Shown here: positions 1 to 64,000 of the stretch, piece after piece
Position numbering within the stretch: position 1 is the first letter of the stretch
Layout of the letters: each line of letters opens with the position of its first letter
DNA from: Paraconexibacter algicola
GTDB taxonomy: Bacteria > Actinomycetota > Thermoleophilia > Solirubrobacterales > Solirubrobacteraceae
Direction of reading: 5' to 3'
NCBI RefSeq assembly: GCF_003044185.1
Contig: NZ_PYYB01000002.1
Span: forward strand, 1 to 64,000
DNA: 64,000 nucleotides
Program-made: the position numbers and the translations under genes
Notes under the pieces: generated by a model
What the model was told of the DNA's origin: nothing
What the model saw: the letters and a program-made list of their open reading frames with translations, nothing else
Databases searched by the model: none

Positions 1-38
1 GTGAAGCCACCCTCGTCGTTGCGGAGCTTGTGCAGCAT
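1..38 (-). CDS. Type IV prepilin (PilA-like), N-terminal 12 codons only
   Basis: Read on the minus strand, the first 38 bases encode M-L-H-K-L-R-N-D-E-G-G-F-T and then leave the window. A short charged leader ending in Gly-Gly before Phe-Thr is the class III signal peptide that prepilin peptidase cuts before the Phe. A GGAGGA ribosome-binding site lies 9 nt before the ATG. The hydrophobic helix that should follow is outside the window. The pilus context (three pseudopilins at 2-5.6 kb, pilC/pilT at 59-61 kb) and the riboswitch just upstream support the call. It could be a major pilin or a pseudopilin. Confidence 0.75.
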   Translation of the reverse strand, partial: MLHKLRNDEGGF

Positions 39-111
39 GTGGAGTGATCCTCCTGGGATCGATGGACCTGTGGGTTGCCCTGCGTGCCAGCTCCGCGGGT
101 CGATGCCGAGG

Positions 112-208
112 GGCCCAAAGGTCCCGGTGGCGGCCCAGCGTCCTCGCTTGCGGTCGAGGCCTGTGGCTTTGCGTCCCGCCCTCGCGAGCGGTTTGCCCTT
201 GTCACCGT
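112..208 (-). promoter_or_regulatory. Cyclic di-GMP-I (GEMM-I) riboswitch upstream of the prepilin gene
   Basis: On the minus strand this stretch holds the GEMM-I core in order: AGGGCAAACC, a hairpin CCGCUC-GCGA-GGGCGG capped by a GNRA tetraloop, GGGACGCAAAGCC, then ACAGGCCU and a second helix CCUCG/CGAGG. The spacing and the GGGCAAACC and GGGACGCAAAGCC blocks match the Vibrio cholerae Vc2 aptamer almost base for base. The 3' boundary, near the CGGGACCUUUGG block, is approximate. The leader between aptamer and ATG includes GATCC-cagga-GGATC, which would bury the Shine-Dalgarno GGAGGATC in a small hairpin. Translational control of the pilin by c-di-GMP is therefore likely, but on or off is not decidable here. 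Confidence 0.88.
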
Positions 209-326
209 GGGTCTGACGAGGCTCGTATCGACCGGCCGTGCGTCGAGCTTGAGCCCAGAACTGGGTATGGACGTTCGTCCTAGTGCGCGGACCCGATCGT
301 CGGCGGACATCTGCGACCATCGGGGC

Positions 327-710
327 GTGCTCGCGCGTCGGCTGCTGCTGCTCCTCTCGATCCTGCTGCTGACCGCCGCGCTGAGCAGCGCGCTGACGGC
401 CTCCTCGCGCGACGACGGCGACGACGCGCCGCCGCTGCGGCTGACGCCCCCGACCTCCCCGGACGACCGGGTCACCGCGAACCTCCCCGCCGAGCGGGCC
501 GTCCGCGCGCGCGTCGGGGACGTCGTGGTGCTGCGCGTGCGCTCCGCCGACGCCGACCGGGCCGAGATCCGCGGGCTCGGCGTCGACGTGGCCGTCGGCT
601 CCGGCCTCGACGGGGAGCTGCTGCTCGTCGCCGACCGGCCCGGCCGGTTCCCCGTGACGTTGCGCTACAGCGGCCGCGAGATCGGGACGCTGGCGGTCGC
701 CGACCGGTGA
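327..710 (+). CDS. Exported or membrane-anchored cupredoxin-like protein
   Basis: The GTG at 327 is chosen because it is followed by Arg-Arg and a long Leu-rich segment (residues 5-23), a signal peptide or anchor. An upstream in-frame ATG at 267 is the alternative. The mature part (about 100 residues) ends in a beta-rich stretch with V-G-D-V-V-V-L-R-V, A-D-R-P-G-R-F-P-V and S-G-R-E-I-G-T-L. This resembles the cupredoxin-like domains common in Thermoleophilia, but the usual HVHGYD copper-region motif is replaced by I-R-G-L-G-V-D, so metal binding is doubtful. Its stop overlaps the GTG of the acyltransferase, so the two are co-translated. Confidence 0.6.
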   Translation: MLARRLLLLLSILLLTAALSSALTASSRDDGDDAPPLRLTPPTSPDDRVTANLPAERAVRARVGDVVVLRVRSADADRAEIRGLGVDVAVGSGLDGELLLVADRPGRFPVTLRYSGREIGTLAVADR

Positions 711-1840
711 GCGGGGCCACCCCCGACGTCGTGCGCCCGGCGGCGCGCGACGCCGCCCTGGACGGGCTGCGCGGGATCGCCGCCGGCTCGGTGCTCGTCT
801 ACCACGCGTGGCTGTACAAGGCCGGGACCGACCCGATGTCCTCGCGGCGCGCCGGGTTCGTCGACGGGGCGCTGCACGAGCTGCGCCTCGGCCTCGTGCT
901 GTTCTTCGTGGTCAGCGGCTTCCTGCTGTTCTCGCCGTGGGTGCGCGCCGCGCTGGAGGGACGTCCCGCGCCCCGGCTGCGCGCGTACGCGATCCGCCGC
1001 GTGGGACGGATCGTGCCCGCGTACTACCTGGCGATCCTCGGCTCGATCGTCCTGCTGTGGCCGCACGACGGCTCCCCCGGGGTGCGCCTGCCGCCCGCCG
1101 AGGACCTCTGGCTGTTCGCGGTCTTCGGGCAGAACCTGCAGTCCTCGACGCTCCTGAAGCTCGACCCGCCGATGTGGACGCTCGCCGTCGAGGCGACGTT
1201 CTACGCGGTGCTGCCGCTCCTCGGGTGGCTCGCGCTGCGCCGGCTGACGGGGCTGTCGCCGCGCGCCGTGCTGCTGGCGGTGTGCGGCCTGTTCTTCGCG
1301 GTCGGCGTCGCGTTCAACGCCTGGCTGGTGGCGAACCCCGACCTCGACGCCTACGTGCTGTCCAAGCAGCTGCCGGCGTTCGCGACGTATTTCGCGCTCG
1401 GGATGGCGGTCGCCGTCCTCGCCCACGGCCGGACCGTCGGGCCGCGCGCCCGGGCGGTCCTCCTCCTGGCCGGCAGCGCCGCCGTCGTGATCGGGGCCTG
1501 GTGGGCCGCCGACTTCGGCCGGCTCGACGACCGCCGCCAGTGGCGGGACACCGGTGCCGCCGCCGGGTTCGCGCTCGTCCTGCTCGCCACGTGGTGCGCC
1601 GCCTCGCGCGCCCGGCTGCTCGCATGGGCGCCGCTCAGCGCGCTGGGCCGGCTCTCCTACGGCGTGTACCTCTGGCACGTGCCGCTGATGGTGTGGCTGC
1701 GGTCGGTCGGGCTGCTGCCGAGCTCGACCCTCGGCGCCACCGTCGTCGCGCTGCTGCCCACGCTGCTGGTCGCCGCGGCGAGCTGGCGCTGGGTCGAGCT
1801 GCCCGCGCAGCGCTTGGCGCGCGCCGCGTCGGCGCGCTGA
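707..1840 (+). CDS. Acyltransferase 3 family membrane protein (OafA/YrhL type)
   Basis: A 377-residue polytopic protein. It opens with the family signature L-D-G-L-R-G-I-A-A and a His in V-Y-H-A (about residues 18-33), continues with F-F-V-V-S-G-F-L-L-F and the R-R-V-G-R-I-V-P-A-Y-Y block, and carries about ten hydrophobic segments. The family transfers acetyl or other acyl groups to sugars of the envelope or exopolysaccharide across the membrane. The C-terminal L-S-Y-G-V-Y-L-W-H-V-P motif is also typical. The start GTG overlaps the preceding stop as GTGA. The acceptor cannot be predicted from the sequence. Confidence 0.85.
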   Translation: MSGATPDVVRPAARDAALDGLRGIAAGSVLVYHAWLYKAGTDPMSSRRAGFVDGALHELRLGLVLFFVVSGFLLFSPWVRAALEGRPAPRLRAYAIRRVGRIVPAYYLAILGSIVLLWPHDGSPGVRLPPAEDLWLFAVFGQNLQSSTLLKLDPPMWTLAVEATFYAVLPLLGWLALRRLTGLSPRAVLLAVCGLFFAVGVAFNAWLVANPDLDAYVLSKQLPAFATYFALGMAVAVLAHGRTVGPRARAVLLLAGSAAVVIGAWWAADFGRLDDRRQWRDTGAAAGFALVLLATWCAASRARLLAWAPLSALGRLSYGVYLWHVPLMVWLRSVGLLPSSTLGATVVALLPTLLVAAASWRWVELPAQRLARAASAR

Positions 1841-1843
1841 GCG

Positions 1844-2038
1844 TCAGCCCGCGGCCGCCTGCTCCTCGGCGGCGCGCCGCGCGGCCTGCGCGTCGTGCTC
1901 CGGGATCTGCACGCCGGTCCCCTCGCACCAGGGGCAGACGACCTCGTGCGGGCTGCCCCCGAAGTTCGAGATCAGCTTCCCGGTCCCCCGGCAGGGGGAG
2001 CACGGGACGGGCTCGGGCGCTGCGGCCTGGTCGCTCAC
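1844..2038 (-). CDS. Small zinc-ribbon protein, DnaJ-type CxxCxGTG repeats
   Basis: A 64-residue protein with two knuckles, C-S-P-C-R-G-T-G and C-P-W-C-E-G-T-G (residues 13-20 and 35-42), spaced like half of a DnaJ zinc-finger domain, followed by an Ala-rich helix. It probably binds one zinc ion; its role is unknown. The GTG at 2038 is preferred over an upstream in-frame start at 2152 because TAGCCT (2047-2052 on the minus strand) lies 8 nt before it, the leaderless pattern seen repeatedly in this window. It converges on the acyltransferase gene. Confidence 0.6.
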   Translation of the reverse strand: MSDQAAAPEPVPCSPCRGTGKLISNFGGSPHEVVCPWCEGTGVQIPEHDAQAARRAAEEQAAAG

Positions 2039-2131
2039 AGGTCGGCAGGCTAGCGGGCGCGGCGCCTCGTCCGTTCGTCCAGTTGGCCTCCCCCACTTGT
2101 GGTGAACGGCGAACGCGCCGATATCCCTGGT

Positions 2132-3070
2132 GTGCGGGACCGGATCACACACGCGCGACGGGACGAGACCGGCTTCACCCTGGTGGAGGTGCTGGTCGCC
2201 GCGACCCTGCTCATCGGCGGGCTGCTCGCGACCCTGACGCTGCTCGACAGCGGCAACCGCACGACCGCCACCTCCAAGCAGCGCGACGTCGCCAACGCCC
2301 TCGCCCAGGAGATGATCGAGCGGGCGACCGGCGGCCGGAACTCCCTGGCCCGCAACGACATGACGGACATCGACCGGCTCGCCGCCACCCCCGGTCCGGC
2401 GGACCGCCTGCGGGTCGCGCTGGACCCCGACGGGGACGCCGCCAGCACCGGCGTGACGCCGGCGACGCCGACCGCCGCGGGCGCCGCGCCGCTCAGCACG
2501 CCGCAGTCCTGGACGCTGCGCCGGCGCGGCACGACCTACACCGTCTCCTACCGTGCCTGCACCCTCTCCGACGCGTACCAGAACGTGTCCATCGCGGGCC
2601 CGTTCGACTGCCTGCGACCCGCCACCGGATCCGGGGGCTCGGGGACCGGGACGGCGGGCAGCTGCTCGCTCGAGCTGCTGCAGCCGCAGCAGCTCAACCC
2701 GATGGACCCCGGCACCCTGACGGCGCGGCTGCAGCTGCTCGGCATCACGGGCCTGAACGCGTGCGTCGGCGCCCTGCTCCCCGACCTCAGCACCGCGCTG
2801 TGCTCGGCGGTCGGGTCCAGCAACCTCGTCAACACCGTCTACAACGGGCTGCTCGGGGCCGGTGGCGGGGTCACCGGGCTGCTCGACGTGCTCGGCAGCG
2901 GCGCGAGCGTCGGCCTCTGCCCGCCCACGCAGGTCGAGACCGCCCTCAGCGGCGCGCAGGCGTCGATCGCCACGACCACCCGGCTCGCGGTCACCGTCGC
3001 GTGGACCGGCTTCGACGGGCGGGCCCGCTCGATCTCCCAGACCGCGCTCGTGCGCCGGCCGGTGTCGTGA
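2132..3070 (+). CDS. Type IV pseudopilin, PilV-like
   Basis: The N-terminus carries the prepilin motif E-T-G-F-T-L-V-E-V-L-V followed by a 20-residue hydrophobic helix. The Gly/Phe cleavage site and Glu at +5 are both present. The remaining roughly 280 residues are Ser/Thr/Gly-rich with several Cys, typical of actinobacterial minor pilins. The GTG at 2132 gives a 14-residue leader; the GTG at 2099 would give 25. It is first in a three-gene cluster with 1-nt or near-zero spacing, so the three proteins probably form a pilus tip or priming complex. Confidence 0.8.
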   Translation: MRDRITHARRDETGFTLVEVLVAATLLIGGLLATLTLLDSGNRTTATSKQRDVANALAQEMIERATGGRNSLARNDMTDIDRLAATPGPADRLRVALDPDGDAASTGVTPATPTAAGAAPLSTPQSWTLRRRGTTYTVSYRACTLSDAYQNVSIAGPFDCLRPATGSGGSGTGTAGSCSLELLQPQQLNPMDPGTLTARLQLLGITGLNACVGALLPDLSTALCSAVGSSNLVNTVYNGLLGAGGGVTGLLDVLGSGASVGLCPPTQVETALSGAQASIATTTRLAVTVAWTGFDGRARSISQTALVRRPVS

Positions 3071-3714
3071 TGCGCGCGCGGCTGCGGGACGAGCGCGGAC
3101 TCACCCTCGTCGAGCTGCTCGTCGGCATGACGCTCGGCATCCTCGTGCTCGGCGCCGTCCTCACCGGCTTCGAGCGGTTCGCCGGCGCGCAGCAGACCGC
3201 GAGCGAGGCGACCGCCGCCCAGGACACCGCCCGTGCCCAGGTCCGCGCGACCGTGGCCGAGCTGCGCGAGGCGCGGGTCGCCACCGGGCAGATCGGCCCG
3301 ATCCCGGCCGGCTGGACGGTCACGCGCAGCGACCTCGTCTTCGCCACCTACGTGCCGTCCGGGGCCACGAGCGTCCCCGGCTGGGTGCGCTACTGCACGC
3401 TCACCAGCGGCGCGACGTCCTCCCTGGTGCGGGCCAGCCGCGCCGGCGACACCTGGGTCGCCCCCGGGGCGTGCGCCGCGACCGGCGGCACCGGCGGGTG
3501 GACCCACCAGGTCGTGCTGCGCGACCTGCTCCAGCAGCCCGGTCAGCTCTTCGACTACGCGTCCGACGCCTGCGTCGGCGCGACCTGCCTGCCGGCCGCC
3601 GCCGACGTGCGCGCCGTCGGGATCCGCGTCGCCGTCGCCCGCAGGGTCGGGTCCACCGCGCTCGGCACCGTCGTGCGCGGCGCCGTCTCGTTCCGCAACC
3701 GTCCCGCCACGTGA
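3070..3714 (+). CDS. Type IV pseudopilin, PilW/PilJ-like
   Basis: A 214-residue protein. Residues 1-32 hold a charged leader (D-E-R-G), cleavage before L-T-L-V-E-L-L-V and a hydrophobic helix. Leu instead of Phe at mature position 1 is tolerated in minor pilins. The body is beta-rich with paired Cys (Y-C-T-L, G-A-C-A, D-A-C-V-G-A-T-C). The start ATG overlaps the upstream stop by one base (TGATG), which argues for translational coupling with the PilV-like gene. It probably acts as a minor pilin in pilus assembly at the membrane. Confidence 0.8.
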   Translation: MRARLRDERGLTLVELLVGMTLGILVLGAVLTGFERFAGAQQTASEATAAQDTARAQVRATVAELREARVATGQIGPIPAGWTVTRSDLVFATYVPSGATSVPGWVRYCTLTSGATSSLVRASRAGDTWVAPGACAATGGTGGWTHQVVLRDLLQQPGQLFDYASDACVGATCLPAAADVRAVGIRVAVARRVGSTALGTVVRGAVSFRNRPAT

Positions 3715-3728
3715 AGCAGGAGTTCCCC

Positions 3729-5630
3729 GTGCCCGCTGCTCTCCCCCACCGCCTGCGCGACGAGTCCGGGATGGCGCTCGTCCCGGTCATCTCGCTGCTG
3801 GCCGTCATGGTCATGCTCGGCCTGGCGCTGCTGGCGCTCACCGACACGCAGACGCGCGAGGCGCGCGCCCAGCGCGGCGCCGACGCCGCCCAGGCGCTCG
3901 CCGAGGGGGTCGTGGCCGCCACCGCCGGGGCGCTGGCGAGCAACTCGACCGCCGCCGACTGGCCGACCTCGGGCAGCTGCCAGAACGTGACGGGCACGCT
4001 CGCCCAGAGCACGACCGCGTCCGCGGCCACGCTCGAGGGCCGCATCACCACCGCGATCCGTGACCGGTTCGCGTCGAGCTCCGCCGACTACGACGGTGCC
4101 GCGTTCGGCACCACCTGGCGGGTCAGCGTGTGCCCGGTCGCGGGGACCCTCGTCGGCGGGCGCATCGACCAGGACGGCGAGCGGCGGTGGGACGAGTCGT
4201 TCCTCACCCGGACCGTCCCCGCGCTCTCGGGCCGCCGCCCGGCGCAGGTGGCGCTGTGGGTGCGCGCGCAGGCGCGCGTGGCGCGCACCGGCACCGGGAC
4301 GCTGGCGCGCGCCCGCGCCGTCGCGACGAAGATCCGCCAGGGGACCGCGCCGTTCTCCGTCCCGCTCGGCTACGCGGTCGGCACGGGCTCGTTCTCGACC
4401 GAGGCGACGACCTCGGTGAACAACGTCGCCTCCGGGCAGCTGCTCGGCTCGGTGCTCGGCACGAAGCCGCTGATCGCCCCGACGAGCTCGAAGATCGGCA
4501 TCCGCTGCGGCCTGCTGAACACGCTGAACAACCCGAGCTCGGTGTGCCTCAGCGGCACGCTGTCCGGCGTGCAGGGCGCCACCAACGCCCTCGGGCTCTC
4601 GACCCTCAACGGCCTGCTCGGGATCGACCGGTCGCTCACGCTCGGCACCTGGGCGATGGCGCCCGCCGACGCCCAGCAGGGCTACCGCGACGCGGCGACG
4701 CTGACGAAGGACACGGTCGCCGGCGGCGGCAGCATCGCCACGAAGAGCGCGTCCGGCGCGCCCGAGTGCTTCACCGAGGCCACCGACCAGAACTCGATCG
4801 TCTCCCTCGGCCAGGTCGGTGACGGCAACCAGTACTGCACGCTCAGCACGGCCCGCACGTTCAAGATCCTCGTGGTCGGCCGCGGCGGCGTGCGGATCAC
4901 CGGACCGGTCACCGGCGTCGTCTACGCGCTGAACCTCCAGGAGTGCGGGTCCGACGGCGTCTGCTCCCAGAGCGAGCGCACGAGCGCCGCCGTCCGCGAG
5001 GTCGTGCGGATCGAGGGCAACACCGGCAAGGTCACCGGCTCGGTGTGGGCCGACGGCGCCGGCGGGGCGGTCGGGATCTACCCGTCGCTGACGAGCCAGA
5101 GCACCGCCGCCCCCGCGCTGCTGGGCGGCGCCTGCTCGATCCCCGTCCTCGGACCGGTGCTGAACGTCCTCGGCGGCACGCTCGCCGGGGTCGGCCAGCT
5201 GCTCGGGCAGACGCTCGGGCTCGTCGCCGGCGTGCAGGAGCAGGTCCGCTACCCGGGCGGCGCCTCCTCGCTGACCGGCTGCCAGGCGCTCACCAACCAG
5301 CTCGGCACGCTCACCGACAGCCAGCTGCTGAACCTGTTCGCGACCGGCGGCGACGTCGCCGTCCCGGTCTCCGAGCGCCGCACGCGCACGTGCAAGACGT
5401 GGCTGGTCGTCTGCCTGGAGTGGAACGCCTGGTCGTCCTGGACGACGAAGGAGACCCAGACGGTGTCGCTGCCCGCGCTGACCTCCGACGTCGTCGGGGC
5501 GCTGACCTCGGCGCTCACGAGCTACACCGCGATCCAGTACGACGAGAACGTCGTGAAGGCCGCGTCGGTCGGCTTCACGGTCGGCGGCGGGCCCGTGTCG
5601 GGCACCTACCGCAACGTCGCGCCGAACTGA
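3729..5630 (+). CDS. Large PilX-like pilus protein
   Basis: A 633-residue protein. The GTG at 3729 has an AGGAG at 3718-3722; an earlier GTG at 3711 is possible. The N-terminus D-E-S-G-M-A-L-V-P-V-I-S-L-L plus hydrophobic helix resembles PilX-type prepilins, where the Phe and Glu of classical pilins are lost. The long extracellular part is rich in Ser, Thr, Gly and Leu with scattered Cys pairs and no enzymatic motif I recognise. Its place as the last gene of the minor-pilin cluster suggests a tip or adhesin-like role. That role is inferred from context. Confidence 0.65.
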   Translation: MPAALPHRLRDESGMALVPVISLLAVMVMLGLALLALTDTQTREARAQRGADAAQALAEGVVAATAGALASNSTAADWPTSGSCQNVTGTLAQSTTASAATLEGRITTAIRDRFASSSADYDGAAFGTTWRVSVCPVAGTLVGGRIDQDGERRWDESFLTRTVPALSGRRPAQVALWVRAQARVARTGTGTLARARAVATKIRQGTAPFSVPLGYAVGTGSFSTEATTSVNNVASGQLLGSVLGTKPLIAPTSSKIGIRCGLLNTLNNPSSVCLSGTLSGVQGATNALGLSTLNGLLGIDRSLTLGTWAMAPADAQQGYRDAATLTKDTVAGGGSIATKSASGAPECFTEATDQNSIVSLGQVGDGNQYCTLSTARTFKILVVGRGGVRITGPVTGVVYALNLQECGSDGVCSQSERTSAAVREVVRIEGNTGKVTGSVWADGAGGAVGIYPSLTSQSTAAPALLGGACSIPVLGPVLNVLGGTLAGVGQLLGQTLGLVAGVQEQVRYPGGASSLTGCQALTNQLGTLTDSQLLNLFATGGDVAVPVSERRTRTCKTWLVVCLEWNAWSSWTTKETQTVSLPALTSDVVGALTSALTSYTAIQYDENVVKAASVGFTVGGGPVSGTYRNVAPN

Positions 5631-5655
5631 GCCGGGCGGGCGTAGCCTGCCGGGC

Positions 5656-6567
5656 GTGCCCGCCCCGCACGACGGCCGCTACGCCCCCAGCCCCACCGGG
5701 CCGCTGCACCTGGGCAACCTGCGCACCGCGCTGCTGGCCTGGCTGTTCGCGCGCCGCGCCGGTGGACGGTTCGTGCTGCGCATCGACGACCTCGACCAGG
5801 GACGCTCGCGCCGCGAGCACGAGGCCGGGCAGCTGGCCGACCTCGCCGCGCTCGGGCTCGACTGGGACGGGCCCGTGCCGCGCCAGTCCGCCCGCGCCGA
5901 CCGCTACGCCGAGGGACTCGCCGCGCTGGAGGCGCAGGGGCTCGTCTACCCGTGCTGGTGCACCCGCGCCGAGCTGCGCGAGGCCGCCAGCGCCCCGCAC
6001 GGCGCGCTGCCGGAGGGCGCCTACCCCGGCACGTGCCTGCGGCTGACCGCCGCGCAGCGCGCCGAGCGGGAGGCGCGCGGCCGCCCGCCGGCGCTGCGCG
6101 TGCGCGCCGACGCGGCGGTCGTGACGGTCGAGGACCGGCTGCTCGGCCCGTCCACCCAGGTCGTCGACGACCTCGTCGTGCGTCGCGCCGACGGCACGCA
6201 CGCCTACAACCTCGCGGTCGTCCTGGACGACCACGACCAAGGCGTCGGGGAGGTCGTCCGCGGCGCCGACCTCGCCGAGACGACCGGTCGGCAGGTCTGG
6301 CTCGCCCGGCGCCTGGGTCTCGCCGTCCCCGCCCACGCGCACGTCCCGCTCGTGCTCGGGCCCGAGGGCCGCCGGCTGGCCAAGCGCGACGGGGCGGTGA
6401 CGCTCGCGGACCGGCGCGCCCTCGGCGAGCGCCCGGAGCAGGTCCGCGGCCTGCTCGCCGCGAGCGTCGGGCTCTGCGCGCCCGGCGCGACGCCCGCCAT
6501 GGACGAGCTCGTGGCGGCCTTCGACCCGGCGCGCCTGCCGCGCGAGCCGACGGTCCTGCGACCGTGA
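5656..6567 (+). CDS. gluQRS: Glutamyl-Q tRNA(Asp) synthetase
   Basis: A class I synthetase fragment that attaches Glu to queuosine-34 of tRNA(Asp). Visible motifs are Y-A-P-S-P-T-G-P-L-H-L-G-N (HIGH-type, residues 9-21), the zinc-site residues C-W-C with the downstream Y-P-G-T-C, and R-L-A-K-R-D-G-A as the KMSKS-like loop. Its 303 residues lack the anticodon-binding domain of GltX, which separates it from a true glutamyl-tRNA synthetase. The GTG start is 7 nt after TAGCCT (5643-5648), so the mRNA is probably leaderless. No queuosine-synthesis gene is nearby. Confidence 0.88.
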   Translation: MPAPHDGRYAPSPTGPLHLGNLRTALLAWLFARRAGGRFVLRIDDLDQGRSRREHEAGQLADLAALGLDWDGPVPRQSARADRYAEGLAALEAQGLVYPCWCTRAELREAASAPHGALPEGAYPGTCLRLTAAQRAEREARGRPPALRVRADAAVVTVEDRLLGPSTQVVDDLVVRRADGTHAYNLAVVLDDHDQGVGEVVRGADLAETTGRQVWLARRLGLAVPAHAHVPLVLGPEGRRLAKRDGAVTLADRRALGERPEQVRGLLAASVGLCAPGATPAMDELVAAFDPARLPREPTVLRP

Positions 6568-6628
6568 CGCCGCTTTCCGGGCGCCCCTCAGCGGACGCCG
6601 TGCGGCCCGCGCGGGTAGGGTCACGGCG

Positions 6629-7795
6629 ATGGCCAAGGTCGATGCGCACATGATCGCGGCCCGCGCACGTGACGCGGGACGGCTGGGCATCGACACGGAG
6701 TTCATGGGCGAGGGCCGCTACCGGTCGCTGCTGTGCCTCGTCCAGGTCGCCGTCGACGACGGCGACGGTGCCGCCGACGTGTGGGTGCTCGACCCGCTGG
6801 ACCGCGACGGGTTCGACCCCGCGCCGCTGGCGGAGCTGCTCGCCGACCCGGCCATCGAGATCGTCCTGCACGCCGGCCGCCAGGACGTCGCGCTGCTGCG
6901 CCGCGTCTGGGGCACGACGATCACCAACGTCTTCGACACGCAGATCGCCGCCGGCTTCGCCGGCATGCGCGCCCAGATCGGCTACGAGGGCCTGCTCTCC
7001 GAGCTGCTCGGGGTGCGGCTGCAGAAGTCCGCGAGCTTCACGAAGTGGGACGCGCGCCCGCTCAGCCCCGAGCAGGCCGAGTACGCCCGCGAGGACGTCC
7101 TGCACATCCTGCAGGCGACCGACGCGCTGAAGGACCGGCTCGAGCGCAGCGGCCGCCTCGAGTGGGCGCAGGAGGAGTGCCGCGTCCTCGAGACGATCAC
7201 CGACGACCGCGACGTCGACGCCGTGTTCGAGCGGCTGCCGCGCATCGCCGGCCTCGACGGCGGGGTCCGCGCGATCGCCCGCGAGCTCGTCGCCTGGCGC
7301 GAGGAGACCGCACGCGAGCAGGACAAGCCCGTCTCCAGCGTGCTGCAGGACGCCGCGCTCGTCGAGATCGCGCGGCGCAAGCCGAAGTCGATGGAGCGCC
7401 TGTCCCAGATCCGCGGCCTGCACGAGGGCATCCTGCGACGGCGCGGCAAGTGGATCCTCGACGCGGTCGAGCGGGGCCGCGAGCAGCCGCCGATCCCGAC
7501 CACGAGCGAGCGCAGCCCGGGCCCGTCGCCCAAGGACGCCCCGCTGATCGCGCTGTCCGAGGCGCTCGTGCGCGCCCACGCGCTCTCCTCCGGGCTCGCC
7601 TACGAGCTGCTCGCCACGCGCGCCGACCTGCAGGCGGTCGTGACCGCCGTGCGCGAGGGCCTGACCGAGCCCGACGTGCGGACGCTGCGCGGCTGGCGCC
7701 GCGAGCTGGTCGGCGACGAGCTGCTCGCGCTGCTGCGCGGGGAGCGCGTGCTGTGCGTCGGCGACGGCCTGCGCCTGGACGTCACCGCGCGCTGA
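6629..7795 (+). CDS. rnd: Ribonuclease D (DEDDy 3'-5' exonuclease with HRDC domains)
   Basis: A 388-residue protein. The exonuclease core shows D-T-E-F (Exo I, residues 22-25), L-H-A-G-R-Q-D (Exo II) and Y-A-R-E-D-V (Exo III, with the Tyr of DEDDy enzymes). Two HRDC-like helical regions follow, for example V-L-Q-D-A-A-L-V-E-I-A-R-R-K-P. It trims 3' ends of tRNA precursors and other small RNAs. TAGGGT at 6616-6621, 7 nt before the ATG, predicts a leaderless transcript. Confidence 0.9.
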   Translation: MAKVDAHMIAARARDAGRLGIDTEFMGEGRYRSLLCLVQVAVDDGDGAADVWVLDPLDRDGFDPAPLAELLADPAIEIVLHAGRQDVALLRRVWGTTITNVFDTQIAAGFAGMRAQIGYEGLLSELLGVRLQKSASFTKWDARPLSPEQAEYAREDVLHILQATDALKDRLERSGRLEWAQEECRVLETITDDRDVDAVFERLPRIAGLDGGVRAIARELVAWREETAREQDKPVSSVLQDAALVEIARRKPKSMERLSQIRGLHEGILRRRGKWILDAVERGREQPPIPTTSERSPGPSPKDAPLIALSEALVRAHALSSGLAYELLATRADLQAVVTAVREGLTEPDVRTLRGWRRELVGDELLALLRGERVLCVGDGLRLDVTAR

Positions 7796-7849
7796 TCGCG
7801 GTCCGCCGGCCGCGTGGTCGGTCCGGGGCGCTCGTGCGTATCCCGATGG

Positions 7850-9235
7850 ATGGCTGATCGCACCCCGACCTCCCGCTTCGGCCGCTCCGCACGCATCGGC
7901 GGCCTCGTCGCCGGGCAGGGCGCCCGCGTCGCCGGCGGCAAGCTCCTGGACAAGGCCCGCGGCGACGAGTCGCGCGAGCGCGCGCAGCGCAAGCGCACCG
8001 CCGCGGTGGTGGAGCAGGTCGTCGTGCAGCTCGGCTCGATGAAGGGCGCGGCCATGAAGTTCGGCCAGGTGCTCTCCACGATCGACCTGCCCGGGCTCGA
8101 GCAGGAGGACTCCGAGCGCATCAAGGCCCGCCTGGCGGAGCTGCGCGACAACGCGCCGAAGGTCGAGTTCTCCAAGATGGAGAAGCTGATGGCGGCCGAG
8201 TGGGGGCAGCCCGTCGACAAGGTGCTGCGCGAGCTGGACCGCGAGCCGATCGCTGCCGCGTCGATCGGGCAGGTCTACCGGGGCGTCACCCACGACGGCG
8301 ACGAGGTCGCCATCAAGGTGCAGTACCCGGGCATCGCGGAGGCGGTCGACGCCGACCTGCGCAACATGAAGATCCTGCTGCCGCTGATCGGGCGTCTCGC
8401 CCCCGGCCTCGACACCAACGCGGTCGCCGAGGAGCTGCGCGAGCGCGTCACCGAGGAGCTCGACTACGAGCTCGAGGCCCAGAACCACCGGCGGATGGCG
8501 CGCGCGTGGCGCGGCCACCCGTTCGTGCGGATCCCCGCGGTCGACACGTCGCTGTCGACCCGCCGGGTGCTCGTGACCGAGATGATCCAGGGCGGCCAGC
8601 CGTTCTCCGCGGTCAAGGAGCTGCCCGAGTCCGACCGCGACGCGTTCGCCGAGATGGTCTTCCGGTTCTTCTACGGCTGCGCGACGCGCCTGGACCTGGT
8701 CTGCGGCGACCCCCATCCGGGCAACTTCCTGCGCCTGCCCGACGGCACCGTCTCGTTCTTCGACTTCGGCATGATGCGCCAGCTGCCCGCGGGCTACTCC
8801 AAGCGGGAGAGCGTGATCTTCTCCGCGGTCCGCGACGAGGACGCCGCCGGCGTCGCCCGGGGCCTGCGGGACCTCGGCTACCTGCCCGACTCGTTCGACT
8901 TCCCCGACGAGCTCGTCTACGAGCACATGCGCCGCACGGGCGCGTGGATGTTCGACTGGGAGCCGCCGGTGCGGCTGTCGGGCGAGTCGGCGCACCGGCT
9001 GATGGACGACGTGCTCGCGATCGGCGGCGAGTGGCGGTCGATGGTCCGTGGGTTCGACATGCCGCCGGAGGCGCTGCTGATGCGGCGGATGGAGAACATC
9101 CTCTTCGGGGTCGCGTGCGACCTGCGCGCCGCGGCCGACTGGGGCGCGCTCTGGGCGGAGTTCTTCCTCGACGAGCCGTACGACACCGAGATCGGCCGCC
9201 TCGAGCGCGAGTGGGCGCTCGACCGGGTCGCCTGA
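7850..9235 (+). CDS. ABC1/UbiB-family atypical kinase
   Basis: A 461-residue protein. The ATG at 7850 starts the M-A-D-R-T N-terminus; an ORF upstream to 7814 lacks similarity to the family. It holds the family-specific K-G-A-A-M-K-F-G-Q (KxGQ) motif, A-A-A-S-I-G-Q-V-Y (the Ala-rich nucleotide loop replacing a Gly loop), V-A-I-K-V-Q-Y-P-G, C-G-D-P-H-P-G-N and the D-F-G-M metal-binding motif. UbiB-type proteins are ATPases or kinases linked to isoprenoid-quinone or lipid metabolism. No quinone gene is adjacent, so the substrate is unknown. Confidence 0.88.
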   Translation: MADRTPTSRFGRSARIGGLVAGQGARVAGGKLLDKARGDESRERAQRKRTAAVVEQVVVQLGSMKGAAMKFGQVLSTIDLPGLEQEDSERIKARLAELRDNAPKVEFSKMEKLMAAEWGQPVDKVLRELDREPIAAASIGQVYRGVTHDGDEVAIKVQYPGIAEAVDADLRNMKILLPLIGRLAPGLDTNAVAEELRERVTEELDYELEAQNHRRMARAWRGHPFVRIPAVDTSLSTRRVLVTEMIQGGQPFSAVKELPESDRDAFAEMVFRFFYGCATRLDLVCGDPHPGNFLRLPDGTVSFFDFGMMRQLPAGYSKRESVIFSAVRDEDAAGVARGLRDLGYLPDSFDFPDELVYEHMRRTGAWMFDWEPPVRLSGESAHRLMDDVLAIGGEWRSMVRGFDMPPEALLMRRMENILFGVACDLRAAADWGALWAEFFLDEPYDTEIGRLEREWALDRVA

Positions 9236-9250
9236 GGGCGACCGCCCCGG

Positions 9251-9931
9251 TCAGCCGACCGCGACGCGCATCGCGCGGGCGAGGTCGCCGCCGATGCTCA
9301 GCTCCACCGACGGGAACCGCACGGTGAGCGGTCCGCCGAACGGCTGACGGTCGAGCACCTCGACCGCGTCGCCGATCTGGATGCCGCGCCCGGCGAGGTA
9401 GCGGAGCATCTCCGGGTCCTCGTCGCTGATCCGCACGAACCGCCCGGACGCCCCGGGCTCCAGCGCCGACAGCGACACGCTGTCGCCCTCGTCGATGCGC
9501 AGGTCCGCGTCGGGGATCGGGTCGCCGTGCGGGTCGTGGGTCGGGTGGCCGAGCTTCGCGGCGATCCGCGCCTCGAGGTCCTCGCTGATGACGTGCTCGA
9601 GCGCCTCGGCCTCCTCGTGCACGCGGTCCCACGGGACCCCGAGGTGCTCGTGCAGGTACAGCTCGAGCAGGCGGTGGTGGCGCATGACCTCCAGCGCGAC
9701 CTTCTCCCCCTGCTCGCTCAGCGTCACGCCCTTGTAGGGGGCGTGCGAGGCGAGACCGAGATCCGCCATGCGCTTGACCATCGCCGACGCGGAGCCCGCG
9801 GTCACGCCGAGCCGGTCGGCCAGCTCGTTCGTGCCGACGGTGCCGTCGCCACGCCGCTGCAGGGCGTAGATCGCCTTGGCGTAGTTCTCGACGGCCTCGC
9901 CGTGCTGACGATTGCCGGAAGGGGTCGCCAT
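9251..9931 (-). CDS. Metal-dependent transcriptional regulator, DtxR/IdeR family
   Basis: A 226-residue protein with an N-terminal winged helix (N-Y-A-K-A-I-Y-A-L through V-T-A-G-S-A-S-A-M-V-K-R-M), then the dimerisation and metal-binding segment H-H-R-L-L-E-L-Y-L with E-A-E-A-L-E-H-V-I-S, and a C-terminal SH3/FeoA-like domain (from about residue 145). This full three-domain layout is that of DtxR, IdeR and MntR, repressors of iron or manganese uptake genes. Which metal it senses is not evident. It converges on the kinase gene with a 15-nt gap. No obvious target gene is adjacent. Confidence 0.88.
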   Translation of the reverse strand: MATPSGNRQHGEAVENYAKAIYALQRRGDGTVGTNELADRLGVTAGSASAMVKRMADLGLASHAPYKGVTLSEQGEKVALEVMRHHRLLELYLHEHLGVPWDRVHEEAEALEHVISEDLEARIAAKLGHPTHDPHGDPIPDADLRIDEGDSVSLSALEPGASGRFVRISDEDPEMLRYLAGRGIQIGDAVEVLDRQPFGGPLTVRFPSVELSIGGDLARAMRVAVG

Positions 9932-9969
9932 CGTCGCCAATCCTCGCACGTCGCCCGGCGCGGGACCGC

Positions 9970-10878
9970 TCAGCGCGTCGCGGCTCCCCCGGGCGGCGGG
10001 CCGTCCAGCCAGGCGTCGACGAGCGCCCCGATCTCGTCCGGGCGCTCCAGGTGCAGCCAGTGCCCGGCGCCGGGCACGACCGCGAAGCGGCTTCCCGGGG
10101 CCAGCAGGTCCTGTGCGCGCTCCCCGATCGCCGCGAGCATGCAGCCGTCGTCCTGCCCGTGCAGCGAGAGCACCGGCGCCCCGGCGCGCAGGCCGAACAG
10201 CCGCGCGAAGCCGCGCGTGAGGTTCTGGCGGTAGTAGGCGAGCGCGGCCTCGCGCTGCGCGCGCGTGGCGAGGGCGGCGCGGACGTGCGCGAGGTCCTCG
10301 GTCGCGTCGTACCCCGGCGACCAGCTGCGCCACAGCGCCGGGATCATCCGGTGCAGGAGCGTCCGCTCGACGAACGGCAGCTGGTTGTAGAGGAAGTACC
10401 AGCTGCGGCGGGACTGTCGCAGGCCCAGGCGCAGGTCGCGCGGGGCGTGGGTGAGCGGGCGCAGCAGCGCGGCCGGCGGCGGGATCGACAGCGCGACGTG
10501 CCGGGCGAAGCGCCCCGGGTCGCGCGCGGTGACCGCCCAGACCTGGACGGCGCCCCAGTCGTGCCCGACGAGCACCGCGCGGTCGTCGCCGTCCAGCGCC
10601 GCGTGCAGGGCGAGCAGGTCGCCGGCGAGGTCCTCGACGAGGTAGCGGCCGTCCGGTGCGGGCCCGGTCGGCCCGTAGCCGCGCGTGTAGGGCGCCACGA
10701 CCCGGTAGCCGCGCGCGGCCAGCCGGGGACCGAGATGCCGCCAGGTCGACGGCGCGTCCGGATAGCCGTGGACGAGGATCGCCAGCGGCGCGTCCGCCGC
10801 CGCACCGGCGGGGGCCCAGGTCAGCGCGTGCAGGCGCAGCCCGGGCAGGTCGACGGCGATCGGCTCGGGGGCGCGCAT
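9970..10878 (-). CDS. Alpha/beta hydrolase, epoxide hydrolase-like
   Basis: A 302-residue protein with the oxyanion motif H-G-Y-P-D and the nucleophile elbow V-G-H-D-W-G, where Asp replaces Ser. That places it with epoxide hydrolases and haloalkane dehalogenases. The late H-W-L-H-L-E-R-P-D-E segment supplies the catalytic His, and the cap region contains paired Tyr residues (W-Y-F-L-Y, A-Y-Y-R-Q) suitable for epoxide activation. TACGGT (10885-10890, minus strand) lies 6 nt before the ATG, another leaderless promoter. Substrate unknown. Confidence 0.8.
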   Translation of the reverse strand: MRAPEPIAVDLPGLRLHALTWAPAGAAADAPLAILVHGYPDAPSTWRHLGPRLAARGYRVVAPYTRGYGPTGPAPDGRYLVEDLAGDLLALHAALDGDDRAVLVGHDWGAVQVWAVTARDPGRFARHVALSIPPPAALLRPLTHAPRDLRLGLRQSRRSWYFLYNQLPFVERTLLHRMIPALWRSWSPGYDATEDLAHVRAALATRAQREAALAYYRQNLTRGFARLFGLRAGAPVLSLHGQDDGCMLAAIGERAQDLLAPGSRFAVVPGAGHWLHLERPDEIGALVDAWLDGPPPGGAATR

Positions 10879-10929
10879 CCCGCGACCGTACCCGGCGGCG
10901 GGCGTGCGCCGCGTGAGCGGGCGGCGCGC

Positions 10930-12123
10930 TCAGGCGGGCAGCGGGACCCCCTCGGGCAGCCGGAACCGCACGCGGGTCCCCGCGGGCGCGTCCTCGAGCC
11001 AGATGCGCCCGCCGTGCGCCTCGACGATCGCGCGGGCGATCGCCAGGCCCAGCCCCGCGCCGCCCGCCGTGCGCGCCGCCCGGTCGCCGCCCTGGAAGAA
11101 CGCGTCGAAGACCCGCTCCCGGTCCTCGGCCGGGATGCCCGAGCCGGTGTCCGCCACCTCGATCTCGACGCCGTCCCCGACCGGCTCCGCCCGGACGACG
11201 ACGCTGCCGTCGGCGGGCGTGTGGCGGATCGCGTTCTGGATCAGGTTGAAGAGGACGCGCTGCAGCTGCTCCGGGTTGGCGCGCGCGGGCACGAGGCCCG
11301 CGGCGAGGTCCGCGCGGACCTCCACGCGTCGCTGCTCGGCCTGCGGGCGCATCGCGTCGACGGTCTCGGCGACGAGCGCGTCGAGCGGCACGTGCTCGGC
11401 CGTCCAGCGGATCTCGCCGGCCTGCAGGCGCGTCAGCTCGAAGAGGTCGTCGATCAGCGCGCCGAGCGCACGCACGTGCGTGGTCATCCGCGCGAGCTGC
11501 TCGCGGCGGCGGTCGGGCTCGAAGATGTCGTCCTCGAGGCCCTCGGCGATGAGCTGCAACGCGGTGATTGGCGTGCGCAGGTCGTGCGAGACGGCGGCCA
11601 TCAGCTGGCGCCGCGCGTCCTCCTCGCGCGCGATCCGCTCGACCATCCGGTCGACGTCGGCGGCGAGACGGGCCAGCTCGTCTTCCCCGGCGACCCCGGT
11701 GCGCACGTCGCGCCGGCCGGCGCCGACCGCGTCGAGCGTGCCGCTGATCGCGTCGAGGTCGGCGAGCGCACCGCCGCCCAGCAGCCGCGCGAGCCACAGG
11801 CCGACCGCGCCCGCGAACACCACGACGACGACGGTGAAGAACGCGTCGTGGGCGTTGAAGAACATCTGCTGGACGAACAGCGCGACCGCGACCAGCGCCT
11901 GCGCCCCGACGAGCACGGCGATCGTCGCGAGGTGCCGGCGCAGCGACCGTCGCGGCCGGCGCTCGGCGAGCGCGTGGCCGACGAGCACGGTCAGCACCCC
12001 GACTGGGCCGAGCAGCACGAGCACGAGCCAGGCCGCGTGGCCGCCGTAGGGCAGGGCCGACACCGCGGCCAGCAGGCCGGTGAGCGCGGCGACGAACAGC
12101 AGGCTCGTGGCCCGCCCGCTCAT
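10930..12123 (-). CDS. Sensor histidine kinase with HAMP domain
   Basis: A 397-residue membrane kinase. Four hydrophobic segments occupy residues 1-130, a HAMP linker follows (D-L-D-A-I-S-G-T-L-D-A-V), then the H-box A-V-S-H-D-L-R-T-P-I-T-A, N-box N-L-I-Q-N-A-I-R-H-T, and G boxes D-T-G-S-G-I-P and G-A-G-L-G-L-A-I-A. The ATG at 12123 overlaps the stop of the response-regulator gene by 4 nt, so kinase follows regulator in one operon. There is no extracellular sensor domain of any size, so the stimulus is probably sensed in the membrane. Its targets are unknown. Confidence 0.9.
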   Translation of the reverse strand: MSGRATSLLFVAALTGLLAAVSALPYGGHAAWLVLVLLGPVGVLTVLVGHALAERRPRRSLRRHLATIAVLVGAQALVAVALFVQQMFFNAHDAFFTVVVVVFAGAVGLWLARLLGGGALADLDAISGTLDAVGAGRRDVRTGVAGEDELARLAADVDRMVERIAREEDARRQLMAAVSHDLRTPITALQLIAEGLEDDIFEPDRRREQLARMTTHVRALGALIDDLFELTRLQAGEIRWTAEHVPLDALVAETVDAMRPQAEQRRVEVRADLAAGLVPARANPEQLQRVLFNLIQNAIRHTPADGSVVVRAEPVGDGVEIEVADTGSGIPAEDRERVFDAFFQGGDRAARTAGGAGLGLAIARAIVEAHGGRIWLEDAPAGTRVRFRLPEGVPLPA

Positions 12124-12833
12124 GCCGCCGTCCCGAAGCGGTAGCCGACGCCCCACACCGTCTCGATCCAGCGCGGCTGCTCGGGGTCGACCTCGATCTT
12201 CGCGCGCAGCCGCCGGATGTGGACGGTGACGGTCGAGGTGTCGGTGTAGAACGAGTACTGCCAGACGCGGTCCATCAGCTGGTTGCGCGTGAACGCCCGG
12301 CCCGGGTGCCGGGCGAGGAACAGCAGCAGGTCGAACTCGCGCTGGGTGAGCGCGACCTCCTCGCCCGCGGCGAGCACGCGGCGACCGACCGGGTCGATCG
12401 TCAGCCCGTCGAGCTCGATCGCCGGCTCGTCCTCGGGCGTGATGTCCAGCCGGCGCAGGACGGCGTCGACGCGGGCGACGAGCTCCGCCGGGCTGAACGG
12501 CTTCACGACGTAGTCGTCGGCGCCCAGTCGCAGGCCGGTGATGCGGTCGCTCTCCTCCCCCTTGGCGGTCAGCAGGATGATCGGCGTGCGCCGCCGGTGC
12601 TGCTCGCGGATACGCCGCATCACCTCGAGCCCGTCGATCCCCGGCAGCATCAGGTCCAGGACGATGAGGTCCGGGGCTTCGCGGGCGGCCGCGTCGACCG
12701 CGGCGAGGCCGTCGGCGGCGAGGCGGGTGCGGTAGCCCGCCCGCTGCAGGTAGCGGGAGACGACGTCCCCGATCGTGGGTTCGTCGTCCACCACCAGGAC
12801 GGACCCGCGGGAGTGCTCGCTCGTCGTGCTCAC
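12120..12833 (-). CDS. Response regulator, OmpR/PhoB family
   Basis: A 237-residue protein. The receiver domain has D-D-E acidic residues (16-18), the phospho-acceptor Asp in V-L-D-L-M-L-P-G, T of L-L-T-A-K and K of V-V-K-P-F. A C-terminal winged helix follows (L-T-Q-R-E-F-D-L-L through V-H-I-R-R-L-R-A-K-I and W-G-V-G-Y-R-F). It is translationally coupled to the kinase through an ATGA overlap. The pair presumably responds to an envelope or membrane signal. Neither PhoR nor MprA identity can be claimed from the sequence alone. Confidence 0.92.
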   Translation of the reverse strand: MSTTSEHSRGSVLVVDDEPTIGDVVSRYLQRAGYRTRLAADGLAAVDAAAREAPDLIVLDLMLPGIDGLEVMRRIREQHRRRTPIILLTAKGEESDRITGLRLGADDYVVKPFSPAELVARVDAVLRRLDITPEDEPAIELDGLTIDPVGRRVLAAGEEVALTQREFDLLLFLARHPGRAFTRNQLMDRVWQYSFYTDTSTVTVHIRRLRAKIEVDPEQPRWIETVWGVGYRFGTAA

Positions 12834-12896
12834 CGGCCGAGTGTGGACCGCCGGGACGGCGCGGGCAAGGGCGCGCGGGGCGCGTTCACCGACCGT

Positions 12897-13961
12897 TCAT
12901 CGGCCGGACGTCGCGCGCAGCGGCGCGTGCGCGAACTCCGCCATGCCGACGAGGAAGTCCTCCCGGGCGGTGAACCCCAGGACGGTCCGGGCGCGCGCGG
13001 GGTCGGCGACGACGTGCCGGACGTCCCCGAGGCGGTACTCGCCGGTCACGACCGGGTCGGGGGCGTCGCCGTGCGCCGCCTGCAGCGCGCGGGCCATCTC
13101 GCCGACGGTGCGCGGCTCCCCGCTGCAGACGTTGAACGCGCCCGGCACGGGCTCCGCGGCCAGGAGCGCGAGGACGTTCGCGCGCGCGACGTCGCGGACG
13201 TGGACGAAGTCGCGGCGCTGCCCGCCGTCCTCGAAGACGCGCGGTGCGCGCCCGGCGGCCAGGGCGCTGGCGAAGATCGACGCGACGCCCGCGTACGGGG
13301 TGTCGCGCGGCATCCGCGGGCCGTAGACGTTGTGGTAGCGCAGCGAGGTCACGGGGACGCCGGTCTCGCGCGAGAACGCCTCGGCGAGGTGCTCCTGGTG
13401 GAGCTTCGTGGCGGCGTAGACGTTGCGCGGGTCCGCGGGGGCGTCCTCGGGCACGAGCTCGGCGGTGAGCGGCGCCCCGCAGGTCGGGCACGGTGGCTCG
13501 AAGCGGCCCGCGTCGAGGTCGCTGCGCCGCCGCGCACCGGGGCGCACCACGCCGTGGGTCGGGCAGCGGTAGCGGCCCTCCCCGTAGACGACCATGCTCG
13601 ACGCCTGGACGAGCCGCGGCGGGGTGCGCGTGCGGGCGAGCTCGCGCAGGAGCACGGCGGTGCCGAGGTCGTTGTGGGACACGTAGTCGGCGATGTCGCC
13701 GATCTCGGTGCCGAGCCCGACCATCGCGGCCTGGTGGCAGACGGCGTCGACGCCGCGCAGCGCCGCCGCGACGACGGCGCCGTCGCGCACGTCGCCGCGG
13801 ACCCACTGCGCGCCCTCGGGGACGAGCGGCTCCGCGTCGGTCGCGTGCGCGGCCGGGTGCAGGTCGTCGAGCAGCCGGACGTCGTGGCCGGCGGCGAGCA
13901 GCGCCTCGGCGACGTGCCCGCCGACGAAGCCGGCGCCGCCGGTGATGAGCACGAGGGTCAC
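12897..13961 (-). CDS. NAD-dependent sugar epimerase/dehydratase with a Cys/His insertion
   Basis: A 354-residue extended SDR. It has the Rossmann motif G-G-A-G-F-V-G, the catalytic S-S-M-V-V-Y-G and Y-A-A-T-K (YxxxK), and L-R-Y-H-N-V-Y-G-P typical of UDP-glucose epimerase-like enzymes. Between the catalytic Ser and Tyr it carries an insertion with C-P-T-H-G and C-P-T-C-G, a likely zinc knuckle not found in GalE. The GTG start has GGGAGG upstream and overlaps the preceding stop as GTGA. It is last in a three-gene operon with a lipoprotein and a membrane glycosyltransferase-like gene, so nucleotide-sugar supply for an envelope glycan is a reasonable inference. Confidence 0.85.
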   Translation of the reverse strand: MTLVLITGGAGFVGGHVAEALLAAGHDVRLLDDLHPAAHATDAEPLVPEGAQWVRGDVRDGAVVAAALRGVDAVCHQAAMVGLGTEIGDIADYVSHNDLGTAVLLRELARTRTPPRLVQASSMVVYGEGRYRCPTHGVVRPGARRRSDLDAGRFEPPCPTCGAPLTAELVPEDAPADPRNVYAATKLHQEHLAEAFSRETGVPVTSLRYHNVYGPRMPRDTPYAGVASIFASALAAGRAPRVFEDGGQRRDFVHVRDVARANVLALLAAEPVPGAFNVCSGEPRTVGEMARALQAAHGDAPDPVVTGEYRLGDVRHVVADPARARTVLGFTAREDFLVGMAEFAHAPLRATSGR

Positions 13962-14893
13962 GGGGTCCTCCCGGAGGGGTCGACGAGGTGCAGGTCGCGA
14001 GCGCCCGAGACGAGCAGCCGGCCGTCGCTGAGCCGCACGACGCCGTAGCGGCAGTCGCGGTCGAGCACGCCGGTGCGCCGCCACGGCGCGTCGGGCGTCG
14101 GCTGCTCGAAGCGGTCGAGCCGTCCGCTGACGACCCCGCAGACGGCCAGCCGCCGCTCGCCGAGCGCCGCCACGCCGGACGGGGCGATGCGCCCGGGCAG
14201 GTCGGTCACGGGACCGCCCGTGCCGTCGCCGGGGCCGATCCGCTCGGGGCGGCGGCCGGGCGCGTTGTCGGCCACGAGGAGCCGTCCGCGCGGGGTGCGG
14301 TCGAACGCGAACGGGTTGTTCCAGCCGCCGGACAGGACGCGTGGCCGCTGGTCGGGCGGGCCGTCGGGGTCGAGGGCGAGGAGCTTGCCGTTGAGGGCGC
14401 GCGGGTCGCGGACGCGCGGCGGGTCCTGGAGGTCGCCCACGCCGATGACGAGCCGGTCGCGGTCCGGGTCGTGCAGCAGGTGTCCGCCGGTCGCCAGCGC
14501 GGTACCGACGGGCCCGGTCCAGACGCGCGTGCGCGGGGCCGGGCGCAGGCGCTCGACGACGAGGCGCCCGCCGTCACGCGCCGACGTGTACGAGGCCCAG
14601 ACGGTCCGGCCGTCCGGGGTCGCGGCGAGCCCGAGCAGGCCACGCTGCCCGCCGGTGCGCACCGGCAGCCGCGCGAGGACGGTCGCCCCGGGCTCGCGCC
14701 GCACGATCCCGGAGGCCAGCTCGCCGGTGAGGTAGCCGCCGTCCGGCAGCGCGGCGAGCGCGGCGAGGACCGGGGTCGCGGCGGCAGGCTGCCGCGGGTC
14801 GGCCTGGGTGCGGGTCGGCTCCTCCCCGCCACCGCAGCCGGCGACGGCGAGCGCGACCAGCGCCAGGGCTGCGAGGGGACGCCGTCGGCTCAC
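13958..14893 (-). CDS. Lipoprotein with glucose/sorbosone dehydrogenase-like beta-propeller
   Basis: A 311-residue protein. A lipobox (V-A-G-C, Cys about residue 18) follows a short signal peptide. The propeller contains G-Q-R-G-L-L-G-L-A, the repeated D-P-D-R-D-R-L-V-I-G-V-G-D and N-G-K-L-L-A-L-D-P-D-G, all characteristic of the PQQ-dependent GSDH family. It is shorter than typical members (about 350-450), so whether it binds PQQ is uncertain. Both ends overlap neighbours by 4 nt (GTGA), so the three-gene operon is tightly coupled. Likely located on the outer face of the membrane. Confidence 0.7.
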   Translation of the reverse strand: MSRRRPLAALALVALAVAGCGGGEEPTRTQADPRQPAAATPVLAALAALPDGGYLTGELASGIVRREPGATVLARLPVRTGGQRGLLGLAATPDGRTVWASYTSARDGGRLVVERLRPAPRTRVWTGPVGTALATGGHLLHDPDRDRLVIGVGDLQDPPRVRDPRALNGKLLALDPDGPPDQRPRVLSGGWNNPFAFDRTPRGRLLVADNAPGRRPERIGPGDGTGGPVTDLPGRIAPSGVAALGERRLAVCGVVSGRLDRFEQPTPDAPWRRTGVLDRDCRYGVVRLSDGRLLVSGARDLHLVDPSGRTP

Positions 14894-16161
14894 CACGGGG
14901 ACCGCGCTCCGAGCTGGACGCAGAGCCCGAGGGCGGCGGCGCTGGCCAGCCAGCGTCGCGACGACCCGAGGGCGCAGGTCGCGAGGACGATCCAGGGGGC
15001 GAACGGCAGCCAGATCCGCTCCGTCTCGCCGCGGGAGAGGCCGCTGAGCGCCGCCGCGCTCAGCGCGACCGCCGCGCCGCCGGTGAGGATCCAGGTGCCG
15101 CGGTCGCGCAGCCGCACCAGCCCGACCGCCGCGGCGGGCCCGACGACGAGGCAGAACGCCGCGAGGTCGATCAGCAGGAACTCCAGGTACGGGCGGCGGG
15201 AGGCGACCCCGGCCTCGTAGAGCTCCCGCGTGGCCGCGAGCCCGTCGAACCACCAGAAGCCCGCGCTCGCGAAGACCGCGAAGACGGCGCCGACCCCGAC
15301 CGCGGCGAGCACGAGGACGCGCCAGGCGCGCCGCCACAGCACGATCGCCAGCGGGATCGCGCCCAGCGGCGTGATCCCGTAGCTGAGGTGCAGGGCGGTG
15401 CCGAGCACGAGCCCGGCGGCGACCGCGCACCCGTCCGCCCGCCGGCCCGCGGGACCGCTCGCCGCCACGGCGATCAGCGCGATCCCGACGGCCGCCACGC
15501 CGGTGAAGAGCGCGTCGGCGGAGGTCCCCATCCACACCGCCCCCGGGAGCAGCACGAGGAACGGCGCCGCCCGGCGTGCCGCGCGCTCCCCCGCGAGGGC
15601 GCGGTGCGCGACGAGCGCGGCCGGGACCGCGAGCGCGCCCCCGGCGGTGACCAGCACGGTCGCCCAGCCGGCGCCGCCGAGCCCGACCGCGTCCATCCCG
15701 GCGAGCAGCAGCACGAGGCCCGGCGGGTGGCCCTTCACGTGCGTCGGGTAGGTCGGCAGCAGCTCGGTGAAGGTCCGCAGGAAGCCGCCCGGGGAGCCGA
15801 CCCGGTCGACCGCGGCGAGGTACTCGTAGCGGGTCTCCAGCGGCGCGGTCAGCGCGGCGGGCCCGTCGGTCAGCGCCAGCAGCACGATCCACGTGGCCGC
15901 GGCGACGGTGGCGGCGACGAGCAGCCCCGGCCAGCGCAGCGCCGACGCGACGCGCTGCCCGGCGGCGACCGCGACCACCGCGAACGCCACGGCGGCGAGC
16001 GCCCACGCCCCGAGACGCAGGTCCGCGGTCCCGACGAGCGGGGCGTTGCCGATCCGCACGAGCGGGTCGTCGTCGTAGAGCGCCCGGCCGACGAGCGCGC
16101 CGGCCACGAGGACCAGCGCCCACCCGCCGACCGCGGCGACGGTGCGCGGGCGGTCCTGCAT
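14890..16161 (-). CDS. Polytopic membrane protein, GT-C glycosyltransferase-like
   Basis: A 423-residue protein with about ten to twelve hydrophobic segments. A loop after the second or third segment holds E-T-R-Y-E-Y-L and the later T-Y-P-T-H-V-K-G-H-P-P-G-L, resembling the conserved H-P-P-G/H-F-P motif of GT39/ArnT-like enzymes that use polyprenyl-phosphate sugars. Near the C-terminus G-E-T-E-R-I-W-L-P-F is conserved in related actinobacterial proteins from memory. It is first in the operon with the lipoprotein and epimerase. TAGCGT (16171-16176, minus strand) lies 9 nt before the ATG. Sugar donor and acceptor are unknown. Confidence 0.65.
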   Translation of the reverse strand: MQDRPRTVAAVGGWALVLVAGALVGRALYDDDPLVRIGNAPLVGTADLRLGAWALAAVAFAVVAVAAGQRVASALRWPGLLVAATVAAATWIVLLALTDGPAALTAPLETRYEYLAAVDRVGSPGGFLRTFTELLPTYPTHVKGHPPGLVLLLAGMDAVGLGGAGWATVLVTAGGALAVPAALVAHRALAGERAARRAAPFLVLLPGAVWMGTSADALFTGVAAVGIALIAVAASGPAGRRADGCAVAAGLVLGTALHLSYGITPLGAIPLAIVLWRRAWRVLVLAAVGVGAVFAVFASAGFWWFDGLAATRELYEAGVASRRPYLEFLLIDLAAFCLVVGPAAAVGLVRLRDRGTWILTGGAAVALSAAALSGLSRGETERIWLPFAPWIVLATCALGSSRRWLASAAALGLCVQLGARSPW

Positions 16162-16266
16162 CGGTCCCCGACGCTAGCGCCGACGGACCCCGTCGGCGAG
16201 CGCGGACGACCCTGTTTCGTGGTTCGTCATCACTCCGGGGGCCCCGCGGCCCTACCGTGGTCCCCC

Positions 16267-16908
16267 ATGACCGACGTCGTCCTCCCTGTGCTGAACGAGG
16301 CACAGGCCCTGCCCTGGGTCCTCGAGCGCCTCCCGGCCGACCACCACCCGATCGTGGTCGACAACGGCTCCACGGACGGCAGCGGCGACCTCGCCCGGCG
16401 GCTCGGCGCCCAGGTGGTCGTCGAGCCCGTGCCCGGGTTCGGGGCCGCGTGCTTCGCGGGGCTGACCGCGGCGCGCGCCGAGCACGTCGCGTTCATGGAC
16501 TGCGACGCGTCGCTCGACCCGCGCGACCTCCCCACGGTGACCGGCCCGGTCCTGCGTGGCGAGGCCGACCTCGTGCTCGGCGCCCGCGACGCGCAGCCCG
16601 GCGCCTGGCCGGTGCACGCCCGGCTGCTGAACCGGCTGCTGGCGCTGGAGCTGCGGCGCCGCTGCCGGGTGCCGCTGACCGATCTCGGCCCGATGCGCGC
16701 GGCGCGCCGCACCGACCTGCTCGCGCTGGGCATCGCGGACCGGCGGTTCGGCTGGCCGCTGGAGATGGTCCTGCGCGCCGCCGCCGCGGACTGGCGGATC
16801 GCCGAGGTGACCGTCCCCTACCTGCCGCGGGCGGGCCGCTCGAAGGTGACCGGCACCGTGCGCGGCACGGTCCGCGCGGTCCGCGACATGACGGCGGTGA
16901 TGACGTGA
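16267..16908 (+). CDS. Glycosyltransferase family 2 (GT-A fold)
   Basis: A 213-residue protein, short for GT2 and lacking membrane segments. It has V-L-P-V-L-N-E, V-V-D-N-G-S-T-D-G-S, the DxD-like M-D-C-D-A-S and a C-terminal P-Y-L-P-R-A-G-R-S-K-V-T-G-T-V motif typical of dolichyl-phosphate-sugar synthase-like enzymes. It is the first gene of a five-gene operon with 4-nt overlaps. TACCGT (16253-16258) precedes the ATG by 8 nt. The next gene is DUF2064, a frequent partner of this GT2 type. Substrate unknown. Confidence 0.85.
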   Translation: MTDVVLPVLNEAQALPWVLERLPADHHPIVVDNGSTDGSGDLARRLGAQVVVEPVPGFGAACFAGLTAARAEHVAFMDCDASLDPRDLPTVTGPVLRGEADLVLGARDAQPGAWPVHARLLNRLLALELRRRCRVPLTDLGPMRAARRTDLLALGIADRRFGWPLEMVLRAAAADWRIAEVTVPYLPRAGRSKVTGTVRGTVRAVRDMTAVMT

Positions 16909-17534
16909 ACCTCATCGTGATCGCCAAGGCCCCGCGGGCCGGGGTCAGCAAGACGCGCCTGTGCCCGCCGTGCACGCCGGCGCAGGCCGCGGCGCTCGCC
17001 GAGGCCGCCCTGCGGGACACCTTGCACGCGGTGCTCGCGACGCCCGCGGACCGGCGGGTGGTCGTGCTCGACGGCACCCCCGGACCGTGGCTGCCGGACG
17101 GGTTCGAGGTGCTGCCGCAGCGCGGCGACGGGCTGGACGAGCGGCTGGCCGCCGCGTTCGCGGACGTCGGCGGTCCCGCGTTCCTCGTCGGGATGGACAC
17201 GCCGCAGCTCACGCCCCCGGACCTCGAGCACGGCATGGACGCGACCGCCCGCCACGGCGCGGCGATCGGCGGCGCCCCCGACGGCGGCTACTGGGCGATC
17301 GGCCTGCGCGACCCCGACCCGCGCGTGTTCGCGGGCGTCCCGATGAGCGCGGCCGACACCGGCGCCCGTCAGCGCGCGCAGCTCTCCGCGCTCGGGCTCC
17401 CCTACGCCGAGCTCCCGGCCTTGCGCGACGTCGACCACTTCGACGACGCGGTCGCCGTCGCCCACGAGGCGCCCGACACCCGGTTCGCGGCCGCCGTCCG
17501 CTCGCTCGTGGCCGCGGGCGCGGTGGCGTCGTGA
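16905..17534 (+). CDS. DUF2064 / TIGR04282-family nucleotidyltransferase-like protein
   Basis: A 209-residue protein beginning I-V-I-A-K-A-P-R-A-G-V-S-K-T-R-L, the signature of the DUF2064 glycosyltransferase-like family, followed by G-D-G-L-D-E-R-L and G-M-D-T-P-Q-L and G-A-P-D-G-G-Y-W-A-I-G-L. The fold is that of CofC- or MobA-type nucleotidyltransferases. Starts at a GTG overlapping the GT2 stop. GT2, DUF2064, methyltransferase and Mo-oxidoreductase in this order recur in actinobacteria (from memory), but no reaction has been assigned that I can name. Confidence 0.82.
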   Translation: MNLIVIAKAPRAGVSKTRLCPPCTPAQAAALAEAALRDTLHAVLATPADRRVVVLDGTPGPWLPDGFEVLPQRGDGLDERLAAAFADVGGPAFLVGMDTPQLTPPDLEHGMDATARHGAAIGGAPDGGYWAIGLRDPDPRVFAGVPMSAADTGARQRAQLSALGLPYAELPALRDVDHFDDAVAVAHEAPDTRFAAAVRSLVAAGAVAS

Positions 17535-18190
17535 CCGTGCTCGCACCGGCCGGCGCGCCGGTCGCCCCCGGCGTCCTCTACGCCCGCGGGCTGACCGGTC
17601 GCAGCCCGGGTCTCGTCATCCGGCACGCCGACGGGCGCACCGTCCCGGTGCCGCTCGACGGATGGCTCGGGGCCGCCAGCGGCGCGGACCTGCACGTCCT
17701 AGACCGGGCCGTCGGGCCGGTCCTCGACGTCGGCTGCGGCCCCGGCCGCCACGTCGCCGCGCTCGGTCGCCGCGCGGTCACCGCGCTGGGCATCGACGTG
17801 TCGCCCGAGGCGGTGCGTGCCACCCGGGCCCGCGGTGGGGCCGCCGCGGTCGCCTGCGTGTTCTCCTGCGTCCCGGCCGCCGGCCGCTGGCGCACCGCCC
17901 TGCTGCTCGACGGCAACGTCGGCATCGGCGGCGATCCCGTCGCGCTGCTGCGCCGCTGCGGCGAGCTCGTCGTCCGCGACGGCACCGTGCTGGTCGAGGT
18001 CGACGCCCCGGGGAGCGGGACCCGGCGGGCGGTCGTGCGGCTCGAGGACGGGCCGCTCGTCAGCCGCTGGTTCGCCTGGTCCTCCGTGGCCGCCGACGAC
18101 GTCGCCGGGATCGCCGCGGACGCCGGCCTGCGCCTGACCGCCCTGCACCACGAGGAGGACCGATGGTTCGCCGACCTCGCCCGAGCCTGA
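17531..18190 (+). CDS. SAM-dependent methyltransferase
   Basis: A 219-residue class I methyltransferase: V-L-D-V-G-C-G-P-G-R-H (motif I, about residue 63), G-I-D-V-S-P-E-A-V (motif II) and L-L-L-D-G-N-V-G-I-G-G-D-P in place of the usual post-motif. GTG start overlaps the preceding stop as GTGA. The 3' end overlaps the next gene by 28 nt. Substrate is unknown; operon context suggests a small molecule or sugar derivative made with the GT2/DUF2064 enzymes. Confidence 0.82.
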   Translation: MTVLAPAGAPVAPGVLYARGLTGRSPGLVIRHADGRTVPVPLDGWLGAASGADLHVLDRAVGPVLDVGCGPGRHVAALGRRAVTALGIDVSPEAVRATRARGGAAAVACVFSCVPAAGRWRTALLLDGNVGIGGDPVALLRRCGELVVRDGTVLVEVDAPGSGTRRAVVRLEDGPLVSRWFAWSSVAADDVAGIAADAGLRLTALHHEEDRWFADLARA

Positions 18191-19407
18191 GCGAGAAGCT
18201 CCTGGCGGGCCGCTCCGTCGGGGACGCGATCGACGAGGAGCTCGGGCACCTGCGCGCGGGCCCCTTCGACGAGGACGCGTTCCCGTCCCGCCTCCACGAC
18301 GAGCGGGTCGCCGCCCTGCTGGGCATCGCCCTGGGGGTCGCGTTCGCGACGTGCTTCCTCACCGGCCTGTACTCGCACTTCGCGCAGACCCCGCTGTCGA
18401 TCGGGTTCCTGTCGATGCCCGCGAGCCCGGCGTGGCTGTACCGCGTCACGCAGGGCCTGCACGTCGCCAGCGGCACCGCCGCGATCCCGCTGCTGCTCGT
18501 GAAGCTGTGGGTCGTCTACCCGCAGCTGTTCGCGTGGCCGCCGGTGCGGGACCTCCCGCACGCGCTCACGCGCCTCTCGCTCGCCCCGCTCATCGCGGGC
18601 TCGATCTTCCTGCTGTTCACCGGCCTGCTGAACACGGCGCGCTGGTACCCGTGGGAGTTCGGGTTCCGCGAGACCCACTACTGGGTCGCGTGGGTGACCG
18701 TCGGGTCGCTGCTCGTGCACGTCGGCGCGCAGCTCGTCGTCCTGCGCCGCACCGTCGGGCCGACGGCGCGCCGTCGCCTCGCCGCCGAGGCGCCCGAGCC
18801 GCCCGGGGACGGCCTGAGCCGCCGTGGCCTGCTCACCGCGACGGCCGCCGCCGTGGGCGCGGTGACGCTCGCGACCGTCGGGCAGACGGTCCGCCCGCTG
18901 AAGGACCTCGCGGTCCTCGCCCCGCGGCTGCCCGACGTGGGACCGCAGGGCTTGCCGGTCAACCGCAGCGCCGCCGGTGCCGGGGTGCTCGACCTGATCC
19001 GCGACCCCGAGTACCGGCTGACCGTCACCGGCGCGGTCGAGCGCGAGCTGTCGCTGACGCTCGCCGAGCTGCAGGCGCTGCCGCAGCACGACGCCGACCT
19101 GGCGATCACCTGCGTGGAGGGCTGGAGCGCCGGAGCGAGGTGGAGCGGCGTGCGCGTCCGGGAGCTGCTCGAGCTGGCGGGCGCGTCGCCCGACGCGGAG
19201 GTCCGCGTGCGCTCGCTGCAGCAGCGCGGGTCGTTCCGCAGCAGCGAGCTGAACGTGCCGCATGCCCAGCACCCCGACACGCTGCTGGCGTTGCGGATCG
19301 ACGGCGAGGAGCTGCACCCCGACCACGGGTTCCCGTGCCGGCTGATCTCGCCGAACCGTCCCGGGGTCCAGCAGACCAAGTGGGTCACGCGTCTGGAGGT
19401 GCTCTGA
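18163..19407 (+). CDS. Fusion of a cytochrome b-like membrane domain with a sulfite-oxidase-type molybdopterin domain
   Basis: A 414-residue protein starting at an ATG with GAGGAGG 5 nt upstream. Residues 45-195 hold four to five membrane segments with His in L-H-V-A-S, T-H-Y-W and V-H-V-G, plausible haem ligands. At 219-230 S-R-R-G-L-L-T-A-T resembles a Tat signal inside the chain. Residues 280-414 form an oxidoreductase molybdopterin domain with the Mo-ligand Cys 317 in A-I-T-C-V-E-G-W and the closing N-R-P-G-V-Q-Q-T-K-W-V-T. It would join in one chain what MsrP/MsrQ (YedY/YedZ) do as two proteins. An exported redox role is inferred. Confidence 0.82.
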   Translation: MVRRPRPSLSEKLLAGRSVGDAIDEELGHLRAGPFDEDAFPSRLHDERVAALLGIALGVAFATCFLTGLYSHFAQTPLSIGFLSMPASPAWLYRVTQGLHVASGTAAIPLLLVKLWVVYPQLFAWPPVRDLPHALTRLSLAPLIAGSIFLLFTGLLNTARWYPWEFGFRETHYWVAWVTVGSLLVHVGAQLVVLRRTVGPTARRRLAAEAPEPPGDGLSRRGLLTATAAAVGAVTLATVGQTVRPLKDLAVLAPRLPDVGPQGLPVNRSAAGAGVLDLIRDPEYRLTVTGAVERELSLTLAELQALPQHDADLAITCVEGWSAGARWSGVRVRELLELAGASPDAEVRVRSLQQRGSFRSSELNVPHAQHPDTLLALRIDGEELHPDHGFPCRLISPNRPGVQQTKWVTRLEVL

Positions 19408-19859
19408 TGGCACGCCGCATCCTCACTGCGCTCGGCCTGGGCATGGTCGCCTTCGGGGTCGCCGGGCTGCTGCGCAACGCCGAGGCGACCGAGCCGCTGA
19501 ACGCGGCGCTGTTCCTGGTCGGCGGGCTCGCGCTGCACGACGGCCTGGTCGCGCCGGCGGTCATGGTGCTCGGCCTGGTCCTCGCGCGGCTCGTGCCGCG
19601 CCGGTTCCGGCCCACCGTGCAGGGAGCGCTGATCGTGAGCGCGGCGCTGACGCTCGTGGCGATCCCGCCGTGGACCGGTCGCGGGCGCCTGGCGAACAAC
19701 CCGTCGCTGCTGCCGCAGGACTACGGCCAGGGACTGCTCGTGGCGCTGGCGGTCGTCTGGGCGGTCGCCGCGCTGCTGCTCGTCCGCGCCGCCGTGCGTC
19801 CGCCCGCCCCGGCCGTGCCGGAGCCCGAGCCGCTGCCGGAGCCGCGCCCCGGGTGGTGA
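19407..19859 (+). CDS. Small integral membrane protein
   Basis: A 150-residue protein with four hydrophobic segments (about 5-22, 33-62, 70-90, 105-128) and a Pro/Glu-rich C-terminal tail. The ATG overlaps the previous stop by one base (TGATG), so it belongs to the molybdopterin oxidoreductase operon. No recognised domain. A helper for the membrane redox protein is conceivable but unsupported by motif. Confidence 0.7.
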   Translation: MARRILTALGLGMVAFGVAGLLRNAEATEPLNAALFLVGGLALHDGLVAPAVMVLGLVLARLVPRRFRPTVQGALIVSAALTLVAIPPWTGRGRLANNPSLLPQDYGQGLLVALAVVWAVAALLLVRAAVRPPAPAVPEPEPLPEPRPGW

Positions 19860-19890
19860 GCGCGGCCGGGCCGGTAGCGTCCGCCGCGCC

Positions 19891-20760
19891 GTGCCCGACC
19901 GTCCCGACCTGCCGCTGGACCGCCTCGCGCCCGACCGCGCGCTGGAGGTCGTGACCTTCGACGGCGGCGCGGTCGGCGGCCCGCGGATGCGTGAGCCGCA
20001 CCGCCACGACTACCACGAGCTGCTGTGGTTCCGCGACGGCCGCGGCACGCACCGCGTCGACGGCGCGCAGCTGCCGGTCGTCGCGGGCGCGGTCACGATC
20101 ATCGGCCGCGGCCAGGTCCACCAGTTCGAGGAGGGCCGCGGGCTGCACGGCGCGGTCGTGCGGTTCGGGGAGGACCTCGTGCCGCCGTCGGCGTCGTGGC
20201 TGCTCGCCGCCCGCCAGGAGCGCACCATCCCCGTCCCCGCAGGTGCGGCGACGGACCGCCTGGACGCGCTGCTCGCGACCCTGCGTGCGGAGGTCGTGGG
20301 GCCGCGCGACGCCCGCAGCGGCGCGCTGGAGGCGCACCTGCTCGCCACGCTGCTGCTGTGGCTGGAGCGGTGGTACGACGGCGCGCACGCCGAGCGACCG
20401 GAGCCCGACGGCCCGGACGTGGCGCTGCACCGGCGGTTCGCCGCGGCGCTCGAGGAGGACTTCGCCCGCCACCACGACGCCGCGCACTACGCGCAGCGTC
20501 TCGCGGTCCCCGCCCCCGCCCTGTCCCGTGCGCTGGCCGCGGTGACCGGCCGCGGGACGAAGGAGCTCGTCACCGACCGCGTGATGCTCGAGGCCCGCCG
20601 GCTGCTGCGCTTCACCGACCGGTCGGTCGGGGAGGTCGCGCACGCGGTCGGGTTCGACGACCCGCTGTACTTCTCGCGGGCGTTCAAGCGGCACGCCGGG
20701 TCCGCGCCGCAGGCGTGGCGCGACGCGACGCGGCACGCCGGGATGTCCATGCATCCGTGA
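19891..20760 (+). CDS. AraC-family transcriptional regulator with cupin sensor domain
   Basis: A 289-residue protein. The N-terminal cupin contains R-E-P-H-R-H-D-Y-H-E-L-L-W-F and F-E-E-G-R-G, typical of AraC sensors for small hydrophobic or aromatic ligands. The C-terminal double helix-turn-helix includes V-P-A-P-A-L-S-R-A-L and S-V-G-E-V-A-H-A-V-G-F-D-D-P-L-Y-F-S-R-A-F-K-R. TAGCGT (19875-19880) precedes the GTG by 10 nt. The following VOC dioxygenase-like gene, 37 nt downstream on the same strand, is the likely target. Confidence 0.88.
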   Translation: MPDRPDLPLDRLAPDRALEVVTFDGGAVGGPRMREPHRHDYHELLWFRDGRGTHRVDGAQLPVVAGAVTIIGRGQVHQFEEGRGLHGAVVRFGEDLVPPSASWLLAARQERTIPVPAGAATDRLDALLATLRAEVVGPRDARSGALEAHLLATLLLWLERWYDGAHAERPEPDGPDVALHRRFAAALEEDFARHHDAAHYAQRLAVPAPALSRALAAVTGRGTKELVTDRVMLEARRLLRFTDRSVGEVAHAVGFDDPLYFSRAFKRHAGSAPQAWRDATRHAGMSMHP

Positions 20761-20797
20761 GGTTCTGCCATTCCGCGGGAGCGGGACGGCAGCGAGC

Positions 20798-21697
20798 ATG
20801 TCCGGCATGAGCACGCCGAGCACCGCCCCCTCCTCCACCCCGACGCTGCCCGACGCCCTGCGCCTGGGCGCCGCGCACCTGACGGTCACCGATCTCGACC
20901 GGTCGGTCGCCTGGTACCAGGACGTCGCCGGGCTGCGCCAGCACGGCCGTGACGGGGCGGTCGCCCGCCTCGGGGCGGGCGGCGAGGACGTGCTCGTGCT
21001 GCACGAGCAGCCGGGCGCGCGGCCCGCCGGGCGCCACGCGGGGCTCTTCCACGTCGCGCTCCTGTACCCGTCGCGCCTGGAGCTCTCGCGCACCACCCGG
21101 CGGCTGGCGGCGAACCGGCTGCCGCTGACGGGCGCCTCCGACCACGGGGTCTCCGAGGCGCTGTACCTGCGCGACCCGGACGGCAACGGGATCGAGCTGT
21201 ACGCCGACCGGCCGCGCTCGGCGTGGCCGGCGCCGACCGAGGCCGGCCAGCAGGTCGGCATGTACACGCGGGCGCTCGACGTCGAGGACCTGCTGCGCGT
21301 CAGCGACGGCGAGGACGTCCGGCGGCACGCCGCCGAGGGACTGGCGGTCGGGCACCTGCACCTGCACGTCGGCCGGGTCCCGCAGGCGGTCGCGTTCTAC
21401 CGCGACCTCGTGGGGTTCGCGGAGGTCACGACCTACCCGGGCGCGTCGTTCCTGTCCGCCGGCGGCTACCACCACCACCTCGCGGTCAACGTCTGGGCCG
21501 GTGAGGGCGTGGGCCCCGCCCCGGCCGACGCGGTCGGGCTGCGCGAGTGGAGCGCGGTGCTGCCCGACGACGCGGCGGTCGGCGCGGTCCGCGCCCGGCT
21601 GGAGGCGGCGGGCGTGGCGGTGGCCGACGAGGGCGCCGCGGGCGTCGTGCTCCGCGACCCGTGGGACATCGCGCTGCGGCTCGTCACCGCGCGCTGA
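20798..21697 (+). CDS. VOC-family dioxygenase, CatE-like (two vicinal oxygen chelate domains)
   Basis: A 299-residue protein with two VOC modules. The first has H-L-T-V-T-D-L-D-R-S-V-A-W-Y, G-L-F-H-V-A-L-L-Y-P and D-P-D-G-N-G-I-E-L-Y. The second has H-L-H-L-H-V-G-R-V-P-Q-A-V-A-F-Y and Y-H-H-H-L-A-V-N-V-W. The layout matches Bacillus CatE-type catechol 2,3-dioxygenases/glyoxalase-like proteins. Metal-binding His and Glu candidates are present in both halves. An alternative ATG is at 20807. The upstream AraC gene may control it. Confidence 0.82.
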   Translation: MSGMSTPSTAPSSTPTLPDALRLGAAHLTVTDLDRSVAWYQDVAGLRQHGRDGAVARLGAGGEDVLVLHEQPGARPAGRHAGLFHVALLYPSRLELSRTTRRLAANRLPLTGASDHGVSEALYLRDPDGNGIELYADRPRSAWPAPTEAGQQVGMYTRALDVEDLLRVSDGEDVRRHAAEGLAVGHLHLHVGRVPQAVAFYRDLVGFAEVTTYPGASFLSAGGYHHHLAVNVWAGEGVGPAPADAVGLREWSAVLPDDAAVGAVRARLEAAGVAVADEGAAGVVLRDPWDIALRLVTAR

Positions 21698-21743
21698 CCG
21701 GCGGCCGTCCGCGCGGCGCGGCCGTTCACTAGGGTCCGCGCCC

Positions 21744-22151
21744 ATGCCCTCCCCGCCCGAGACCCGCCTGACGATCCCGCTGCGCTGGCGGGACATGGAC
21801 ATGCTCGGGCACCTCAACCAGGCCGTGTACCACGAGCTGCTGGAGGAGGCGCGCGGCGCGCTGCTGCTGGACCTCGCCGGGCGCGGCACGCAGCAGGTGC
21901 ACCACACCTACGTGCTCGCCCGGGTCGAGCTCGACTACCGCCACGAGGTCCGCAAGGACCACGGCACGGTCGACGTGACGGTGCGGGTCGGCCGCGTGGG
22001 CACGAAGTCGATCACGCTCGAGCACGAGGTGCTGCTGCCGGACGGCACGGTCGCGGCGGCGGGCAGCACCGTGCTCGTGGGCTGGGACATGCAGGCCCGC
22101 GGGGCGCGCACGCTCTCCGACGAGGAGCGCGCGGTCCTCACCGGCACCTGA
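21744..22151 (+). CDS. Acyl-CoA thioesterase, 4-hydroxybenzoyl-CoA type (hotdog fold)
   Basis: A 135-residue single hotdog domain: R-W-R-D-M-D-M-L-G-H-L-N-Q-A-V-Y carries the catalytic Asp of the 4-HBT/YbgC family, followed by Y-H-E-L-L-E-E-A-R and V-E-L-D-Y-R-H-E-V. It hydrolyses an acyl-CoA, probably short or aromatic. TAGGGT (21730-21735) lies 8 nt before the ATG. It converges on the XRE gene with a 3-nt gap. Confidence 0.87.
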   Translation: MPSPPETRLTIPLRWRDMDMLGHLNQAVYHELLEEARGALLLDLAGRGTQQVHHTYVLARVELDYRHEVRKDHGTVDVTVRVGRVGTKSITLEHEVLLPDGTVAAAGSTVLVGWDMQARGARTLSDEERAVLTGT

Positions 22152-22154
22152 GGC

Positions 22155-22961
22155 TCAGGCCCGTCCGGCGGCCTGAAGCGCCACGGCGGTCTGCGGGTCG
22201 GCGGGGAAGAACGACTCGATCGCCAGCTCGGCGACCGTGATGTCGGTGGCGGTCCCGAAGCTCGCGATCGTCGAGAAGAAGCTCCAGACCGATCCGTCCT
22301 GACGCCGCAGCCGCATCGGGACGAACAGCAGCTCGGCGGGTTCGGCGGCCATCGACGTCGCGGCCGCCTCCTGCGCGGCCGGGTAGCCCCGGAGCTCGTC
22401 GAGCAGCGCGGCGACCGCGGGGTCCCCGGAGAGCAGCGCCTGACGTTGCAGGCGCAGCAGCAGGTGCCCGGCGTGCTCGGCGAGGTTCTCGATCCGTGAC
22501 GCGAGCCCGTCGGGGTGCAGGGCGAGGCGCATCGCGTTGGGGGCCTCGAGCAGCGCCGCGTCGACCCCGGCGAGGATCGCGAGCGCGGGCTCGTTGGCCA
22601 TCAGCACGTTCCAGCACCCGTCGACGATCAGGGCCGGGTACGGGGCGTGCCCCTCGAGGATCTTCTCGAGCGCCGCGCGCACCGGGGCCATCCGCTCGGC
22701 GTCCAGGGCGGTCTCGCGGAAGACGGGCGCGTACCCGGCCGCGAGCAGCAGCGTGTTGCGCTCGCGCAGCGGCACGTCGAGGTGCTCGGCGAGGTGCAGG
22801 ACGAGGTCGCGGCCGGGCCGCGAGCGGCCGGTCTCGACGAAGCTCAGGTGCCGGGCGGACACCGCCGCCTCGAGCGACAGGTCGAACTGGCTGATGCGCC
22901 GACGGCGACGCCAGTCGCGCAGCAGCTCGCCGACGGTGGGGGTGGCGCTGGCCGTGCTCAT
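22155..22961 (-). CDS. XRE-family regulator with MmyB-like ligand-binding domain
   Basis: A 268-residue protein. The N-terminal helix-turn-helix includes R-R-R-I-S-Q-F-D-L-S-L-E-A-A-V-S-A-R-H-L with S-F-V-E-T-G-R-S-R-P-G-R (residues 19-50). The remaining part, with Y-P-A-L-I-V-D-G-C-W-N-V-L-M-A-N, matches the MmyB-type PAS-like domain that binds fatty acids in related regulators. TAGGTT (22968-22973, minus strand) precedes the ATG by 6 nt. The divergent small membrane protein at 23077 is a likely target. Confidence 0.85.
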   Translation of the reverse strand: MSTASATPTVGELLRDWRRRRRISQFDLSLEAAVSARHLSFVETGRSRPGRDLVLHLAEHLDVPLRERNTLLLAAGYAPVFRETALDAERMAPVRAALEKILEGHAPYPALIVDGCWNVLMANEPALAILAGVDAALLEAPNAMRLALHPDGLASRIENLAEHAGHLLLRLQRQALLSGDPAVAALLDELRGYPAAQEAAATSMAAEPAELLFVPMRLRRQDGSVWSFFSTIASFGTATDITVAELAIESFFPADPQTAVALQAAGRA

Positions 22962-23076
22962 GCCGCCAACCTAGCCGCGCCGCGGGTCGCGGTCGCTTAC
23001 CCCGGAGGTCATTGCCGCGCTTCCCCCGAGCGCGCAGGCTGCTCGGCATCACCCATCCCGATCCGAGGAGTCCACC

Positions 23077-23289
23077 ATGACCGCCACCCGCAACCGCCTG
23101 CGTCTCGCCACCGCCGCCGAGGCCGTGTTCGCCCTCCTGCTCGTCGTCGCGCTGCTCGCCGGCGCCCCGACCTGGGAGGTCGTCGTGCTCGGCGTCCTGT
23201 TCTGCGACGCCGCCGCGTACGGGCTGTGGCAGATGGTCGCGCTGCGGCGCGCGCCGTCGGGCCCGCGCGCCGCGGTCACGCAGGCCTGA
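23077..23289 (+). CDS. Small two-helix membrane protein
   Basis: A 70-residue protein with two hydrophobic stretches (about 13-30 and 33-52) and a basic C-terminal tail. GAGGAG 6 nt before the ATG is a strong ribosome-binding site, in contrast to the leaderless neighbours. It is divergent from the MmyB-like regulator and its 3' end overlaps the convergent gene by 14 nt. Function unknown. Confidence 0.65.
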   Translation: MTATRNRLRLATAAEAVFALLLVVALLAGAPTWEVVVLGVLFCDAAAYGLWQMVALRRAPSGPRAAVTQA

Positions 23290-24358
23290 GCTGCGCCTCG
23301 TCGCATCCGCGCAGGCGGGCGACGGCGTCGGCCTCCTCCTGCACGTCGGGGAGGTCGGCGCCGTCGAGCGCCTCGAGGCGCACCTGCAGCACCGAGCCCG
23401 CCTTGCGGGCCCGCCAGAGCCCGACGAGCCGCCCGTCGTGGAGGAGCACGCCGGGCCGTCCGACCGACGGGAACATCCGCCGCGCGAGGGCCCGGTCGGG
23501 CACGAGCGTGGCCCGGTCGGGCTGCGCGACGTAGGGATCGAAGCCGCCGAGCAGCCGGACGCCGCGCGCGGTCGGCGGGTCGTCCAGGACGGCGGTCTCG
23601 TCGGCGAGGACCCAGCGCTTCCTGCCGGCGAGGAGCACCTGCTCGACCGCGTCCCCGAGATCGGCGATGAGCCGCCGCGCGTGCCGGGTGGACGTCTGCG
23701 TCCAGGTGGCGAGCTCGCCGTGGGTGGCGGGCCCGAAGCAGCGCAGGAACCGGCGCGCGAGCTCGGCGCGGGCCTGCACCGGATCGGCGGTGACCGGCGG
23801 GTCGAGCAGCGACCAGGTCGCCTTCGCGGGCATCTCGGTGATCCCGAGCCGACCGAGGGTGCGCCACAGGCCGCTGCGCAGGTGGTGGCTCTCGCAGCCG
23901 GGACACCAGGCCAGGAGCGCGTCGGGGAGCCGCTCGCGGAACGCCTGGTGCAGCTCGTCGCGGCCGAGCGGCCCGTCGGCGAGGGCGTCGCGGGCCGCGT
24001 CGCCGACGCGGTCGAGCGCCTCGCGGATGCCGTACCCGGCGTCCGCCAGCTCGGTCGCGACGAGCCGTCCGACGACGGCCGCGAGCTCGTCGTCCGGGGG
24101 GATCGCGGCGAGCGTGAACACTGCGACGTCCGCGCGCGGCACGAGGTGCGGCGCGTTGCGCATGGCGTTGACCTGCACGACCGACCGACCGGTCGGTCGG
24201 TCCTCGTGGCTGCGGGCGTGCAGCGCGACCGCCGCCCAGCCCGGCGGCGAGTCCTGGATCCCGCAGGCACCGATCGCCGTGAGCGCGTCGGTGCGCCGGT
24301 GCAGGTGGTGCCCGACCAGGCGGTAGGCGAGAGCCTGCTCGGGCTCGACGGTCCTCAC
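23276..24358 (-). CDS. Winged-helix DNA-binding protein, YcaQ/AlkZ-like family
   Basis: A 360-residue protein of the family that includes the interstrand-crosslink glycosylase AlkZ/YcaQ: H-H-L-H-R-R near the N-terminus, G-I-Q-D-S-P-P in the position of the QxQ segment, then F-G-P-A-T-H-G-E-L-A-T-W-T and L-L-G-G-F-D-P-Y-V-A-Q-P-D-R. The catalytic Q-x-Q of AlkZ appears as I-Q-D, so glycosylase activity is not assured. GTG start overlaps the upstream SDR stop (GTGA). A 24-bp palindrome sits inside its 5' part. Confidence 0.75.
   Translation of the reverse strand: MRTVEPEQALAYRLVGHHLHRRTDALTAIGACGIQDSPPGWAAVALHARSHEDRPTGRSVVQVNAMRNAPHLVPRADVAVFTLAAIPPDDELAAVVGRLVATELADAGYGIREALDRVGDAARDALADGPLGRDELHQAFRERLPDALLAWCPGCESHHLRSGLWRTLGRLGITEMPAKATWSLLDPPVTADPVQARAELARRFLRCFGPATHGELATWTQTSTRHARRLIADLGDAVEQVLLAGRKRWVLADETAVLDDPPTARGVRLLGGFDPYVAQPDRATLVPDRALARRMFPSVGRPGVLLHDGRLVGLWRARKAGSVLQVRLEALDGADLPDVQEEADAVARLRGCDEAQLRPA
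24179..24202. repeat. 24-bp perfect palindrome of GACC/GGTC units
   Basis: Two arms of GACCGACCGACC meet at a central CCGG with no spacer. It lies inside the coding sequence of the winged-helix gene (codons for D-R-P-T-G-R-S-V), about 156 nt after its start. The ACCGACCGGTCGGT core resembles TetR-family operators, but a chance run of Arg/Pro/Gly codons is possible. Confidence 0.6.
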
Positions 24359-25218
24359 GCCGTGGTCTGCTGCTCCTCGCCCGCGCGGGCGTCGAGGTCG
24401 CGCAGCACCGCCTGGGTCTTGGCGTCCCGGACCATGAGCGTGTCCAGGAGCGGGTTGACGATCCCGCGCGCCACCGAGTACGCGGTCCAGCGCCGCGGGT
24501 AGATGATCCGCGGCTGGCGCCGCTCGATCCCGCGGACGATGCCCTCTCCCGCCTCCTTCGGCGGCAGCCGCTTGAGGAACGGCTTGGGGACGGCGGCGAG
24601 CAGCCGCTCGGCGAGCGGGTCGGCGTCGAGTGCCTTGTGGACCATCTCGGTGTCGATGAAGCCGAAGTAGGCGACGCTGGCCCCGGCGCCGTGCTGGGCG
24701 AGCTCGACGCGCAGCGCGCGGCCGAACTGCTCGACGCCCGCCTTGCTCATCGCGTACGGGGTCGTGCCGATCCCGTTGACGAACGCGTACACGGACGCGA
24801 CGACGACGACGTGGCCGCGGCGCGCGACGATCTGGGGCAGTGCCGCCTCGACGGTCCGCACGACGCCCATGAGGTTGACGTCGATGACGCGGTCGAACGT
24901 CTCGGTACCGAGGGCGCGGAACGTCGCGCCCTTGTGGGCGATGCCCGCGTTGGCGACGACGACGTCGACGCCGCCGAGCTCCTCGACGGTCCGCGCGACC
25001 GCCTGCTGCATGCTGCCGCGGTCGGTGACGTCGGCGGCGATGCCGATCGCGCGCCCCTCCCCGAGTCGGGCCGCGGCGGCGTCGCACGCCTCCTGGTCGA
25101 GGTCGATGACGGCGACGCGCGCGCCGCGGGCGACGAGCCGCTCGCACGTCGCGAAGCCGATGCCGCGGGCGGCACCGGTGACGAGGGCGGTCTTGCCGGA
25201 GAGGTCGAAGGAGGCCAT
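24355..25218 (-). CDS. Short-chain dehydrogenase/reductase
   Basis: A 287-residue classical SDR: T-G-A-A-R-G-I-G (cofactor loop), D-V-T-D, N-A-G-I-A, and catalytic S-V-Y...Y-A-M-S-K (Ser, Tyr and Lys in register). The Asp after the second strand (V-I-D-L-D-Q) suggests NAD(H) rather than NADP(H). The C-terminal extension (R-Q-P-R-I-I-Y-P-R-R-W) is typical of actinobacterial fatty-alcohol or steroid-like SDRs. TAGAGT (25226-25231, minus strand) precedes the ATG by 7 nt. It is co-translated with the winged-helix gene. Confidence 0.87.
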   Translation of the reverse strand: MASFDLSGKTALVTGAARGIGFATCERLVARGARVAVIDLDQEACDAAAARLGEGRAIGIAADVTDRGSMQQAVARTVEELGGVDVVVANAGIAHKGATFRALGTETFDRVIDVNLMGVVRTVEAALPQIVARRGHVVVVASVYAFVNGIGTTPYAMSKAGVEQFGRALRVELAQHGAGASVAYFGFIDTEMVHKALDADPLAERLLAAVPKPFLKRLPPKEAGEGIVRGIERRQPRIIYPRRWTAYSVARGIVNPLLDTLMVRDAKTQAVLRDLDARAGEEQQTTA

Positions 25219-25225
25219 GGCGCGG

Positions 25226-25235
25226 ACTCTACGAT
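25226..25235. promoter_or_regulatory. Overlapping divergent -10 boxes for the SDR and HAD genes
   Basis: TAGAGT on the minus strand (25226-25231) and TACGAT on the plus strand (25230-25235) share the central TA. Each box is exactly 7 nt from its start codon (ATG at 25218 on the minus strand, ATG at 25243 on the plus strand). The 24-nt gap between the two genes therefore holds a bidirectional, leaderless promoter. Confidence 0.65.
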
Positions 25236-25242
25236 GCCCGGC

Positions 25243-25944
25243 ATGCTCGATCTCGCATCCGTCGACGCGCTGACGTTCGACTGCTACGGCACGCTGATCG
25301 ACTGGGAGCGCGGGATCGCCGATGCGCTCGGCGCGGTCCTGGCCGCCCATGGGGTCCCGGCCCCGGGGGACGACGCGCTGCTGGAGCGGTTCGCCCGGCA
25401 CGAGACGGCGGTCGAGGCGGGCCCCTACCGGCGCTACGCGGACGTCCTGGGCGCGGCGCTGGTGGCGATCGGCGAGGAGCTCGGGTTCGCGCCGACCGAC
25501 GACGAGGTCCGCGCGTTCGGGCGCTCGGTCGCGGACTGGCCCGCGTTCCCGGACTCCGGGGAGGCGCTGCGCGTGCTCGGCACGCGGTTCCGGCTCGGCG
25601 TGCTGACGAACTGCGACGACGACCTGTTCGCCGCGTCGGCGCGGCGGCTGGGCGTGACGTTCGACGCGGTCGTGACCGCCCAGCAGGTGGGGGCCTACAA
25701 GCCGGACGCGCGCGGGTTCGGGGTCCTGGAGGAGCGCCTCGGGCTGCCGCGGGAGCGGATCGTGCACGTCGCGCAGAGCCTCTTCCACGACCACGTTCCC
25801 GCTCGCGCGCTGGGCTACGCGACGGTCTGGGTGGACCGGCGCGCGGGCCGGGCGGGGTTCGGGGCGACGCCCGCGGCGACGGCCACGCCGGACCTGGTGG
25901 TGCCGGACATGGCCGCGCTGGCGGCCCGGCTCAGCCCTGGGTGA
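25243..25944 (+). CDS. HAD-superfamily hydrolase, type II haloacid dehalogenase-like
   Basis: A 233-residue protein with the nucleophile motif F-D-C-Y-G-T-L-I-D-W (Asp at residue 12), the L-T-N-C-D motif II, and K-P-D with H-V-A-Q-S-L-F-H-D-H as motifs III/IV. The D-x-Y-G-T-L form and Q-S-x-x-H-D are those of L-2-haloacid dehalogenases. An ATG at 25234 is also in frame, but the TACGAT box overlaps it and points to 25243. It converges on the VOC gene with a 14-nt overlap. Confidence 0.87.
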   Translation: MLDLASVDALTFDCYGTLIDWERGIADALGAVLAAHGVPAPGDDALLERFARHETAVEAGPYRRYADVLGAALVAIGEELGFAPTDDEVRAFGRSVADWPAFPDSGEALRVLGTRFRLGVLTNCDDDLFAASARRLGVTFDAVVTAQQVGAYKPDARGFGVLEERLGLPRERIVHVAQSLFHDHVPARALGYATVWVDRRAGRAGFGATPAATATPDLVVPDMAALAARLSPG

Positions 25945-26305
25945 TCTGCTGGCAGGACCAGCCGTTGCCGTCCGGGTCGGTGAAGCGGACGAACCGGCCC
26001 CAGGGCAGGTCGATGACGTCGGTGCAGTCGACGCCGCGCTCGCGCAGCGCGGCGCAGGTCGCGTCCGCGTCCTCGATCACCAGCGTGATGCCCTCGACGG
26101 AGCCGGGCTGTTTCTCGTTGAGTCCGCGGCCGATCGCGATCGAGCAGCCGGAGCCGGGCGGGGTGAGCTGCACGAACCGCAGGTCGTCGCTGACGGTGTG
26201 GTCGTGGTCGGCGACGAAGCCGACCCGCTCGACGTAGAACGCCTTCGCGCGGTCGACGTCGGAGACGGGCAGGATGAGCAGCTCGAGCTTCATGGTGGAG
26301 GTCAT
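25931..26305 (-). CDS. VOC-family protein (glyoxalase/bleomycin-resistance fold)
   Basis: A 124-residue single VOC module pair: L-I-L-P-V-S-D-V-D-R-A-K-A-F-Y at the start and F-T-D-P-D-G-N-G-W at the end, with Q-L-T-P-P-G-S-G between. The closest remembered group is glyoxalase-superfamily proteins of unknown substrate. TAGCGT (26313-26318, minus strand) precedes the ATG by 7 nt; an internal ATG at 26293 is less likely. Confidence 0.85.
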   Translation of the reverse strand: MTSTMKLELLILPVSDVDRAKAFYVERVGFVADHDHTVSDDLRFVQLTPPGSGCSIAIGRGLNEKQPGSVEGITLVIEDADATCAALRERGVDCTDVIDLPWGRFVRFTDPDGNGWSCQQITQG

Positions 26306-26343
26306 GGAGCCCACGCTACGACCGCTTGTGGCCGACTTTTGTC

Positions 26344-26901
26344 CTAGTTCGCGGCGCGTTCGAGCTGCTCGTCGACCGCCACCAGGACGCCCTTGCGCGC
26401 GCGGTGCGTCTGCTCGTAGAGCTGCACCGCCGCGAGCGTCGCGGTGTCGGCGAGGACGAGGCGGTCGGCGATGTCCGGGACGGTCATGGCGGTGTAGCCG
26501 GGCCACGGCTCGTCGACGCGCAGCGTCGCGCCGACCTCGTCCTCGGCGCCCGCGTCGGCCGAGGAGTGGACGACCTCGCGCTCGTCGTCGACGTGCGGGG
26601 GCTGGAACTCCGGCTGCTCGGTGTCGGCCGGGGCGGTCGTCGTCCCGGAGGGGGCCACCCCGGACGGGCCCGCGACGGGCGTCGCGGTGGGCGCGGCGGT
26701 GGGCGCGGGAGCCGGGCGGTCCGCCGTCGGCCGGTCGGCCTGCGGTCGGATCGGCGTGACGTGGACCGCCGCGTCCCGGTCCTGGTCGGGGCGGGCGCGC
26801 TGCGCGGCCACCTCCGCGAGCTCGAGCGCGTGCCGGAGCACGTTGTGGCCGACGTGCAGCGCGAGGCGGGCCGGGGCGGTGACGGTGCGGATGAGGCTCA
26901 T
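26344..26901 (-). CDS. Hypothetical protein with Pro/Ala-rich linker and helical C-terminal domain
   Basis: A 185-residue protein. An amphipathic N-terminus (residues 1-40) is followed by a roughly 60-residue Pro/Ala/Thr linker and a C-terminal segment Y-T-A-M-T-V-P-D-I-A-D-R-L with R-K-G-V-L-V-A-V-D-E-Q-L. This C-terminal block recurs in actinobacterial polar or lipid-droplet-associated proteins from memory; the assignment is weak. No enzyme motif. It stands alone between the VOC and antiporter genes. Confidence 0.55.
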   Translation of the reverse strand: MSLIRTVTAPARLALHVGHNVLRHALELAEVAAQRARPDQDRDAAVHVTPIRPQADRPTADRPAPAPTAAPTATPVAGPSGVAPSGTTTAPADTEQPEFQPPHVDDEREVVHSSADAGAEDEVGATLRVDEPWPGYTAMTVPDIADRLVLADTATLAAVQLYEQTHRARKGVLVAVDEQLERAAN

Positions 26902-26936
26902 GCCGCAGGGGTACCCGCGGCCGGGCGCCCGACACG

Positions 26937-28199
26937 TCACGCCGTCCCGGCCAGTCGGGCCGTGAGCCGTGTGGACGTCAGTCCGTGCACGAGGATCGAC
27001 GTCATGATGCAGGCCGAGGTCGTCCAGTAGAGGAGCTCCTCCTCTCCGTCCGACAGGACGCCGGCCCCGATCGCGACGGCCACGTAGTAGAGCGACCCGA
27101 TGCCACGCATCCCGAACCAGCCGATGAAGGCGGCCTCCCGGACGGGAAGCCCCGCCGGCACGAAGGCCAGCAGGCACGCCGCGGGCCGCACGAGCACGAG
27201 GAGCGCGACGACGAGAACCCAGCCGCCGACGCCCGGGGCCTGCAGCCCCGCGAGTGTCAACGTGCTGCCGAGCAGGAGCACCAGCGCGAGCTCGGCGACG
27301 TGCTCGACGACCTCGCCGCCCTCGTGGACGCGGGCGTGCAGCTCGTGTTCCCGCTCCGCGCGGCGGAACGCGAGTCCGGCGACGAACGCGGCGAGGAATC
27401 CGTAGGCCCCGAGCATCTCGGTCGCGCCGTAGATCGCGAGCACCGCCGCGACGGCCAGCCATCCGTCGAAGCGCACGTGGATCGTCTCGCGGCGACGGAG
27501 CCGCATCGCCACGGACGCGAACAGCCGCCCACCGGCCGCGCCGGCCAGGACACCGACGCCGATCGCGTACAGCACGTCGGCGAGCACCCAGGTCCCGACC
27601 CAGTCGCCACCGTCCCGGGCCGCGACGAACAGGCCGAGGAACACGAACGGGAACGCGAGCCCGTCGTTCAGTCCCGCCTCGGCGGTGAGCGCGAAGTGCG
27701 GCTCCCGCTCGCGCTCCTCCCCCGGCGGACCGACCTGCACGTCACCGGCGAGGACCGGGTCCGTGGGGGCGAGGATCGCGCCGAGCAGGATCGCCGCGCC
27801 CGCGGAGAGCCCGAGCAGCTGCGTCCCGAGCAGCGCGACGGCCGCGATGCAGGCGGGCATGACGACCACGAGGAGCAGGGTCGGGGTGCGCCACTCCCGC
27901 CAGCTGAGCGCCCGGTCGAGCTTCAGCCCAGCGGTGAACAGCGCGATGATGACGGCGAGCTCGGCGAGGTGCTCGATCAGGCGTGGGTCGGCGAGTGGGT
28001 CGATCGCCTCGATCCCCACGCCCGCGAGGAGCGCGGCGATGGCGACCCCGAGGACGAGGTAGACGACCGCTGCGGTGAACGCGTGCTCCTGCTCCTGGGT
28101 GAGGGCGACCACGGCGGCCAGCAGCGCGAGTCCACCGAGCAGGAGGACGAGGGCGTACGGGTCCGCGAAGGCGAACCCGCGCTCGGCGGCGAACGGCAT
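26937..28199 (-). CDS. Cation:proton antiporter, CPA1/NhaP-like
   Basis: A 420-residue membrane protein with about 12 helices. The family ion-binding motif appears as L-A-P-T-D-P-V-L-A (the Asp of the TDP unit), followed by E-A-G-L-N-D-G-L-A-F-P. Also seen is W-F-G-M-R-G-I-G-S-L-Y-Y near the C-terminus. It exchanges Na+ or K+ for protons. No TrkA-C regulatory tail is visible. The alpha/beta hydrolase gene lies 9 nt upstream on the same strand, so they are probably co-transcribed. Confidence 0.9.
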   Translation of the reverse strand: MPFAAERGFAFADPYALVLLLGGLALLAAVVALTQEQEHAFTAAVVYLVLGVAIAALLAGVGIEAIDPLADPRLIEHLAELAVIIALFTAGLKLDRALSWREWRTPTLLLVVVMPACIAAVALLGTQLLGLSAGAAILLGAILAPTDPVLAGDVQVGPPGEEREREPHFALTAEAGLNDGLAFPFVFLGLFVAARDGGDWVGTWVLADVLYAIGVGVLAGAAGGRLFASVAMRLRRRETIHVRFDGWLAVAAVLAIYGATEMLGAYGFLAAFVAGLAFRRAEREHELHARVHEGGEVVEHVAELALVLLLGSTLTLAGLQAPGVGGWVLVVALLVLVRPAACLLAFVPAGLPVREAAFIGWFGMRGIGSLYYVAVAIGAGVLSDGEEELLYWTTSACIMTSILVHGLTSTRLTARLAGTA

Positions 28200-28208
28200 C
28201 CCGGGCGG

Positions 28209-29054
28209 CTACCCGGGACGGTGCTCCGCATCCGTGACGTGCGCGGTGATCGCCTCGGGCACGCCCGGCGCGACCATGATCCCGTAGTGGTTGCGGTCGA
28301 CAGCGTGGAGGGTCGCGGTCGGGACGCGGGCGAGGAACTCGTCGCGGACGTCCTGCGGGACGATCAGCCCGCCGCCGAGGTCCTGGGAGGCCCAGACCAG
28401 CAGGGTCGGCATCGTCAGGTCCGCCCACAGCGGCGTGAAGTCGCGGCCGGCGACGTCGAGGTCCTCGAGGACCGCGGACCGACTCGTCGACGGCGACAGG
28501 CCGCCGTCCACGGGCGCGAGCTCGTAGGTGAAGTACGCGTCCCAGAACGGGTCCCAGGGGTCGAAGACGCCGGAGGCCTTCAGCGCGTCGAGGTACGGCT
28601 CGGGGGTCGGGACGACGGCGTCCAGGCGCGCGGTGCCCGCGCGGACGGCGGCGATCGCCGCGTCGTCCATGCCGCCGACGGCGTCGAGCAGCGCCAGGCG
28701 CGGGATCCGCGCGCCCGCCCGCGCGACGACCTCCAGGCCGGTGAGGGCGCCCATCGACCAGCCGACGTAGGCGAACGTGTCGAGCCCGAGCGCGTCGGCG
28801 ACGCCGACGACGTCGTCGGCGTGGCGGTCGAGCCCGTAGGTGCCCGGGCCGGTGTCCGCGCTGCGGCCGCGCCCGCGCAGGTCGATCGCCACCATCTGGC
28901 GCCCCGCGGCCAGCAGCGGCTCGCGCAGCGCGTCGAACGAGCGCAGGTTGGCGGTCAGCCCGTGCACGCAGACGACCGCCGGCGCGTCGGCGGGACCGGA
29001 GCGCTCGACGCGCAGCCGGCCGTTGGGGAGGTCGAGGTCGAGCAGCTCGGTCAT
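28209..29054 (-). CDS. Alpha/beta hydrolase
   Basis: A 281-residue protein with the oxyanion motif H-G-L-T-A-N, nucleophile elbow V-G-W-S-M-G (Ser), a catalytic Asp candidate in W-A-S-Q-D, and His in D-R-N-H-Y-G-I-M. An ATG at 29114 would add 20 residues without family similarity, so 29054 is preferred. The upstream member of a likely two-gene unit with the antiporter. The substrate is unknown; esterase or lactonase activity is plausible. Confidence 0.82.
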   Translation of the reverse strand: MTELLDLDLPNGRLRVERSGPADAPAVVCVHGLTANLRSFDALREPLLAAGRQMVAIDLRGRGRSADTGPGTYGLDRHADDVVGVADALGLDTFAYVGWSMGALTGLEVVARAGARIPRLALLDAVGGMDDAAIAAVRAGTARLDAVVPTPEPYLDALKASGVFDPWDPFWDAYFTYELAPVDGGLSPSTSRSAVLEDLDVAGRDFTPLWADLTMPTLLVWASQDLGGGLIVPQDVRDEFLARVPTATLHAVDRNHYGIMVAPGVPEAITAHVTDAEHRPG

Positions 29055-29179
29055 CGGCCCGACCCTCCCACGCCGGGACGACCGCGCGCTTGTGGCGAGC
29101 CACCGAACGCCCATGCGCCGAGGGGCTCGATCACCCAGCCCGTACCGCGACCGGCGACGCGGTACTAGGGTGGGTCGTC

Positions 29180-30022
29180 ATGCTGCTCCCCAGACTCCCG
29201 CGTCGCCTCGCGGCCGCGCTCGCCCTCGCCGTGCTCCTCGTCCCCGTCGGCGCGGCCCGGGCCGCCCCCACCTGCGGCCGGGTCGCCTGCGACATGCAGG
29301 TGCTCGACAACCCGGGAGGCGACCGTGGGGTGGCGATGATCGTCAACAGCGGCGGCTGGTTCAGCGGAACGATCAGGGCGGCCCAGTGGCGCAGCGCCGC
29401 GGCGCCGTGGGCCGCCGAGGGGTGGACGACCGTCGTCGTCTCGCACACGACGGGCCCGGGAACGGGCCGGCAGGCGATCGACGACGTGGTCGCCTGGGCG
29501 CAGACGCTGCGCCGGCGCTACCCGAACCGGCCGCTCTGCGTGTTCGGCCGGTCCTCGGGTGGGCACCTGGCGCTGATGGCGGCTGCGCGCGGCGACATCG
29601 GGTGCGTCGTCACCGAAGGGGCCCCGACGGCGCTCGACGCGCTGGGCGGCTACGCCCGGACCCGGGCGGCGAGCGTGTTCGGGGCGCGGCTGAGCACGCT
29701 CGCCGCGTTCAGCCCGGCGGGCCTTCCGGGCCGCTACGCCGGCAAGCGCGTCCTGATGGGCCACCTGGAGGACGACCGGATCGTCCCGGCGTCGCAGATG
29801 GTGCGCTTCCGCCCGTCGGGTACCGCCCTGCTGCGCAAGCGCACCCCCGCGGCCGGGGTGCGCTGCGGCAGCGCGCCCTCCGACGCCGTCGAGCGGCGGT
29901 TCGCCCACAACTGCCAGGCCCAGCCGCGACGCTCGCCGTCCGAGCTCACCGGGATCACCGACGCCGCGCTCGAGCGGTGGCGCGGAGAGATTCGCGCGCT
30001 CGCCCGGCGCCTCGACGGCTGA
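29180..30022 (+). CDS. Secreted alpha/beta-hydrolase-fold protein
   Basis: A 280-residue protein with a signal peptide (A-A-A-L-A-L-A-V-L-L-V-P-V-G, cleavage near A-R-A-A). The mature part has G-G-W-F-S-G (oxyanion region), the elbow F-G-R-S-S-G-G-H (G-x-S-x-G, Ser about residue 120), L-E-D-D-R-I-V-P (catalytic Asp region) and a late H-N-C-Q. The layout is that of BD-FAE-like or dienelactone hydrolase-like esterases. Two Cys pairs may form disulphides. TAGGGT (29166-29171) precedes the ATG by 8 nt. Confidence 0.78.
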   Translation: MLLPRLPRRLAAALALAVLLVPVGAARAAPTCGRVACDMQVLDNPGGDRGVAMIVNSGGWFSGTIRAAQWRSAAAPWAAEGWTTVVVSHTTGPGTGRQAIDDVVAWAQTLRRRYPNRPLCVFGRSSGGHLALMAAARGDIGCVVTEGAPTALDALGGYARTRAASVFGARLSTLAAFSPAGLPGRYAGKRVLMGHLEDDRIVPASQMVRFRPSGTALLRKRTPAAGVRCGSAPSDAVERRFAHNCQAQPRRSPSELTGITDAALERWRGEIRALARRLDG

Positions 30023-30054
30023 CCCGCACGCGGCGATCGGGGAGGATGGGCGCC

Positions 30055-30981
30055 ATGGGACTTCTCGGACTCGCCCTCCTCCCCGCCCGCACGGCCGTCG
30101 CGACCGCGGAGCTCGTGCTCTCGGCCCGCGATCTGCTCGCGCCGGAGGGGCCGGTCCGTCGGCGTGACGGGATCATCGACCGCGTCGACCTGCTGCTCGA
30201 GGAGGGCGGGGCGCTCGAGTCGCTGGCGCGCCTGAGCGACCCCAACGGCCCGCTCGCCCGGATCGAGCAGCTCGCCCGGCTGACCTCCGACGACCAGCCG
30301 CTGGGTCGCGCGCTCGCCGCGGGCGGTCCGCTCGACCGGCTCCTGGCCGAGGGCGGGCCGCTGGACCGGCTGCTGGACGACGGCGGCGCCGTCGACCGGC
30401 TGCTGATGGCCGGCGGGCCCGTCGACCGGCTGCTCGCGGTCGGCGGCCCGCTGGACCGGCTGCTCGCCGACGAGGGGGCGCTGGACCGGCTGACGATGCC
30501 CGGCGGCACCCTGGACCGGGTGCTGCAGCCGGACGGGGTGCTGGACCGGATCTTCGAGGCGGACGGCCTGATCGACCGGCTGCTGGACCCGGACGGCACC
30601 ATCACCGCGCTGCTGGAGCCCGACAGCAGCGTCAGCCGCGTGATCGAGCACGACGGCCCGCTGGACCGCCTGCTCGCCAGGGACGGACCGGTCGAGCAGC
30701 TCGTCGCGCCGGACGGTCCGCTCTCCCAGCTCGGCGAGCTGTCCGTCTCGCTCGGCCGCCTGGCCGACCTGACCTCGGTGCTGGAAGCGCTCGCCGACCG
30801 GCTCCAGACGCTGCCGGAGCTGCCCGCCGACATCCGCGCGGTCGAGCAGCAGGTCGCCGGGATCGCCGGGCAGCTGCAGCAGGTCGAGCCGTCGCTGCGG
30901 GCGCTGAGCGCGGTCGTCGGCCGCCTGCCGGGCGGCAAGCGGCGGGCGCGGCTGGAGAGCGGCGACGGCCCGGCCGCGTAG
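30055..30981 (+). CDS. Decapeptide-repeat protein
   Basis: A 308-residue protein starting with an amphipathic segment (L-L-G-L-A-L-L-P-A-R-T-A-V-A-T-A-E-L). From residue 90 to 229 it is a strict tandem of 14 ten-residue units of the form G-G-P-L-D-R-L-L-A-E, with earlier, looser units from about residue 51. A coiled-coil-like helical tail follows (residues 230-300). GGAGG 9 nt before the ATG at 30055 decides the start over an ATG at 30046. No catalytic motif. The repeat is not the pentapeptide, TPR or RTX repeat; a solenoid or surface scaffold is the best guess. Confidence 0.75.
   Translation: MGLLGLALLPARTAVATAELVLSARDLLAPEGPVRRRDGIIDRVDLLLEEGGALESLARLSDPNGPLARIEQLARLTSDDQPLGRALAAGGPLDRLLAEGGPLDRLLDDGGAVDRLLMAGGPVDRLLAVGGPLDRLLADEGALDRLTMPGGTLDRVLQPDGVLDRIFEADGLIDRLLDPDGTITALLEPDSSVSRVIEHDGPLDRLLARDGPVEQLVAPDGPLSQLGELSVSLGRLADLTSVLEALADRLQTLPELPADIRAVEQQVAGIAGQLQQVEPSLRALSAVVGRLPGGKRRARLESGDGPAA
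30322..30741 (+). repeat. 14 tandem 30-bp units encoding the decapeptide repeat
   Basis: Each 30-nt unit encodes (G/D)G-x-(L/V)-D-R-L-L-x-x. The DNA copies differ at many third positions while the protein pattern stays constant, so the array is old and under selection at the protein level rather than a fresh slippage product. Units 6-11 are the most diverged. Confidence 0.85.
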
Positions 30982-30983
30982 CG

Positions 30984-31238
30984 CTACTCCTCGTCGCCCT
31001 CCCCCTCACCCTCGCCCTGGAGGATGTCCGGGGTGATCGCGTCCTCGATCGCGCGCTCGGCCTCCTCCTGCGCGGCCCCGACCGGATCCTGGACGGCGTC
31101 CTGGACCCGGTCGACGTTCTCCTGCAGCTGGTCGACCCGGTCCTGCGCGTCCTGGAGGCCCTCGACGCCGTCGTCGCCGCAGCCGGCGATCGCGAGGGTG
31201 GACAGCAGCACGGGAGCGAGGGCGGCGAGTCGGCGCAT
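30984..31238 (-). CDS. Small lipoprotein with predicted coiled coil
   Basis: An 84-residue protein with a signal peptide and lipobox L-A-I-A-G-C (Cys about residue 20), then a heptad-like segment (V-D-Q-L-Q-E-N-V-D-R-V-Q-D-A-V) and an acidic Gly/Glu tail. It converges on the decapeptide-repeat gene with a 2-nt gap. Function unknown; it may resemble small envelope-anchoring lipoproteins, but that is a guess. Confidence 0.7.
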   Translation of the reverse strand: MRRLAALAPVLLSTLAIAGCGDDGVEGLQDAQDRVDQLQENVDRVQDAVQDPVGAAQEEAERAIEDAITPDILQGEGEGEGDEE

Positions 31239-31277
31239 GGTGCGCTGGATGGTGCCAGCCGTGCCGTCACCGCGGCG

Positions 31278-32123
31278 TCATCCGGTGAGCGGCGCGCCGA
31301 GCTCGCGGAGGATCGCGCGGCCGATCGTGGTGCGGGCGGCGAGGTGCTCGGGGCGCGTGACGTCGAGGTTCAGCGCGAACGTCCAGGTGCGCTCGCCCGC
31401 CTGCACCCAGCCGACCCACCAGCCGACCCGCGGCGTCGTGGTGAACACGTAGCCGGTCTTGCTGCGCACGACCGTGCCGGCGGTGTCCTCGGTGATCATC
31501 ATCCGCCGCACCTCGTCCATCGTGCGCACCCGCAGCGGCAGCCTGCCGGTGCGCAGACGCTGCAGGAAGCGGACCTGCTCGCGGGCGCTGATCGCGAACG
31601 GGCCCTCGAGCCAGAAGCGGTCGGCGAGCGCCGGGTCGAGCCGCCCGTTGCCGTAGCGCAGGGCGCGCAGGTCGCGGCGGTAGGCGTCGAGGCCGATCTC
31701 GCGGGCGATCTGCTGGTAGATCGGGATGCAGGAGAACCGGAAGGCGGTCGCGAGCGTCAGGTCGCCCTCGCACTGGGCGGGCAGCAGCGGGGCGCCGTCG
31801 ACGATGACGTTGGGGTGCGGGCCCGGATAGGGCTCGTCGGCCCCGGAGGCGACCCCGCGCTCGATCGCCAGCAGCGAGTTGGGGATCTTGAACGTCGAGG
31901 ACGGCAGGTAGCGGCGGGCGCTGCGGGGCGCGTCGACGATCGTCGTGCGCTCGCGCCGGCCCCCGCGCTCCTGGACGACCATGGTGCCGACGGTGCCGGC
32001 CTGCGCGAAGAGCCGCTTGAGGTCGGGGCGCCGGTCGCCCCGCGCGGACGCGCTCGGGAGGGGCAGCAGCACCAGCGCGACCAGCGCCAGCAGGACGGGA
32101 CGGAGCAGACCGGGACGGGGCAT
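31278..32123 (-). CDS. Class D (OXA-type) beta-lactamase homologue
   Basis: A 281-residue exported protein. Class D motifs are complete and in register: S76-T-F-K79 (nucleophile Ser and the Lys that is carbamylated), S131-C-I (S-x-V position), Y157-G-N, W171-L-E-G-P-F (the Trp that shields the carbamate) and K222-T-G. The N-terminal hydrophobic segment is a signal peptide; no lipobox. The ATG at 32123 is chosen because translation upstream of it adds only a Pro-rich stretch. Substrates could be penicillins or it could be a BlaR-like or penicillin-binding relative, but no membrane sensor is attached. Confidence 0.85.
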   Translation of the reverse strand: MPRPGLLRPVLLALVALVLLPLPSASARGDRRPDLKRLFAQAGTVGTMVVQERGGRRERTTIVDAPRSARRYLPSSTFKIPNSLLAIERGVASGADEPYPGPHPNVIVDGAPLLPAQCEGDLTLATAFRFSCIPIYQQIAREIGLDAYRRDLRALRYGNGRLDPALADRFWLEGPFAISAREQVRFLQRLRTGRLPLRVRTMDEVRRMMITEDTAGTVVRSKTGYVFTTTPRVGWWVGWVQAGERTWTFALNLDVTRPEHLAARTTIGRAILRELGAPLTG

Positions 32124-32194
32124 CCGCGGTCGATGCCCACCCGGACGCGCCACGAAACGCGCCGCGCGTCGCTTTTACGCGGTCTTCTCCGGTT

Positions 32195-32238
32195 GATCAC
32201 CAGGCGTTCACGAGCACCCCGCGGGCCACGCCTACGGT
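32195..32238 (+). promoter_or_regulatory. phoX promoter: candidate PHO box and -10 TACGGT
   Basis: Two 11-nt units with phased TCAC cores, GATCACCAGGC (32195-32205) and GTTCACGAGCA (32206-32216), resemble the direct-repeat PHO boxes bound by PhoP in actinomycetes, each matching the remembered Streptomyces consensus at about 8 of 11 positions. They sit where a -35 would be for TACGGT at 32233-32238. Phosphate starvation control is inferred from this and the gene product. Confidence 0.45.
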
Positions 32239-32248
32239 GGCGCCCCAT

Positions 32249-34735
32249 ATGCAGACCGTGGACGACCAGACCCTCGTCGGCAAGCTCACCGGCGACCAGA
32301 CCCGACGCAGCTTCATCAAGGCCGTCGCCGCCGCCGGTGCGAGCACCGTGGCCGCCCAGGCGCTCGAGATCGCCGGCGTGACCGACCTGATGACCGACTC
32401 GGCCCTCGCCGCCGGGGACGCCACGCCGTTCTCCGAGTTCACCGCCCTCGCCGCGTCGAGCCTCGACCGCTTCGAGGTCCCGCCCGGGTTCCGCGCCGAC
32501 GTGCTCATCCGCTACGGCGACACCTTCGCGAACACCGACGGCACGACCTGGACCTACGGGTACAACAACGACTACCTCGCCTACTTCCCGCTCGACGGCG
32601 AGAACGAGGGCCTGATCTTCGTCAACCACGAGTACCCCGCCCCGTTCTTCCAGAACGGCTACAAGCAGACCGGGGTCGAGAACCCGGCCGGGGCGCCCGC
32701 GGCGAAGCACACGAAGACCGACGCGGAGATCCATCAGGAGATGGAGTCGGTCGGCAACTCGATCGTGCACATCAAGCGCGGCGCCGACGGGATCTGGAAG
32801 GTCGTCTCCCCCTCCCGCTACAACCGCCGGATCTTCGGCGGCGACGTGCCCGGCAAGCCCGACACGCCGCTGACGTTCACCGGACCGCTCGCCGGCGCCC
32901 CGGGCACCGTGCTGCAGGCCGGCTCCGGCGGGACGGTCGGCACCGCCGGCGTCCGCGGCCCGCGGATCGCGGTCGGCACGACCGCCCCGGGCACGATCGG
33001 CAACTGCTCGGGCGGCATCACCCCGTGGGGCACCGCCCTGTCGTGCGAGGAGAACTACGACGGCTACGGATTCGCGCTGGGCAACCAGGACTTCTTCTAC
33101 GGCTGGGGCCAGGTCGCGGGCAACGAGTACAAGGCCGACACCGGCGCCGTCGGCGAGTCGCAGCGCTACGGCTGGGTCTGCGAGCACGACCCGCACGACC
33201 CGGCGTTCGTCGGGCGCAAGCACACCGCGCTCGGCCGCTTCCGCCACGAGAACACGGCGTTCCGTCAGGCGCCCGGGAAGAAGTTCGTCCTCTACATGGG
33301 CGACGACCAGGCCAACCAGGCGACCTACAAGTTCGTCTCCACCCGCGCGTTCGTGCCCGGCGACCGGGCCAACAACCTGCAGATCCTGACCGAGGGCACG
33401 CTCTACGTCGCCCGCTGGGCGCCGGAGGGCCGCCGCCGGTTCAGCGCGATCAACGGGCCGCTGCTGACCGCGACGAGCGGCACCGGCCAGTGGGTGAAGG
33501 TCGAGGACTGGGAGCTCTACGACACGCGCCTGTCGCTCGGCGGCTACACGACCTCGACCGCGGGCACGCGCCGCCCCAAGCAGGGCACCAACACCGGCGA
33601 CACCGACCCGACGAGCGCGAACTACGCGGGCCGCTTCAACCGCGACATCGACACCGGCGGTGGCGTGCTGGCCAACGAGTGGCTCACGCACTTCGCGATG
33701 AACCGGCCGGAGGACGTCGAGGTGGACTCCGACGGCACCGTCTACATCGCCCTGACGAACAACTCCGGCGTCAACGACGTCCACGGCTCGGTCCGGCGGC
33801 TCACCGAGGCCGGCAACGACCCGGAGGCGCTGACCTTCACCTGGCAGGACTACGCGTCCGGCGGGGTCACCGGTCGGCCGGCCGAGGGCGAGAAGGGCTT
33901 CTCCAGCTGCGACAACCTCGTGTTCGACAGCGCCAACAACCTCTGGATCGTCACCGACATCTCCTCCGCGTCGCTGCGCGGCTCGACCAACGCGGCCCCC
34001 CACTACGACTACCACGCCAACAACGCGGTCTTCATGATCCCGCGCAGCGGCCCGAACGCCGGAATCGCGTTCCGCTTCGCGAACATGCCGATCGAGGCGG
34101 AGGGGACGGGCCCGTACTTCACGCCCGACGAGCAGACGCTGTTCATCAACGTCCAGCACCCGGGCGAGGTCACGGCGACGCGGACCTCGGCGGTGTTCGG
34201 CGACGTGCAGACCTACTCGTCCTGGTGGCCGGGCGGGGACCGCACGGCGAACTTCACGCCGTCCACCCCGATCCCGGCGACCGTGGCGATCACACGGGTG
34301 CGCCCGCCGGCGCCCGGCTCCCCGTCCACCCCGCCGCCGAGCCAGACGATCCCCGCGGGGATCCCGGCCACCCCCGGCGTGCCGGGCAGCCCGACCCCGG
34401 CGGACACGTCACGGCCGGTGCTCACGCGGCTGGCGCTGAAGAAGGTCAGCGCCGCGGGCTTCCGCCGGGCGGGCGCGCGGGTGACCTTCGCGGTCAGCGA
34501 GCCGGCGACCGTGCGGATCCGGCTGCTCGCGAAGGTCGGCCGGCGCACGCTGACGGTCGGCTCGCGGACGCTGAAGGTCGGCCGGGTCGGGTCGAGCACG
34601 GTGACCGTGCGCCCGTCGAGCACGGGCAAGGCGGTCCTGCGGCTGCGGTCGCGGCTGAACGTGACGCTCGAGGTCCGGGCGACCGACCTCGCGGGCAACG
34701 CGCGCACGACGAAGAAGAGCACGCGGATCGGCTAG
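32249..34735 (+). CDS. phoX: PhoX-type alkaline phosphatase (DUF839) with C-terminal Ig-like domain
   Basis: An 828-residue Tat substrate: T-R-R-S-F-I-K-A-V at residues 19-27 with a following hydrophobic region. The phosphatase part carries F-V-N-H-E-Y, G-G-I-T-P-W-G-T-A-L-S-C-E-E-N, W-V-C-E-H-D-P and N-R-P-E-D-V-E-V, all conserved in PhoX, which is a Ca/Fe-dependent phosphomonoesterase. After a Pro-rich linker (about 690-730) comes an Ig/FN3-like domain common in secreted Thermoleophilia proteins. Leaderless-type TACGGT precedes the ATG by 10 nt. Scavenges phosphate outside the cell. Confidence 0.9.
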   Translation: MQTVDDQTLVGKLTGDQTRRSFIKAVAAAGASTVAAQALEIAGVTDLMTDSALAAGDATPFSEFTALAASSLDRFEVPPGFRADVLIRYGDTFANTDGTTWTYGYNNDYLAYFPLDGENEGLIFVNHEYPAPFFQNGYKQTGVENPAGAPAAKHTKTDAEIHQEMESVGNSIVHIKRGADGIWKVVSPSRYNRRIFGGDVPGKPDTPLTFTGPLAGAPGTVLQAGSGGTVGTAGVRGPRIAVGTTAPGTIGNCSGGITPWGTALSCEENYDGYGFALGNQDFFYGWGQVAGNEYKADTGAVGESQRYGWVCEHDPHDPAFVGRKHTALGRFRHENTAFRQAPGKKFVLYMGDDQANQATYKFVSTRAFVPGDRANNLQILTEGTLYVARWAPEGRRRFSAINGPLLTATSGTGQWVKVEDWELYDTRLSLGGYTTSTAGTRRPKQGTNTGDTDPTSANYAGRFNRDIDTGGGVLANEWLTHFAMNRPEDVEVDSDGTVYIALTNNSGVNDVHGSVRRLTEAGNDPEALTFTWQDYASGGVTGRPAEGEKGFSSCDNLVFDSANNLWIVTDISSASLRGSTNAAPHYDYHANNAVFMIPRSGPNAGIAFRFANMPIEAEGTGPYFTPDEQTLFINVQHPGEVTATRTSAVFGDVQTYSSWWPGGDRTANFTPSTPIPATVAITRVRPPAPGSPSTPPPSQTIPAGIPATPGVPGSPTPADTSRPVLTRLALKKVSAAGFRRAGARVTFAVSEPATVRIRLLAKVGRRTLTVGSRTLKVGRVGSSTVTVRPSSTGKAVLRLRSRLNVTLEVRATDLAGNARTTKKSTRIG

Positions 34736-34747
34736 CCGCGCCCGTCC

Positions 34748-34942
34748 TCACGGGTGGGCGACCGCGGCGCGTCGCCGGTGCCACGGCCACCGGCGACGGC
34801 CTCCGACCGGCGCGTCGGCGACCGTCCGCGGCACCGGTGCGGACGCCCGGGCGTCCGCACCCTCCGGCGGGGTCGCGGCCCGGGCGATCGCGTCGTGATG
34901 GCGGGTGTGCTGGAGCTGCTGGTGCAGGAGGCTCGGTCCCAT
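34748..34942 (-). CDS. Small basic protein of unknown function
   Basis: A 64-residue protein starting M-G-P-S-L-L-H-Q-Q-L-Q-H-T-R-H-H-D and ending in an Arg/Trp-rich tail. TACGGT (34950-34955, minus strand) lies exactly 7 nt before the ATG, which is the main reason to accept it as real and to prefer this ATG over an in-frame start at 35002. No domain recognised. It converges on phoX with a 12-nt gap. Confidence 0.5.
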   Translation of the reverse strand: MGPSLLHQQLQHTRHHDAIARAATPPEGADARASAPVPRTVADAPVGGRRRWPWHRRRAAVAHP

Positions 34943-35028
34943 GCGTCGGACCGTAGGCGCGCCGGCGGGGCCGCACCGCTCGCGCGCCAAAACCCTGGTC
35001 ATCGGCGGCGCTGGCGTACTCTCACGGC

Positions 35029-35256
35029 ATGGTGCCCTCTGCGAACGTGCTGACGCCCGGGACCGGCGGCTACGCGGTCCTCAAGCTCGGAGCGGTCGGT
35101 GGACTGCTCGGTCTGCGCTACCTCGCCGCACGGCGCTCGAGCGCCCAGGCGCGCGAGCAGGTCGCGTCGGTCGAGCCGAGCCCGACCGAGACGGCCGGTC
35201 CCGCCCGCTCCCATTCGGTGAGCCGGCGCAAGCAGCAGCGCCGCCGGCGTCGCTGA
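35029..35256 (+). CDS. Small single-helix membrane protein with basic tail
   Basis: A 75-residue protein with one hydrophobic segment (about residues 14-34, ending in L-R-Y-L-A-A-R-R) and an Arg/Lys-rich C-terminus. TACTCT (35017-35022) precedes the ATG by 6 nt, the leaderless pattern. It lies between the divergent small basic protein and the LuxR-type regulator. Function unknown. Confidence 0.55.
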   Translation: MVPSANVLTPGTGGYAVLKLGAVGGLLGLRYLAARRSSAQAREQVASVEPSPTETAGPARSHSVSRRKQQRRRRR

Positions 35257-35308
35257 ACACCCGTCGCGGATCGCGAAGTACGCCGCCTGTCGGAGTACGC
35301 TCGCGGGC

Positions 35309-38137
35309 ATGGTCCAGGACGCTCCCGCGCAGCGCGCGCGTCACCCCCGCCTGCGCGAGCGCGAGACCGAGCTGCGCGCCGTCGCCGCGGCGATCGGGGC
35401 GCTGCGGGCCGGCCGCGGCGGGCTGCTGGTCGTCACCGCGCCCGCGGGGCTGGGCAAGACCCGGATCCTCGACGCGATGGCCGCCGGTGCCCGCGCGGGC
35501 CGGTGCACGGTCTGCAGGACCGCGGGCACCGAGCTGACGCGGCCGCTGCCGTTCGGCGCGGCGTCGGCGCTGCTGCGCCCGTGGCTGGCGGCGGCCGATC
35601 CCGACGCGCGGGACGCGGTGCTCGCCGGCGCCGCGGCGGGTGCGGGAGCGCTGCTGGCGGACCGGGCGCCCGTCGTCGGGGCGGTCGCGGAGCTCGACGC
35701 GCAGATGACCGTCGTGCACGCGCTCCAGCGCACCGTCGCGAACATCGGCGAGCGGGAGCGGCTGGTGCTGCTCGTGGACGACCTGCACTGGGTCGACGAG
35801 CCGTCGCTGCGGTTCGTGGCGTCCCTCGCCCGGCAGGCCACCGGGCTGGGGATCCTGCTCGGCGTCGCCCTGCGGCCCGGGGTCTCCCCGGCCGCCGAGG
35901 CCGCGGTCGCCGTCCCCCACGCGCGCGTCCTGCGCCCCGCCGCCCTGAGCGCGCCCGCCGCCGCCTCGGTGGTGGACGAGGTCCTCCCCGCCGCCCCGGG
36001 CACCGCGTTCGCGGCGGCCTGCACGACGGTGACGGGCGGCAACCCGCTGCTGCTGCGCGAGCTGCTGCACGCCCTCCTCGAGGAGGGCGTGCGCGGCGCC
36101 GACGCGGACGCGGGCCGCGTGCACGACGTCGGGGCCGAGCCCGCCCGGTGGATCGTCCGGTCGATGCTCGGGCAGCTCGACGGCGACGCGGTCCGGCTCG
36201 CGCGCGCGGTCGCGATCCTCGGCCCGGGACCCGTGGCGGACGCCACGACCGTCGCCCGGCTCGACGCGGCGACGGCGACCCCGGCGCTGGCCGCCGGCCG
36301 CCGCTGCGGGCTGCTGACCGACATGGGCCCCGTCGACGTCGTCCATCCGCTGCTGCGCCACGCGGTCCTCGCCGAGACCCCGGTCGGTGAGCGGTCGCGG
36401 CTGGAGCTGCGCGCCGCGCGGCTGCGGGTGCTCGCCGGCGATGCCGCGCTGGCGGGCGCGCACCTGCTCGCCGTCCCCCCGGGCGGTCGCGCCTGGGTGG
36501 TCGACGCGTTGGCCGACGCCGCCCGGCACGCGCGCAGACGGGCGGCGCCGAGCGAGGCGGCGCGGCTGCTGGACCGGGCGCTCGCCGAGCCGCCCCCGCC
36601 CGCCCGGTCGGCGGGCACGCTGGCGGCGGCCGCCCGCGCGCAGGCCGCCGCGGGCCGCACCGACGCGCCCGGGACCTTCGAGGCCGCGATCGCGGCGGCC
36701 CCGGGGGACGACCGGCCGCGGCTGCTGCTCGAGCTCGCCTGGGTCCATCAGGCCCACGGGCGGTTCGACGCGGCCGCCGACGCGGCGCAGCGCGGCCTGG
36801 ACGCGGGCCCGCGCGACGAGGAGCTCGGGGTCGAGCTGGCCGCGATGCACGACGCCACCCGCCTGTGGAGTCCCGGCCCGGCGGCCGCGGTCGCGTCGGC
36901 GGTCGCGGCGCGCGTCGGCCGCCCGGTCGGCGGTCGTGCGGAGCGCGCCGCGCTGGCGGACGCCGCCCGCCGGCACATGTTCGCGGGGGACGACCACGTC
37001 CTGACCGCGGAGCTCGCGCTGCGCGCCTGGGACGACGGCGCGCTGCTGGCCGAGTCCTCCGCGGACGACCCGGCCGGGGTCCGGGTGGCGTTCGCCCTGC
37101 TGGGCGCCGACCGCTACGCCGAGGTGCTGGCGATCGCCGACGCGTGTCTCAAGGACGCGCAGCGTCGCGCCTCCCCTATGGCGCACGCGACGTGGCGGCA
37201 CCTGCGCGGGCACGGCCTCGCGCAGGCCGGGGTGCTCGACGAGGCCGAGGCCGACCTGCACCAGGCGCTGAGCGCCCACGAGCACGGGTGGGGTGCGCTG
37301 CTGCCCGGGACGACCGCCCTGCTGGTCACCGTGCGGCTCGAGCGCGGCGACGTGGCCGGCGCCCACGAGGCGCTGGCGATCGCGGACCGCAGCGCCACCC
37401 ATCCCCGGCCGAGCCCGATGTGGGCGGTGACCGACGCGGCGCGCGGCCGGCTGCTCCTGGCGCAGGGCGACCCCGCGGCGGCGGTCGAGCTGCTGCTGGC
37501 GGCGGGCCGGCGCGGGATCGAGGAGCTCGGGGCGCTCAACCCGGCGCTCGGGCCGTGGCGGGCCGACGCGACCCGCGCGCTCGCCGCGGTCGGCCGTGAC
37601 GACGAGGCCCGCACGCAGGGTGACGCGGAGGTGGCGGCCGCGCGGCGGTTCGGCGCGCCGCGGGCGCTCTCCCAGGCGCTGCGGGCGCGGGCGACCGTCG
37701 CGTCGGACGCCGTCGAGCGCCGGGCGCTGCTCGAGGAGGCCGTCGCGGTCAGCGCACCCTCGCAGTCCCGGATCGAGCACGCGTGGGCGCTCCTGGAGCT
37801 CGGCGAGGACCTGCGCCAGCGCGACACGGTGGCCGCGCGCGAGACGCTTCGCCTCGCGCTGGACGCCGCGGACCGCTGCGCCGCGGACGGGTTGGCGAGC
37901 CGCGCCCGCGCGCAGCTGATCGCCGCGGGCGGTCGTCCGCGCAGGCGGCGGCTGGCCGGCCCGGAGTCGTTGACGGTCGGGGAGCGGCGCGTCGCGCTGC
38001 TCGCGCGCGACGGGCTGTCCAACCGGGCCATCGCCGACGAGCTGTTCGTGACTCCGAAGGCCGTCGCGTTCCATCTCGGCAACGCGTACCGCAAGCTCGG
38101 GATCGGCAGCCGGCGCGAGCTCGACGCGGTCCTCTGA
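35309..38137 (+). CDS. Large ATP-binding LuxR-family regulator (LAL/MalT-like)
   Basis: A 942-residue protein. Residues 44-51 hold Walker A (A-P-A-G-L-G-K-T), followed by Walker B L-V-L-L-V-D-D-L-H-W-V-D. The middle is TPR-like and Ala-rich. The C-terminus is a GerE/LuxR helix-turn-helix (L-T-V-G-E-R-R-V-A-L-L-A-R-D-G-L-S-N-R-A-I-A-D-E-L). LAL proteins are ATP-dependent activators of catabolic or antibiotic genes. TACGCT (35296-35301) precedes the ATG by 7 nt. A 10-mer GTCGGAGTAC flanks the gene on both sides. Target genes unknown. Confidence 0.88.
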   Translation: MVQDAPAQRARHPRLRERETELRAVAAAIGALRAGRGGLLVVTAPAGLGKTRILDAMAAGARAGRCTVCRTAGTELTRPLPFGAASALLRPWLAAADPDARDAVLAGAAAGAGALLADRAPVVGAVAELDAQMTVVHALQRTVANIGERERLVLLVDDLHWVDEPSLRFVASLARQATGLGILLGVALRPGVSPAAEAAVAVPHARVLRPAALSAPAAASVVDEVLPAAPGTAFAAACTTVTGGNPLLLRELLHALLEEGVRGADADAGRVHDVGAEPARWIVRSMLGQLDGDAVRLARAVAILGPGPVADATTVARLDAATATPALAAGRRCGLLTDMGPVDVVHPLLRHAVLAETPVGERSRLELRAARLRVLAGDAALAGAHLLAVPPGGRAWVVDALADAARHARRRAAPSEAARLLDRALAEPPPPARSAGTLAAAARAQAAAGRTDAPGTFEAAIAAAPGDDRPRLLLELAWVHQAHGRFDAAADAAQRGLDAGPRDEELGVELAAMHDATRLWSPGPAAAVASAVAARVGRPVGGRAERAALADAARRHMFAGDDHVLTAELALRAWDDGALLAESSADDPAGVRVAFALLGADRYAEVLAIADACLKDAQRRASPMAHATWRHLRGHGLAQAGVLDEAEADLHQALSAHEHGWGALLPGTTALLVTVRLERGDVAGAHEALAIADRSATHPRPSPMWAVTDAARGRLLLAQGDPAAAVELLLAAGRRGIEELGALNPALGPWRADATRALAAVGRDDEARTQGDAEVAAARRFGAPRALSQALRARATVASDAVERRALLEEAVAVSAPSQSRIEHAWALLELGEDLRQRDTVAARETLRLALDAADRCAADGLASRARAQLIAAGGRPRRRRLAGPESLTVGERRVALLARDGLSNRAIADELFVTPKAVAFHLGNAYRKLGIGSRRELDAVL

Positions 38138-38481
38138 GGGACCGCGTCGTCGGAGTACCAGGGTTTTGCGGTGCGGCGTGCCACGCGGTCGCGGCGCGCC
38201 TACGGTGCGCGCCGGGACGGGACGTGGTCCAGCGGACGTCACGACTTCCGGCGTCCCGTCCCGATCGCGCCCGGGGCCGCCGCTTATGGGATGGCGGTGG
38301 CTCCGGTGCGCGGTCGGCACGGCGACCCTCGGCCGGCGACGGCCGACAGCCGGCCACGGGCAGCTCGCCGCCGAGCGCGCGAGGTGCCCGGGCAGGATCC
38401 CCGGCGGGCCTTCACGCGATCTTGACGCTGCCGCCGGAGAGCCTCACGTGGTCTTGACGGGACGGGCGGGACGCTGTCCCC
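38138..38481. other. Intergenic stretch with repeats of TCTTGACG, no gene seen
   Basis: It begins with GTCGGAGTAC (38149-38158), also found upstream of the LuxR-type gene. TCTTGACG occurs twice (38420-38427 and 38452-38459), 32 nt apart, resembling two -35 boxes; the second is followed by a GGGAC-gct-GTCCC hairpin immediately before the ATG of the 24-codon ORF. No other gene or RNA recognised. Confidence 0.4.
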
Positions 38482-38556
38482 ATGGCCGTCCCCACCTGGT
38501 TCCTGATCCTGCGCTGCACGTTCCTGCTGGCGGTCGTCGCGGTCGTCGCGCTCTGA
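38482..38556 (+). CDS. Putative 24-residue membrane microprotein
   Basis: The ORF reads M-A-V-P-T-W-F-L-I-L-R-C-T-F-L-L-A-V-V-A-V-V-A-L then TGA, almost entirely one hydrophobic helix. TTGACG and a small hairpin precede it, but there is no Shine-Dalgarno sequence. Composition alone could arise by chance in such GC-rich DNA, so this is a candidate only. Confidence 0.3.
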   Translation: MAVPTWFLILRCTFLLAVVAVVAL

Positions 38557-38576
38557 TCCCGGCGTCGCGACGCCGA

Positions 38577-39200
38577 TCAGGCGTTGCGACGCGGCACGGT
38601 CACGGTCCGCGTGACGACGTTGCGGGCGCCGTCGGTGTCCGTGAACGACACGGTCAGGCGGGCGCTGCCGCCCGCGGTCTTCGCCGGGACGAGCAGGTCG
38701 AGCGCGCGGGATCCGGGGGCGAGCGTCACCGTGCGCTTGGCGATCGTGCGGCCCGCGCGGCTGAGACTCACCACGGCGGTGACGCGCTCGTCGACGTCGA
38801 AGCCGAGGCGGAGCGCGGGCGACGCGTCGGTGTCCCGGCCGGTCACGGGCACGGCGCTGACGCGCGAACCGGCCGAACTGGGCGGGTCCATCCCCAGATC
38901 CGGGCTCGGGCCCACCCAGGTGCGGTAGGGAGCTGCGGTCAAGGCTGGAGCGGGCGCTCGGCGTGCCGCCGTGACCGCCTGAGGGCGCCGCAGCTCGCGC
39001 TGAGCGCGGCCTGGGGTGCCGCGCGACGGCCCGCATCGCGGCGGGGGCGCGTGGTCTGGAGGGCGGCCGCGGCCGATCGGCGCGAGGCAGTGCGCGAGCC
39101 TCGGCCCTGGCGGTCGTTGCCGCGACCGCCGGTCAGCCGGTCGGTGCCGCGCCGCCAGCCACGCCGTTGCCGAGCCCGGTCGCAGCAACGGTACGACCAT
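38577..39200 (-). pseudogene. Decayed RTX/Ig-like secreted protein gene
   Basis: The last 104 codons (38891-38577) encode an Ig-like C-terminal domain (L-R-L-G-F-D-V-D-E-R-V-T-A-V-V-S, T-V-T-V-P-R-R-N-A). Upstream on the same strand RTX-like pieces G-T-D-R-L-T-G-G-R-G-N-D-R (about 39148-39104) and G-L-G-N-G-V-A-G-G (about 39180-39136) lie in two different frames, so at least one frameshift separates them. No start codon leads cleanly into the C-terminal part. The intact gene at 62618 has the same order of RTX repeats followed by an Ig-like domain. Remnant of a paralogue. Confidence 0.5.
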
Positions 39201-39249
39201 CGCAGGAAGGCGCGACGCAACTTCCGGGGCCGGGCGACGTTCCCGGGCC

Positions 39250-39885
39250 ATGCGCAAGCTGCTGATCCCGCTCGTCGCCCTCGTCCTCGTACCGCCCAGC
39301 GCACTGGCTGCCGACACCTGGCCCGGCTCGGCTCCCATCCGCGATGCCCGCGCGCTGAAGTCCCACCACACGACGTTCACGCTGACCGGGGCACGGTGGG
39401 CGCAGGTGGTCGGCGCGCTCGCCGGGACCCCGATGCTCGGGTCGTACCGCTTCGACACCCCGATGCCCAGCGGCTACCAGTGCAGCGTCGGCCTCACGGT
39501 CCGCAGCACCCTCACGCGGGTGCGGCCACGTCGCACCGGCAACGCCGTCGACCCGCGCCCGGTCGGAGACGGCGGAAGCAGCGGACAGCAGCTCCGGATC
39601 TCCAGGAGCGGGCGTCACGGCGGTGTCACCTGGTGGACCGGCGTGATCTCCGACGACGCCGCTTCAGCAGCCGCCTACCAACGAGCCCCGAAGGCCCTGC
39701 GCCGCGACGGCAAGCGCTGGATCGTGCATCAGGTGAACGTCGGTTCGTCGGCCAACCCGGTCGACGAGGCCGCGTGCCGCAAGATCGCACGCAGGACGGG
39801 GTCGATCGCGGTCCTGCGAGTCGCACGCACGCTCGGCGTGACCGCCGGCCCGCCGGTCAGCGCCCCGCCCTACGAGATCGCCTGA
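39250..39885 (+). CDS. Secreted protein of unknown function
   Basis: A 211-residue protein with a clear signal peptide (M-R-K-L-L-I-P-L-V-A-L-V-L-V-P-P-S-A-L-A, cleavage before A-D-T). The mature chain has two Cys residues (Y-Q-C-S-V and E-A-A-C-R-K) that could form one disulphide. No family recognised. A 10-bp terminator hairpin lies about 100 nt downstream. It is the last gene before the accessory block. Confidence 0.6.
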   Translation: MRKLLIPLVALVLVPPSALAADTWPGSAPIRDARALKSHHTTFTLTGARWAQVVGALAGTPMLGSYRFDTPMPSGYQCSVGLTVRSTLTRVRPRRTGNAVDPRPVGDGGSSGQQLRISRSGRHGGVTWWTGVISDDAASAAAYQRAPKALRRDGKRWIVHQVNVGSSANPVDEAACRKIARRTGSIAVLRVARTLGVTAGPPVSAPPYEIA

Positions 39886-39986
39886 ACGCGACAGACGGGA
39901 GCGGCGACGCGCCCCGGGGCTCCACGAGCTCGCGCGCGCTCGCATCCCGGACCGCCGACGCGACTCCGGCCGCAACGTCCTCTGCA

Positions 39987-40015
39987 CGCCAGCTCATCTC
40001 TTTGGTGAGCTGGCG
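39987..40015. terminator. Bidirectional terminator hairpin
   Basis: CGCCAGCTCA and TGAGCTGGCG form a perfect 10-bp stem with a 9-nt loop. It lies between the converging secreted-protein gene and the PIN toxin gene. There is no U-tract on either side, as usual for actinobacterial terminators. Confidence 0.6.
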
Positions 40016-40094
40016 CGCACTCGACCGGCCTGGGACCAGCGGGGCGACGGTTCAGCTGAACCGCCGGTCACGACCGCCGGGAGGCAGTCCGGTG

Positions 40095-40469
40095 CTACCA
40101 GGCGACAGCGGCCCCGTACGCCTGCAGCGCGGGATCGCGGGAGAGCACTGTCGCATCCTCGGTCAGCGCCTGGGCGACGAGCAGCCGATCGAACGGATCG
40201 CGGTGATGCTCCGGGAGGTCCCCGACCTTCGCGGCGTGCCGCAGGGTGATCGGAAGCTCGTGGGCACCACCGGAGAGCAGCGTCTGGCTCCAGTTCGGCG
40301 GGACCGTGAGCTTGCCCAAGGCCTGCTTGACGGTGACCTCCCACATCACCACCGCGCTGAGCAGGACCTGAGCGTCGGCGTCGAGCACCAGCCGTTCAGC
40401 GGTCGCGCCGAAGCGATCGTCGCCGGAGACCCACCACAGGGCGGCGTGCGTGTCCAGCAGCAGCTTCAC
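40095..40469 (-). CDS. PIN-domain ribonuclease toxin (VapC-like)
   Basis: A 124-residue protein beginning L-L-L-D-T-H-A-A-L-W-W, the PIN N-terminal Asp motif, with a second acidic patch S-A-V-V-M-W-E-V and the third at D-P-F-D-R-L-L-V-A-Q-A. All four acidic residues of a metal-dependent PIN nuclease seem present. The antitoxin gene ends 6 nt upstream, so toxin follows antitoxin in one operon. Type II toxins of this sort cut tRNA or rRNA when the antitoxin is degraded. Confidence 0.9.
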   Translation of the reverse strand: MKLLLDTHAALWWVSGDDRFGATAERLVLDADAQVLLSAVVMWEVTVKQALGKLTVPPNWSQTLLSGGAHELPITLRHAAKVGDLPEHHRDPFDRLLVAQALTEDATVLSRDPALQAYGAAVAW

Positions 40470-40475
40470 GGCGCC

Positions 40476-40706
40476 TCAGCCGAAGGCCTCGGCGAATCCG
40501 TCGGGCAGATCGTCGAAGTCGTCAGCCATCGTCACCTGGCCGTGCAAGGCACCGCGCACCGCGGCCATCGACGAGGTCGAGGTCACAGGCGTCAGGCGCA
40601 CCACGGGCTTGCCGTGACGAGCGATGACGATGTCCTCGCCGGCCTCCGCGCGCTCGACCAGCTGCGAGAGCTTGGTCTTCGCCTCATGCATGCCGACCTG
40701 GGCCAT
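40476..40706 (-). CDS. Phd/YefM-family antitoxin
   Basis: A 76-residue protein with the Phd signature H-E-A-K-T-K-L-S-Q-L-V-E-R-A-E-A-G-E-D-I followed by I-A-R-H-G-K-P-V-V-R-L. The N-terminal part binds DNA and the acidic C-terminus (D-D-F-D-D-L-P-D-G-F) should wrap the toxin. TATCGT (40713-40718, minus strand) lies 6 nt before the ATG, so the operon mRNA is leaderless and autoregulated. Confidence 0.9.
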   Translation of the reverse strand: MAQVGMHEAKTKLSQLVERAEAGEDIVIARHGKPVVRLTPVTSTSSMAAVRGALHGQVTMADDFDDLPDGFAEAFG

Positions 40707-40712
40707 GCCGCC

Positions 40713-40742
40713 ACGATACCCGCTCTAGCTAGACCTGGCTAG
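40713..40742 (-). promoter_or_regulatory. Toxin-antitoxin promoter with candidate operator
   Basis: On the minus strand CTAGCCAG-GT-CTAGCTAG (40742-40725) is an inverted repeat with one mismatch in eight, covering the -35 region of a promoter whose -10 is TATCGT (40718-40713). Antitoxins of this family repress by binding such palindromes. The site is inferred by position and symmetry only. Confidence 0.45.
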
Positions 40743-40774
40743 GCGTCGGCGCGGGCCGATCCGGGGCGCCGGCT

Positions 40775-40936
40775 GTTCTTGAGTCTCGGCTTGTTCCGCG
40801 AGGAAATCGCGTCTGAGCAGGTCGGTCTCGTCGTTCTCGAGTTCCGGGCTGGAAGCCTGTTCTCGAGTCGCGGTTGGAGCTCCTCGGGGGCCTGGCACCC
40901 ATGGAACCTGAGAACAGCTGGAAAGTCCCTGCAAAT
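40775..40936. repeat. Left-end repeat cluster of the accessory block
   Basis: GTTCTTGAGTC (40775), GTTCTCGAGTTC (40833-40844) and GTTCTCGAGTC (40859-40869) are followed by the 14-mer AAGTCCCTGCAAAT (40923-40936). The same 12-mer family and 14-mer occur in reverse orientation at 58911-59035. The gap from 40707 to 41013 holds no gene apart from these repeats and the toxin-antitoxin promoter. Confidence 0.5.
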
Positions 40937-41022
40937 CGCGGGGCCGGTCTCCCCACGGATGAGCCGGATGAGGTTGAGAGAACGCGTTGCTCGGCCGGGC
41001 CGTGGGGTCGTAGGTGAAGGCC

Positions 41023-42237
41023 ATGCACCGCAATCACCTCCTCTTCGACGACCCCGCGGCGGCGACCGCGTGGGGCTTCATCCAGCAGCTGTCACCGGCC
41101 TGTCAGCACCTGCTGCTGGCCCGCCTGCGCGAGCACCTCGCCGTGCTCGAGACCACGGGCGGCCCGGCCGCCACCCGCGAGGCGCACGCCGTACGTGCCC
41201 TTCACGAGGCACTCGACCTGCTGCTCGCCGAGGAGCCCGGCAGCGTGCTGACCGTCGAGGCTTACCGGCGGCTGCGCCACGCGAACCCGGACGCCGGCTG
41301 GCCGGAGGACCGCAACCTGCGCCGCTGGCTGGGCGGCGGGTCATGGAACGACGCGCTGCGTCGCGCGCGGATGGAGGCGGTGCCCGACGGCGACCGGCTC
41401 GTCGTCGAGCGCGCCCGCGACATCACCGCCGAGCAGGCGGTGGCGGCGTTGCGGCTATGCGCCGGCGATCTCGGCGGGCCGCCGACGCTGTCGCAGTACG
41501 TGGCGTGGGCCCGGCGGGATGAGCGCTACGTCGACCCGGACATCCCGGCCAGCCAGCTGCCGTTCATGCGGCTGTTCGAGTCGTGGGCCGGGGCGCTGGT
41601 CGCGGCCGGGCTGGTGGAGGCGCCCGACGGTCAGGACGCCGGCCTGGCGGCCGTCGTGGCCAGCGGTCACGTGCGCCCGGCGCAGTACGCCTACAGCGCC
41701 ACTGACCGCTGCAAGCCGCTGCAGCGTTGCGCGGCCGAGCTCGGGCGGTCACCGCGCCAGCAGGAGTACACAGCCTGGCGGCAGCGCTGCCAGCGCGACG
41801 CGATGACCGCCGGCCGGCCGGTGCCCGCCATCCCGAGTCCCTCGACGCTGGTGCGCGACGCCGGCACCTGGGACGAGGCGCTGGCCGCCGCCGGCCTCGA
41901 GCGCCTCGGCGGCCGGGCCACCCGCTCGAACCCGGACCGCTCGCCGCGTGGCGGCTCGGACAAGCGCTGGTCGCAGTACTCCCTCATCACCATCCTCGAC
42001 CGCGCCGACGCCGCCGTGCCCGGACGGCTCAGCACCACGGCCTACGGGCGCTGGCGTCGCGAAGTGCTCGGCGCCGCCAAGCCGGGAAGCCAGGACCGCG
42101 CGCTGCCGATTTACCAGACCTACATCAGCTGGTTCGGCTCCTGGCAGGCGGCCCTGGACACGCTGGAGCGCTACCGCGCTGCCCCTGACGAGCCGTTCTT
42201 GGACGGCGACCCGCGCCTGACCGAGGAGCCCTCGTGA
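41023..42237 (+). CDS. Protein with homing-endonuclease-associated (HNH) repeats
   Basis: A 404-residue protein (GTG at 41014 is an alternative start). Four copies of the roughly 60-residue DNA-binding repeat found next to HNH homing endonucleases are visible, at about residues 72-117, 135-198, 225-292 and 317-382. The clearest reads C-A-A-E-L-G-R-S-P-R-Q-Q-E-Y-T-A-W-R through W-D-E-A-L-A-A-A-G-L; another ends F-G-S-W-Q-A-A-L. No HNH nuclease motif is present, so this is probably a sequence-specific DNA-binding protein. Translationally coupled to the next gene (GTGA). Confidence 0.7.
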   Translation: MHRNHLLFDDPAAATAWGFIQQLSPACQHLLLARLREHLAVLETTGGPAATREAHAVRALHEALDLLLAEEPGSVLTVEAYRRLRHANPDAGWPEDRNLRRWLGGGSWNDALRRARMEAVPDGDRLVVERARDITAEQAVAALRLCAGDLGGPPTLSQYVAWARRDERYVDPDIPASQLPFMRLFESWAGALVAAGLVEAPDGQDAGLAAVVASGHVRPAQYAYSATDRCKPLQRCAAELGRSPRQQEYTAWRQRCQRDAMTAGRPVPAIPSPSTLVRDAGTWDEALAAAGLERLGGRATRSNPDRSPRGGSDKRWSQYSLITILDRADAAVPGRLSTTAYGRWRREVLGAAKPGSQDRALPIYQTYISWFGSWQAALDTLERYRAAPDEPFLDGDPRLTEEPS

Positions 42238-43427
42238 GCACCGCGCCCGCCGACGGTCCAACGGCCGCTGACAGCGGGTCGGACGTCGGCATGGTCGACG
42301 TGGTCATGGGTGTCGTCTGTGAACTCGACGCCGCCGCGCGCGTTGAACTCGAGCGGGCCCTGACCCTGACATTGCAGACCCCGACGACCGCCGCCCAGCG
42401 CCGCTGGGCCGAGCTCGGCACGCTCGCCCAGCTCCTGGAGTCCGACGGCGTCCCGTTCGACGACCCCGACACCATCCGCGCCCTGCGCGCCGAGCTGCGC
42501 GAACTGGAAGCGCACCGCCGCCGGCTACCGGCAGCCGAACGGCCGCTGGTCGACGAACGGCTGCGCTCCCTGCGCAAGCGCGCCCGGGAACGCGTCGGCG
42601 TCCCCGTCGTCTCCCAGGCGCTCTACGACGAGCGCCGCCCGCCCGGCAGCCCACCCGGCGAGACGCTCGCCCGCCGCTACGGCACCTGGCTGAAGGCCTG
42701 CCGCGCCGCCTACGGCCTGCAGCCCGACGGCAGCACCACCGGCCCCGGCCGACCGTGGGCCGTGTCGATGCATGCGGCCCGCGGCGTCCCCCTCTACACG
42801 CGCGAGGGCTGCCTCGCCGCGGTCGCCCGCTGCGCCCGGGCGCTGCTGCGCCGCCCCACCAGCAGCGACTACGTCCACTGGCAGCGCGCCCAACGCGCCC
42901 GCCAGCCTGGCCGCACGCCCGCCGAACTCGGCCTGCCCGACATCAGCACCGTCCTCGGCTACTTCGGCTCCTGGCGCGCCGTCCTGGCCGCCTTGCCGGT
43001 CACGGACCACGAGCTCGCCCAGCTGCGCGCCACACGCGTCCCCAACCCCGCCCCGAACGCCGCCGACGCCAACCGCAGACGCAGCGAACTGCTCGGCGGC
43101 CAAGACCCGCGCGCCCTTCCCCTGTCCGACGTCGTCGCCCTCGCCACGGCTGAGGAGGTCAGCCTCGAATGGCTCACCGGCGACGACACCGACGACGCCG
43201 GCCCGCCGCGCGGACCGGTCCTCGACCCGGCCGCGCTGCGCAACGCTCGTGGCCGGGCCGGCGTGCGCGACCTCGCGTTGGCCCGCGCCGCCAAACTCAC
43301 CGCCGGCCAGTGGCGCCAAGCCGCCGCCGGCCGACGCGAGCTCACCCTCGGCCAGCTGATCGCCGTCGCCAAGCTCCTGCGCTGCCGCGCGGCCGACCTC
43401 CTCACCGTCGCGGAGGACGAAGCGTGA
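42234..43427 (+). CDS. HNH-repeat protein with C-terminal XRE-like helix-turn-helix
   Basis: A 397-residue protein. A central homing-endonuclease-type repeat (Y-T-R-E-G-C-L-A-A-V-A-R-C-A-R to Y-F-G-S-W-R-A-V-L-A-A-L, about 185-255) is followed by a C-terminal segment (L-D-P-A-A-L-R-N-A-R-G-R-A-G-V to C-R-A-A-D-L-L) resembling an XRE helix-turn-helix. A second HTH-like stretch lies near 290-315. It shares repeats with the upstream protein, so the two are divergent paralogues. Overlaps both neighbours by 4 nt. Confidence 0.68.
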   Translation: MSTAPADGPTAADSGSDVGMVDVVMGVVCELDAAARVELERALTLTLQTPTTAAQRRWAELGTLAQLLESDGVPFDDPDTIRALRAELRELEAHRRRLPAAERPLVDERLRSLRKRARERVGVPVVSQALYDERRPPGSPPGETLARRYGTWLKACRAAYGLQPDGSTTGPGRPWAVSMHAARGVPLYTREGCLAAVARCARALLRRPTSSDYVHWQRAQRARQPGRTPAELGLPDISTVLGYFGSWRAVLAALPVTDHELAQLRATRVPNPAPNAADANRRRSELLGGQDPRALPLSDVVALATAEEVSLEWLTGDDTDDAGPPRGPVLDPAALRNARGRAGVRDLALARAAKLTAGQWRQAAAGRRELTLGQLIAVAKLLRCRAADLLTVAEDEA

Positions 43428-43780
43428 GACGCGCGACGATCTTCGACCCGGACGCCTACCTCTGCCCCAGCTGCGACGGCTGGGGACGCCGCCGGTACTA
43501 CGACGACCCCGACGACGAGAGCGCCGTCACCAGCTGCCGGGCCTGCTACCGCGCCGGTTCACTCACCGAAGCGCGGCTGCGGGCCTGGGACGCTCGCGAG
43601 GTCCGCGCCCGCCTCACCGACCCCTGGCTGCGACAGGAGACGCTCGTCGACGAGCTCTGCTGCTGGGCCGTCTGCATGGCGCAGCCCGGGCAGCCCTGCA
43701 AGCCACACTGCCCCAACGGCTGGCGACCAAAGCCACTCGTGATCGTGGACCCCGCCGACTACCCGAGGCCCCCACGGTGA
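43424..43780 (+). CDS. Cys-rich small protein, probable zinc ribbon
   Basis: A 118-residue protein with C-P-S-C-D-G-W-G and C-R-A-C-Y-R-A-G (a zinc-ribbon pair, residues 14-45) and a second cluster C-C-W-A-V-C with Q-P-C-K-P-H-C-P. GTG start overlaps the preceding stop. The third gene of the HNH-repeat operon. Role unknown; may assist DNA or RNA binding of the operon products. Confidence 0.65.
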   Translation: MRRATIFDPDAYLCPSCDGWGRRRYYDDPDDESAVTSCRACYRAGSLTEARLRAWDAREVRARLTDPWLRQETLVDELCCWAVCMAQPGQPCKPHCPNGWRPKPLVIVDPADYPRPPR

Positions 43781-44196
43781 TCCGCGCCAGCGCCCGCCCG
43801 CGGGCCCACCAGGCCCGACTCGATCCCGGCGGCTGCGACAAGCGCCTCGTCGATGGCATCCCGCGCGGCGTGTGCTCGCGCGACGGCCTGTGCCCAGGAG
43901 TCGCAGCAGTGCACGACGACGCGACCGTCGAGACCGATGCTCACCTGCTGCCGGGCCTCCGCGCCGACCGCGGCAGTCAGGCGCCGGTTGACGACCGACC
44001 ACGGGATGCCGTCCAACGACACGCGGTCGCCGCGCTCATCGCGTAGCTCGAAGCGCAGCTGGTATCGGTCGAGGTCGAAAGGCGGCTGAGACGGAACGTA
44101 GCGACGAAGGTCGGTGATCATGACGGGCATGTCGCAAGCCCACCCCGGCCCCGACGATGCGCCGCTGACGTCCCCGAACGCGGCATCCCAAACCAT
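43759..44196 (-). CDS. Hypothetical protein
   Basis: A 145-residue protein. The ATG at 44196 is chosen because GGAGG lies 5 nt upstream; a longer ORF reaches a TTG at 44295. No domain recognised; the sequence alternates charged beta-like stretches (R-Y-Q-L-R-F-E-L-R-D-E-R) and ends in Ala-rich helix. Convergent with the zinc-ribbon gene with a 22-nt overlap. Confidence 0.5.
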   Translation of the reverse strand: MVWDAAFGDVSGASSGPGWACDMPVMITDLRRYVPSQPPFDLDRYQLRFELRDERGDRVSLDGIPWSVVNRRLTAAVGAEARQQVSIGLDGRVVVHCCDSWAQAVARAHAARDAIDEALVAAAGIESGLVGPRAGAGADHRGGLG

Positions 44197-44328
44197 GGTC
44201 GCCTCCGGATTCCGTTCGGCCTCGAACTGCGGAGCGAGCAGCGAGAACTGCGCTCCTGGCTCGTCCAGACCCGTGGGCCGGAAAGCCGGCCCCAACTCCC
44301 CCTTAGTTCCCCCGCAAACCGATCTACG

Positions 44329-44835
44329 TCAGCGCGCCACGTACCAACGCGCCCGGCCATCAAGGCATCCGTCCGGCGCCGCCACGGCCTTCACGAGGTC
44401 GTCGTTCTGCAGGTAGCGCAGGGCCCGGGAGACCTGGGCGATGTCCAGGTCGAGCTCGTCGGCGATCTCGCCGGAGCGCATCGGCCGCCTCTCCTCGCGG
44501 AGGTGGTCGAGCACCTTCTCGACCACCACGCTCGCCTCGGCCCGTCGGCGCTGCGTGGCCTCCCGCATCTGCAGAGCGACCTGACGGTCCTCGAGTGCGG
44601 CCGCCCACGCTCGCGCCCACGAACTCGCGACAGCCCCCAACCCGTGCTCCCCCTCGAGATCGCGGACCAGCGCGTCGAGCTCACCCAGCGCGACGATGAT
44701 CTCGGAGAGCGTCGAGGCCGGAGCGGAGGACGCGTCGGCCAACGCACGCCCGAGCCCTTCGGCATCGCCGAAACGCGCGGCGTCAACGACTGCGGACGTC
44801 AACGACTCGAAGCTCGTGGCGACACCTCCGGGCAC
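44329..44835 (-). CDS. Winged-helix DNA-binding protein
   Basis: A 168-residue protein with an Ala-rich helical N-terminal half and a C-terminal winged helix (V-V-E-K-V-L-D-H-L-R, P-M-R-S-G-E-I-A-D-E-L-D-L-D-I-A-Q-V-S-R-A-L-R-Y-L, D-L-V-K-A). Resembles MarR/ArsR-like DNA-binding units. GTG start. Neighbours are short orphans, so its target is unknown. Confidence 0.62.
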   Translation of the reverse strand: MPGGVATSFESLTSAVVDAARFGDAEGLGRALADASSAPASTLSEIIVALGELDALVRDLEGEHGLGAVASSWARAWAAALEDRQVALQMREATQRRRAEASVVVEKVLDHLREERRPMRSGEIADELDLDIAQVSRALRYLQNDDLVKAVAAPDGCLDGRARWYVAR

Positions 44836-45109
44836 AGCAACGACGTTACGCCGCAGTCAAGGACCCGTCAAGGACTTTTTCCGCCCTCGACCCACACTGC
44901 TCATCTCCGAGCAGCCCCTCCAGGAGGGCACCGACGCCGGCCTCGACGCGGTCCTGGCCTCGAGCGCGCCGCACCTCTCCGGAGCCGAGCATCGCGACCT
45001 CGCGGGGGCCTACCTCGGCAACATCACGTGGCGTGACGCGTGCGCCGCGGTCGGGCTTGACCCCGCGTCGCTGCCGGACACGACGGCCGACCTGAAGAAC
45101 CCGAGCTGA
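44816..45109 (+). CDS. Small hypothetical protein, low confidence
   Basis: A GTG at 44816 opens a 97-codon frame whose second half (L-D-A-V-L-A-S-S-A-P-H-L-S-G-A-E-H-R-D-L to D-P-A-S-L-P) looks protein-like, but its 5' 20 nt overlap the divergent winged-helix start and there is no ribosome-binding site. A later start is not available as ATG or GTG. Possibly a remnant. Confidence 0.3.
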   Translation: MATPPGTATTLRRSQGPVKDFFRPRPTLLISEQPLQEGTDAGLDAVLASSAPHLSGAEHRDLAGAYLGNITWRDACAAVGLDPASLPDTTADLKNPS

Positions 45110-45150
45110 CCCAGCCCACAGCACTTCAGATCCGTGGCACCATCACCACG

Positions 45151-45336
45151 ATGGACGACCGGCGACCTGAGCTTCCGGACAGTGTTCGGGCCCAGTGGGC
45201 GAAGATCGACGCGGCCGGGGAGACGCTCGATCTGACGTCGGAGCTCGTCGCCACCGGCCAGCCGTGGCCCGAGGCCGACGAGCAAGGCCGCGTCATCTGG
45301 CGCGACCCGTGCACCGCACGCAGCGACACCGGTTGA
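45151..45336 (+). CDS. Small hypothetical protein
   Basis: A 61-residue acidic protein beginning M-D-D-R-R-P-E-L-P-D-S-V-R-A-Q-W. No domain, weak ribosome-binding signal and no leaderless -10. Codon composition resembles the neighbours. Kept because it is the only sensible frame between 45110 and 45432. Confidence 0.35.
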   Translation: MDDRRPELPDSVRAQWAKIDAAGETLDLTSELVATGQPWPEADEQGRVIWRDPCTARSDTG

Positions 45337-45432
45337 GTGGCGCGGCGGCGGTTCAAGACGTGAATCCCCATCTCGCTGCGGCGCGCCAGAACCTTGGTCT
45401 CCGGGACTTCGACCGCTCACGGAGGCGCACGG

Positions 45433-47517
45433 CTACTTGAGCGACCGGTTGATGAGCTCGATGAGCTTCAGCCAGTCGGCCTTCTCAGCAGCCGTGAGTT
45501 CGGAAGCCTCGTGCTCCCGGGTCCATCGGATGTACGCCTTGGCCAGCTTGTATTTCGAGAACTCAGCGATCTCGGCGGCGAACACGTCCACGATGGGTCG
45601 GCCCGGCTGGGCGGCGGCCACGTCGGCGACGTCCCAGCCGAGGTCCTCGCGGGCCACGACGATGAGCGTTTCCCGCAGGAGATCCTCGATCTCCGGACGC
45701 TTTGCCGCGCCTGAATAGGCGTCCTTCGTCCGCAGGATCCGCCGATTCCCGAGCTGGTGCACCAGCGTCTCCTGCTGGGCGGCGGCATCCCCGGCGGCGT
45801 CGGAGTCGAGCAGGGCGGCCACCTTGAGGTGGTTGGCGTGGAGGATGGTGGCGAAATAGACGACCTTGCTTGCCCCGTCAGCGGGCATCAGGGCGATCTT
45901 GTTGTGAAGGCCTCCTTCGTTTGCCTGGCGCAGCAGCTCGGACGTCGCCTCGAGGTACCAGTAGTCCGTAAGGCCTTCGAGCACGAGGTTGCGCTGCTGA
46001 GTGAAGAGCGACTGGGCAAGGTCGTAACCGAGAGCCTCCTGCAGGGGCAGCAGCGAAGCGGCATCGCCGGCGGTCACGGTCGTGTGGACCTGCGTGCCGA
46101 TCTTGCGGTCGGTCATTTCGACGACGCGCACAAGATCGAGCTCGTCGGGGCCCACCAGAAACGGCGAGTGGGTTGTGTACAGCGTCTGATTCGACTCCGC
46201 GAGGCGGCTAATCGTCTCTCGGAAGTCACGCTGCTTGAGTCCGTGGAGGCTGAGGCCAGGCTCGTCCAGCAGCAAGATCGCGTTCTCGTGCTTGTCCATG
46301 GCCTCGGCGAAGAACACGACGAAGAACGAGACGAGCCACTGAAACCCCTCGGAGCGCTGATCGAGCTCGATCTCGACGCCGAGGTCGTCCTCGACAACGA
46401 CCTTGAGGTACTGGCCATCAGCCTGCACACGGAGTCGGTCGGCCTCATCTCGCTCGACGCGGGGGTTCCAGACGCCGCGAATCTCGTCGGTGAGGCGGAC
46501 ACTCGCGGCGTTCAGGTTGTAGGAACGCTTGTCGAGTTGCTCCTTGTACTTCGTGAGACCAGCGGTGTCGTGGGCCGCGGGTTCGGGCGCGGCGCCCAGC
46601 GTGGACAGCTGCTGCGCCTCGAAGCCGAGCAGCTTGAGCAGGCACTGATTCCCGTAGTCGTACTGGTCGTCGTCCAGGACTCCGGAGCTCAGTCGTTGGG
46701 CGAGGTGACCTAGGTGGATCGAGGGCTTCACCCGGAAGTAGTTGCTGAAGAGAACGAACACCGGCAGGCGCTCCGCGAGCGCCTCGAGAGCTGCCTTGCG
46801 GGCGACGGAGTACCCGGTCAGGGTTGTGAGGCGCGTGTGGCGCTCGTCCTCCTTCGCGTTTTCCTCGTCGACGAGCGGCAGGATGTCGTCAAGCCACTTG
46901 CGCAGGTCCGCCAAGGCATCGGCCGAGAGCTCCTCGTCGACCGAGTAGCTCTTGGTCAGTGCCGCGAGCGCATCCGACGGCTTCGCGTTCTCCACGTCTG
47001 CCTGCCGGTCGGCGTGTGCGGCCATCCGACTGAACTCCTTCGCGGTCGCCGTACCCCATCGCGGCGGAGGGGACCCGCCGTCCAACCAGTGCGTGTGCCG
47101 GTTGCCGAGCGTGACCGAGCGGCAGTAGACCGCATCCTCGTAGCCCGCTGGAAGGAGGGCGAGGTCGTCGGCGTCAAGGGCGAACTCGGCCTGCGCGGCG
47201 ACGGTCTTCTCGGGGTCGACCTTGCCAGTCGTCACGTCGTTGTAGCTCGACCGCGGATAGTCGCGCAGCGGATTGAAGCCGTGCACGCCATCGGGCCGTC
47301 GGATCTGCTGGAGAGCTTGCAGGAGTGCCGTCTTGCCGGCCTCGTTGGACCCGACCAGGATGGTCTTGTCCTCTTCGATGTCGAACCATCCGCTGTCGCG
47401 GACGGATCGGTAGTTCTGGACTCGGGCTCGCTTGAGGCGCATGACAGTGAGATGGTTCGGTTTCCAAATGATGAGGGGGCCTTCGGACAGCCAGGCTGAG
47501 CTGCGTCCGTCGATCAT
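45433..47517 (-). CDS. OLD-family ATPase/TOPRIM nuclease
   Basis: A 694-residue protein; an internal ATG at 47442 (M-R-L-K-R-A-R-V) is the more typical family start. Walker A G-S-N-E-A-G-K-T (56-63) and Walker B I-L-L-L-D-E-P-G (414-421) with an H-loop Y-T-T-H-S-P (448-453) form an SMC/ABC-like ATPase. The C-terminal TOPRIM region has V-L-E-G-L-T-D (Glu 514) and L-L-D-S-D-A-A-G-D (571-573). OLD proteins are DNA nucleases used in phage defence (P2 Old, GajA). It is the last gene of the hsd operon, 38 nt after hsdR. No GajB-like helicase follows. Confidence 0.85.
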   Translation of the reverse strand: MIDGRSSAWLSEGPLIIWKPNHLTVMRLKRARVQNYRSVRDSGWFDIEEDKTILVGSNEAGKTALLQALQQIRRPDGVHGFNPLRDYPRSSYNDVTTGKVDPEKTVAAQAEFALDADDLALLPAGYEDAVYCRSVTLGNRHTHWLDGGSPPPRWGTATAKEFSRMAAHADRQADVENAKPSDALAALTKSYSVDEELSADALADLRKWLDDILPLVDEENAKEDERHTRLTTLTGYSVARKAALEALAERLPVFVLFSNYFRVKPSIHLGHLAQRLSSGVLDDDQYDYGNQCLLKLLGFEAQQLSTLGAAPEPAAHDTAGLTKYKEQLDKRSYNLNAASVRLTDEIRGVWNPRVERDEADRLRVQADGQYLKVVVEDDLGVEIELDQRSEGFQWLVSFFVVFFAEAMDKHENAILLLDEPGLSLHGLKQRDFRETISRLAESNQTLYTTHSPFLVGPDELDLVRVVEMTDRKIGTQVHTTVTAGDAASLLPLQEALGYDLAQSLFTQQRNLVLEGLTDYWYLEATSELLRQANEGGLHNKIALMPADGASKVVYFATILHANHLKVAALLDSDAAGDAAAQQETLVHQLGNRRILRTKDAYSGAAKRPEIEDLLRETLIVVAREDLGWDVADVAAAQPGRPIVDVFAAEIAEFSKYKLAKAYIRWTREHEASELTAAEKADWLKLIELINRSLK

Positions 47518-47555
47518 GCGCCGGCGCCCTGTGTCACCGCTCCCTTTTCGGACGT

Positions 47556-50500
47556 TCAGGCTTCCGCCTGTTGGCCGCCCTGGTAGCTGTCGAAGATCGC
47601 GCCGAAGATGAGCTGGCCGGCGCGGGCGCGGAAGTCCTCGTCGTCGAGGAAGGCCTTGAGCAGCGCGGCTTGCCGGTCGCGGTCGCCGTCGACGGTCATG
47701 GCGGCGTCGATAAGCATGCCGTCGCGGTCGCGCACGAAGTCCTCGCGCGAGTTATTGGCCGCCTGCTCGGCCAGGCCGGGCTCCTTGTCGCGGATGGTGT
47801 CGCGGACGTCGGTGGCCACCTTGAGCATGTCGGTGTCGCCGAGGTCTGCCCCGTAGCGCTCGTTGAACAGCTCGACGAGCTCGCCGAGCAGCCCCATGGG
47901 AATCTCGCCTCTGCCACCGGCGCCCGTGCCGTCTCCGGTGATGGCCTTGAGCGGTTCGACGTCCTCGTCGCCGAGAGCGATCTTCTCGGTGCCGACCTCC
48001 TGCAGGCGGTAGTGCGTGAGCACCACGTCGCCGGCGAGATCCAGGCCGCCGTCGGGCGTGTCGGACGCCAGGCGCTTCATGAGGACCTTCGAGAACTGGA
48101 AAAGCACCTCGGTGCGCGGCGGGATGTACGGCAGCGCCTGCGAGAGGAAGCCGTAGAAGCGCACGAAGCGGTTGAGCGCCTCGCGCAGCGCGAAGCGCGT
48201 GTCGGAGTCGAGATCGCGGGCGGCGTCGTAGGCGGCCTGCGTGGAGGTCGACAAGACCGCGTGACGCTTGTCCTCGTCGATCTCTTCCAGGCGTGCCCAC
48301 GCGGCGGCGAAGGCGTCGAGCTCGGCGTCGTTAATGACGCCGAAGTTCGTGACGGTGTCGGCAGCGTCGAAGAGCACGTTGGGATCCGACGGGACGCCCT
48401 CGGTGCGGCCGAAGAACGGCTCGAAGGCCTTGCGGATCTCCTCGCCCGTGTTGCGGAAGTCGAGGACGTAGACGGAGTCCTTGCCGCGGTGGGAGCGGTT
48501 GAGCCGTGACAGGGTCTGCACGGCGTTGACGCCAGTCAGCTTCTTGTCGACGTACATGCCGCAGAGCTTTGGCTGGTCGAAGCCGGTCTGGTACTTCTCG
48601 GCGACGACGAGCACCCCGTAGGCGGGCTTGTCGAACTCCTCGGGAAGCTTGGCTTCCGGCAGCGGCTTGCCGCCCTGCTTGTTCATCTCCGGCTCGGTGT
48701 AGGACATGCCAGCGTTGTCGGCCTCGACGTTGCGGACGGTCACCTCACCGGAGAAGGCCACGAGTGTCTTGACGTCGTCATGGCCGTGGCGCTCGATCTC
48801 CTGATCGAGCGCGCGCTTCCACTGCACGGCCTCCTCACGGCTCTCGCAGACGACCATCGCCTTTGCCTCACCGCCGAGCAGCGGCCGCACGACGCGCTTG
48901 AAGTGGTCGACGACAACGGCGGCCTTCTGGCTCTTGACGTACGGGTGCAGCTCGGCGAAACGCGCGAGGCGCGAGCTGGCCTGCCCGGCGGGCACCTCGA
49001 GCTCCTTGCCGGCCTTGTCTTCGAGGCGGCGCAGTTGCTCGTAGGTCGTGTAGTTGGCCAGTACGTCGAGGATGAAGCCCTCCTCGATGGCCTGACGCAT
49101 CGAGTAGGTGTGAAACGCCCGCAGCTGGCCCGCGGCATCACGCGTGCCGAACAGCTCGAGCGTCTTGCCCTTCGGCGTGGCGGTGAAGGCGAAGAAGGAA
49201 AGGTTGGGCTGCTTGCCGCGGGCGGCAAGCCGGGCCAGCAGCGCCGGCGGGGTGCCGTCGTCTTCGTCGAGGTCGAGGTCCTCCGGGCGCAGCGCGCCGA
49301 GCGCCTCCTTGAGGTCGGTGGCCGACTCGCCGGTCTGCGAGGAGTGCGCCTCGTCGACGATGACGGCGTAGCGCTTGTGCTTGAGCGCCTCGTCGTCCAG
49401 AGCTTTCAAGACGAACGGGAACTTCTGCAGCGTCGTCGTGATGATCTTCGCCTGCTCGGAGCCCAAGGCGTCTTTGAGCTCCGACGAGCCCTGCGTCACC
49501 GAGCGCACGACGCCGGCGACCTGCTCGAACTGCGCGATCTGCTCGCGCAGCTGCCGGTCGAGCACGCGACGGTCGGTGATGACGATGACCTTGTCGAAGA
49601 CCTTCGAGTCGTCGTCCTGGTGCAGCGTGGAGAGGTCGTGCGCCAGCCACGCGATCTCCTTCGTCTTGCCCGACCCGGCCGAGTGCTGGATCAGGTAGTT
49701 CTGACCGGCGCCATGGACGCGCGCGTGCGCCTGGCAGCTGACGACGACGTGCCACTGGTGGTAGCGCGGGAAGATGACCGTCGGCCGCGAGCCCTTCTTG
49801 GCCGGGTCGGCCGGCTCGACGTGAACGAACTTCTGGATGAGCTCGAGCCAGCGGTCTCGGTCCCACACCTCCCGCCACACGTACGAGGTCGGGTGCCCGT
49901 CCGCCACGCCCGGGTTGCCCTTGCCGCCCGGCTCGCCGGCGCCGCCGGAACCCTGGTTGAACGGCAGGAACGCCGTACGCTTGCCCTCCAGGCGCGTCGT
50001 CATGAACGCCAGCTCGGCGTCCATCGCGAAGTGCACGAACGCCCGCCGCGCGAAAAGCGTGTTCCTCGGGTCACGGTCCTCGCGGTACTGCTTGATCGCG
50101 TGCTCGACCTGCTGGCCGGTCCAACGGTTCTTCAGCTCCGCCGTTGCCGTCGGAACGCCGTTGACGAACAGCACGAGGTCGACCGACTCCCCGGACTTGG
50201 GGTCGAAGCGCACCTGCCGCACGACCCGCAGCAAGTTGGCCGCGTAGCGCGCCTCCGTGTCGGGATCGATGCTGTGCGCCGGCCGCAGCTGGCAGAGCGA
50301 AAACGAGACACCGCGCTCGCTGAAGCCCTTGCGCAGCACGTCCACCGTGCCGGCCCGGTCCAGCTGCGCGGCCAGCCGCTTGAGCACCGCCGAGCGAGCG
50401 GCCGTCTCGCCGCCGGTGAGCTTGTGCAGCCGCTCCCACGTCTTCGGTTGCGTCTCTGAGAGGAAGTCGACGACGTCCTCGGCGTACAAGCCGAGCTCGG

Positions 50501-50606
50501 CGTCGTAGCCCTTGGGGTCACCAGCGACCCAGCCGCCGGCGCCGGTGAGCTCCGCGACGATGAGGCCCTCGAAGTCCTTCTCGGCCGACGGGATGGTGGT
50601 GGTCAC
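47556..50606 (-). CDS. hsdR: Type I restriction enzyme, R (endonuclease/translocase) subunit
   Basis: A 1016-residue protein. The nuclease domain has D143-L-V-L-F-V and E157-L-K159 (PD-(D/E)XK), followed by the conserved Q-V-E-H-A-I-K-Q-Y. The SF2 motor has Walker A S-A-G-S-G-K-T (309-315), the V-D-E-A-H box near 417 and the later G-x-D-Q-P-K / S-R-L-N-R-S helicase motifs. Together with hsdM and hsdS it translocates and cuts unmethylated DNA. GTG start, overlapping the GIY-YIG stop by one base. Confidence 0.93.
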   Translation of the reverse strand: MTTTIPSAEKDFEGLIVAELTGAGGWVAGDPKGYDAELGLYAEDVVDFLSETQPKTWERLHKLTGGETAARSAVLKRLAAQLDRAGTVDVLRKGFSERGVSFSLCQLRPAHSIDPDTEARYAANLLRVVRQVRFDPKSGESVDLVLFVNGVPTATAELKNRWTGQQVEHAIKQYREDRDPRNTLFARRAFVHFAMDAELAFMTTRLEGKRTAFLPFNQGSGGAGEPGGKGNPGVADGHPTSYVWREVWDRDRWLELIQKFVHVEPADPAKKGSRPTVIFPRYHQWHVVVSCQAHARVHGAGQNYLIQHSAGSGKTKEIAWLAHDLSTLHQDDDSKVFDKVIVITDRRVLDRQLREQIAQFEQVAGVVRSVTQGSSELKDALGSEQAKIITTTLQKFPFVLKALDDEALKHKRYAVIVDEAHSSQTGESATDLKEALGALRPEDLDLDEDDGTPPALLARLAARGKQPNLSFFAFTATPKGKTLELFGTRDAAGQLRAFHTYSMRQAIEEGFILDVLANYTTYEQLRRLEDKAGKELEVPAGQASSRLARFAELHPYVKSQKAAVVVDHFKRVVRPLLGGEAKAMVVCESREEAVQWKRALDQEIERHGHDDVKTLVAFSGEVTVRNVEADNAGMSYTEPEMNKQGGKPLPEAKLPEEFDKPAYGVLVVAEKYQTGFDQPKLCGMYVDKKLTGVNAVQTLSRLNRSHRGKDSVYVLDFRNTGEEIRKAFEPFFGRTEGVPSDPNVLFDAADTVTNFGVINDAELDAFAAAWARLEEIDEDKRHAVLSTSTQAAYDAARDLDSDTRFALREALNRFVRFYGFLSQALPYIPPRTEVLFQFSKVLMKRLASDTPDGGLDLAGDVVLTHYRLQEVGTEKIALGDEDVEPLKAITGDGTGAGGRGEIPMGLLGELVELFNERYGADLGDTDMLKVATDVRDTIRDKEPGLAEQAANNSREDFVRDRDGMLIDAAMTVDGDRDRQAALLKAFLDDEDFRARAGQLIFGAIFDSYQGGQQAEA

Positions 50607-51430
50607 TAGTCAGCCTCCTGCTCGGGGAGCTGGACGCGCAGGTCTGCGAGCGTCGGGCCGGTCGGGCCGACTCGCCATGACACCCACCCGTTCGCGGCCT
50701 TGAGGTCGAGCGCCTTCTGCGCGGCCGTGCTCGGCGATGAGTACGTCACGCCATCGACGACGATGTCGCCAGAAGTCGTGACCATGGCGGTCGCCTCCTT
50801 GCCGGCCCGCTTGAAGTGCAGCTCCGCGCCGGCGCGCAGCAGGCCAGCCGCGACGAGGTCCGCGACCGTGCCGGGCACCGCGGTATTTGTGCGCTTGGCG
50901 CCGGTCGCTGCCTCGGACGCCTCGGTGGTGGGCGCGTCCTTCAGCAGGTCGAGCCCGGCCAGGCGCAGCGATGCGAGAACGCTCGGGACGAGGGCGTCGA
51001 GCGCGAGCATGTGGTGGGGCGGCAGGGTCATGTCCTGGCTCTTGAGACCCTCGATGACGGTCAAGCCGGGCAGCGCGCCGAGCTCGCTGGCGACGCGACC
51101 TTCGAGGTAGCCGATCTCCGCGCTGTTGAAGCCGTGCGACGCGTCCCGCTTGACGAGCACGCCGCGGCGCCAGTCGAGCTTCGGCCTGCTGCGGTGCTGG
51201 AACAGCCGGCCGCGAAGGTCGACCGCCTGGCCGACGTAGACGTTGCCGCTGCCATCGTCGGTCAGCAGCACGTAGATGCCCGGCTGCTTCCACTCCTGTG
51301 GCAAGCCCTCGAGGTCTCGCCGCAGCGCGTAGGCGACACGCAGCGCGTGCACCGCGAGGTCGGCGACGACCGGCGCCGTCGGGTCGGACGGCACCTGTAC
51401 GTTGACCGGGACTACGGGTGCGCCGCTCAC
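50606..51430 (-). CDS. GIY-YIG nuclease with C-terminal RAMA/DUF4357-like domain
   Basis: A 274-residue protein. The GIY-YIG core is P-G-I-Y-V-L-L (about 50-56) and N-V-Y-V-G-Q-A-V-D-L-R-G-R-L (63-76), with a later Glu candidate in G-Y-L-E-G-R-V. The C-terminus (L-L-R-A-G-A-E-L-H-F through S-S-P-S-T-A-A-Q-K-A-L with N-G-W-V-S-W-R-V) matches the RAMA/DUF4357 domain that reads modified or restriction-associated DNA. It sits between hsdS and hsdR with 4-nt and 1-nt overlaps, an unusual place for an accessory nuclease. Confidence 0.82.
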   Translation of the reverse strand: MSGAPVVPVNVQVPSDPTAPVVADLAVHALRVAYALRRDLEGLPQEWKQPGIYVLLTDDGSGNVYVGQAVDLRGRLFQHRSRPKLDWRRGVLVKRDASHGFNSAEIGYLEGRVASELGALPGLTVIEGLKSQDMTLPPHHMLALDALVPSVLASLRLAGLDLLKDAPTTEASEAATGAKRTNTAVPGTVADLVAAGLLRAGAELHFKRAGKEATAMVTTSGDIVVDGVTYSSPSTAAQKALDLKAANGWVSWRVGPTGPTLADLRVQLPEQEAD

Positions 51431-52698
51431 GACGTCAAGACCTCCGGGGCCTCACCCTCGCGCACGGCTTGGAGGTTCTCCTCCATACGCGCCTCGCTCA
51501 TCTTCGAAACGTCGAGCTTGCCGGTGACCGCCTCGGTGATGAGCGAGTCGCGGTAAGCGTCGACGCCCTCGAGGAGGGCATGCAGCTCGATACCGAGGCG
51601 CGCGGGTCGCTCACGATCCTGTTCGATCCGCCGAAGGACCTCGCGTTGTTCCTCCACAGAGCACTTCGGGATGGTCAAGTTCTTGACGAGCTCATGGTTC
51701 AGCTTCGGCATCGAGCCAGCCGAACCGGCAGCCGCGGCGGCAATCTGGCCTCGAACAGCGTGCGCGTTCAGCGCAGCAACGACGAAGGACGGCTCCCACA
51801 TGATCGAGTCCACCACCAGCCGGTACAGGAGATCCGACAGCATGAGGCGGGGTCGGCACCTCTCGACGAGCGCGCAGCTGCCCACAAGGTCGCGGGTGTT
51901 GGCTCGCGACATGAGCACATCGCCAGGGGCCACTTCGAGCTCCGCCCGAGGCGGAACACCGAGGGGCAAGGCCTTGTGTTCGTCTACGAACCGTCCGCCG
52001 TTGACGCATCCCAGTTTCAGAACGCCCCATTCGTCCGGCCCGGCCTCCCGGTTGTCGCACTGAGGGCTCCAGCCTTGCTCGATCCGCTTCAGGGCGAAGC
52101 GCAGCCGAACGCGCCGGAGCTCCGCGGTGCGGTGGTCCACAGAGCTCCGCAGCTCCTCCGCGACGGTCTTGAGCGCGCTCTCTACCTCGGCCCAAATCTC
52201 GGCAAGACGCGCACACTCGCGGTCAAGGAAGTCTGCGATGGCGTTCTGCGAGGCACCGTCTGGGAACGGGAACGTGACAGCACCGAGCCGTTCGGCGCTG
52301 ACCTCCTGAAAAGTCGTTCCGGTTCCGGCGGCGCGCATGTGTTCGAGTCGGACAAGGCCGGCGTATCGCACGAAGCGAGGGTCGACATCCGCGCGCGGGA
52401 CAAGGGTCTTGCATCCCTGGTTAGTCGTGCACTCGCGAGTGGTCAGTGCGACGTTGCCGATGGGCGCCCGCGACGTGAAGACCACCGAGCCAGCTGGGAT
52501 GCGAACGGTGGCGCAGCTCTCAGCGCCTTCCTCCGTCAGTGTCCGTCCGGAGTCCCCAAGGACGCCACCGTGAACGGCCGACACGTCCGTCGGCGTGTAC
52601 CACGTCACCGGTCCACTCCAGTTGCGCTCGTCTGCGCTCGGCGTGGCCCCGCCGACGATGCGACCGAAACGCTTGAGTGGCAGCTCGGGGAAGGTCAC
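51427..52698 (-). CDS. hsdS: Type I restriction enzyme, S (specificity) subunit
   Basis: A 423-residue protein with two target-recognition domains. The first is about residues 1-165 (P-L-K-R-F-G-R-I to F-P-F-P-D), followed by conserved helix A-I-A-D-F-L-D-R-E-C-A-R-L. The second is about 190-360 with C-S-V-E-E-Q-R-E-V-L-R-R-I-E-Q-D and the C-terminal helix. The recognition sequence cannot be read from the protein. ATG start overlaps the hsdM stop (ATGA). Confidence 0.92.
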   Translation of the reverse strand: MTFPELPLKRFGRIVGGATPSADERNWSGPVTWYTPTDVSAVHGGVLGDSGRTLTEEGAESCATVRIPAGSVVFTSRAPIGNVALTTRECTTNQGCKTLVPRADVDPRFVRYAGLVRLEHMRAAGTGTTFQEVSAERLGAVTFPFPDGASQNAIADFLDRECARLAEIWAEVESALKTVAEELRSSVDHRTAELRRVRLRFALKRIEQGWSPQCDNREAGPDEWGVLKLGCVNGGRFVDEHKALPLGVPPRAELEVAPGDVLMSRANTRDLVGSCALVERCRPRLMLSDLLYRLVVDSIMWEPSFVVAALNAHAVRGQIAAAAAGSAGSMPKLNHELVKNLTIPKCSVEEQREVLRRIEQDRERPARLGIELHALLEGVDAYRDSLITEAVTGKLDVSKMSEARMEENLQAVREGEAPEVLTS

Positions 52699-54698
52699 AC
52701 CAGCACCTCCTCGAGCAGCTGTCGGATGCGCGCCTCGCGCTCACGGAGTTCGGCCTTGATCTCCTCGCTTGGCCGCGGGGGCGTGTAGCGGTAGAAGAGG
52801 CGGGTGAAGGGAATCTCGTAGCCGACCTTGCCGTCGGGGTCGGGGGTCCAGGCGTCGTCGGAGTGCGGGAGGACCTCGCGCTCCAGGTAGTCGTGCACGT
52901 CGTCGGTGAGCGGGACGTTCTCGCTGTCGCGCAGGTCGGGGTCGGCGACGACGCGGCCCTTGCCGTCCAGGACCGGGTCGGCCTCGGGGTCGCGGACCAT
53001 GCAGCGGGCGACGAGGGCCTTGACGAGTGGCGCCGGCGGCTTGGCCATGCCCTCGTCGATGAGCGCTTCCTTGACGAGCTTCTTGAGCGCGTCCTCGCCG
53101 CCGGCCACCTGGCCGTCGACGAGCCCGGTCATGGCTCGGGCGACGACCTCGCGGTGCTCGTCGGGGAGCTTGGCGAACGCCTTGTCCTCGGGCAGCGGCG
53201 ACCAGGCCGCGGAGTCGAGGACCCAGCGGGCGCGCAGGGGCCGCTCGACGGCGATGGTCCGGTAGCCGAACTGCTCGACGGAGACGAGCTTGACGTGTTC
53301 GCCCTCCTCGAGCGCGCCGTGCAGGCGGGTGATCTCGGCGATGTGCTCGTCGGTGAGGAAGCGTCTCTTCTCGCCAAGGCTCTTGCGCATCTTCGCCCAC
53401 ATAGAGCGGGCGTCGATGAGCTGGACGATGCCCTCGCGCTCGGGCGCCTTGCGATTGGAGATGAGCCAGACGTAGCTGGCGATGCCGGTGTTGTAGAAGA
53501 GCTGCTCAGGCAGGGCGACGATGGCCTCGAGCAGGTCGTTCTCGAGCAGGTAGCGGCGGATCTCCGACTCGCCGGAGCCGGCGGCGCCGGTGAACAGGGG
53601 CGAGCCGTTGTGGACGATGGCGATGCGGCCGCCGCCGTCCTCCGGAGCGCGCATCTTGGAGACGAGGTGCAGCAGGAAGAGCAGCTGCCCATCGGACTTG
53701 CGCGGCAGGCCTGGGCCGAAGCGCCCGTCGAAGCCCTTGACCTCGTGCTCCTCGCGGACGGCCTCCTCGACCTTCGACCAGTCGACGCCGAAGGGCGGAT
53801 TGGCGATGGCGTAGTGGAAGCGCTCGCCCCTGTGACCGTCCTCTGACAGGGAGTTACCGTGGACGATGTGCGTGGCGTCCTGGCCCTTGATGAGCATGTC
53901 GGCCAGGCAGATGGCGTAGGACTCGGGGTTGAGCTCCTGGCCGTAGAGCAGGACGTCCGCCGTCGGGTTGTAACGGTGGATCTGCTCTTCGAGCTCGGAG
54001 AGCATCCCGCCGGTTCCGCACGCGCAGTCGAAGACGCGCCGGCGCACGCCCGGTTGGCGCAGGACGTCGTCGTCGCCGTCGAGCAGGAGGTTGACCATGA
54101 GCCGGACGACCTCGCGCGGTGTGTAGTGCTCGCCGGCGGTCTCGTTGGAGGCCTCGGCGAAGCGCCGGATGAGTTCCTCGAAGATGGCGCCCATGTCGGC
54201 GTTGGAGACGCGGTCGGGGTGCAGGTCGACCTCGCAGACCCGGCCGATGACCTTGTAGAGGAGGTTCGCGCCCTTGAGCCGGTCGATCTGGCCGTCGAAC
54301 TCGAACTTGTCGACGACCTGGCGGGCGAGCGCCGAGTAGCCGTCGATGTAGGAGCGCAGGAGGTCGGCGATGTTGCCCGGGTCGTCGAGCAGCTGGTGGA
54401 AGCGCAGCCGGTGGCGGTTGAAGACGTCGAGGTTCGCCACCGAGCGCAACGCGAGCTCGAGGTTCTCCACCCCTGCTGCCTCGAGCTGGGCGGCCCGTTC
54501 GATGACGGCGTCCCGGGTCGGCTCCATCATCTGATCCAGCCGGCGCATGACGACCAGCGGCAAGATCACCTTGCCGTAGTCGGCCTGCTTGTAGTCGCCC
54601 CGCAGCAGCTCGGCGATGGACCAGATGAGGTTCGCGTGGTTTCGCACCTCGGTGCTCATCGCGCCCTCCGGCAGCCGGCTGGTCTCCTCGTTCGACAC
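52695..54698 (-). CDS. hsdM: Type I restriction enzyme, M (N6-adenine methyltransferase) subunit
   Basis: A 667-residue protein. The N-terminal HsdM domain (L-I-W-S-I-A-E-L-L-R-G to V-M-R-R-L-D) is followed by the N6_Mtase core with motif I D-C-A-C-G-T-G-G (224-231) and motif IV N300-P-P-F. GTG start at 54698 with GGAGG 8 nt upstream. It heads the M-S-GIY-R-OLD operon. The long C-terminal extension beyond 470 (with E-E-I-K-A-E-L-R-E-R) is typical for large type I M subunits. Confidence 0.93.
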   Translation of the reverse strand: MSNEETSRLPEGAMSTEVRNHANLIWSIAELLRGDYKQADYGKVILPLVVMRRLDQMMEPTRDAVIERAAQLEAAGVENLELALRSVANLDVFNRHRLRFHQLLDDPGNIADLLRSYIDGYSALARQVVDKFEFDGQIDRLKGANLLYKVIGRVCEVDLHPDRVSNADMGAIFEELIRRFAEASNETAGEHYTPREVVRLMVNLLLDGDDDVLRQPGVRRRVFDCACGTGGMLSELEEQIHRYNPTADVLLYGQELNPESYAICLADMLIKGQDATHIVHGNSLSEDGHRGERFHYAIANPPFGVDWSKVEEAVREEHEVKGFDGRFGPGLPRKSDGQLLFLLHLVSKMRAPEDGGGRIAIVHNGSPLFTGAAGSGESEIRRYLLENDLLEAIVALPEQLFYNTGIASYVWLISNRKAPEREGIVQLIDARSMWAKMRKSLGEKRRFLTDEHIAEITRLHGALEEGEHVKLVSVEQFGYRTIAVERPLRARWVLDSAAWSPLPEDKAFAKLPDEHREVVARAMTGLVDGQVAGGEDALKKLVKEALIDEGMAKPPAPLVKALVARCMVRDPEADPVLDGKGRVVADPDLRDSENVPLTDDVHDYLEREVLPHSDDAWTPDPDGKVGYEIPFTRLFYRYTPPRPSEEIKAELREREARIRQLLEEVLV

Positions 54699-54831
54699 GT
54701 CATGCCTCCAACATCACTCGGCGCGCAGCCGCCGAGCACCGTTCTTGAGTTGCCCGTCCGCTACGGAGGGTCGCAGCTTGACCGCTACACCTGACGTCAA
54801 CCTGGATGACACCCGGCTTGCCGCGAGAGTG

Positions 54832-55158
54832 TCACCCGGCGGCGCCGGGGTCCTCGGGGTCGTCCCACCACGGGCCGTTGCCCGCTTCGGCCACCTCTTC
54901 GCGGGTGGGCGGCTCGGTCATTTGCCGCGGATTGAGCTGATGCCACTCCCTGAACCACCAGGGCTGAGCGATGCGGCCGGGTTTGCAGCCGAGGACCTGC
55001 GCGAGGTTCGCGAGGAGCTTGACGTTGGGGACGTGGACGTCGCGCTCGATGTTGTAGATCGTCTTCGTCGACACCCCGACGAACGCGGCCAGTTGCTCCT
55101 GGGACAGGCCACGCAGCCTGCGCATCCGTCGTAGGGGGTGGTCTGGTGGTTCGGCCAT
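54832..55158 (-). CDS. XRE-type helix-turn-helix regulator of the hsd region
   Basis: A 108-residue protein with one helix-turn-helix (G-L-S-Q-E-Q-L-A-A-F-V-G-V-S-T-K-T-I-Y-N-I-E, residues 20-41) and a C-terminal extension W-W-F-R-E-W-H-Q-L. An in-frame ATG at 55173 is less likely. It precedes hsdM by 133 nt on the same strand, where restriction-modification systems often keep a controller (C) protein. The divergent intergenic region with two palindromes (55204-55297) suggests autoregulation. Confidence 0.78.
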   Translation of the reverse strand: MAEPPDHPLRRMRRLRGLSQEQLAAFVGVSTKTIYNIERDVHVPNVKLLANLAQVLGCKPGRIAQPWWFREWHQLNPRQMTEPPTREEVAEAGNGPWWDDPEDPGAAG

Positions 55159-55203
55159 CGACCTGTCGAACAAAACCGCATCGCCGCCCGCTGCACAATC
55201 GCG

Positions 55204-55297
55204 TCAGCAGCTAGCTGATGAACCCAGGCTGGGCGCGCGTCGCGGCCGCCAGGTGGCCGAGTGAGCCTGGCATCAGCAGGCATCTGCTGATGCCAGG
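55204..55297. promoter_or_regulatory. Two palindromic operator candidates between the XRE gene and the transposase operon
   Basis: Site A is TCAGC-AGCTA-GCTGA (55204-55218). Site B is a perfect 14-bp inverted repeat, CCTGGCATCAGCAG and CTGCTGATGCCAGG, with a 4-nt spacer (55266-55297). Both share TCAGC...GCTGA arms and a following CCAGG. They lie in the 171-nt divergent region between the XRE regulator and the gene at 55330. Site B could also act as a hairpin in RNA. Confidence 0.6.
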
Positions 55298-55329
55298 GCG
55301 ATGGGCGTGTCGCCGGATGTCTTCGGGAC

Positions 55330-55743
55330 ATGAACGACGACTTCCAGCTCCCATCGATCCCCGGCATGGAGCCCGTGTGCTTCCGCATCGGGATCGCGAA
55401 CTCAGCCCCCGAGCAGGCAACGGCGGAAGCCGTCGAGGCCCTGCTCGCCGTGATCCTCGATGGCGAAGACCCGGATGCTGCGGCGTCGCTTTGGCGGCGC
55501 ACGGGCGCCCGTTCGTGGGAAGCGGCGTTCCCGCACTCTGCAGGGCCCGAGGCCGCCTCGGAAGCGCCGCCCGCCTCGGTTTCCCGCCGGGAGCAGGACG
55601 AACACACGTTCGCATCGGTTCCGTCCGACGCGTGTCAGAAGCTGACTTCCGATTCCGACCTCTCCGCCGCGATGACTCAGCCGCCCACGACCGCCCCGCA
55701 GACACCGCCGAACCGCGACCGGGGCGGAGGTGGGCGGTCGTGA
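55330..55743 (+). CDS. Small protein preceding a transposase-like gene
   Basis: A 137-residue protein whose first 70 residues look structured (E-P-V-C-F-R-I-G-I-A-N-S-A-P-E-Q-A-T-A-E-A-V-E-A-L-L-A-V), the rest being Pro/Ser-rich and disordered. Its stop overlaps the GTG of the next gene. No domain recognised. The overlap implies joint expression with the transposase-like protein. Confidence 0.5.
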   Translation: MNDDFQLPSIPGMEPVCFRIGIANSAPEQATAEAVEALLAVILDGEDPDAAASLWRRTGARSWEAAFPHSAGPEAASEAPPASVSRREQDEHTFASVPSDACQKLTSDSDLSAAMTQPPTTAPQTPPNRDRGGGGRS

Positions 55744-57503
55744 GGAGCCGGCGTCCCAAGCCGTTCCAAGCGCCGCTGCGCAAGGACCCGCTCGTCTACG
55801 ACCGGCAGGTCAAGGCGTGGGCCAAGCGCCTGCTGGCCGGTGTCGACGTCGACCCCGACGATCCCGCCCACCGCGCCGAGCTCGAGTTCGTGCTTACCGA
55901 GGTCACCCAGCGACGGCGCGCGTCGGGCACGACCGCCGCGACGACGCTGCAGCAGCGGATCCAGGCGTCGTTCCTGAAGCACCTGGAGCGCTACCACCCG
56001 GTGTGCGCGGCGCCTGAGCTCGACGACGAGCTCGAAGACCTCCGTCTCGTCCTCGAGATGCCGCGCCTGCAGCAGCTGTGGTGCGAGTGGCCCGACCCGC
56101 CGCGCGGTCGCTCCGGCCCGAAACCGCACTACGCGTGCGCCAAGGCAGTGCTCATCGTCTTCGGCTGGACGGAGGCAGGTGATCTCGAGGAGGCCTACAA
56201 CCGCCTCACGCACCGCGCGCAGCTGCGCGTGCTCTTCGAGTCGCTGGAGCGGATGCGCGAGGGACGCGCCGTCCCTCACCTCCCCGGACTGGGCGCCTCG
56301 GCAGCCGAGCTGAAGATGGCCAGCTACCCGACGGTCGCTCGCCAGCTGCCGCTGGTCGCCGAGACGCTGATGCCGCTCGTCGATGCCTGCCGCGTCGACC
56401 TGCTGCGCGAGCTCGTCGGCTACTTCCCGGACGCGCCCATCGGCGAGGTCCTGTCCATCGACGGCACCGACCACCCTCTGTGGATTCCGCAGCGCGGATA
56501 CAAGGAGGACGACGAGCGCGAACAGAAGCTACGCGAGCGCGTACCCAACGCGCGCTTCCGCGCCTGGGGCGACGACAGCAAGGGCGCCGGCGGCAAGAGG
56601 GAGCTCGGCCGTGAGGACAAGGTGACCGTCACGGGCTTCAAGAAGAAGTGGCGCGGAACCTACGAGCTGCCGCTCTGCGACCTCGTCACCGGTATGCCGG
56701 TCGTCCGCCGCTCGCAGACCGAGAACGAGCACTTCGGCCTGGTGCCGCTGCTCAGCGACCTGTACCGCCTGTGGCCGGACGTCGGCCTGCAGATCGTCAC
56801 CGGCGACTCGGCCTTCGATCAGGCCATCTCCCACCGTCTGCTGGTGGTCAACTACGGCGTCCAGGGCTGCTTCCCGCTGCACGACAAGCGCGGCGACCGG
56901 CAGTTCCCGCCCGGCGCCAGCAAGAACGGCAGCGTATGGGGCACCGATCCGAACGGCCGCCTCTACTGCGGGATCTGCCGCAAGCCGATGGACCTCAACG
57001 AGCAGTCGCTCTTCCCGCGCCGGTACCGCGTCGACGGAAAGGTCCAGGTCGACGAGCACGGCAACTCGCGGAACCTCTACGCCGGCGTCGAGAACGAACC
57101 CGACAAGCATCGCGTCCGCGCCACCTGCGCCGATCACGGTCGGCCCGGGGTCTCCATGTCCGCCAACTGGAAGTTGCTCGGTGGCCTGCCGCACTACCCG
57201 GAGGGACGCCCTGACCTCTACGGGAAGCGTCTGGCGATCATGGCGCGCCGTTCGATGTCGGAGACCTACAACTCGCGCCTGAAGACCGCTCGGCGCATGT
57301 GCACACCGGGCCCGGACCGCACCCGCCACAACGACCCACGCACGCTCAACGCCCTGCTGGAGATCGCCGCGCTGAGCTTCGTCGCCCAGCAGGTCTACGA
57401 CGAGCGCCGCCAGCGCGGCATCTCCGGCCGCTTCGGCCTGCCGGCCACCGGCAAAACCCCGCCCGCCGCGCTCGCCGTCGGTGCACCACACGTCGCGGCG
57501 TGA
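55740..57503 (+). CDS. DDE transposase-like protein with Cys-containing insertion
   Basis: A 587-residue protein. DDE residues are visible in order: L-S-I-D-G-T-D-H (first Asp), I-V-T-G-D-S-A-F-D (second Asp) and M-S-E-T-Y-N-S-R-L-K (Glu). Between the second Asp and the Glu is an insertion with C-G-I-C-R-K-P (CxxC) and a later T-C-A-D-H-G, a probable zinc site. The start region V-R-S-R-R-P-K-P-F-Q has GGAGG upstream. Longer than typical IS4/IS1182 transposases. No terminal inverted repeats or target duplications were found, so it may be immobile or part of an unrecognised element. Confidence 0.72.
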   Translation: MRSRRPKPFQAPLRKDPLVYDRQVKAWAKRLLAGVDVDPDDPAHRAELEFVLTEVTQRRRASGTTAATTLQQRIQASFLKHLERYHPVCAAPELDDELEDLRLVLEMPRLQQLWCEWPDPPRGRSGPKPHYACAKAVLIVFGWTEAGDLEEAYNRLTHRAQLRVLFESLERMREGRAVPHLPGLGASAAELKMASYPTVARQLPLVAETLMPLVDACRVDLLRELVGYFPDAPIGEVLSIDGTDHPLWIPQRGYKEDDEREQKLRERVPNARFRAWGDDSKGAGGKRELGREDKVTVTGFKKKWRGTYELPLCDLVTGMPVVRRSQTENEHFGLVPLLSDLYRLWPDVGLQIVTGDSAFDQAISHRLLVVNYGVQGCFPLHDKRGDRQFPPGASKNGSVWGTDPNGRLYCGICRKPMDLNEQSLFPRRYRVDGKVQVDEHGNSRNLYAGVENEPDKHRVRATCADHGRPGVSMSANWKLLGGLPHYPEGRPDLYGKRLAIMARRSMSETYNSRLKTARRMCTPGPDRTRHNDPRTLNALLEIAALSFVAQQVYDERRQRGISGRFGLPATGKTPPAALAVGAPHVAA

Positions 57504-57586
57504 CCGAGCAGGCGGAGTACCCGACGGCGCGCCGGTTCCAAGGTCGTCGCGAGACGCGTCCGGGCTGCCGACCAAGCTGCCCCGTG

Positions 57587-58516
57587 ATGTCCGAGCCGTT
57601 GAGCCTGCGCGTCGGCTACCCAGTGCCGACGGAGCAGCACGCCGCCGTCCTGCTCTCCATCGAGACGGTTCTCGAGCTCGCCGGGCCACTTGCCGAGGTG
57701 CGGGTGCCAGGCGAGCCGGGCGCCGTCTTCCTCGAGGACTGGCAAGTCACGCGAGCCGCCCTGATGGCGCGGATGGCCAGCACGCTGCGCCACATCAGCT
57801 ACCTCGTACCGTCGATGTCGCGACTCGACGGCGCGGCCCTCTGCCGCACCCTCGTCGACCACGTCATCCACTACGCGTGGATCAGCGCCGACCCGCCCGC
57901 GCGCCTCCCGCGCTTCCTGCGCAAGACGTACAACTCAGCGCTCAGCAAGCACGCCCGCTGGGCGGAACGCGGGGAAACGCTGCTCACCCCGGAACTCCAC
58001 GCGCACTACACCGCGTTCATAGCGACCCACCCGGAAGGACCCGGGAAGCTGCGCCCCATGGCAGCCACGGTCGACACCAACTGGCTGAACGACGTCCGGG
58101 CCGCCGCACCAGCACCACTGCAGATGGTGTCCATGTCCGAGCTCTACGAGTGGGTCTACGACCCGTTCGCCGACCTCGACCACCCGAGCGCCGCCGCGCT
58201 GCAGAGCTTCGTCCACCTCGACCCGAACGGCCCGGCGGCCTGGGTCGATGGCGAGCCCGAGCGTGACGCCGTCACGGACATGCGCCCGTTCTGGCTCGCG
58301 GTCTGGGCCATCATCTGGGCGTTGACCGTCGCGGAGCTGACGCAGGGTCGGCCGGGCCGGTCGGCCCTGCAGGCCGCGATCCAACGCGTCCGTGCGTTGC
58401 GCGAGTACGACCGCCACGGACTCCTCGACGTCCGCACGACAGCCGACGGGATGGTCATCGGCCTCGTCGCTGACGCCGACGAGCAGATCGCTGCCATCAC
58501 ACGCGCGAACGGATGA
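57587..58516 (+). CDS. DUF5677-like hypothetical protein
   Basis: A 309-residue protein (an in-frame GTG at 57584 adjoins). The helical centre R-T-L-V-D-H-V-I-H-Y-A-W-I through F-L-R-K-T-Y-N-S-A-L-S-K-H resembles DUF5677 proteins, which are usually encoded in accessory regions and have no established activity that I can name. A single hydrophobic stretch (W-L-A-V-W-A-I-I-W-A-L-T-V-A-E) lies near residue 235. It lies 83 nt after the transposase-like gene. Confidence 0.5.
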   Translation: MSEPLSLRVGYPVPTEQHAAVLLSIETVLELAGPLAEVRVPGEPGAVFLEDWQVTRAALMARMASTLRHISYLVPSMSRLDGAALCRTLVDHVIHYAWISADPPARLPRFLRKTYNSALSKHARWAERGETLLTPELHAHYTAFIATHPEGPGKLRPMAATVDTNWLNDVRAAAPAPLQMVSMSELYEWVYDPFADLDHPSAAALQSFVHLDPNGPAAWVDGEPERDAVTDMRPFWLAVWAIIWALTVAELTQGRPGRSALQAAIQRVRALREYDRHGLLDVRTTADGMVIGLVADADEQIAAITRANG

Positions 58517-58570
58517 CCAACGCCGACGCTGCTTGACCGCCCGGCGCCGGGCCGTCGAGACTGCGCGGCT

Positions 58571-58834
58571 GTGAGCAACCCCGCTAGCGACGAACCGAGC
58601 CCAGACCCGGCCTTCGACGCCGACGACCTCGCACGCATCGTGCGCACCTACGGCTACTCCGGCCGGGACGTCTGGCTCATCGTCGCGCAGCTGCTACGCC
58701 ACCCGCCCAACCTGGCTGCCATGGCAGACGAGATCGACGCCATCGCCGCCGGCGTTGACGCCATGGGACCGTTCGAAGCTGAACTGGCAGCCTTCGAGGC
58801 CGGGCTCGCCGACCGCCTCCGCGCCTCCCACTGA
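58571..58834 (+). CDS. Small hypothetical protein
   Basis: An 87-residue acidic protein starting at GTG. It has two helix-like stretches (D-D-L-A-R-I-V-R-T-Y-G-Y-S-G-R-D-V-W-L-I and F-E-A-E-L-A-A-F-E-A-G-L). It follows the DUF5677-like gene by 54 nt and is the last gene of the accessory block. Function unknown. Confidence 0.5.
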   Translation: MSNPASDEPSPDPAFDADDLARIVRTYGYSGRDVWLIVAQLLRHPPNLAAMADEIDAIAAGVDAMGPFEAELAAFEAGLADRLRASH

Positions 58835-58910
58835 CCGACCCAGCGGCCCGGCCGGCCGTCCTCACGAAGCGTCCCCCTCTTCCCACAGCGGTACTGACCA
58901 TCGTCACCGC

Positions 58911-59035
58911 AACTCGAGAACAGCGGCCCATGGGGGCGAACTCGAGAACAAGAGAGCCGCCTATGGGGCGGCTCTCACAACCTGCCTATTTGCAGGGACT
59001 TCTCAGCGCCCGAACTTGAGAACGAACCCGAGAAC
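58911..59035. repeat. Right-end repeat cluster of the accessory block
   Basis: Four copies of GAACnnGAGAAC or near variants: AACTCGAGAAC (58911-58921), GAACTCGAGAAC (58938-58949), GAACTTGAGAAC (59012-59023) and GAACCCGAGAAC (59024-59035), plus ATTTGCAGGGACTT (58988-59001), the reverse complement of the 14-mer at 40923-40936. The cluster lies in the 210-nt gap between the last accessory gene and pilC. Dispersed intergenic repeat or recombination site; no integrase was found. Confidence 0.5.
58952..58976. terminator. Bidirectional terminator hairpin
   Basis: GAGAGCCGCC and GGCGGCTCTC form a perfect 10-bp stem with a 5-nt loop between the small accessory gene and pilC, which converge here. No U-tract. 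It lies inside the right-end repeat cluster. Confidence 0.6.
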
Positions 59036-59044
59036 AACCCGGCG

Positions 59045-60253
59045 CTACTGGATCTGGTCGTACACCTTGAACAGCGGCAGGTACATCGAGATCACGATGA
59101 ACCCGACCATGCCGCCGACGATGACGATCATCACGGGCTCGAGGATCGAGGTGAGCTGCTTGACGGCGGCGTCGACCTGGTCCTCGTAGAAGTCCGCGAT
59201 CTTCGAGAGCATCGTGTCGAGCGCGCCGGTCTCCTCGCCGACGCCGACCATGTGGCTGACCATGCCCGGGAACACCGGGGAGGTCTTCAGCGGCTCGCTG
59301 ATCATGCCGCCGGCCTTCACGTTGGCGATCACGTCGGTCATCGCCTTCTCGACGACGAAGTTGCCCGCGGTCTTGCCGGTGATCTCCAGTGCCTGCAGCA
59401 GCGGCACGCCGGCGCTCACGAGCGCCGACAGCGTGCGCGACCAACGGGCGAGCGCGACCTTCTGGACGATGTCGCCGATCTTCATCGGCACCCGCAGCTT
59501 GAAGCGGTCCCACTGCGCGCGGCCGGAGTCCGTGGACTTCCACTTGCGGAACGCGAAGACCGCGGCGACCGTCACGCCGATCATCGCCCACCAGTAGCCG
59601 GTCATGATGTCCGACAGCGTCACGGTGAACTTCGTGATCAGCGGCAGGTCGCCGCCGAACTGCTCGAAGACGCCGACGAACACGGGCACGAGGAACGTCA
59701 CGAGCGCGATCAGCGTGATCAGCGCGAAGCTGATCACGACCGCCGGGTAGGCCATCGCCGACTTGATCTGGCGGCGCAGCGCCGCGTCCTTCTCGAGCTG
59801 GTCGGCGACGCGCAGCAGCGACTGGTCGAGGACGCCGCCCGTCTCCCCCGCGCGCGTCATCGCGACGAACAGCGGACCGAACACCTTCGGGTGGCGCTCG
59901 AACGCGTCGGACAGCGGCAGGCCGGCCTCGACGTCCTTGCGGACCTGGACGAGCGTCTCCTTGAGCTTGTCGCTCTCGGTCTGCGCCTCCAGCACGTAGA
60001 GCGCGCGGAGGATCGTCATGCCGCTGCTCACCATCGTGGAGAGCTGGCGGGTCATGATCGTCAGGTCGTCCGGCTTGACCCGGTCGAACAGCTTGATGTT
60101 GATCTCGCGCGAGCGGTGCTTGTCGGCGATGTCCAGGACGATCAGGCCGCGCTGCTTGAGCTGGTCGCCGACCGCCTGCTTGCTCTCGGCCTCGACCTCA
60201 CCCTGGGCCTTGGCCCCGGTGACGTCCATCGCCTTGAAGACGTAGGTGGCCAT
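59045..60253 (-). CDS. pilC: Type IV pilus inner-membrane platform protein PilC
   Basis: A 402-residue GspF/PilC-family protein: two T2SSF domains (about 65-190 and 268-390), the first with M-T-R-Q-L-S-T-M-V-S-S-G and L-S-D-A-F-E-R-H-P, the second with L-A-R-W-S-R-T-L-S-A-L-V-S-A-G-V-P and G-E-E-T-G-A-L-D-T-M-L. Three membrane segments. The N-terminal A-T-Y-V-F-K-A-M-D is also typical. It follows pilT by 3 nt in one operon. The platform couples ATPase motion to pilin insertion and removal. Confidence 0.92.
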   Translation of the reverse strand: MATYVFKAMDVTGAKAQGEVEAESKQAVGDQLKQRGLIVLDIADKHRSREINIKLFDRVKPDDLTIMTRQLSTMVSSGMTILRALYVLEAQTESDKLKETLVQVRKDVEAGLPLSDAFERHPKVFGPLFVAMTRAGETGGVLDQSLLRVADQLEKDAALRRQIKSAMAYPAVVISFALITLIALVTFLVPVFVGVFEQFGGDLPLITKFTVTLSDIMTGYWWAMIGVTVAAVFAFRKWKSTDSGRAQWDRFKLRVPMKIGDIVQKVALARWSRTLSALVSAGVPLLQALEITGKTAGNFVVEKAMTDVIANVKAGGMISEPLKTSPVFPGMVSHMVGVGEETGALDTMLSKIADFYEDQVDAAVKQLTSILEPVMIVIVGGMVGFIVISMYLPLFKVYDQIQ

Positions 60254-60256
60254 GCG

Positions 60257-61345
60257 CTACGCCGCCATCGAGGACCCGAAGCCGCCGCCGAGCAGCCGGC
60301 GCAGCTCGTCGGGCGTGGAGGACCGGGTCTCCGCGACCCGCTGCGTGATCTTCCCGGAGCGCACGAGCCCCGCCAGGGCCGCGTCGAGCGTCTGCATGCC
60401 GTGCGCGCTGCCGGTCTGCATCGCCGACGGGATCTGGTGCGTCTTGCCCTCGCGGATGAGGTTGCGCACCGCCGGGGTCGGCACGAGCGTCTCGCACGCG
60501 ACGACGCGCGCGGACCCGTCCGCGGTCGGGATCAGCGTCTGCGTGATCACGCCCTGCAGGGCGATCGACAGCTGCACGCGGATCTGCTGCTGCTGGTGGG
60601 GCGGGAAGACGTCGATGACGCGGTCGATCGTCGACGGGGCGCTCTGCGTGTGCAGCGTGCCGAAGACGAGGTGCCCGGTCTCCGCGGCGGTCAGGGCCGT
60701 CGAGATCGTCTCGAGGTCGCGCATCTCGCCGACGAGGATCACGTCGGGGTCCTGGCGCAGCGCCGCCTTGAGCGCCGCACCGAAGGACTGCGCGTCCCCG
60801 CCGAGCTCGCGCTGGTTGACGATGCACTTCTTGTGCCCGTGCAGGAACTCGATCGGGTCCTCGATCGTGAGGATGTGCTCCTCGCGCGTGTCGTTGATCT
60901 CGTCGATCATCGACGCCAGCGACGTCGACTTGCCCGAGCCGGTCGGGCCGGTCACGAGCACCAGGCCGCGCGGCTTGGTGCACAGGTCGTGCACGACGGG
61001 CGGCAGGCCGAGGTCGTCGATCGGCACGATCTGCGCCGGGATCAGGCGGAACGCGGCGCCCAGCGCGCTGCGCTGGAAGTACGCGTTGACGCGGAACCGG
61101 GCGTGCCCGGGGATCGAGTACGCGAAGTCCAGCTGCCAGTCCGTCTCCAGCCGCTGGCGCTGGTCGTTGGTGAGGATCGAGTACACGATCTCCCGCGTGT
61201 CGGTCGCGTCGAGGACCGGGTAGTCGTCCATCGGCGTCAGCCGGCCGCGCACGCGCACCATCGGCTTGCTCGCCGCGGTGAGGTGGAGGTCGGAGGCGCG
61301 CCGGTCGAGCACGTCCATCAACAGATCCGCGAAGTCGAACCGCAT
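60257..61345 (-). CDS. pilT: Type IV pilus retraction ATPase PilT
   Basis: A 362-residue ATPase. Walker A G-P-T-G-S-G-K-S-T-S (about 132-141), the Asp box and Walker B V-I-L-V-G-E-M-R-D-L-E-T, and the His box T-G-H-L-V-F-G-T-L-H-T. The AIRNLIRE-type motif present in PilT (A-V-R-N-L-I-R-E-G-K) marks it as a retraction rather than an extension ATPase. The N-terminal R-A-S-D-L-H-L-T is standard. It is the first gene seen of the pil operon here; PilB is not in the window. Confidence 0.93.
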   Translation of the reverse strand: MRFDFADLLMDVLDRRASDLHLTAASKPMVRVRGRLTPMDDYPVLDATDTREIVYSILTNDQRQRLETDWQLDFAYSIPGHARFRVNAYFQRSALGAAFRLIPAQIVPIDDLGLPPVVHDLCTKPRGLVLVTGPTGSGKSTSLASMIDEINDTREEHILTIEDPIEFLHGHKKCIVNQRELGGDAQSFGAALKAALRQDPDVILVGEMRDLETISTALTAAETGHLVFGTLHTQSAPSTIDRVIDVFPPHQQQQIRVQLSIALQGVITQTLIPTADGSARVVACETLVPTPAVRNLIREGKTHQIPSAMQTGSAHGMQTLDAALAGLVRSGKITQRVAETRSSTPDELRRLLGGGFGSSMAA

Positions 61346-61417
61346 CGTGCCGGTCGTATCGGCGCACCGCGGGCAAAGCTGAAGCCCGGCCCGCAGGACC
61401 GGTCGTCCGTCCGCCGG

Positions 61418-61795
61418 TCAGCCGACGAGCTCGCGCAGCAGCCGCGCGACGACCGCGTCGGCGTCCTCGCACAGCCCCGTGTGCACGGGGCCCGCCTGCA
61501 CGATCGTCGAGGACGGCGCGACGAGCCAGTGGAACCGCTCGGACCGCTCCAGCGCCGCGACGGCCCCGGCGGTCGGGTCCCCCGCGGCGACGCGCGCGAG
61601 GCCGTCGAGGTGCTCGCGCAGCGCGTCGAGGTCGAGGTCGGGGGCGAGCGCGCGCAGCCGCGCCTCGTCGAGGCGGATCGCGACCTCCAGGAACCGCAGG
61701 CGCCGCGCGTGCACGACCACGCCGACGTTCAGGCGCTCGCCGCGCTCGATCGACGGCACGACCTGCAGGACCGCGTACTGGAAGACCTCAGGCAC
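61418..61795 (-). CDS. DUF3037 family protein
   Basis: A 125-residue protein with the DUF3037 opening F-Q-Y-A-V-L-Q-V-V-P-S-I-E-R-G-E-R-L-N-V-G-V and C-terminal T-G-L-C-E-D-A. It overlaps the HipA-like kinase gene by 8 nt, the usual arrangement for this pair in actinobacteria. Probably a regulator or partner of the kinase. Function not established as far as I know. Confidence 0.8.
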   Translation of the reverse strand: MPEVFQYAVLQVVPSIERGERLNVGVVVHARRLRFLEVAIRLDEARLRALAPDLDLDALREHLDGLARVAAGDPTAGAVAALERSERFHWLVAPSSTIVQAGPVHTGLCEDADAVVARLLRELVG

Positions 61796-62540
61796 CGGTC
61801 CGCGCCTCCTCCGCCCCCGCCACCCACGGGCGGTCGCCGTCCAGCCGCGCCAGCAGGTCCTCGACGTAGAGGGCGGCCGGGACGTCCCCGAGCCAGTCGG
61901 TCGGGACGAGCCCGACGACCCGCTCCAGCAGCGCCCGGTCGACCCGGGGCCGCAGCCGGCCGTCGGCGTCGGCGATCGACGCGGCGACCGGCAGCAGCAC
62001 GTGCTGGGCGCTCAGCGGGAAGCGGCCTCCGCCACCGCCCAGCCCGTCGGGCTGGTGCTGGCGGTACAGGGCGGCGCCGTGGTCGATCAGCCAGGGCGCC
62101 CCGTGCCAGACGACGAGGTTCGGGTTGCGCGGGGTCCGGTCGACGTTCTCCGTCCAGGTGTCGAACCAGACGATGTCCGCGGCCTGCTCGGGCGTGGGCT
62201 GCACGCGACCGACCGGGGTGTACGGCAGCGCCCCGGGAAGGAAGTCGAGCCCGAGGTTGAGGCCCGCACTGGCCTGCAGCAGCTCCTGGATCTCGGGGTC
62301 GGGCTCGGCGTGCGAGAGCTCGACGGGCAGGTCGACCAGGGCGAGCTCGGGCACCGGCAGGCCCAGCGCGCGGGCGAGCTCACCGCAGATCACCTCCGCG
62401 ACGAGCGCCTTCGGCCCCTGCCCCGCCCCACGGAGCTTCGTGACGTACAGGCCGTCGTCGCTGGCCTCCACCAGGGCGGGCAGCGAGCCGCCCTCCCGCA
62501 GCGGGGTGACGTAGCGCGTGGCGGACACGGTGCGCAGCAC
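61788..62540 (-). CDS. HipA-like kinase family protein
   Basis: A 250-residue protein of the HipA-like kinase group. R-T-V-S-A-T-R-Y-V-T-P-L-R-E-G-G-S starts the chain, Y-V-T-K-L-R-G-A-G-Q-G provides the ATP-binding Lys, W-F-D-T-W-T-E-N-V-D-R-T-P-R-N-P-N holds the catalytic Asn-Asp-type loop, and W-L-I-D-H-G the metal-binding Asp. The GTG at 62540 lies 7 nt after TAGGGT (62548-62553, minus strand). Co-expressed with DUF3037. Target substrate unknown. Confidence 0.8.
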   Translation of the reverse strand: MLRTVSATRYVTPLREGGSLPALVEASDDGLYVTKLRGAGQGPKALVAEVICGELARALGLPVPELALVDLPVELSHAEPDPEIQELLQASAGLNLGLDFLPGALPYTPVGRVQPTPEQAADIVWFDTWTENVDRTPRNPNLVVWHGAPWLIDHGAALYRQHQPDGLGGGGGRFPLSAQHVLLPVAASIADADGRLRPRVDRALLERVVGLVPTDWLGDVPAALYVEDLLARLDGDRPWVAGAEEARTGA

Positions 62541-62617
62541 GCCGCGAACCCTAGTCGGGAGGCGAAAGGGGCAATCCCCCGATGGCACCCCGGCAGCGCG
62601 GCGGCAGGCTGCCCACC

Positions 62618-64000
62618 ATGCTCTCCACCGCCTCCTCCACGACCACCATCGCGGCGCTCGCCGCCGCGCTCGCGCTCATCCCGGCGACCGCCGCCCACGC
62701 CACGACCGTCGAGGTCCGGGGCGACAAGGTCGTCGTCACCGGCACCGAGGGTCCCGACGCCATCGATTACCAGATCTACGACGGGCTCCTGTACGTCCGC
62801 GGCGCCCCGATGATCGCCCGCGCGGGCTGTAGCGGGGACGAGCACGAGAAGGAGGTGACCTGCCCGATCCCGTCCGGCGGGATGACCGTCGACCTCCTCG
62901 GCGGCGACGACCGCGTGAACGGGAACCTGTACGAGACGACCGCGCCGTTCGCGACCGTGCACCTCGGCCCCGGCAACGACTCCCTCGAGACCACGGGTGC
63001 CGACGTCGTCTTCGGCGGCGACGGCAACGACGAGCTCGTCGGGTGGCGCGACGGCATGGACAACGTCTTCGACGGCGGCTCCGGCAACGACAAGCTCACC
63101 GGCGGCGGCGGCGCCGACGTCCTGCGCGGAGGTGACGGCAACGACGAGCTCGTCGGCGAGGGACGGACCACCACCCGCAGCGCCGACGTGCTGGACGGCG
63201 GCGCGGGCGTCGACAAGGTCGTCGACTGGATGCACCAGGACGCCTACGACCTGAGTCCGGCCACCGTGACCCTCGACGGTGTCGCCGACGACGGCATCGA
63301 GGGCGAGCAGGACAACGTCACGAACGTCGAGGTCGTCCAGAGCGGCAGCAGCGTCCGCTTCCGTGGCACGGACGCCGCCGAGCAGATCCTCCCGACCGAG
63401 GTCGGCGGCCACGGCGAGATCCTCGCCTTCGGCGGCGACGACGTCGTCCGGGGCACCGACGGCGACGAGGTCATCGACGGCGGAGCCGGCAACGACGACC
63501 TCAGGGGCGGCTACGGCAACGACACGATCACCGGCGGCCCCGGCCGCGACCGCATCGAGGCCGACCGCACCGGCCGCTGCAACGAGTACCACTGCGACCT
63601 CTCCCCCGGGTCCGCCGCCGACACCGTCGACGCCGTGGACGGCGAGGCCGACACGATCTCCTGCGGCCCGGGCGTCGACGCCGTCAGGGCCGACGTCATC
63701 GACACCGTGGCCCCGGACTGCGAGACCGTGACGCGCGTCGGCGGCGCCGCAGGCGGCGGCGGCACCCCGGGCCAGAACCCCGATGTCCCGGCTCCGGGCA
63801 GCGGCGGCGGGTCGGGCGCGAGCGGCGCGAAGATCACCGTCGCCGGCGCCCGCTCGCTCAGGACGCTGCGCGCCAAGGGCCTGGCCCTGAAGCTCATCGG
63901 GCGCAGGGCGGGCGAGAAGCTCACGGTCAGGGCGCTGCGCTCCGGGAAGACCGTCGCCACCGGCAGCGGACGCGCGGACGCGGGCGGCACGGCGACGGTC
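62618..64000 (+). CDS. Secreted RTX (hemolysin-type calcium-binding) protein, 3' truncated by the window
   Basis: The frame opens at an ATG at 62618 and stays open for 461 codons to the window end. Signal peptide residues 1-30 (I-A-A-L-A-A-A-L-A-L-I-P-A-T-A-A-H-A). RTX nonapeptides G-G-D-G-N-D-E-L-V, G-G-S-G-N-D-K-L-T and G-G-A-G-N-D-D-L-R form calcium-binding parallel beta-rolls (about 125-185 and 275-310). A Gly/Ser-Pro linker and an Ig-like region (K-I-T-V-A-G-A-R-S-L) follow. Extracellular adhesin or structural role is likely. The decayed copy at 38577 has the same order of domains. Confidence 0.82.
   Translation, partial: MLSTASSTTTIAALAAALALIPATAAHATTVEVRGDKVVVTGTEGPDAIDYQIYDGLLYVRGAPMIARAGCSGDEHEKEVTCPIPSGGMTVDLLGGDDRVNGNLYETTAPFATVHLGPGNDSLETTGADVVFGGDGNDELVGWRDGMDNVFDGGSGNDKLTGGGGADVLRGGDGNDELVGEGRTTTRSADVLDGGAGVDKVVDWMHQDAYDLSPATVTLDGVADDGIEGEQDNVTNVEVVQSGSSVRFRGTDAAEQILPTEVGGHGEILAFGGDDVVRGTDGDEVIDGGAGNDDLRGGYGNDTITGGPGRDRIEADRTGRCNEYHCDLSPGSAADTVDAVDGEADTISCGPGVDAVRADVIDTVAPDCETVTRVGGAAGGGGTPGQNPDVPAPGSGGGSGASGAKITVAGARSLRTLRAKGLALKLIGRRAGEKLTVRALRSGKTVATGSGRADAGGTATV

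What the first reader, a model, noticed from the sequence alone, without database searches (positions are those of the whole stretch)
1..208. c-di-GMP-I riboswitch directly upstream of a type IV prepilin at the window edge
The minus strand carries AGGGCAAACC, a GNRA-capped hairpin, GGGACGCAAAGCC and ACAGGCCU in the order and spacing of GEMM-I aptamers, then a leader in which the Shine-Dalgarno sequence lies in a GATCC/GGATC hairpin, then the start of a prepilin (E-G-G-F-T). GEMM-I control of pili is established for Geobacter and, by class II, Clostridioides. A case in a high-GC actinobacterium would tie c-di-GMP directly to pilus production in this group. A GEMM aptamer is not described here by gene calling at all.
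Basis: partly seen in the sequence, partly recalled or inferred. Interest (0 to 1): 0.85.

Follow-up and report, generated by a model that had tools for sequence, protein, structure and literature searches.

The report
Pilin riboswitch under a WhiG-type promoter
The pilus gene at the window edge starts with an RNA sensor for the signal molecule c-di-GMP, and its promoter looks like one read by a sigma factor that c-di-GMP also shuts off, so the same signal probably controls the pilus gene twice; related pilus genes in three families of this bacterial order share the layout.

Summary
Rfam RF01051 (c-di-GMP-I) hits window 207-126 on the minus strand at 50.8 bits (cut-off 35). It is the only Rfam hit in 64 kb. 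The downstream gene begins as a type IV prepilin (MLHKLRNDEGGF...) but is cut by the contig end. The C-terminus of such a pilin opens another contig, followed by PilD, PilM and PilO genes.

It is not isolated. 128 of 232 genomes of the order carry RF01051. I collected 39 distinct long-leader pilin cases from three families. These share features absent from most other riboswitches there: (a) a WhiG/flagellar-type promoter just upstream of the aptamer (39 of 41 pilin-class loci against about 4 expected); (b) an outer stem enclosing the aptamer (GYCRG upstream in 38 of 39, against 11 of 89 others); (c) a covarying hairpin around the Shine-Dalgarno; (d) in a subset including the window, a covarying long-range helix. 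The genome also encodes WhiG and the c-di-GMP-armed anti-sigma RsiG, the pair proposed to control pili in Rubrobacter. So one pilin mRNA probably carries two c-di-GMP inputs.

Ligand binding and ON/OFF direction are untested; folding was inconclusive. Correction: the Geobacter precedent senses cGAMP, not c-di-GMP.

The parts
268..283 (-). conserved upstream motif CTAGGACGAACGTCCA (possible activator site, unidentified)
   Evidence: ACGTCCA with <=1 mismatch in 24 of 41 pilin-class upstream regions vs 6.6 in shuffles (max 13 of 100)
248..252 (-). -35-like TCAAG of WhiG/flagellar-type promoter
   Evidence: consensus TAAA-N15/16-GCCGATAA (PMC8325347); promoter score >=7/9 in 39 of 41 pilin-class loci vs 4.4 expected
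225..232 (-). -10-like GTCGATAC of the same promoter
   Evidence: 17 nt upstream of the aptamer
213..217 (-). outer stem P0, 5' strand GUCAG
   Evidence: GYCRG within ~20 nt upstream in 38 of 39 long-leader pilin riboswitches vs 11 of 89 others, Fisher p 2e-21; strand swap test z=3.9
126..207 (-). c-di-GMP-I riboswitch aptamer (RF01051)
   Evidence: cmscan 50.8 bits, gathering 35
203..207 (-). P1 5' strand CGGUG (pairs with CACCG at 129-125)
   Evidence: sequence; P1 assignment
119..124 (-). long-range helix 5' strand GGACCU
   Evidence: pairs with 69-64; subset swap test 0 of 500 permutations reach the observed value
86..90 (-). outer stem P0, 3' strand CUGGC
64..69 (-). long-range helix 3' strand AGGUCC, just upstream of the SD hairpin
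46..60 (-). Shine-Dalgarno hairpin GAUCC-CAGGA-GGAUC containing AGGAGG (54-49)
   Evidence: sequence; covarying stem across 39 leaders, swap test z=4.9
1..38 (-). start of type IV prepilin gene, MLHKLRNDEGGF..., cut by the contig end
   Evidence: orthologues L021, L043, L046

Best explanation
This is a c-di-GMP-I (GEMM-I) riboswitch in the 5' leader of a type IV major-pilin mRNA of a high-GC actinobacterium, probably Thermoleophilia-like (inferred). The mRNA is probably made from a WhiG-dependent promoter. It therefore has two c-di-GMP inputs: RsiG bound to c-di-GMP sequesters WhiG and stops transcription, and the aptamer adjusts translation of any mRNA already made through an outer stem (P0), a long-range helix and a hairpin holding the Shine-Dalgarno. 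Shown here: aptamer, prepilin start, promoter-like sequence, P0 and SD-hairpin covariation, presence of RsiG and WhiG genes. Inferred: ligand binding, WhiG use of this promoter, translational control. I lean to c-di-GMP switching translation OFF (about 55%), because P1 formation would support P0 and leave the SD hairpin free to form, and this agrees in sign with RsiG; the computation did not settle it.
For: RF01051 50.8 bits, the only Rfam hit in the window. Equivalents of ligand-contact bases G20, A47 and C92 (PMC4744006) are G, A and C. The variant family RF03167, whose consensus has G at the A47 position, scores 54.9, below its cut-off 59. Riboswitch-pilin pairing recurs: 39 distinct long-leader cases in three families, some with tandem pilins each behind its own riboswitch. 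WhiG-type promoter in 39 of 41 pilin-class loci vs 4.4 expected. P0 38/39 vs 11/89; P0 and SD-hairpin swap tests z=3.9 and 4.9; long-range helix 0/500 permutations in the subset with the window. RsiG: PF22802 72.3 bits, PDB matches to Rubrobacter and Streptomyces RsiG, motif E-x3-S-x2-R-x3-H-x3-D as in Conexibacter (PMC8325347). WhiG: best PDB match the Streptomyces WhiG of the RsiG complex, E 1e-79. RsiG in 65 of 71 high-quality family genomes. PilD, PilM, PilO behind the pilin fragment on C4.
Against: No binding, transcription or expression data. The pilin is cut; joining C2 to C4 is inference, and C4 may start with a tandem second pilin. Folding with P1 enforced or forbidden gave no consistent change in SD accessibility over 35 leaders (0.46 vs 0.46). 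The pairing of the P0 3' strand with the anti-SD was not significant (z=1.1), and the long-range helix is absent from the other leaders. The window's own -35 is TCAA, not TAAA. The genome has a second sigma of the FliA/WhiG family that could read the same promoter.
Confidence: 0.72

Rival explanations
1. The riboswitch is a translational ON switch: c-di-GMP-bound P1 stacks directly on the long-range helix (the P1 3' strand CACC runs without a gap into GGG...), which holds the anti-SD strand and frees the Shine-Dalgarno. With RsiG switching transcription off at high c-di-GMP, pilin would peak at intermediate c-di-GMP.
For: P1 and the long-range helix coexist in the minimum-energy fold of the same-genus leader L021; in L021 the long helix GGGGUCGCAAUGGACC/GGUCCACUGCAAUCCC covers the anti-SD AAUCC. 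Pilus riboswitches elsewhere are ON switches: G. metallireducens pilM with cGAMP, the C. difficile class II pilin operon.
Against: In the window itself the long-range core ends before the anti-SD strand. The SD hairpin and P0 are conserved across all three families while the long-range helix is not. The sign would oppose RsiG.
Confidence: 0.3
2. It is a c-di-GMP-I riboswitch on a pilin, but the promoter is read by FliA or another sigma; RsiG-WhiG is not involved, so there is a single c-di-GMP input.
For: Two FliA/WhiG-family sigmas in the genome; flagellar sigmas and WhiG share promoter specificity (PMC8325347).
Against: RsiG is nearly universal in the family; WhiG is proposed to control pili in Rubrobacter from promoter and transcription-start mapping; one relative carries the same promoter and riboswitch in front of an RsiG-like gene.
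Confidence: 0.2
3. The aptamer binds a different cyclic dinucleotide (cGAMP or an unknown c-di-GMP-I-GGC ligand).
For: In the single-region search RF03167 is kept over RF01051 for the window (54.9 bits), and it is picked for L021.
Against: The window has G at position 20 and A at 47 (RF03167 consensus has G at 47); the score is below the RF03167 cut-off.
Confidence: 0.06
4. A decayed or chance aptamer with no function.
For: The 50.8-bit score is lower than that of most relatives listed.
Against: E 5.5e-7 over the window; same position, promoter and leader design in dozens of pilin loci.
Confidence: 0.03

Closest known systems
c-di-GMP-I (GEMM-I) riboswitch, Rfam RF01051
   Same: Full-length aptamer match above the cut-off, G20/A47/C92 equivalents, 5' leader of a surface-structure gene
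   Different: Lineage-specific outer stem P0, SD hairpin and long-range helix; WhiG-type promoter immediately upstream
Geobacter metallireducens pilM riboswitch (PMC9262584)
   Same: GEMM-I-type aptamer in front of a type IV pilus operon
   Different: Senses cGAMP and acts on transcription as an ON switch; here c-di-GMP is predicted, at translation, in an actinobacterium
C. difficile c-di-GMP-II riboswitch of the type IV pilin operon (PMC11477304)
   Same: c-di-GMP control of a pilin operon in a monoderm
   Different: Class II aptamer of unrelated structure, transcriptional ON switch
[quoted passage not shown]
   Same: WhiG-type promoter at pilin genes, single-motif RsiG and WhiG genes present
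   Different: The paper does not mention riboswitches; here the same transcript also carries a c-di-GMP aptamer
c-di-GMP-I-GGC, Rfam RF03167
   Same: Same fold and clan, similar flanks
   Different: Consensus has G where the window has A (position 47); window score below cut-off

Membership tests
c-di-GMP-I riboswitch (RF01051) | covariance-model score above the curated cut-off | tested here: met
   50.8 vs 35 bits, model 1-87
c-di-GMP-I riboswitch (RF01051) | ligand-contact bases G20, A47, C92 | tested here: met
   alignment shows GGCAAA, CGCAAAG and GCC; contact bases from PMC4744006, their place in the alignment from own knowledge of Vc2 numbering
c-di-GMP-I riboswitch (RF01051) | GNRA tetraloop on P2 | tested here: met
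   CUC-GCGA-GGG loop
c-di-GMP-I riboswitch (RF01051) | binds c-di-GMP | not testable with these tools
   needs in-line probing or ITC
c-di-GMP-I riboswitch (RF01051) | expression platform that changes with ligand | tested here: inconclusive
   SD hairpin and P0 covary; energy model shows no consistent change
c-di-GMP-I-GGC (RF03167) | score above cut-off; G at position 47 | tested here: not met
   54.9 vs 59 bits; A at that position
cGAMP (GEMM-Ib) riboswitch | A in place of G20 (own knowledge) | tested here: not met
   G in the window
RsiG-WhiG controlled gene | WhiG/flagellar-type promoter upstream | tested here: met
   TCAA-N16-GTCGATAC, 9/12 to the published consensus; group statistic 39/41
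RsiG-WhiG controlled gene | genome encodes RsiG with c-di-GMP motif and WhiG | tested here: met
RsiG-WhiG controlled gene | transcription start at this promoter, loss in a whiG mutant | not testable with these tools
   no transcript data
type IV pilin | class III signal peptide G|F with E at +5 and hydrophobic helix | tested here: inconclusive
   window shows EGG|F then ends; full motif seen in same-genus orthologues
[quoted passage not shown]
   minor prepilin-like genes at window 2099-5630; PilD, PilM, PilO on C4; C2-C4 join inferred

The most novel reading that the evidence does not exclude
Across an order of Thermoleophilia-like actinobacteria the major-pilin mRNA carries two stacked c-di-GMP sensors of different chemistry: a c-di-GMP-armed anti-sigma at its promoter and a c-di-GMP-I riboswitch with its own outer stem and long-range SD switch in its leader. 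Together they would form a two-step (or band-pass) filter, and in at least one relative the riboswitch is also wired to an RsiG-like gene.
Probability: 0.6. Interest if true: 0.82.

Novelty: new variant of a known kind. Interest (0 to 1): 0.68.

Why it matters
RsiG-WhiG is, to my knowledge, the only described c-di-GMP-dependent anti-sigma switch, and its use for pilus control has been proposed in deep-branching actinobacteria (PMC8325347). If the same pilin transcript also carries a c-di-GMP riboswitch, one second messenger is read twice on one gene, at transcription and at translation. That gives a testable system for why a cell would stack sensors: tighter shut-off if the signs agree, a peak at middle concentration if they oppose. 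It also extends c-di-GMP-I riboswitches to a pilin regulon and to secreted matrix-type enzymes in a group where no report was found in the open literature searched.

Tried and rejected
Pilin-alignment scan of genome-contig hit generic pilin N-termini of all phyla; ten of those loci, mostly actinobacterial, had no RF01051 hit, and the scan gave no species name for this genome. RF03167 membership rejected. Anti-SD pairing with the P0 3' strand is seen by eye in several leaders but not significant overall. Energy-model test of ON versus OFF, two versions: inconclusive; the first misassigned P1. A 5'-anti-P1 hairpin (GCACC/GGUGC) was seen in some leaders and not pursued.

Full report
Observation. 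Rfam RF01051 matches window 207-126 on the minus strand over its full length at 50.8 bits (cut-off 35; E 5.5e-7) and is the only Rfam family found in the 64 kb. The leader then runs to AGGAGG inside a GATCC/GGATC hairpin and to ATG at 38-36, opening MLHKLRNDEGGF. The window is the first 64 kb of contig C2, so the gene is cut by the contig end. The closely related family RF03167 (c-di-GMP-I-GGC) scores 54.9, below its cut-off of 59, and its consensus has G where the window has A at the position of A47. The three ligand-contact bases reported for Vc2 and Vc1 (G20, A47, C92; PMC4744006) are G, A and C here. I therefore file it as canonical c-di-GMP-I; ligand binding itself is untested.

The gene. 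In the same genus (L021, genome G119) an RF01051 aptamer is followed by a complete 140-aa pilin, a second tandem pilin and a prepilin-peptidase-like gene. In the window's own genome the start of contig C4 encodes TKSDVRNAVTMVESCL...GGCNSTGGW*, 40% identical over 88 columns to the C-terminal half of the L021 pilin. It is followed by a reversed glycosyltransferase, further prepilins and PilD, PilM and PilO genes. C2 and C4 probably flank an assembly gap in the pilin locus. This is inference, and the C4 fragment could be a tandem second copy.

Breadth. RF01051 occurs in 89 of 146 genomes of the family, 128 of 232 of the order and 155 of 396 sampled across the phylum, with up to 10 copies per genome. 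The aptamer alone is therefore ordinary in this phylum. Downstream genes fall into two groups. One is pilins with a 49-107 nt leader, 39 distinct cases from families f1, f2 and f4, several in tandem with one riboswitch each. The other is mostly secreted proteins with short leaders: CAP, glycoside hydrolases, polysaccharide lyase, beta-helix proteins, subtilases. Not all pilins in the family have the riboswitch: of 19 newly fetched pilin loci only 3 had one above the cut-off.

Promoter. Just upstream of the aptamers lies TCAA/TAAA-N14-17-CCGATA, the flagellar/WhiG promoter type (TAAA, GCCGATAA; PMC8325347). Scored at >=7 of 9 positions within 12-32 nt of the aptamer, it occurs in 39 of 41 pilin-class loci against 4.4 in shuffles (maximum 10 of 100), and in 33 of 86 other loci against 7.9. 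The scoring motif was sharpened on part of these loci, so the numbers are not fully independent of the data; the unmodified published consensus gives a weaker but consistent picture (13 of 23 pilin loci at p<=0.05). A second motif, TAGnACRnACGTCCAG, lies further upstream in many of them (24 of 41 vs 6.6).

WhiG and RsiG. The own genome has one RsiG (PF22802, 72.3 bits; 85 aa, single motif E-x3-S-x2-R-x3-H-x3-D). It matches solved Rubrobacter and Streptomyces RsiG chains. The paper reports that the Conexibacter version with H binds c-di-GMP. WhiG is at C3:16939 (283 bits to FliA_WhiG; best PDB match the Streptomyces WhiG of the RsiG complex). A second, FliA-like sigma lies on C1. RsiG is found in 65 of 71 high-quality genomes of the family. 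In genome G018 a WhiG-type promoter-like sequence and an RF01051 aptamer precede an RsiG-like gene (42.9 bits).

Expression platform. Pilin-class leaders share GYCRG immediately upstream of the aptamer (38 of 39, against 11 of 89 other riboswitches; Fisher 2e-21). Its complement CUGRC lies in the leader. All five core pairs are standard in 30 of 39, with U-A in place of C-G in two. Swapping strands between sequences lowers the helix score (z=3.9, none of 200 reach it); the SD hairpin gives z=4.9. In the 13 leaders that start with GGG after P1, including the window, the first ~16 nt pair with the strand just before the SD hairpin (0 of 500 permutations; 1 of 500 with one sequence per genome). 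That subset was chosen after seeing the leaders, so the test is not fully independent. In L021 this helix covers the anti-SD strand, so it would compete with the SD hairpin; in the window the core GGACCU/AGGUCC stops short of it. These tests keep composition but not full phylogeny.

Direction. ViennaRNA ensembles with P1 enforced or forbidden gave mean SD accessibility 0.46 and 0.46 over 35 leaders, so the sign is not determined. I lean to OFF because P1 should help close P0 and because RsiG also represses at high c-di-GMP; the coaxial run of P1 into the long-range helix argues for ON.

Known versus new. GEMM-I control of a pilus operon by c-di-GMP itself was not found: the Geobacter pilM switch senses cGAMP and the C. 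difficile pilin switch is class II. The RsiG-WhiG paper does not mention riboswitches, and searches pairing riboswitch with Thermoleophilia genera returned no relevant paper among those listed. Absence from an open-access library is not proof of novelty. The taxonomic placement (Thermoleophilia-like) is inferred from the single-motif H-type RsiG and high GC; no species name was obtained.

Noticed in passing
L093 (genome G018, C17:36016-36090 -): c-di-GMP-I riboswitch with a WhiG-type promoter-like sequence and the ACGTCCAG motif in front of a 110-aa RsiG-like gene: the riboswitch is wired to an anti-sigma paralogue.
   Followed up: partly
G000:C1:817601-817678 (L002, L004): Second c-di-GMP-I riboswitch of the own genome, upstream of a secreted 341-aa protein without Pfam match; similar proteins behind riboswitches in same-genus loci L044, L045.
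   Followed up: partly
window 2099-5630 +: Cluster of minor prepilin-like genes (two N_methyl-motif proteins and a 639-aa PilX-like protein) close to the riboswitch pilin.
   Followed up: partly
window 283-268 - and upstream of 24 of 41 pilin-class loci: Conserved motif TAGnACRnACGTCCAG, also upstream of many non-pilin riboswitches; possible site of an unknown regulator.
   Followed up: partly
L047, L048, L049 (genome G114): Three copies of a riboswitch plus 204-aa secreted-protein gene with the same protein start, at distant sites of one chromosome.
   Followed up: no
L059, L092: Pilin-like genes with very short leaders (19-22 nt) behind c-di-GMP-I aptamers, lacking the WhiG-type -10 at the usual place.
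   Followed up: no
L043, L046, L084, L257: Tandem pilin genes, each with its own c-di-GMP-I riboswitch.
   Followed up: partly
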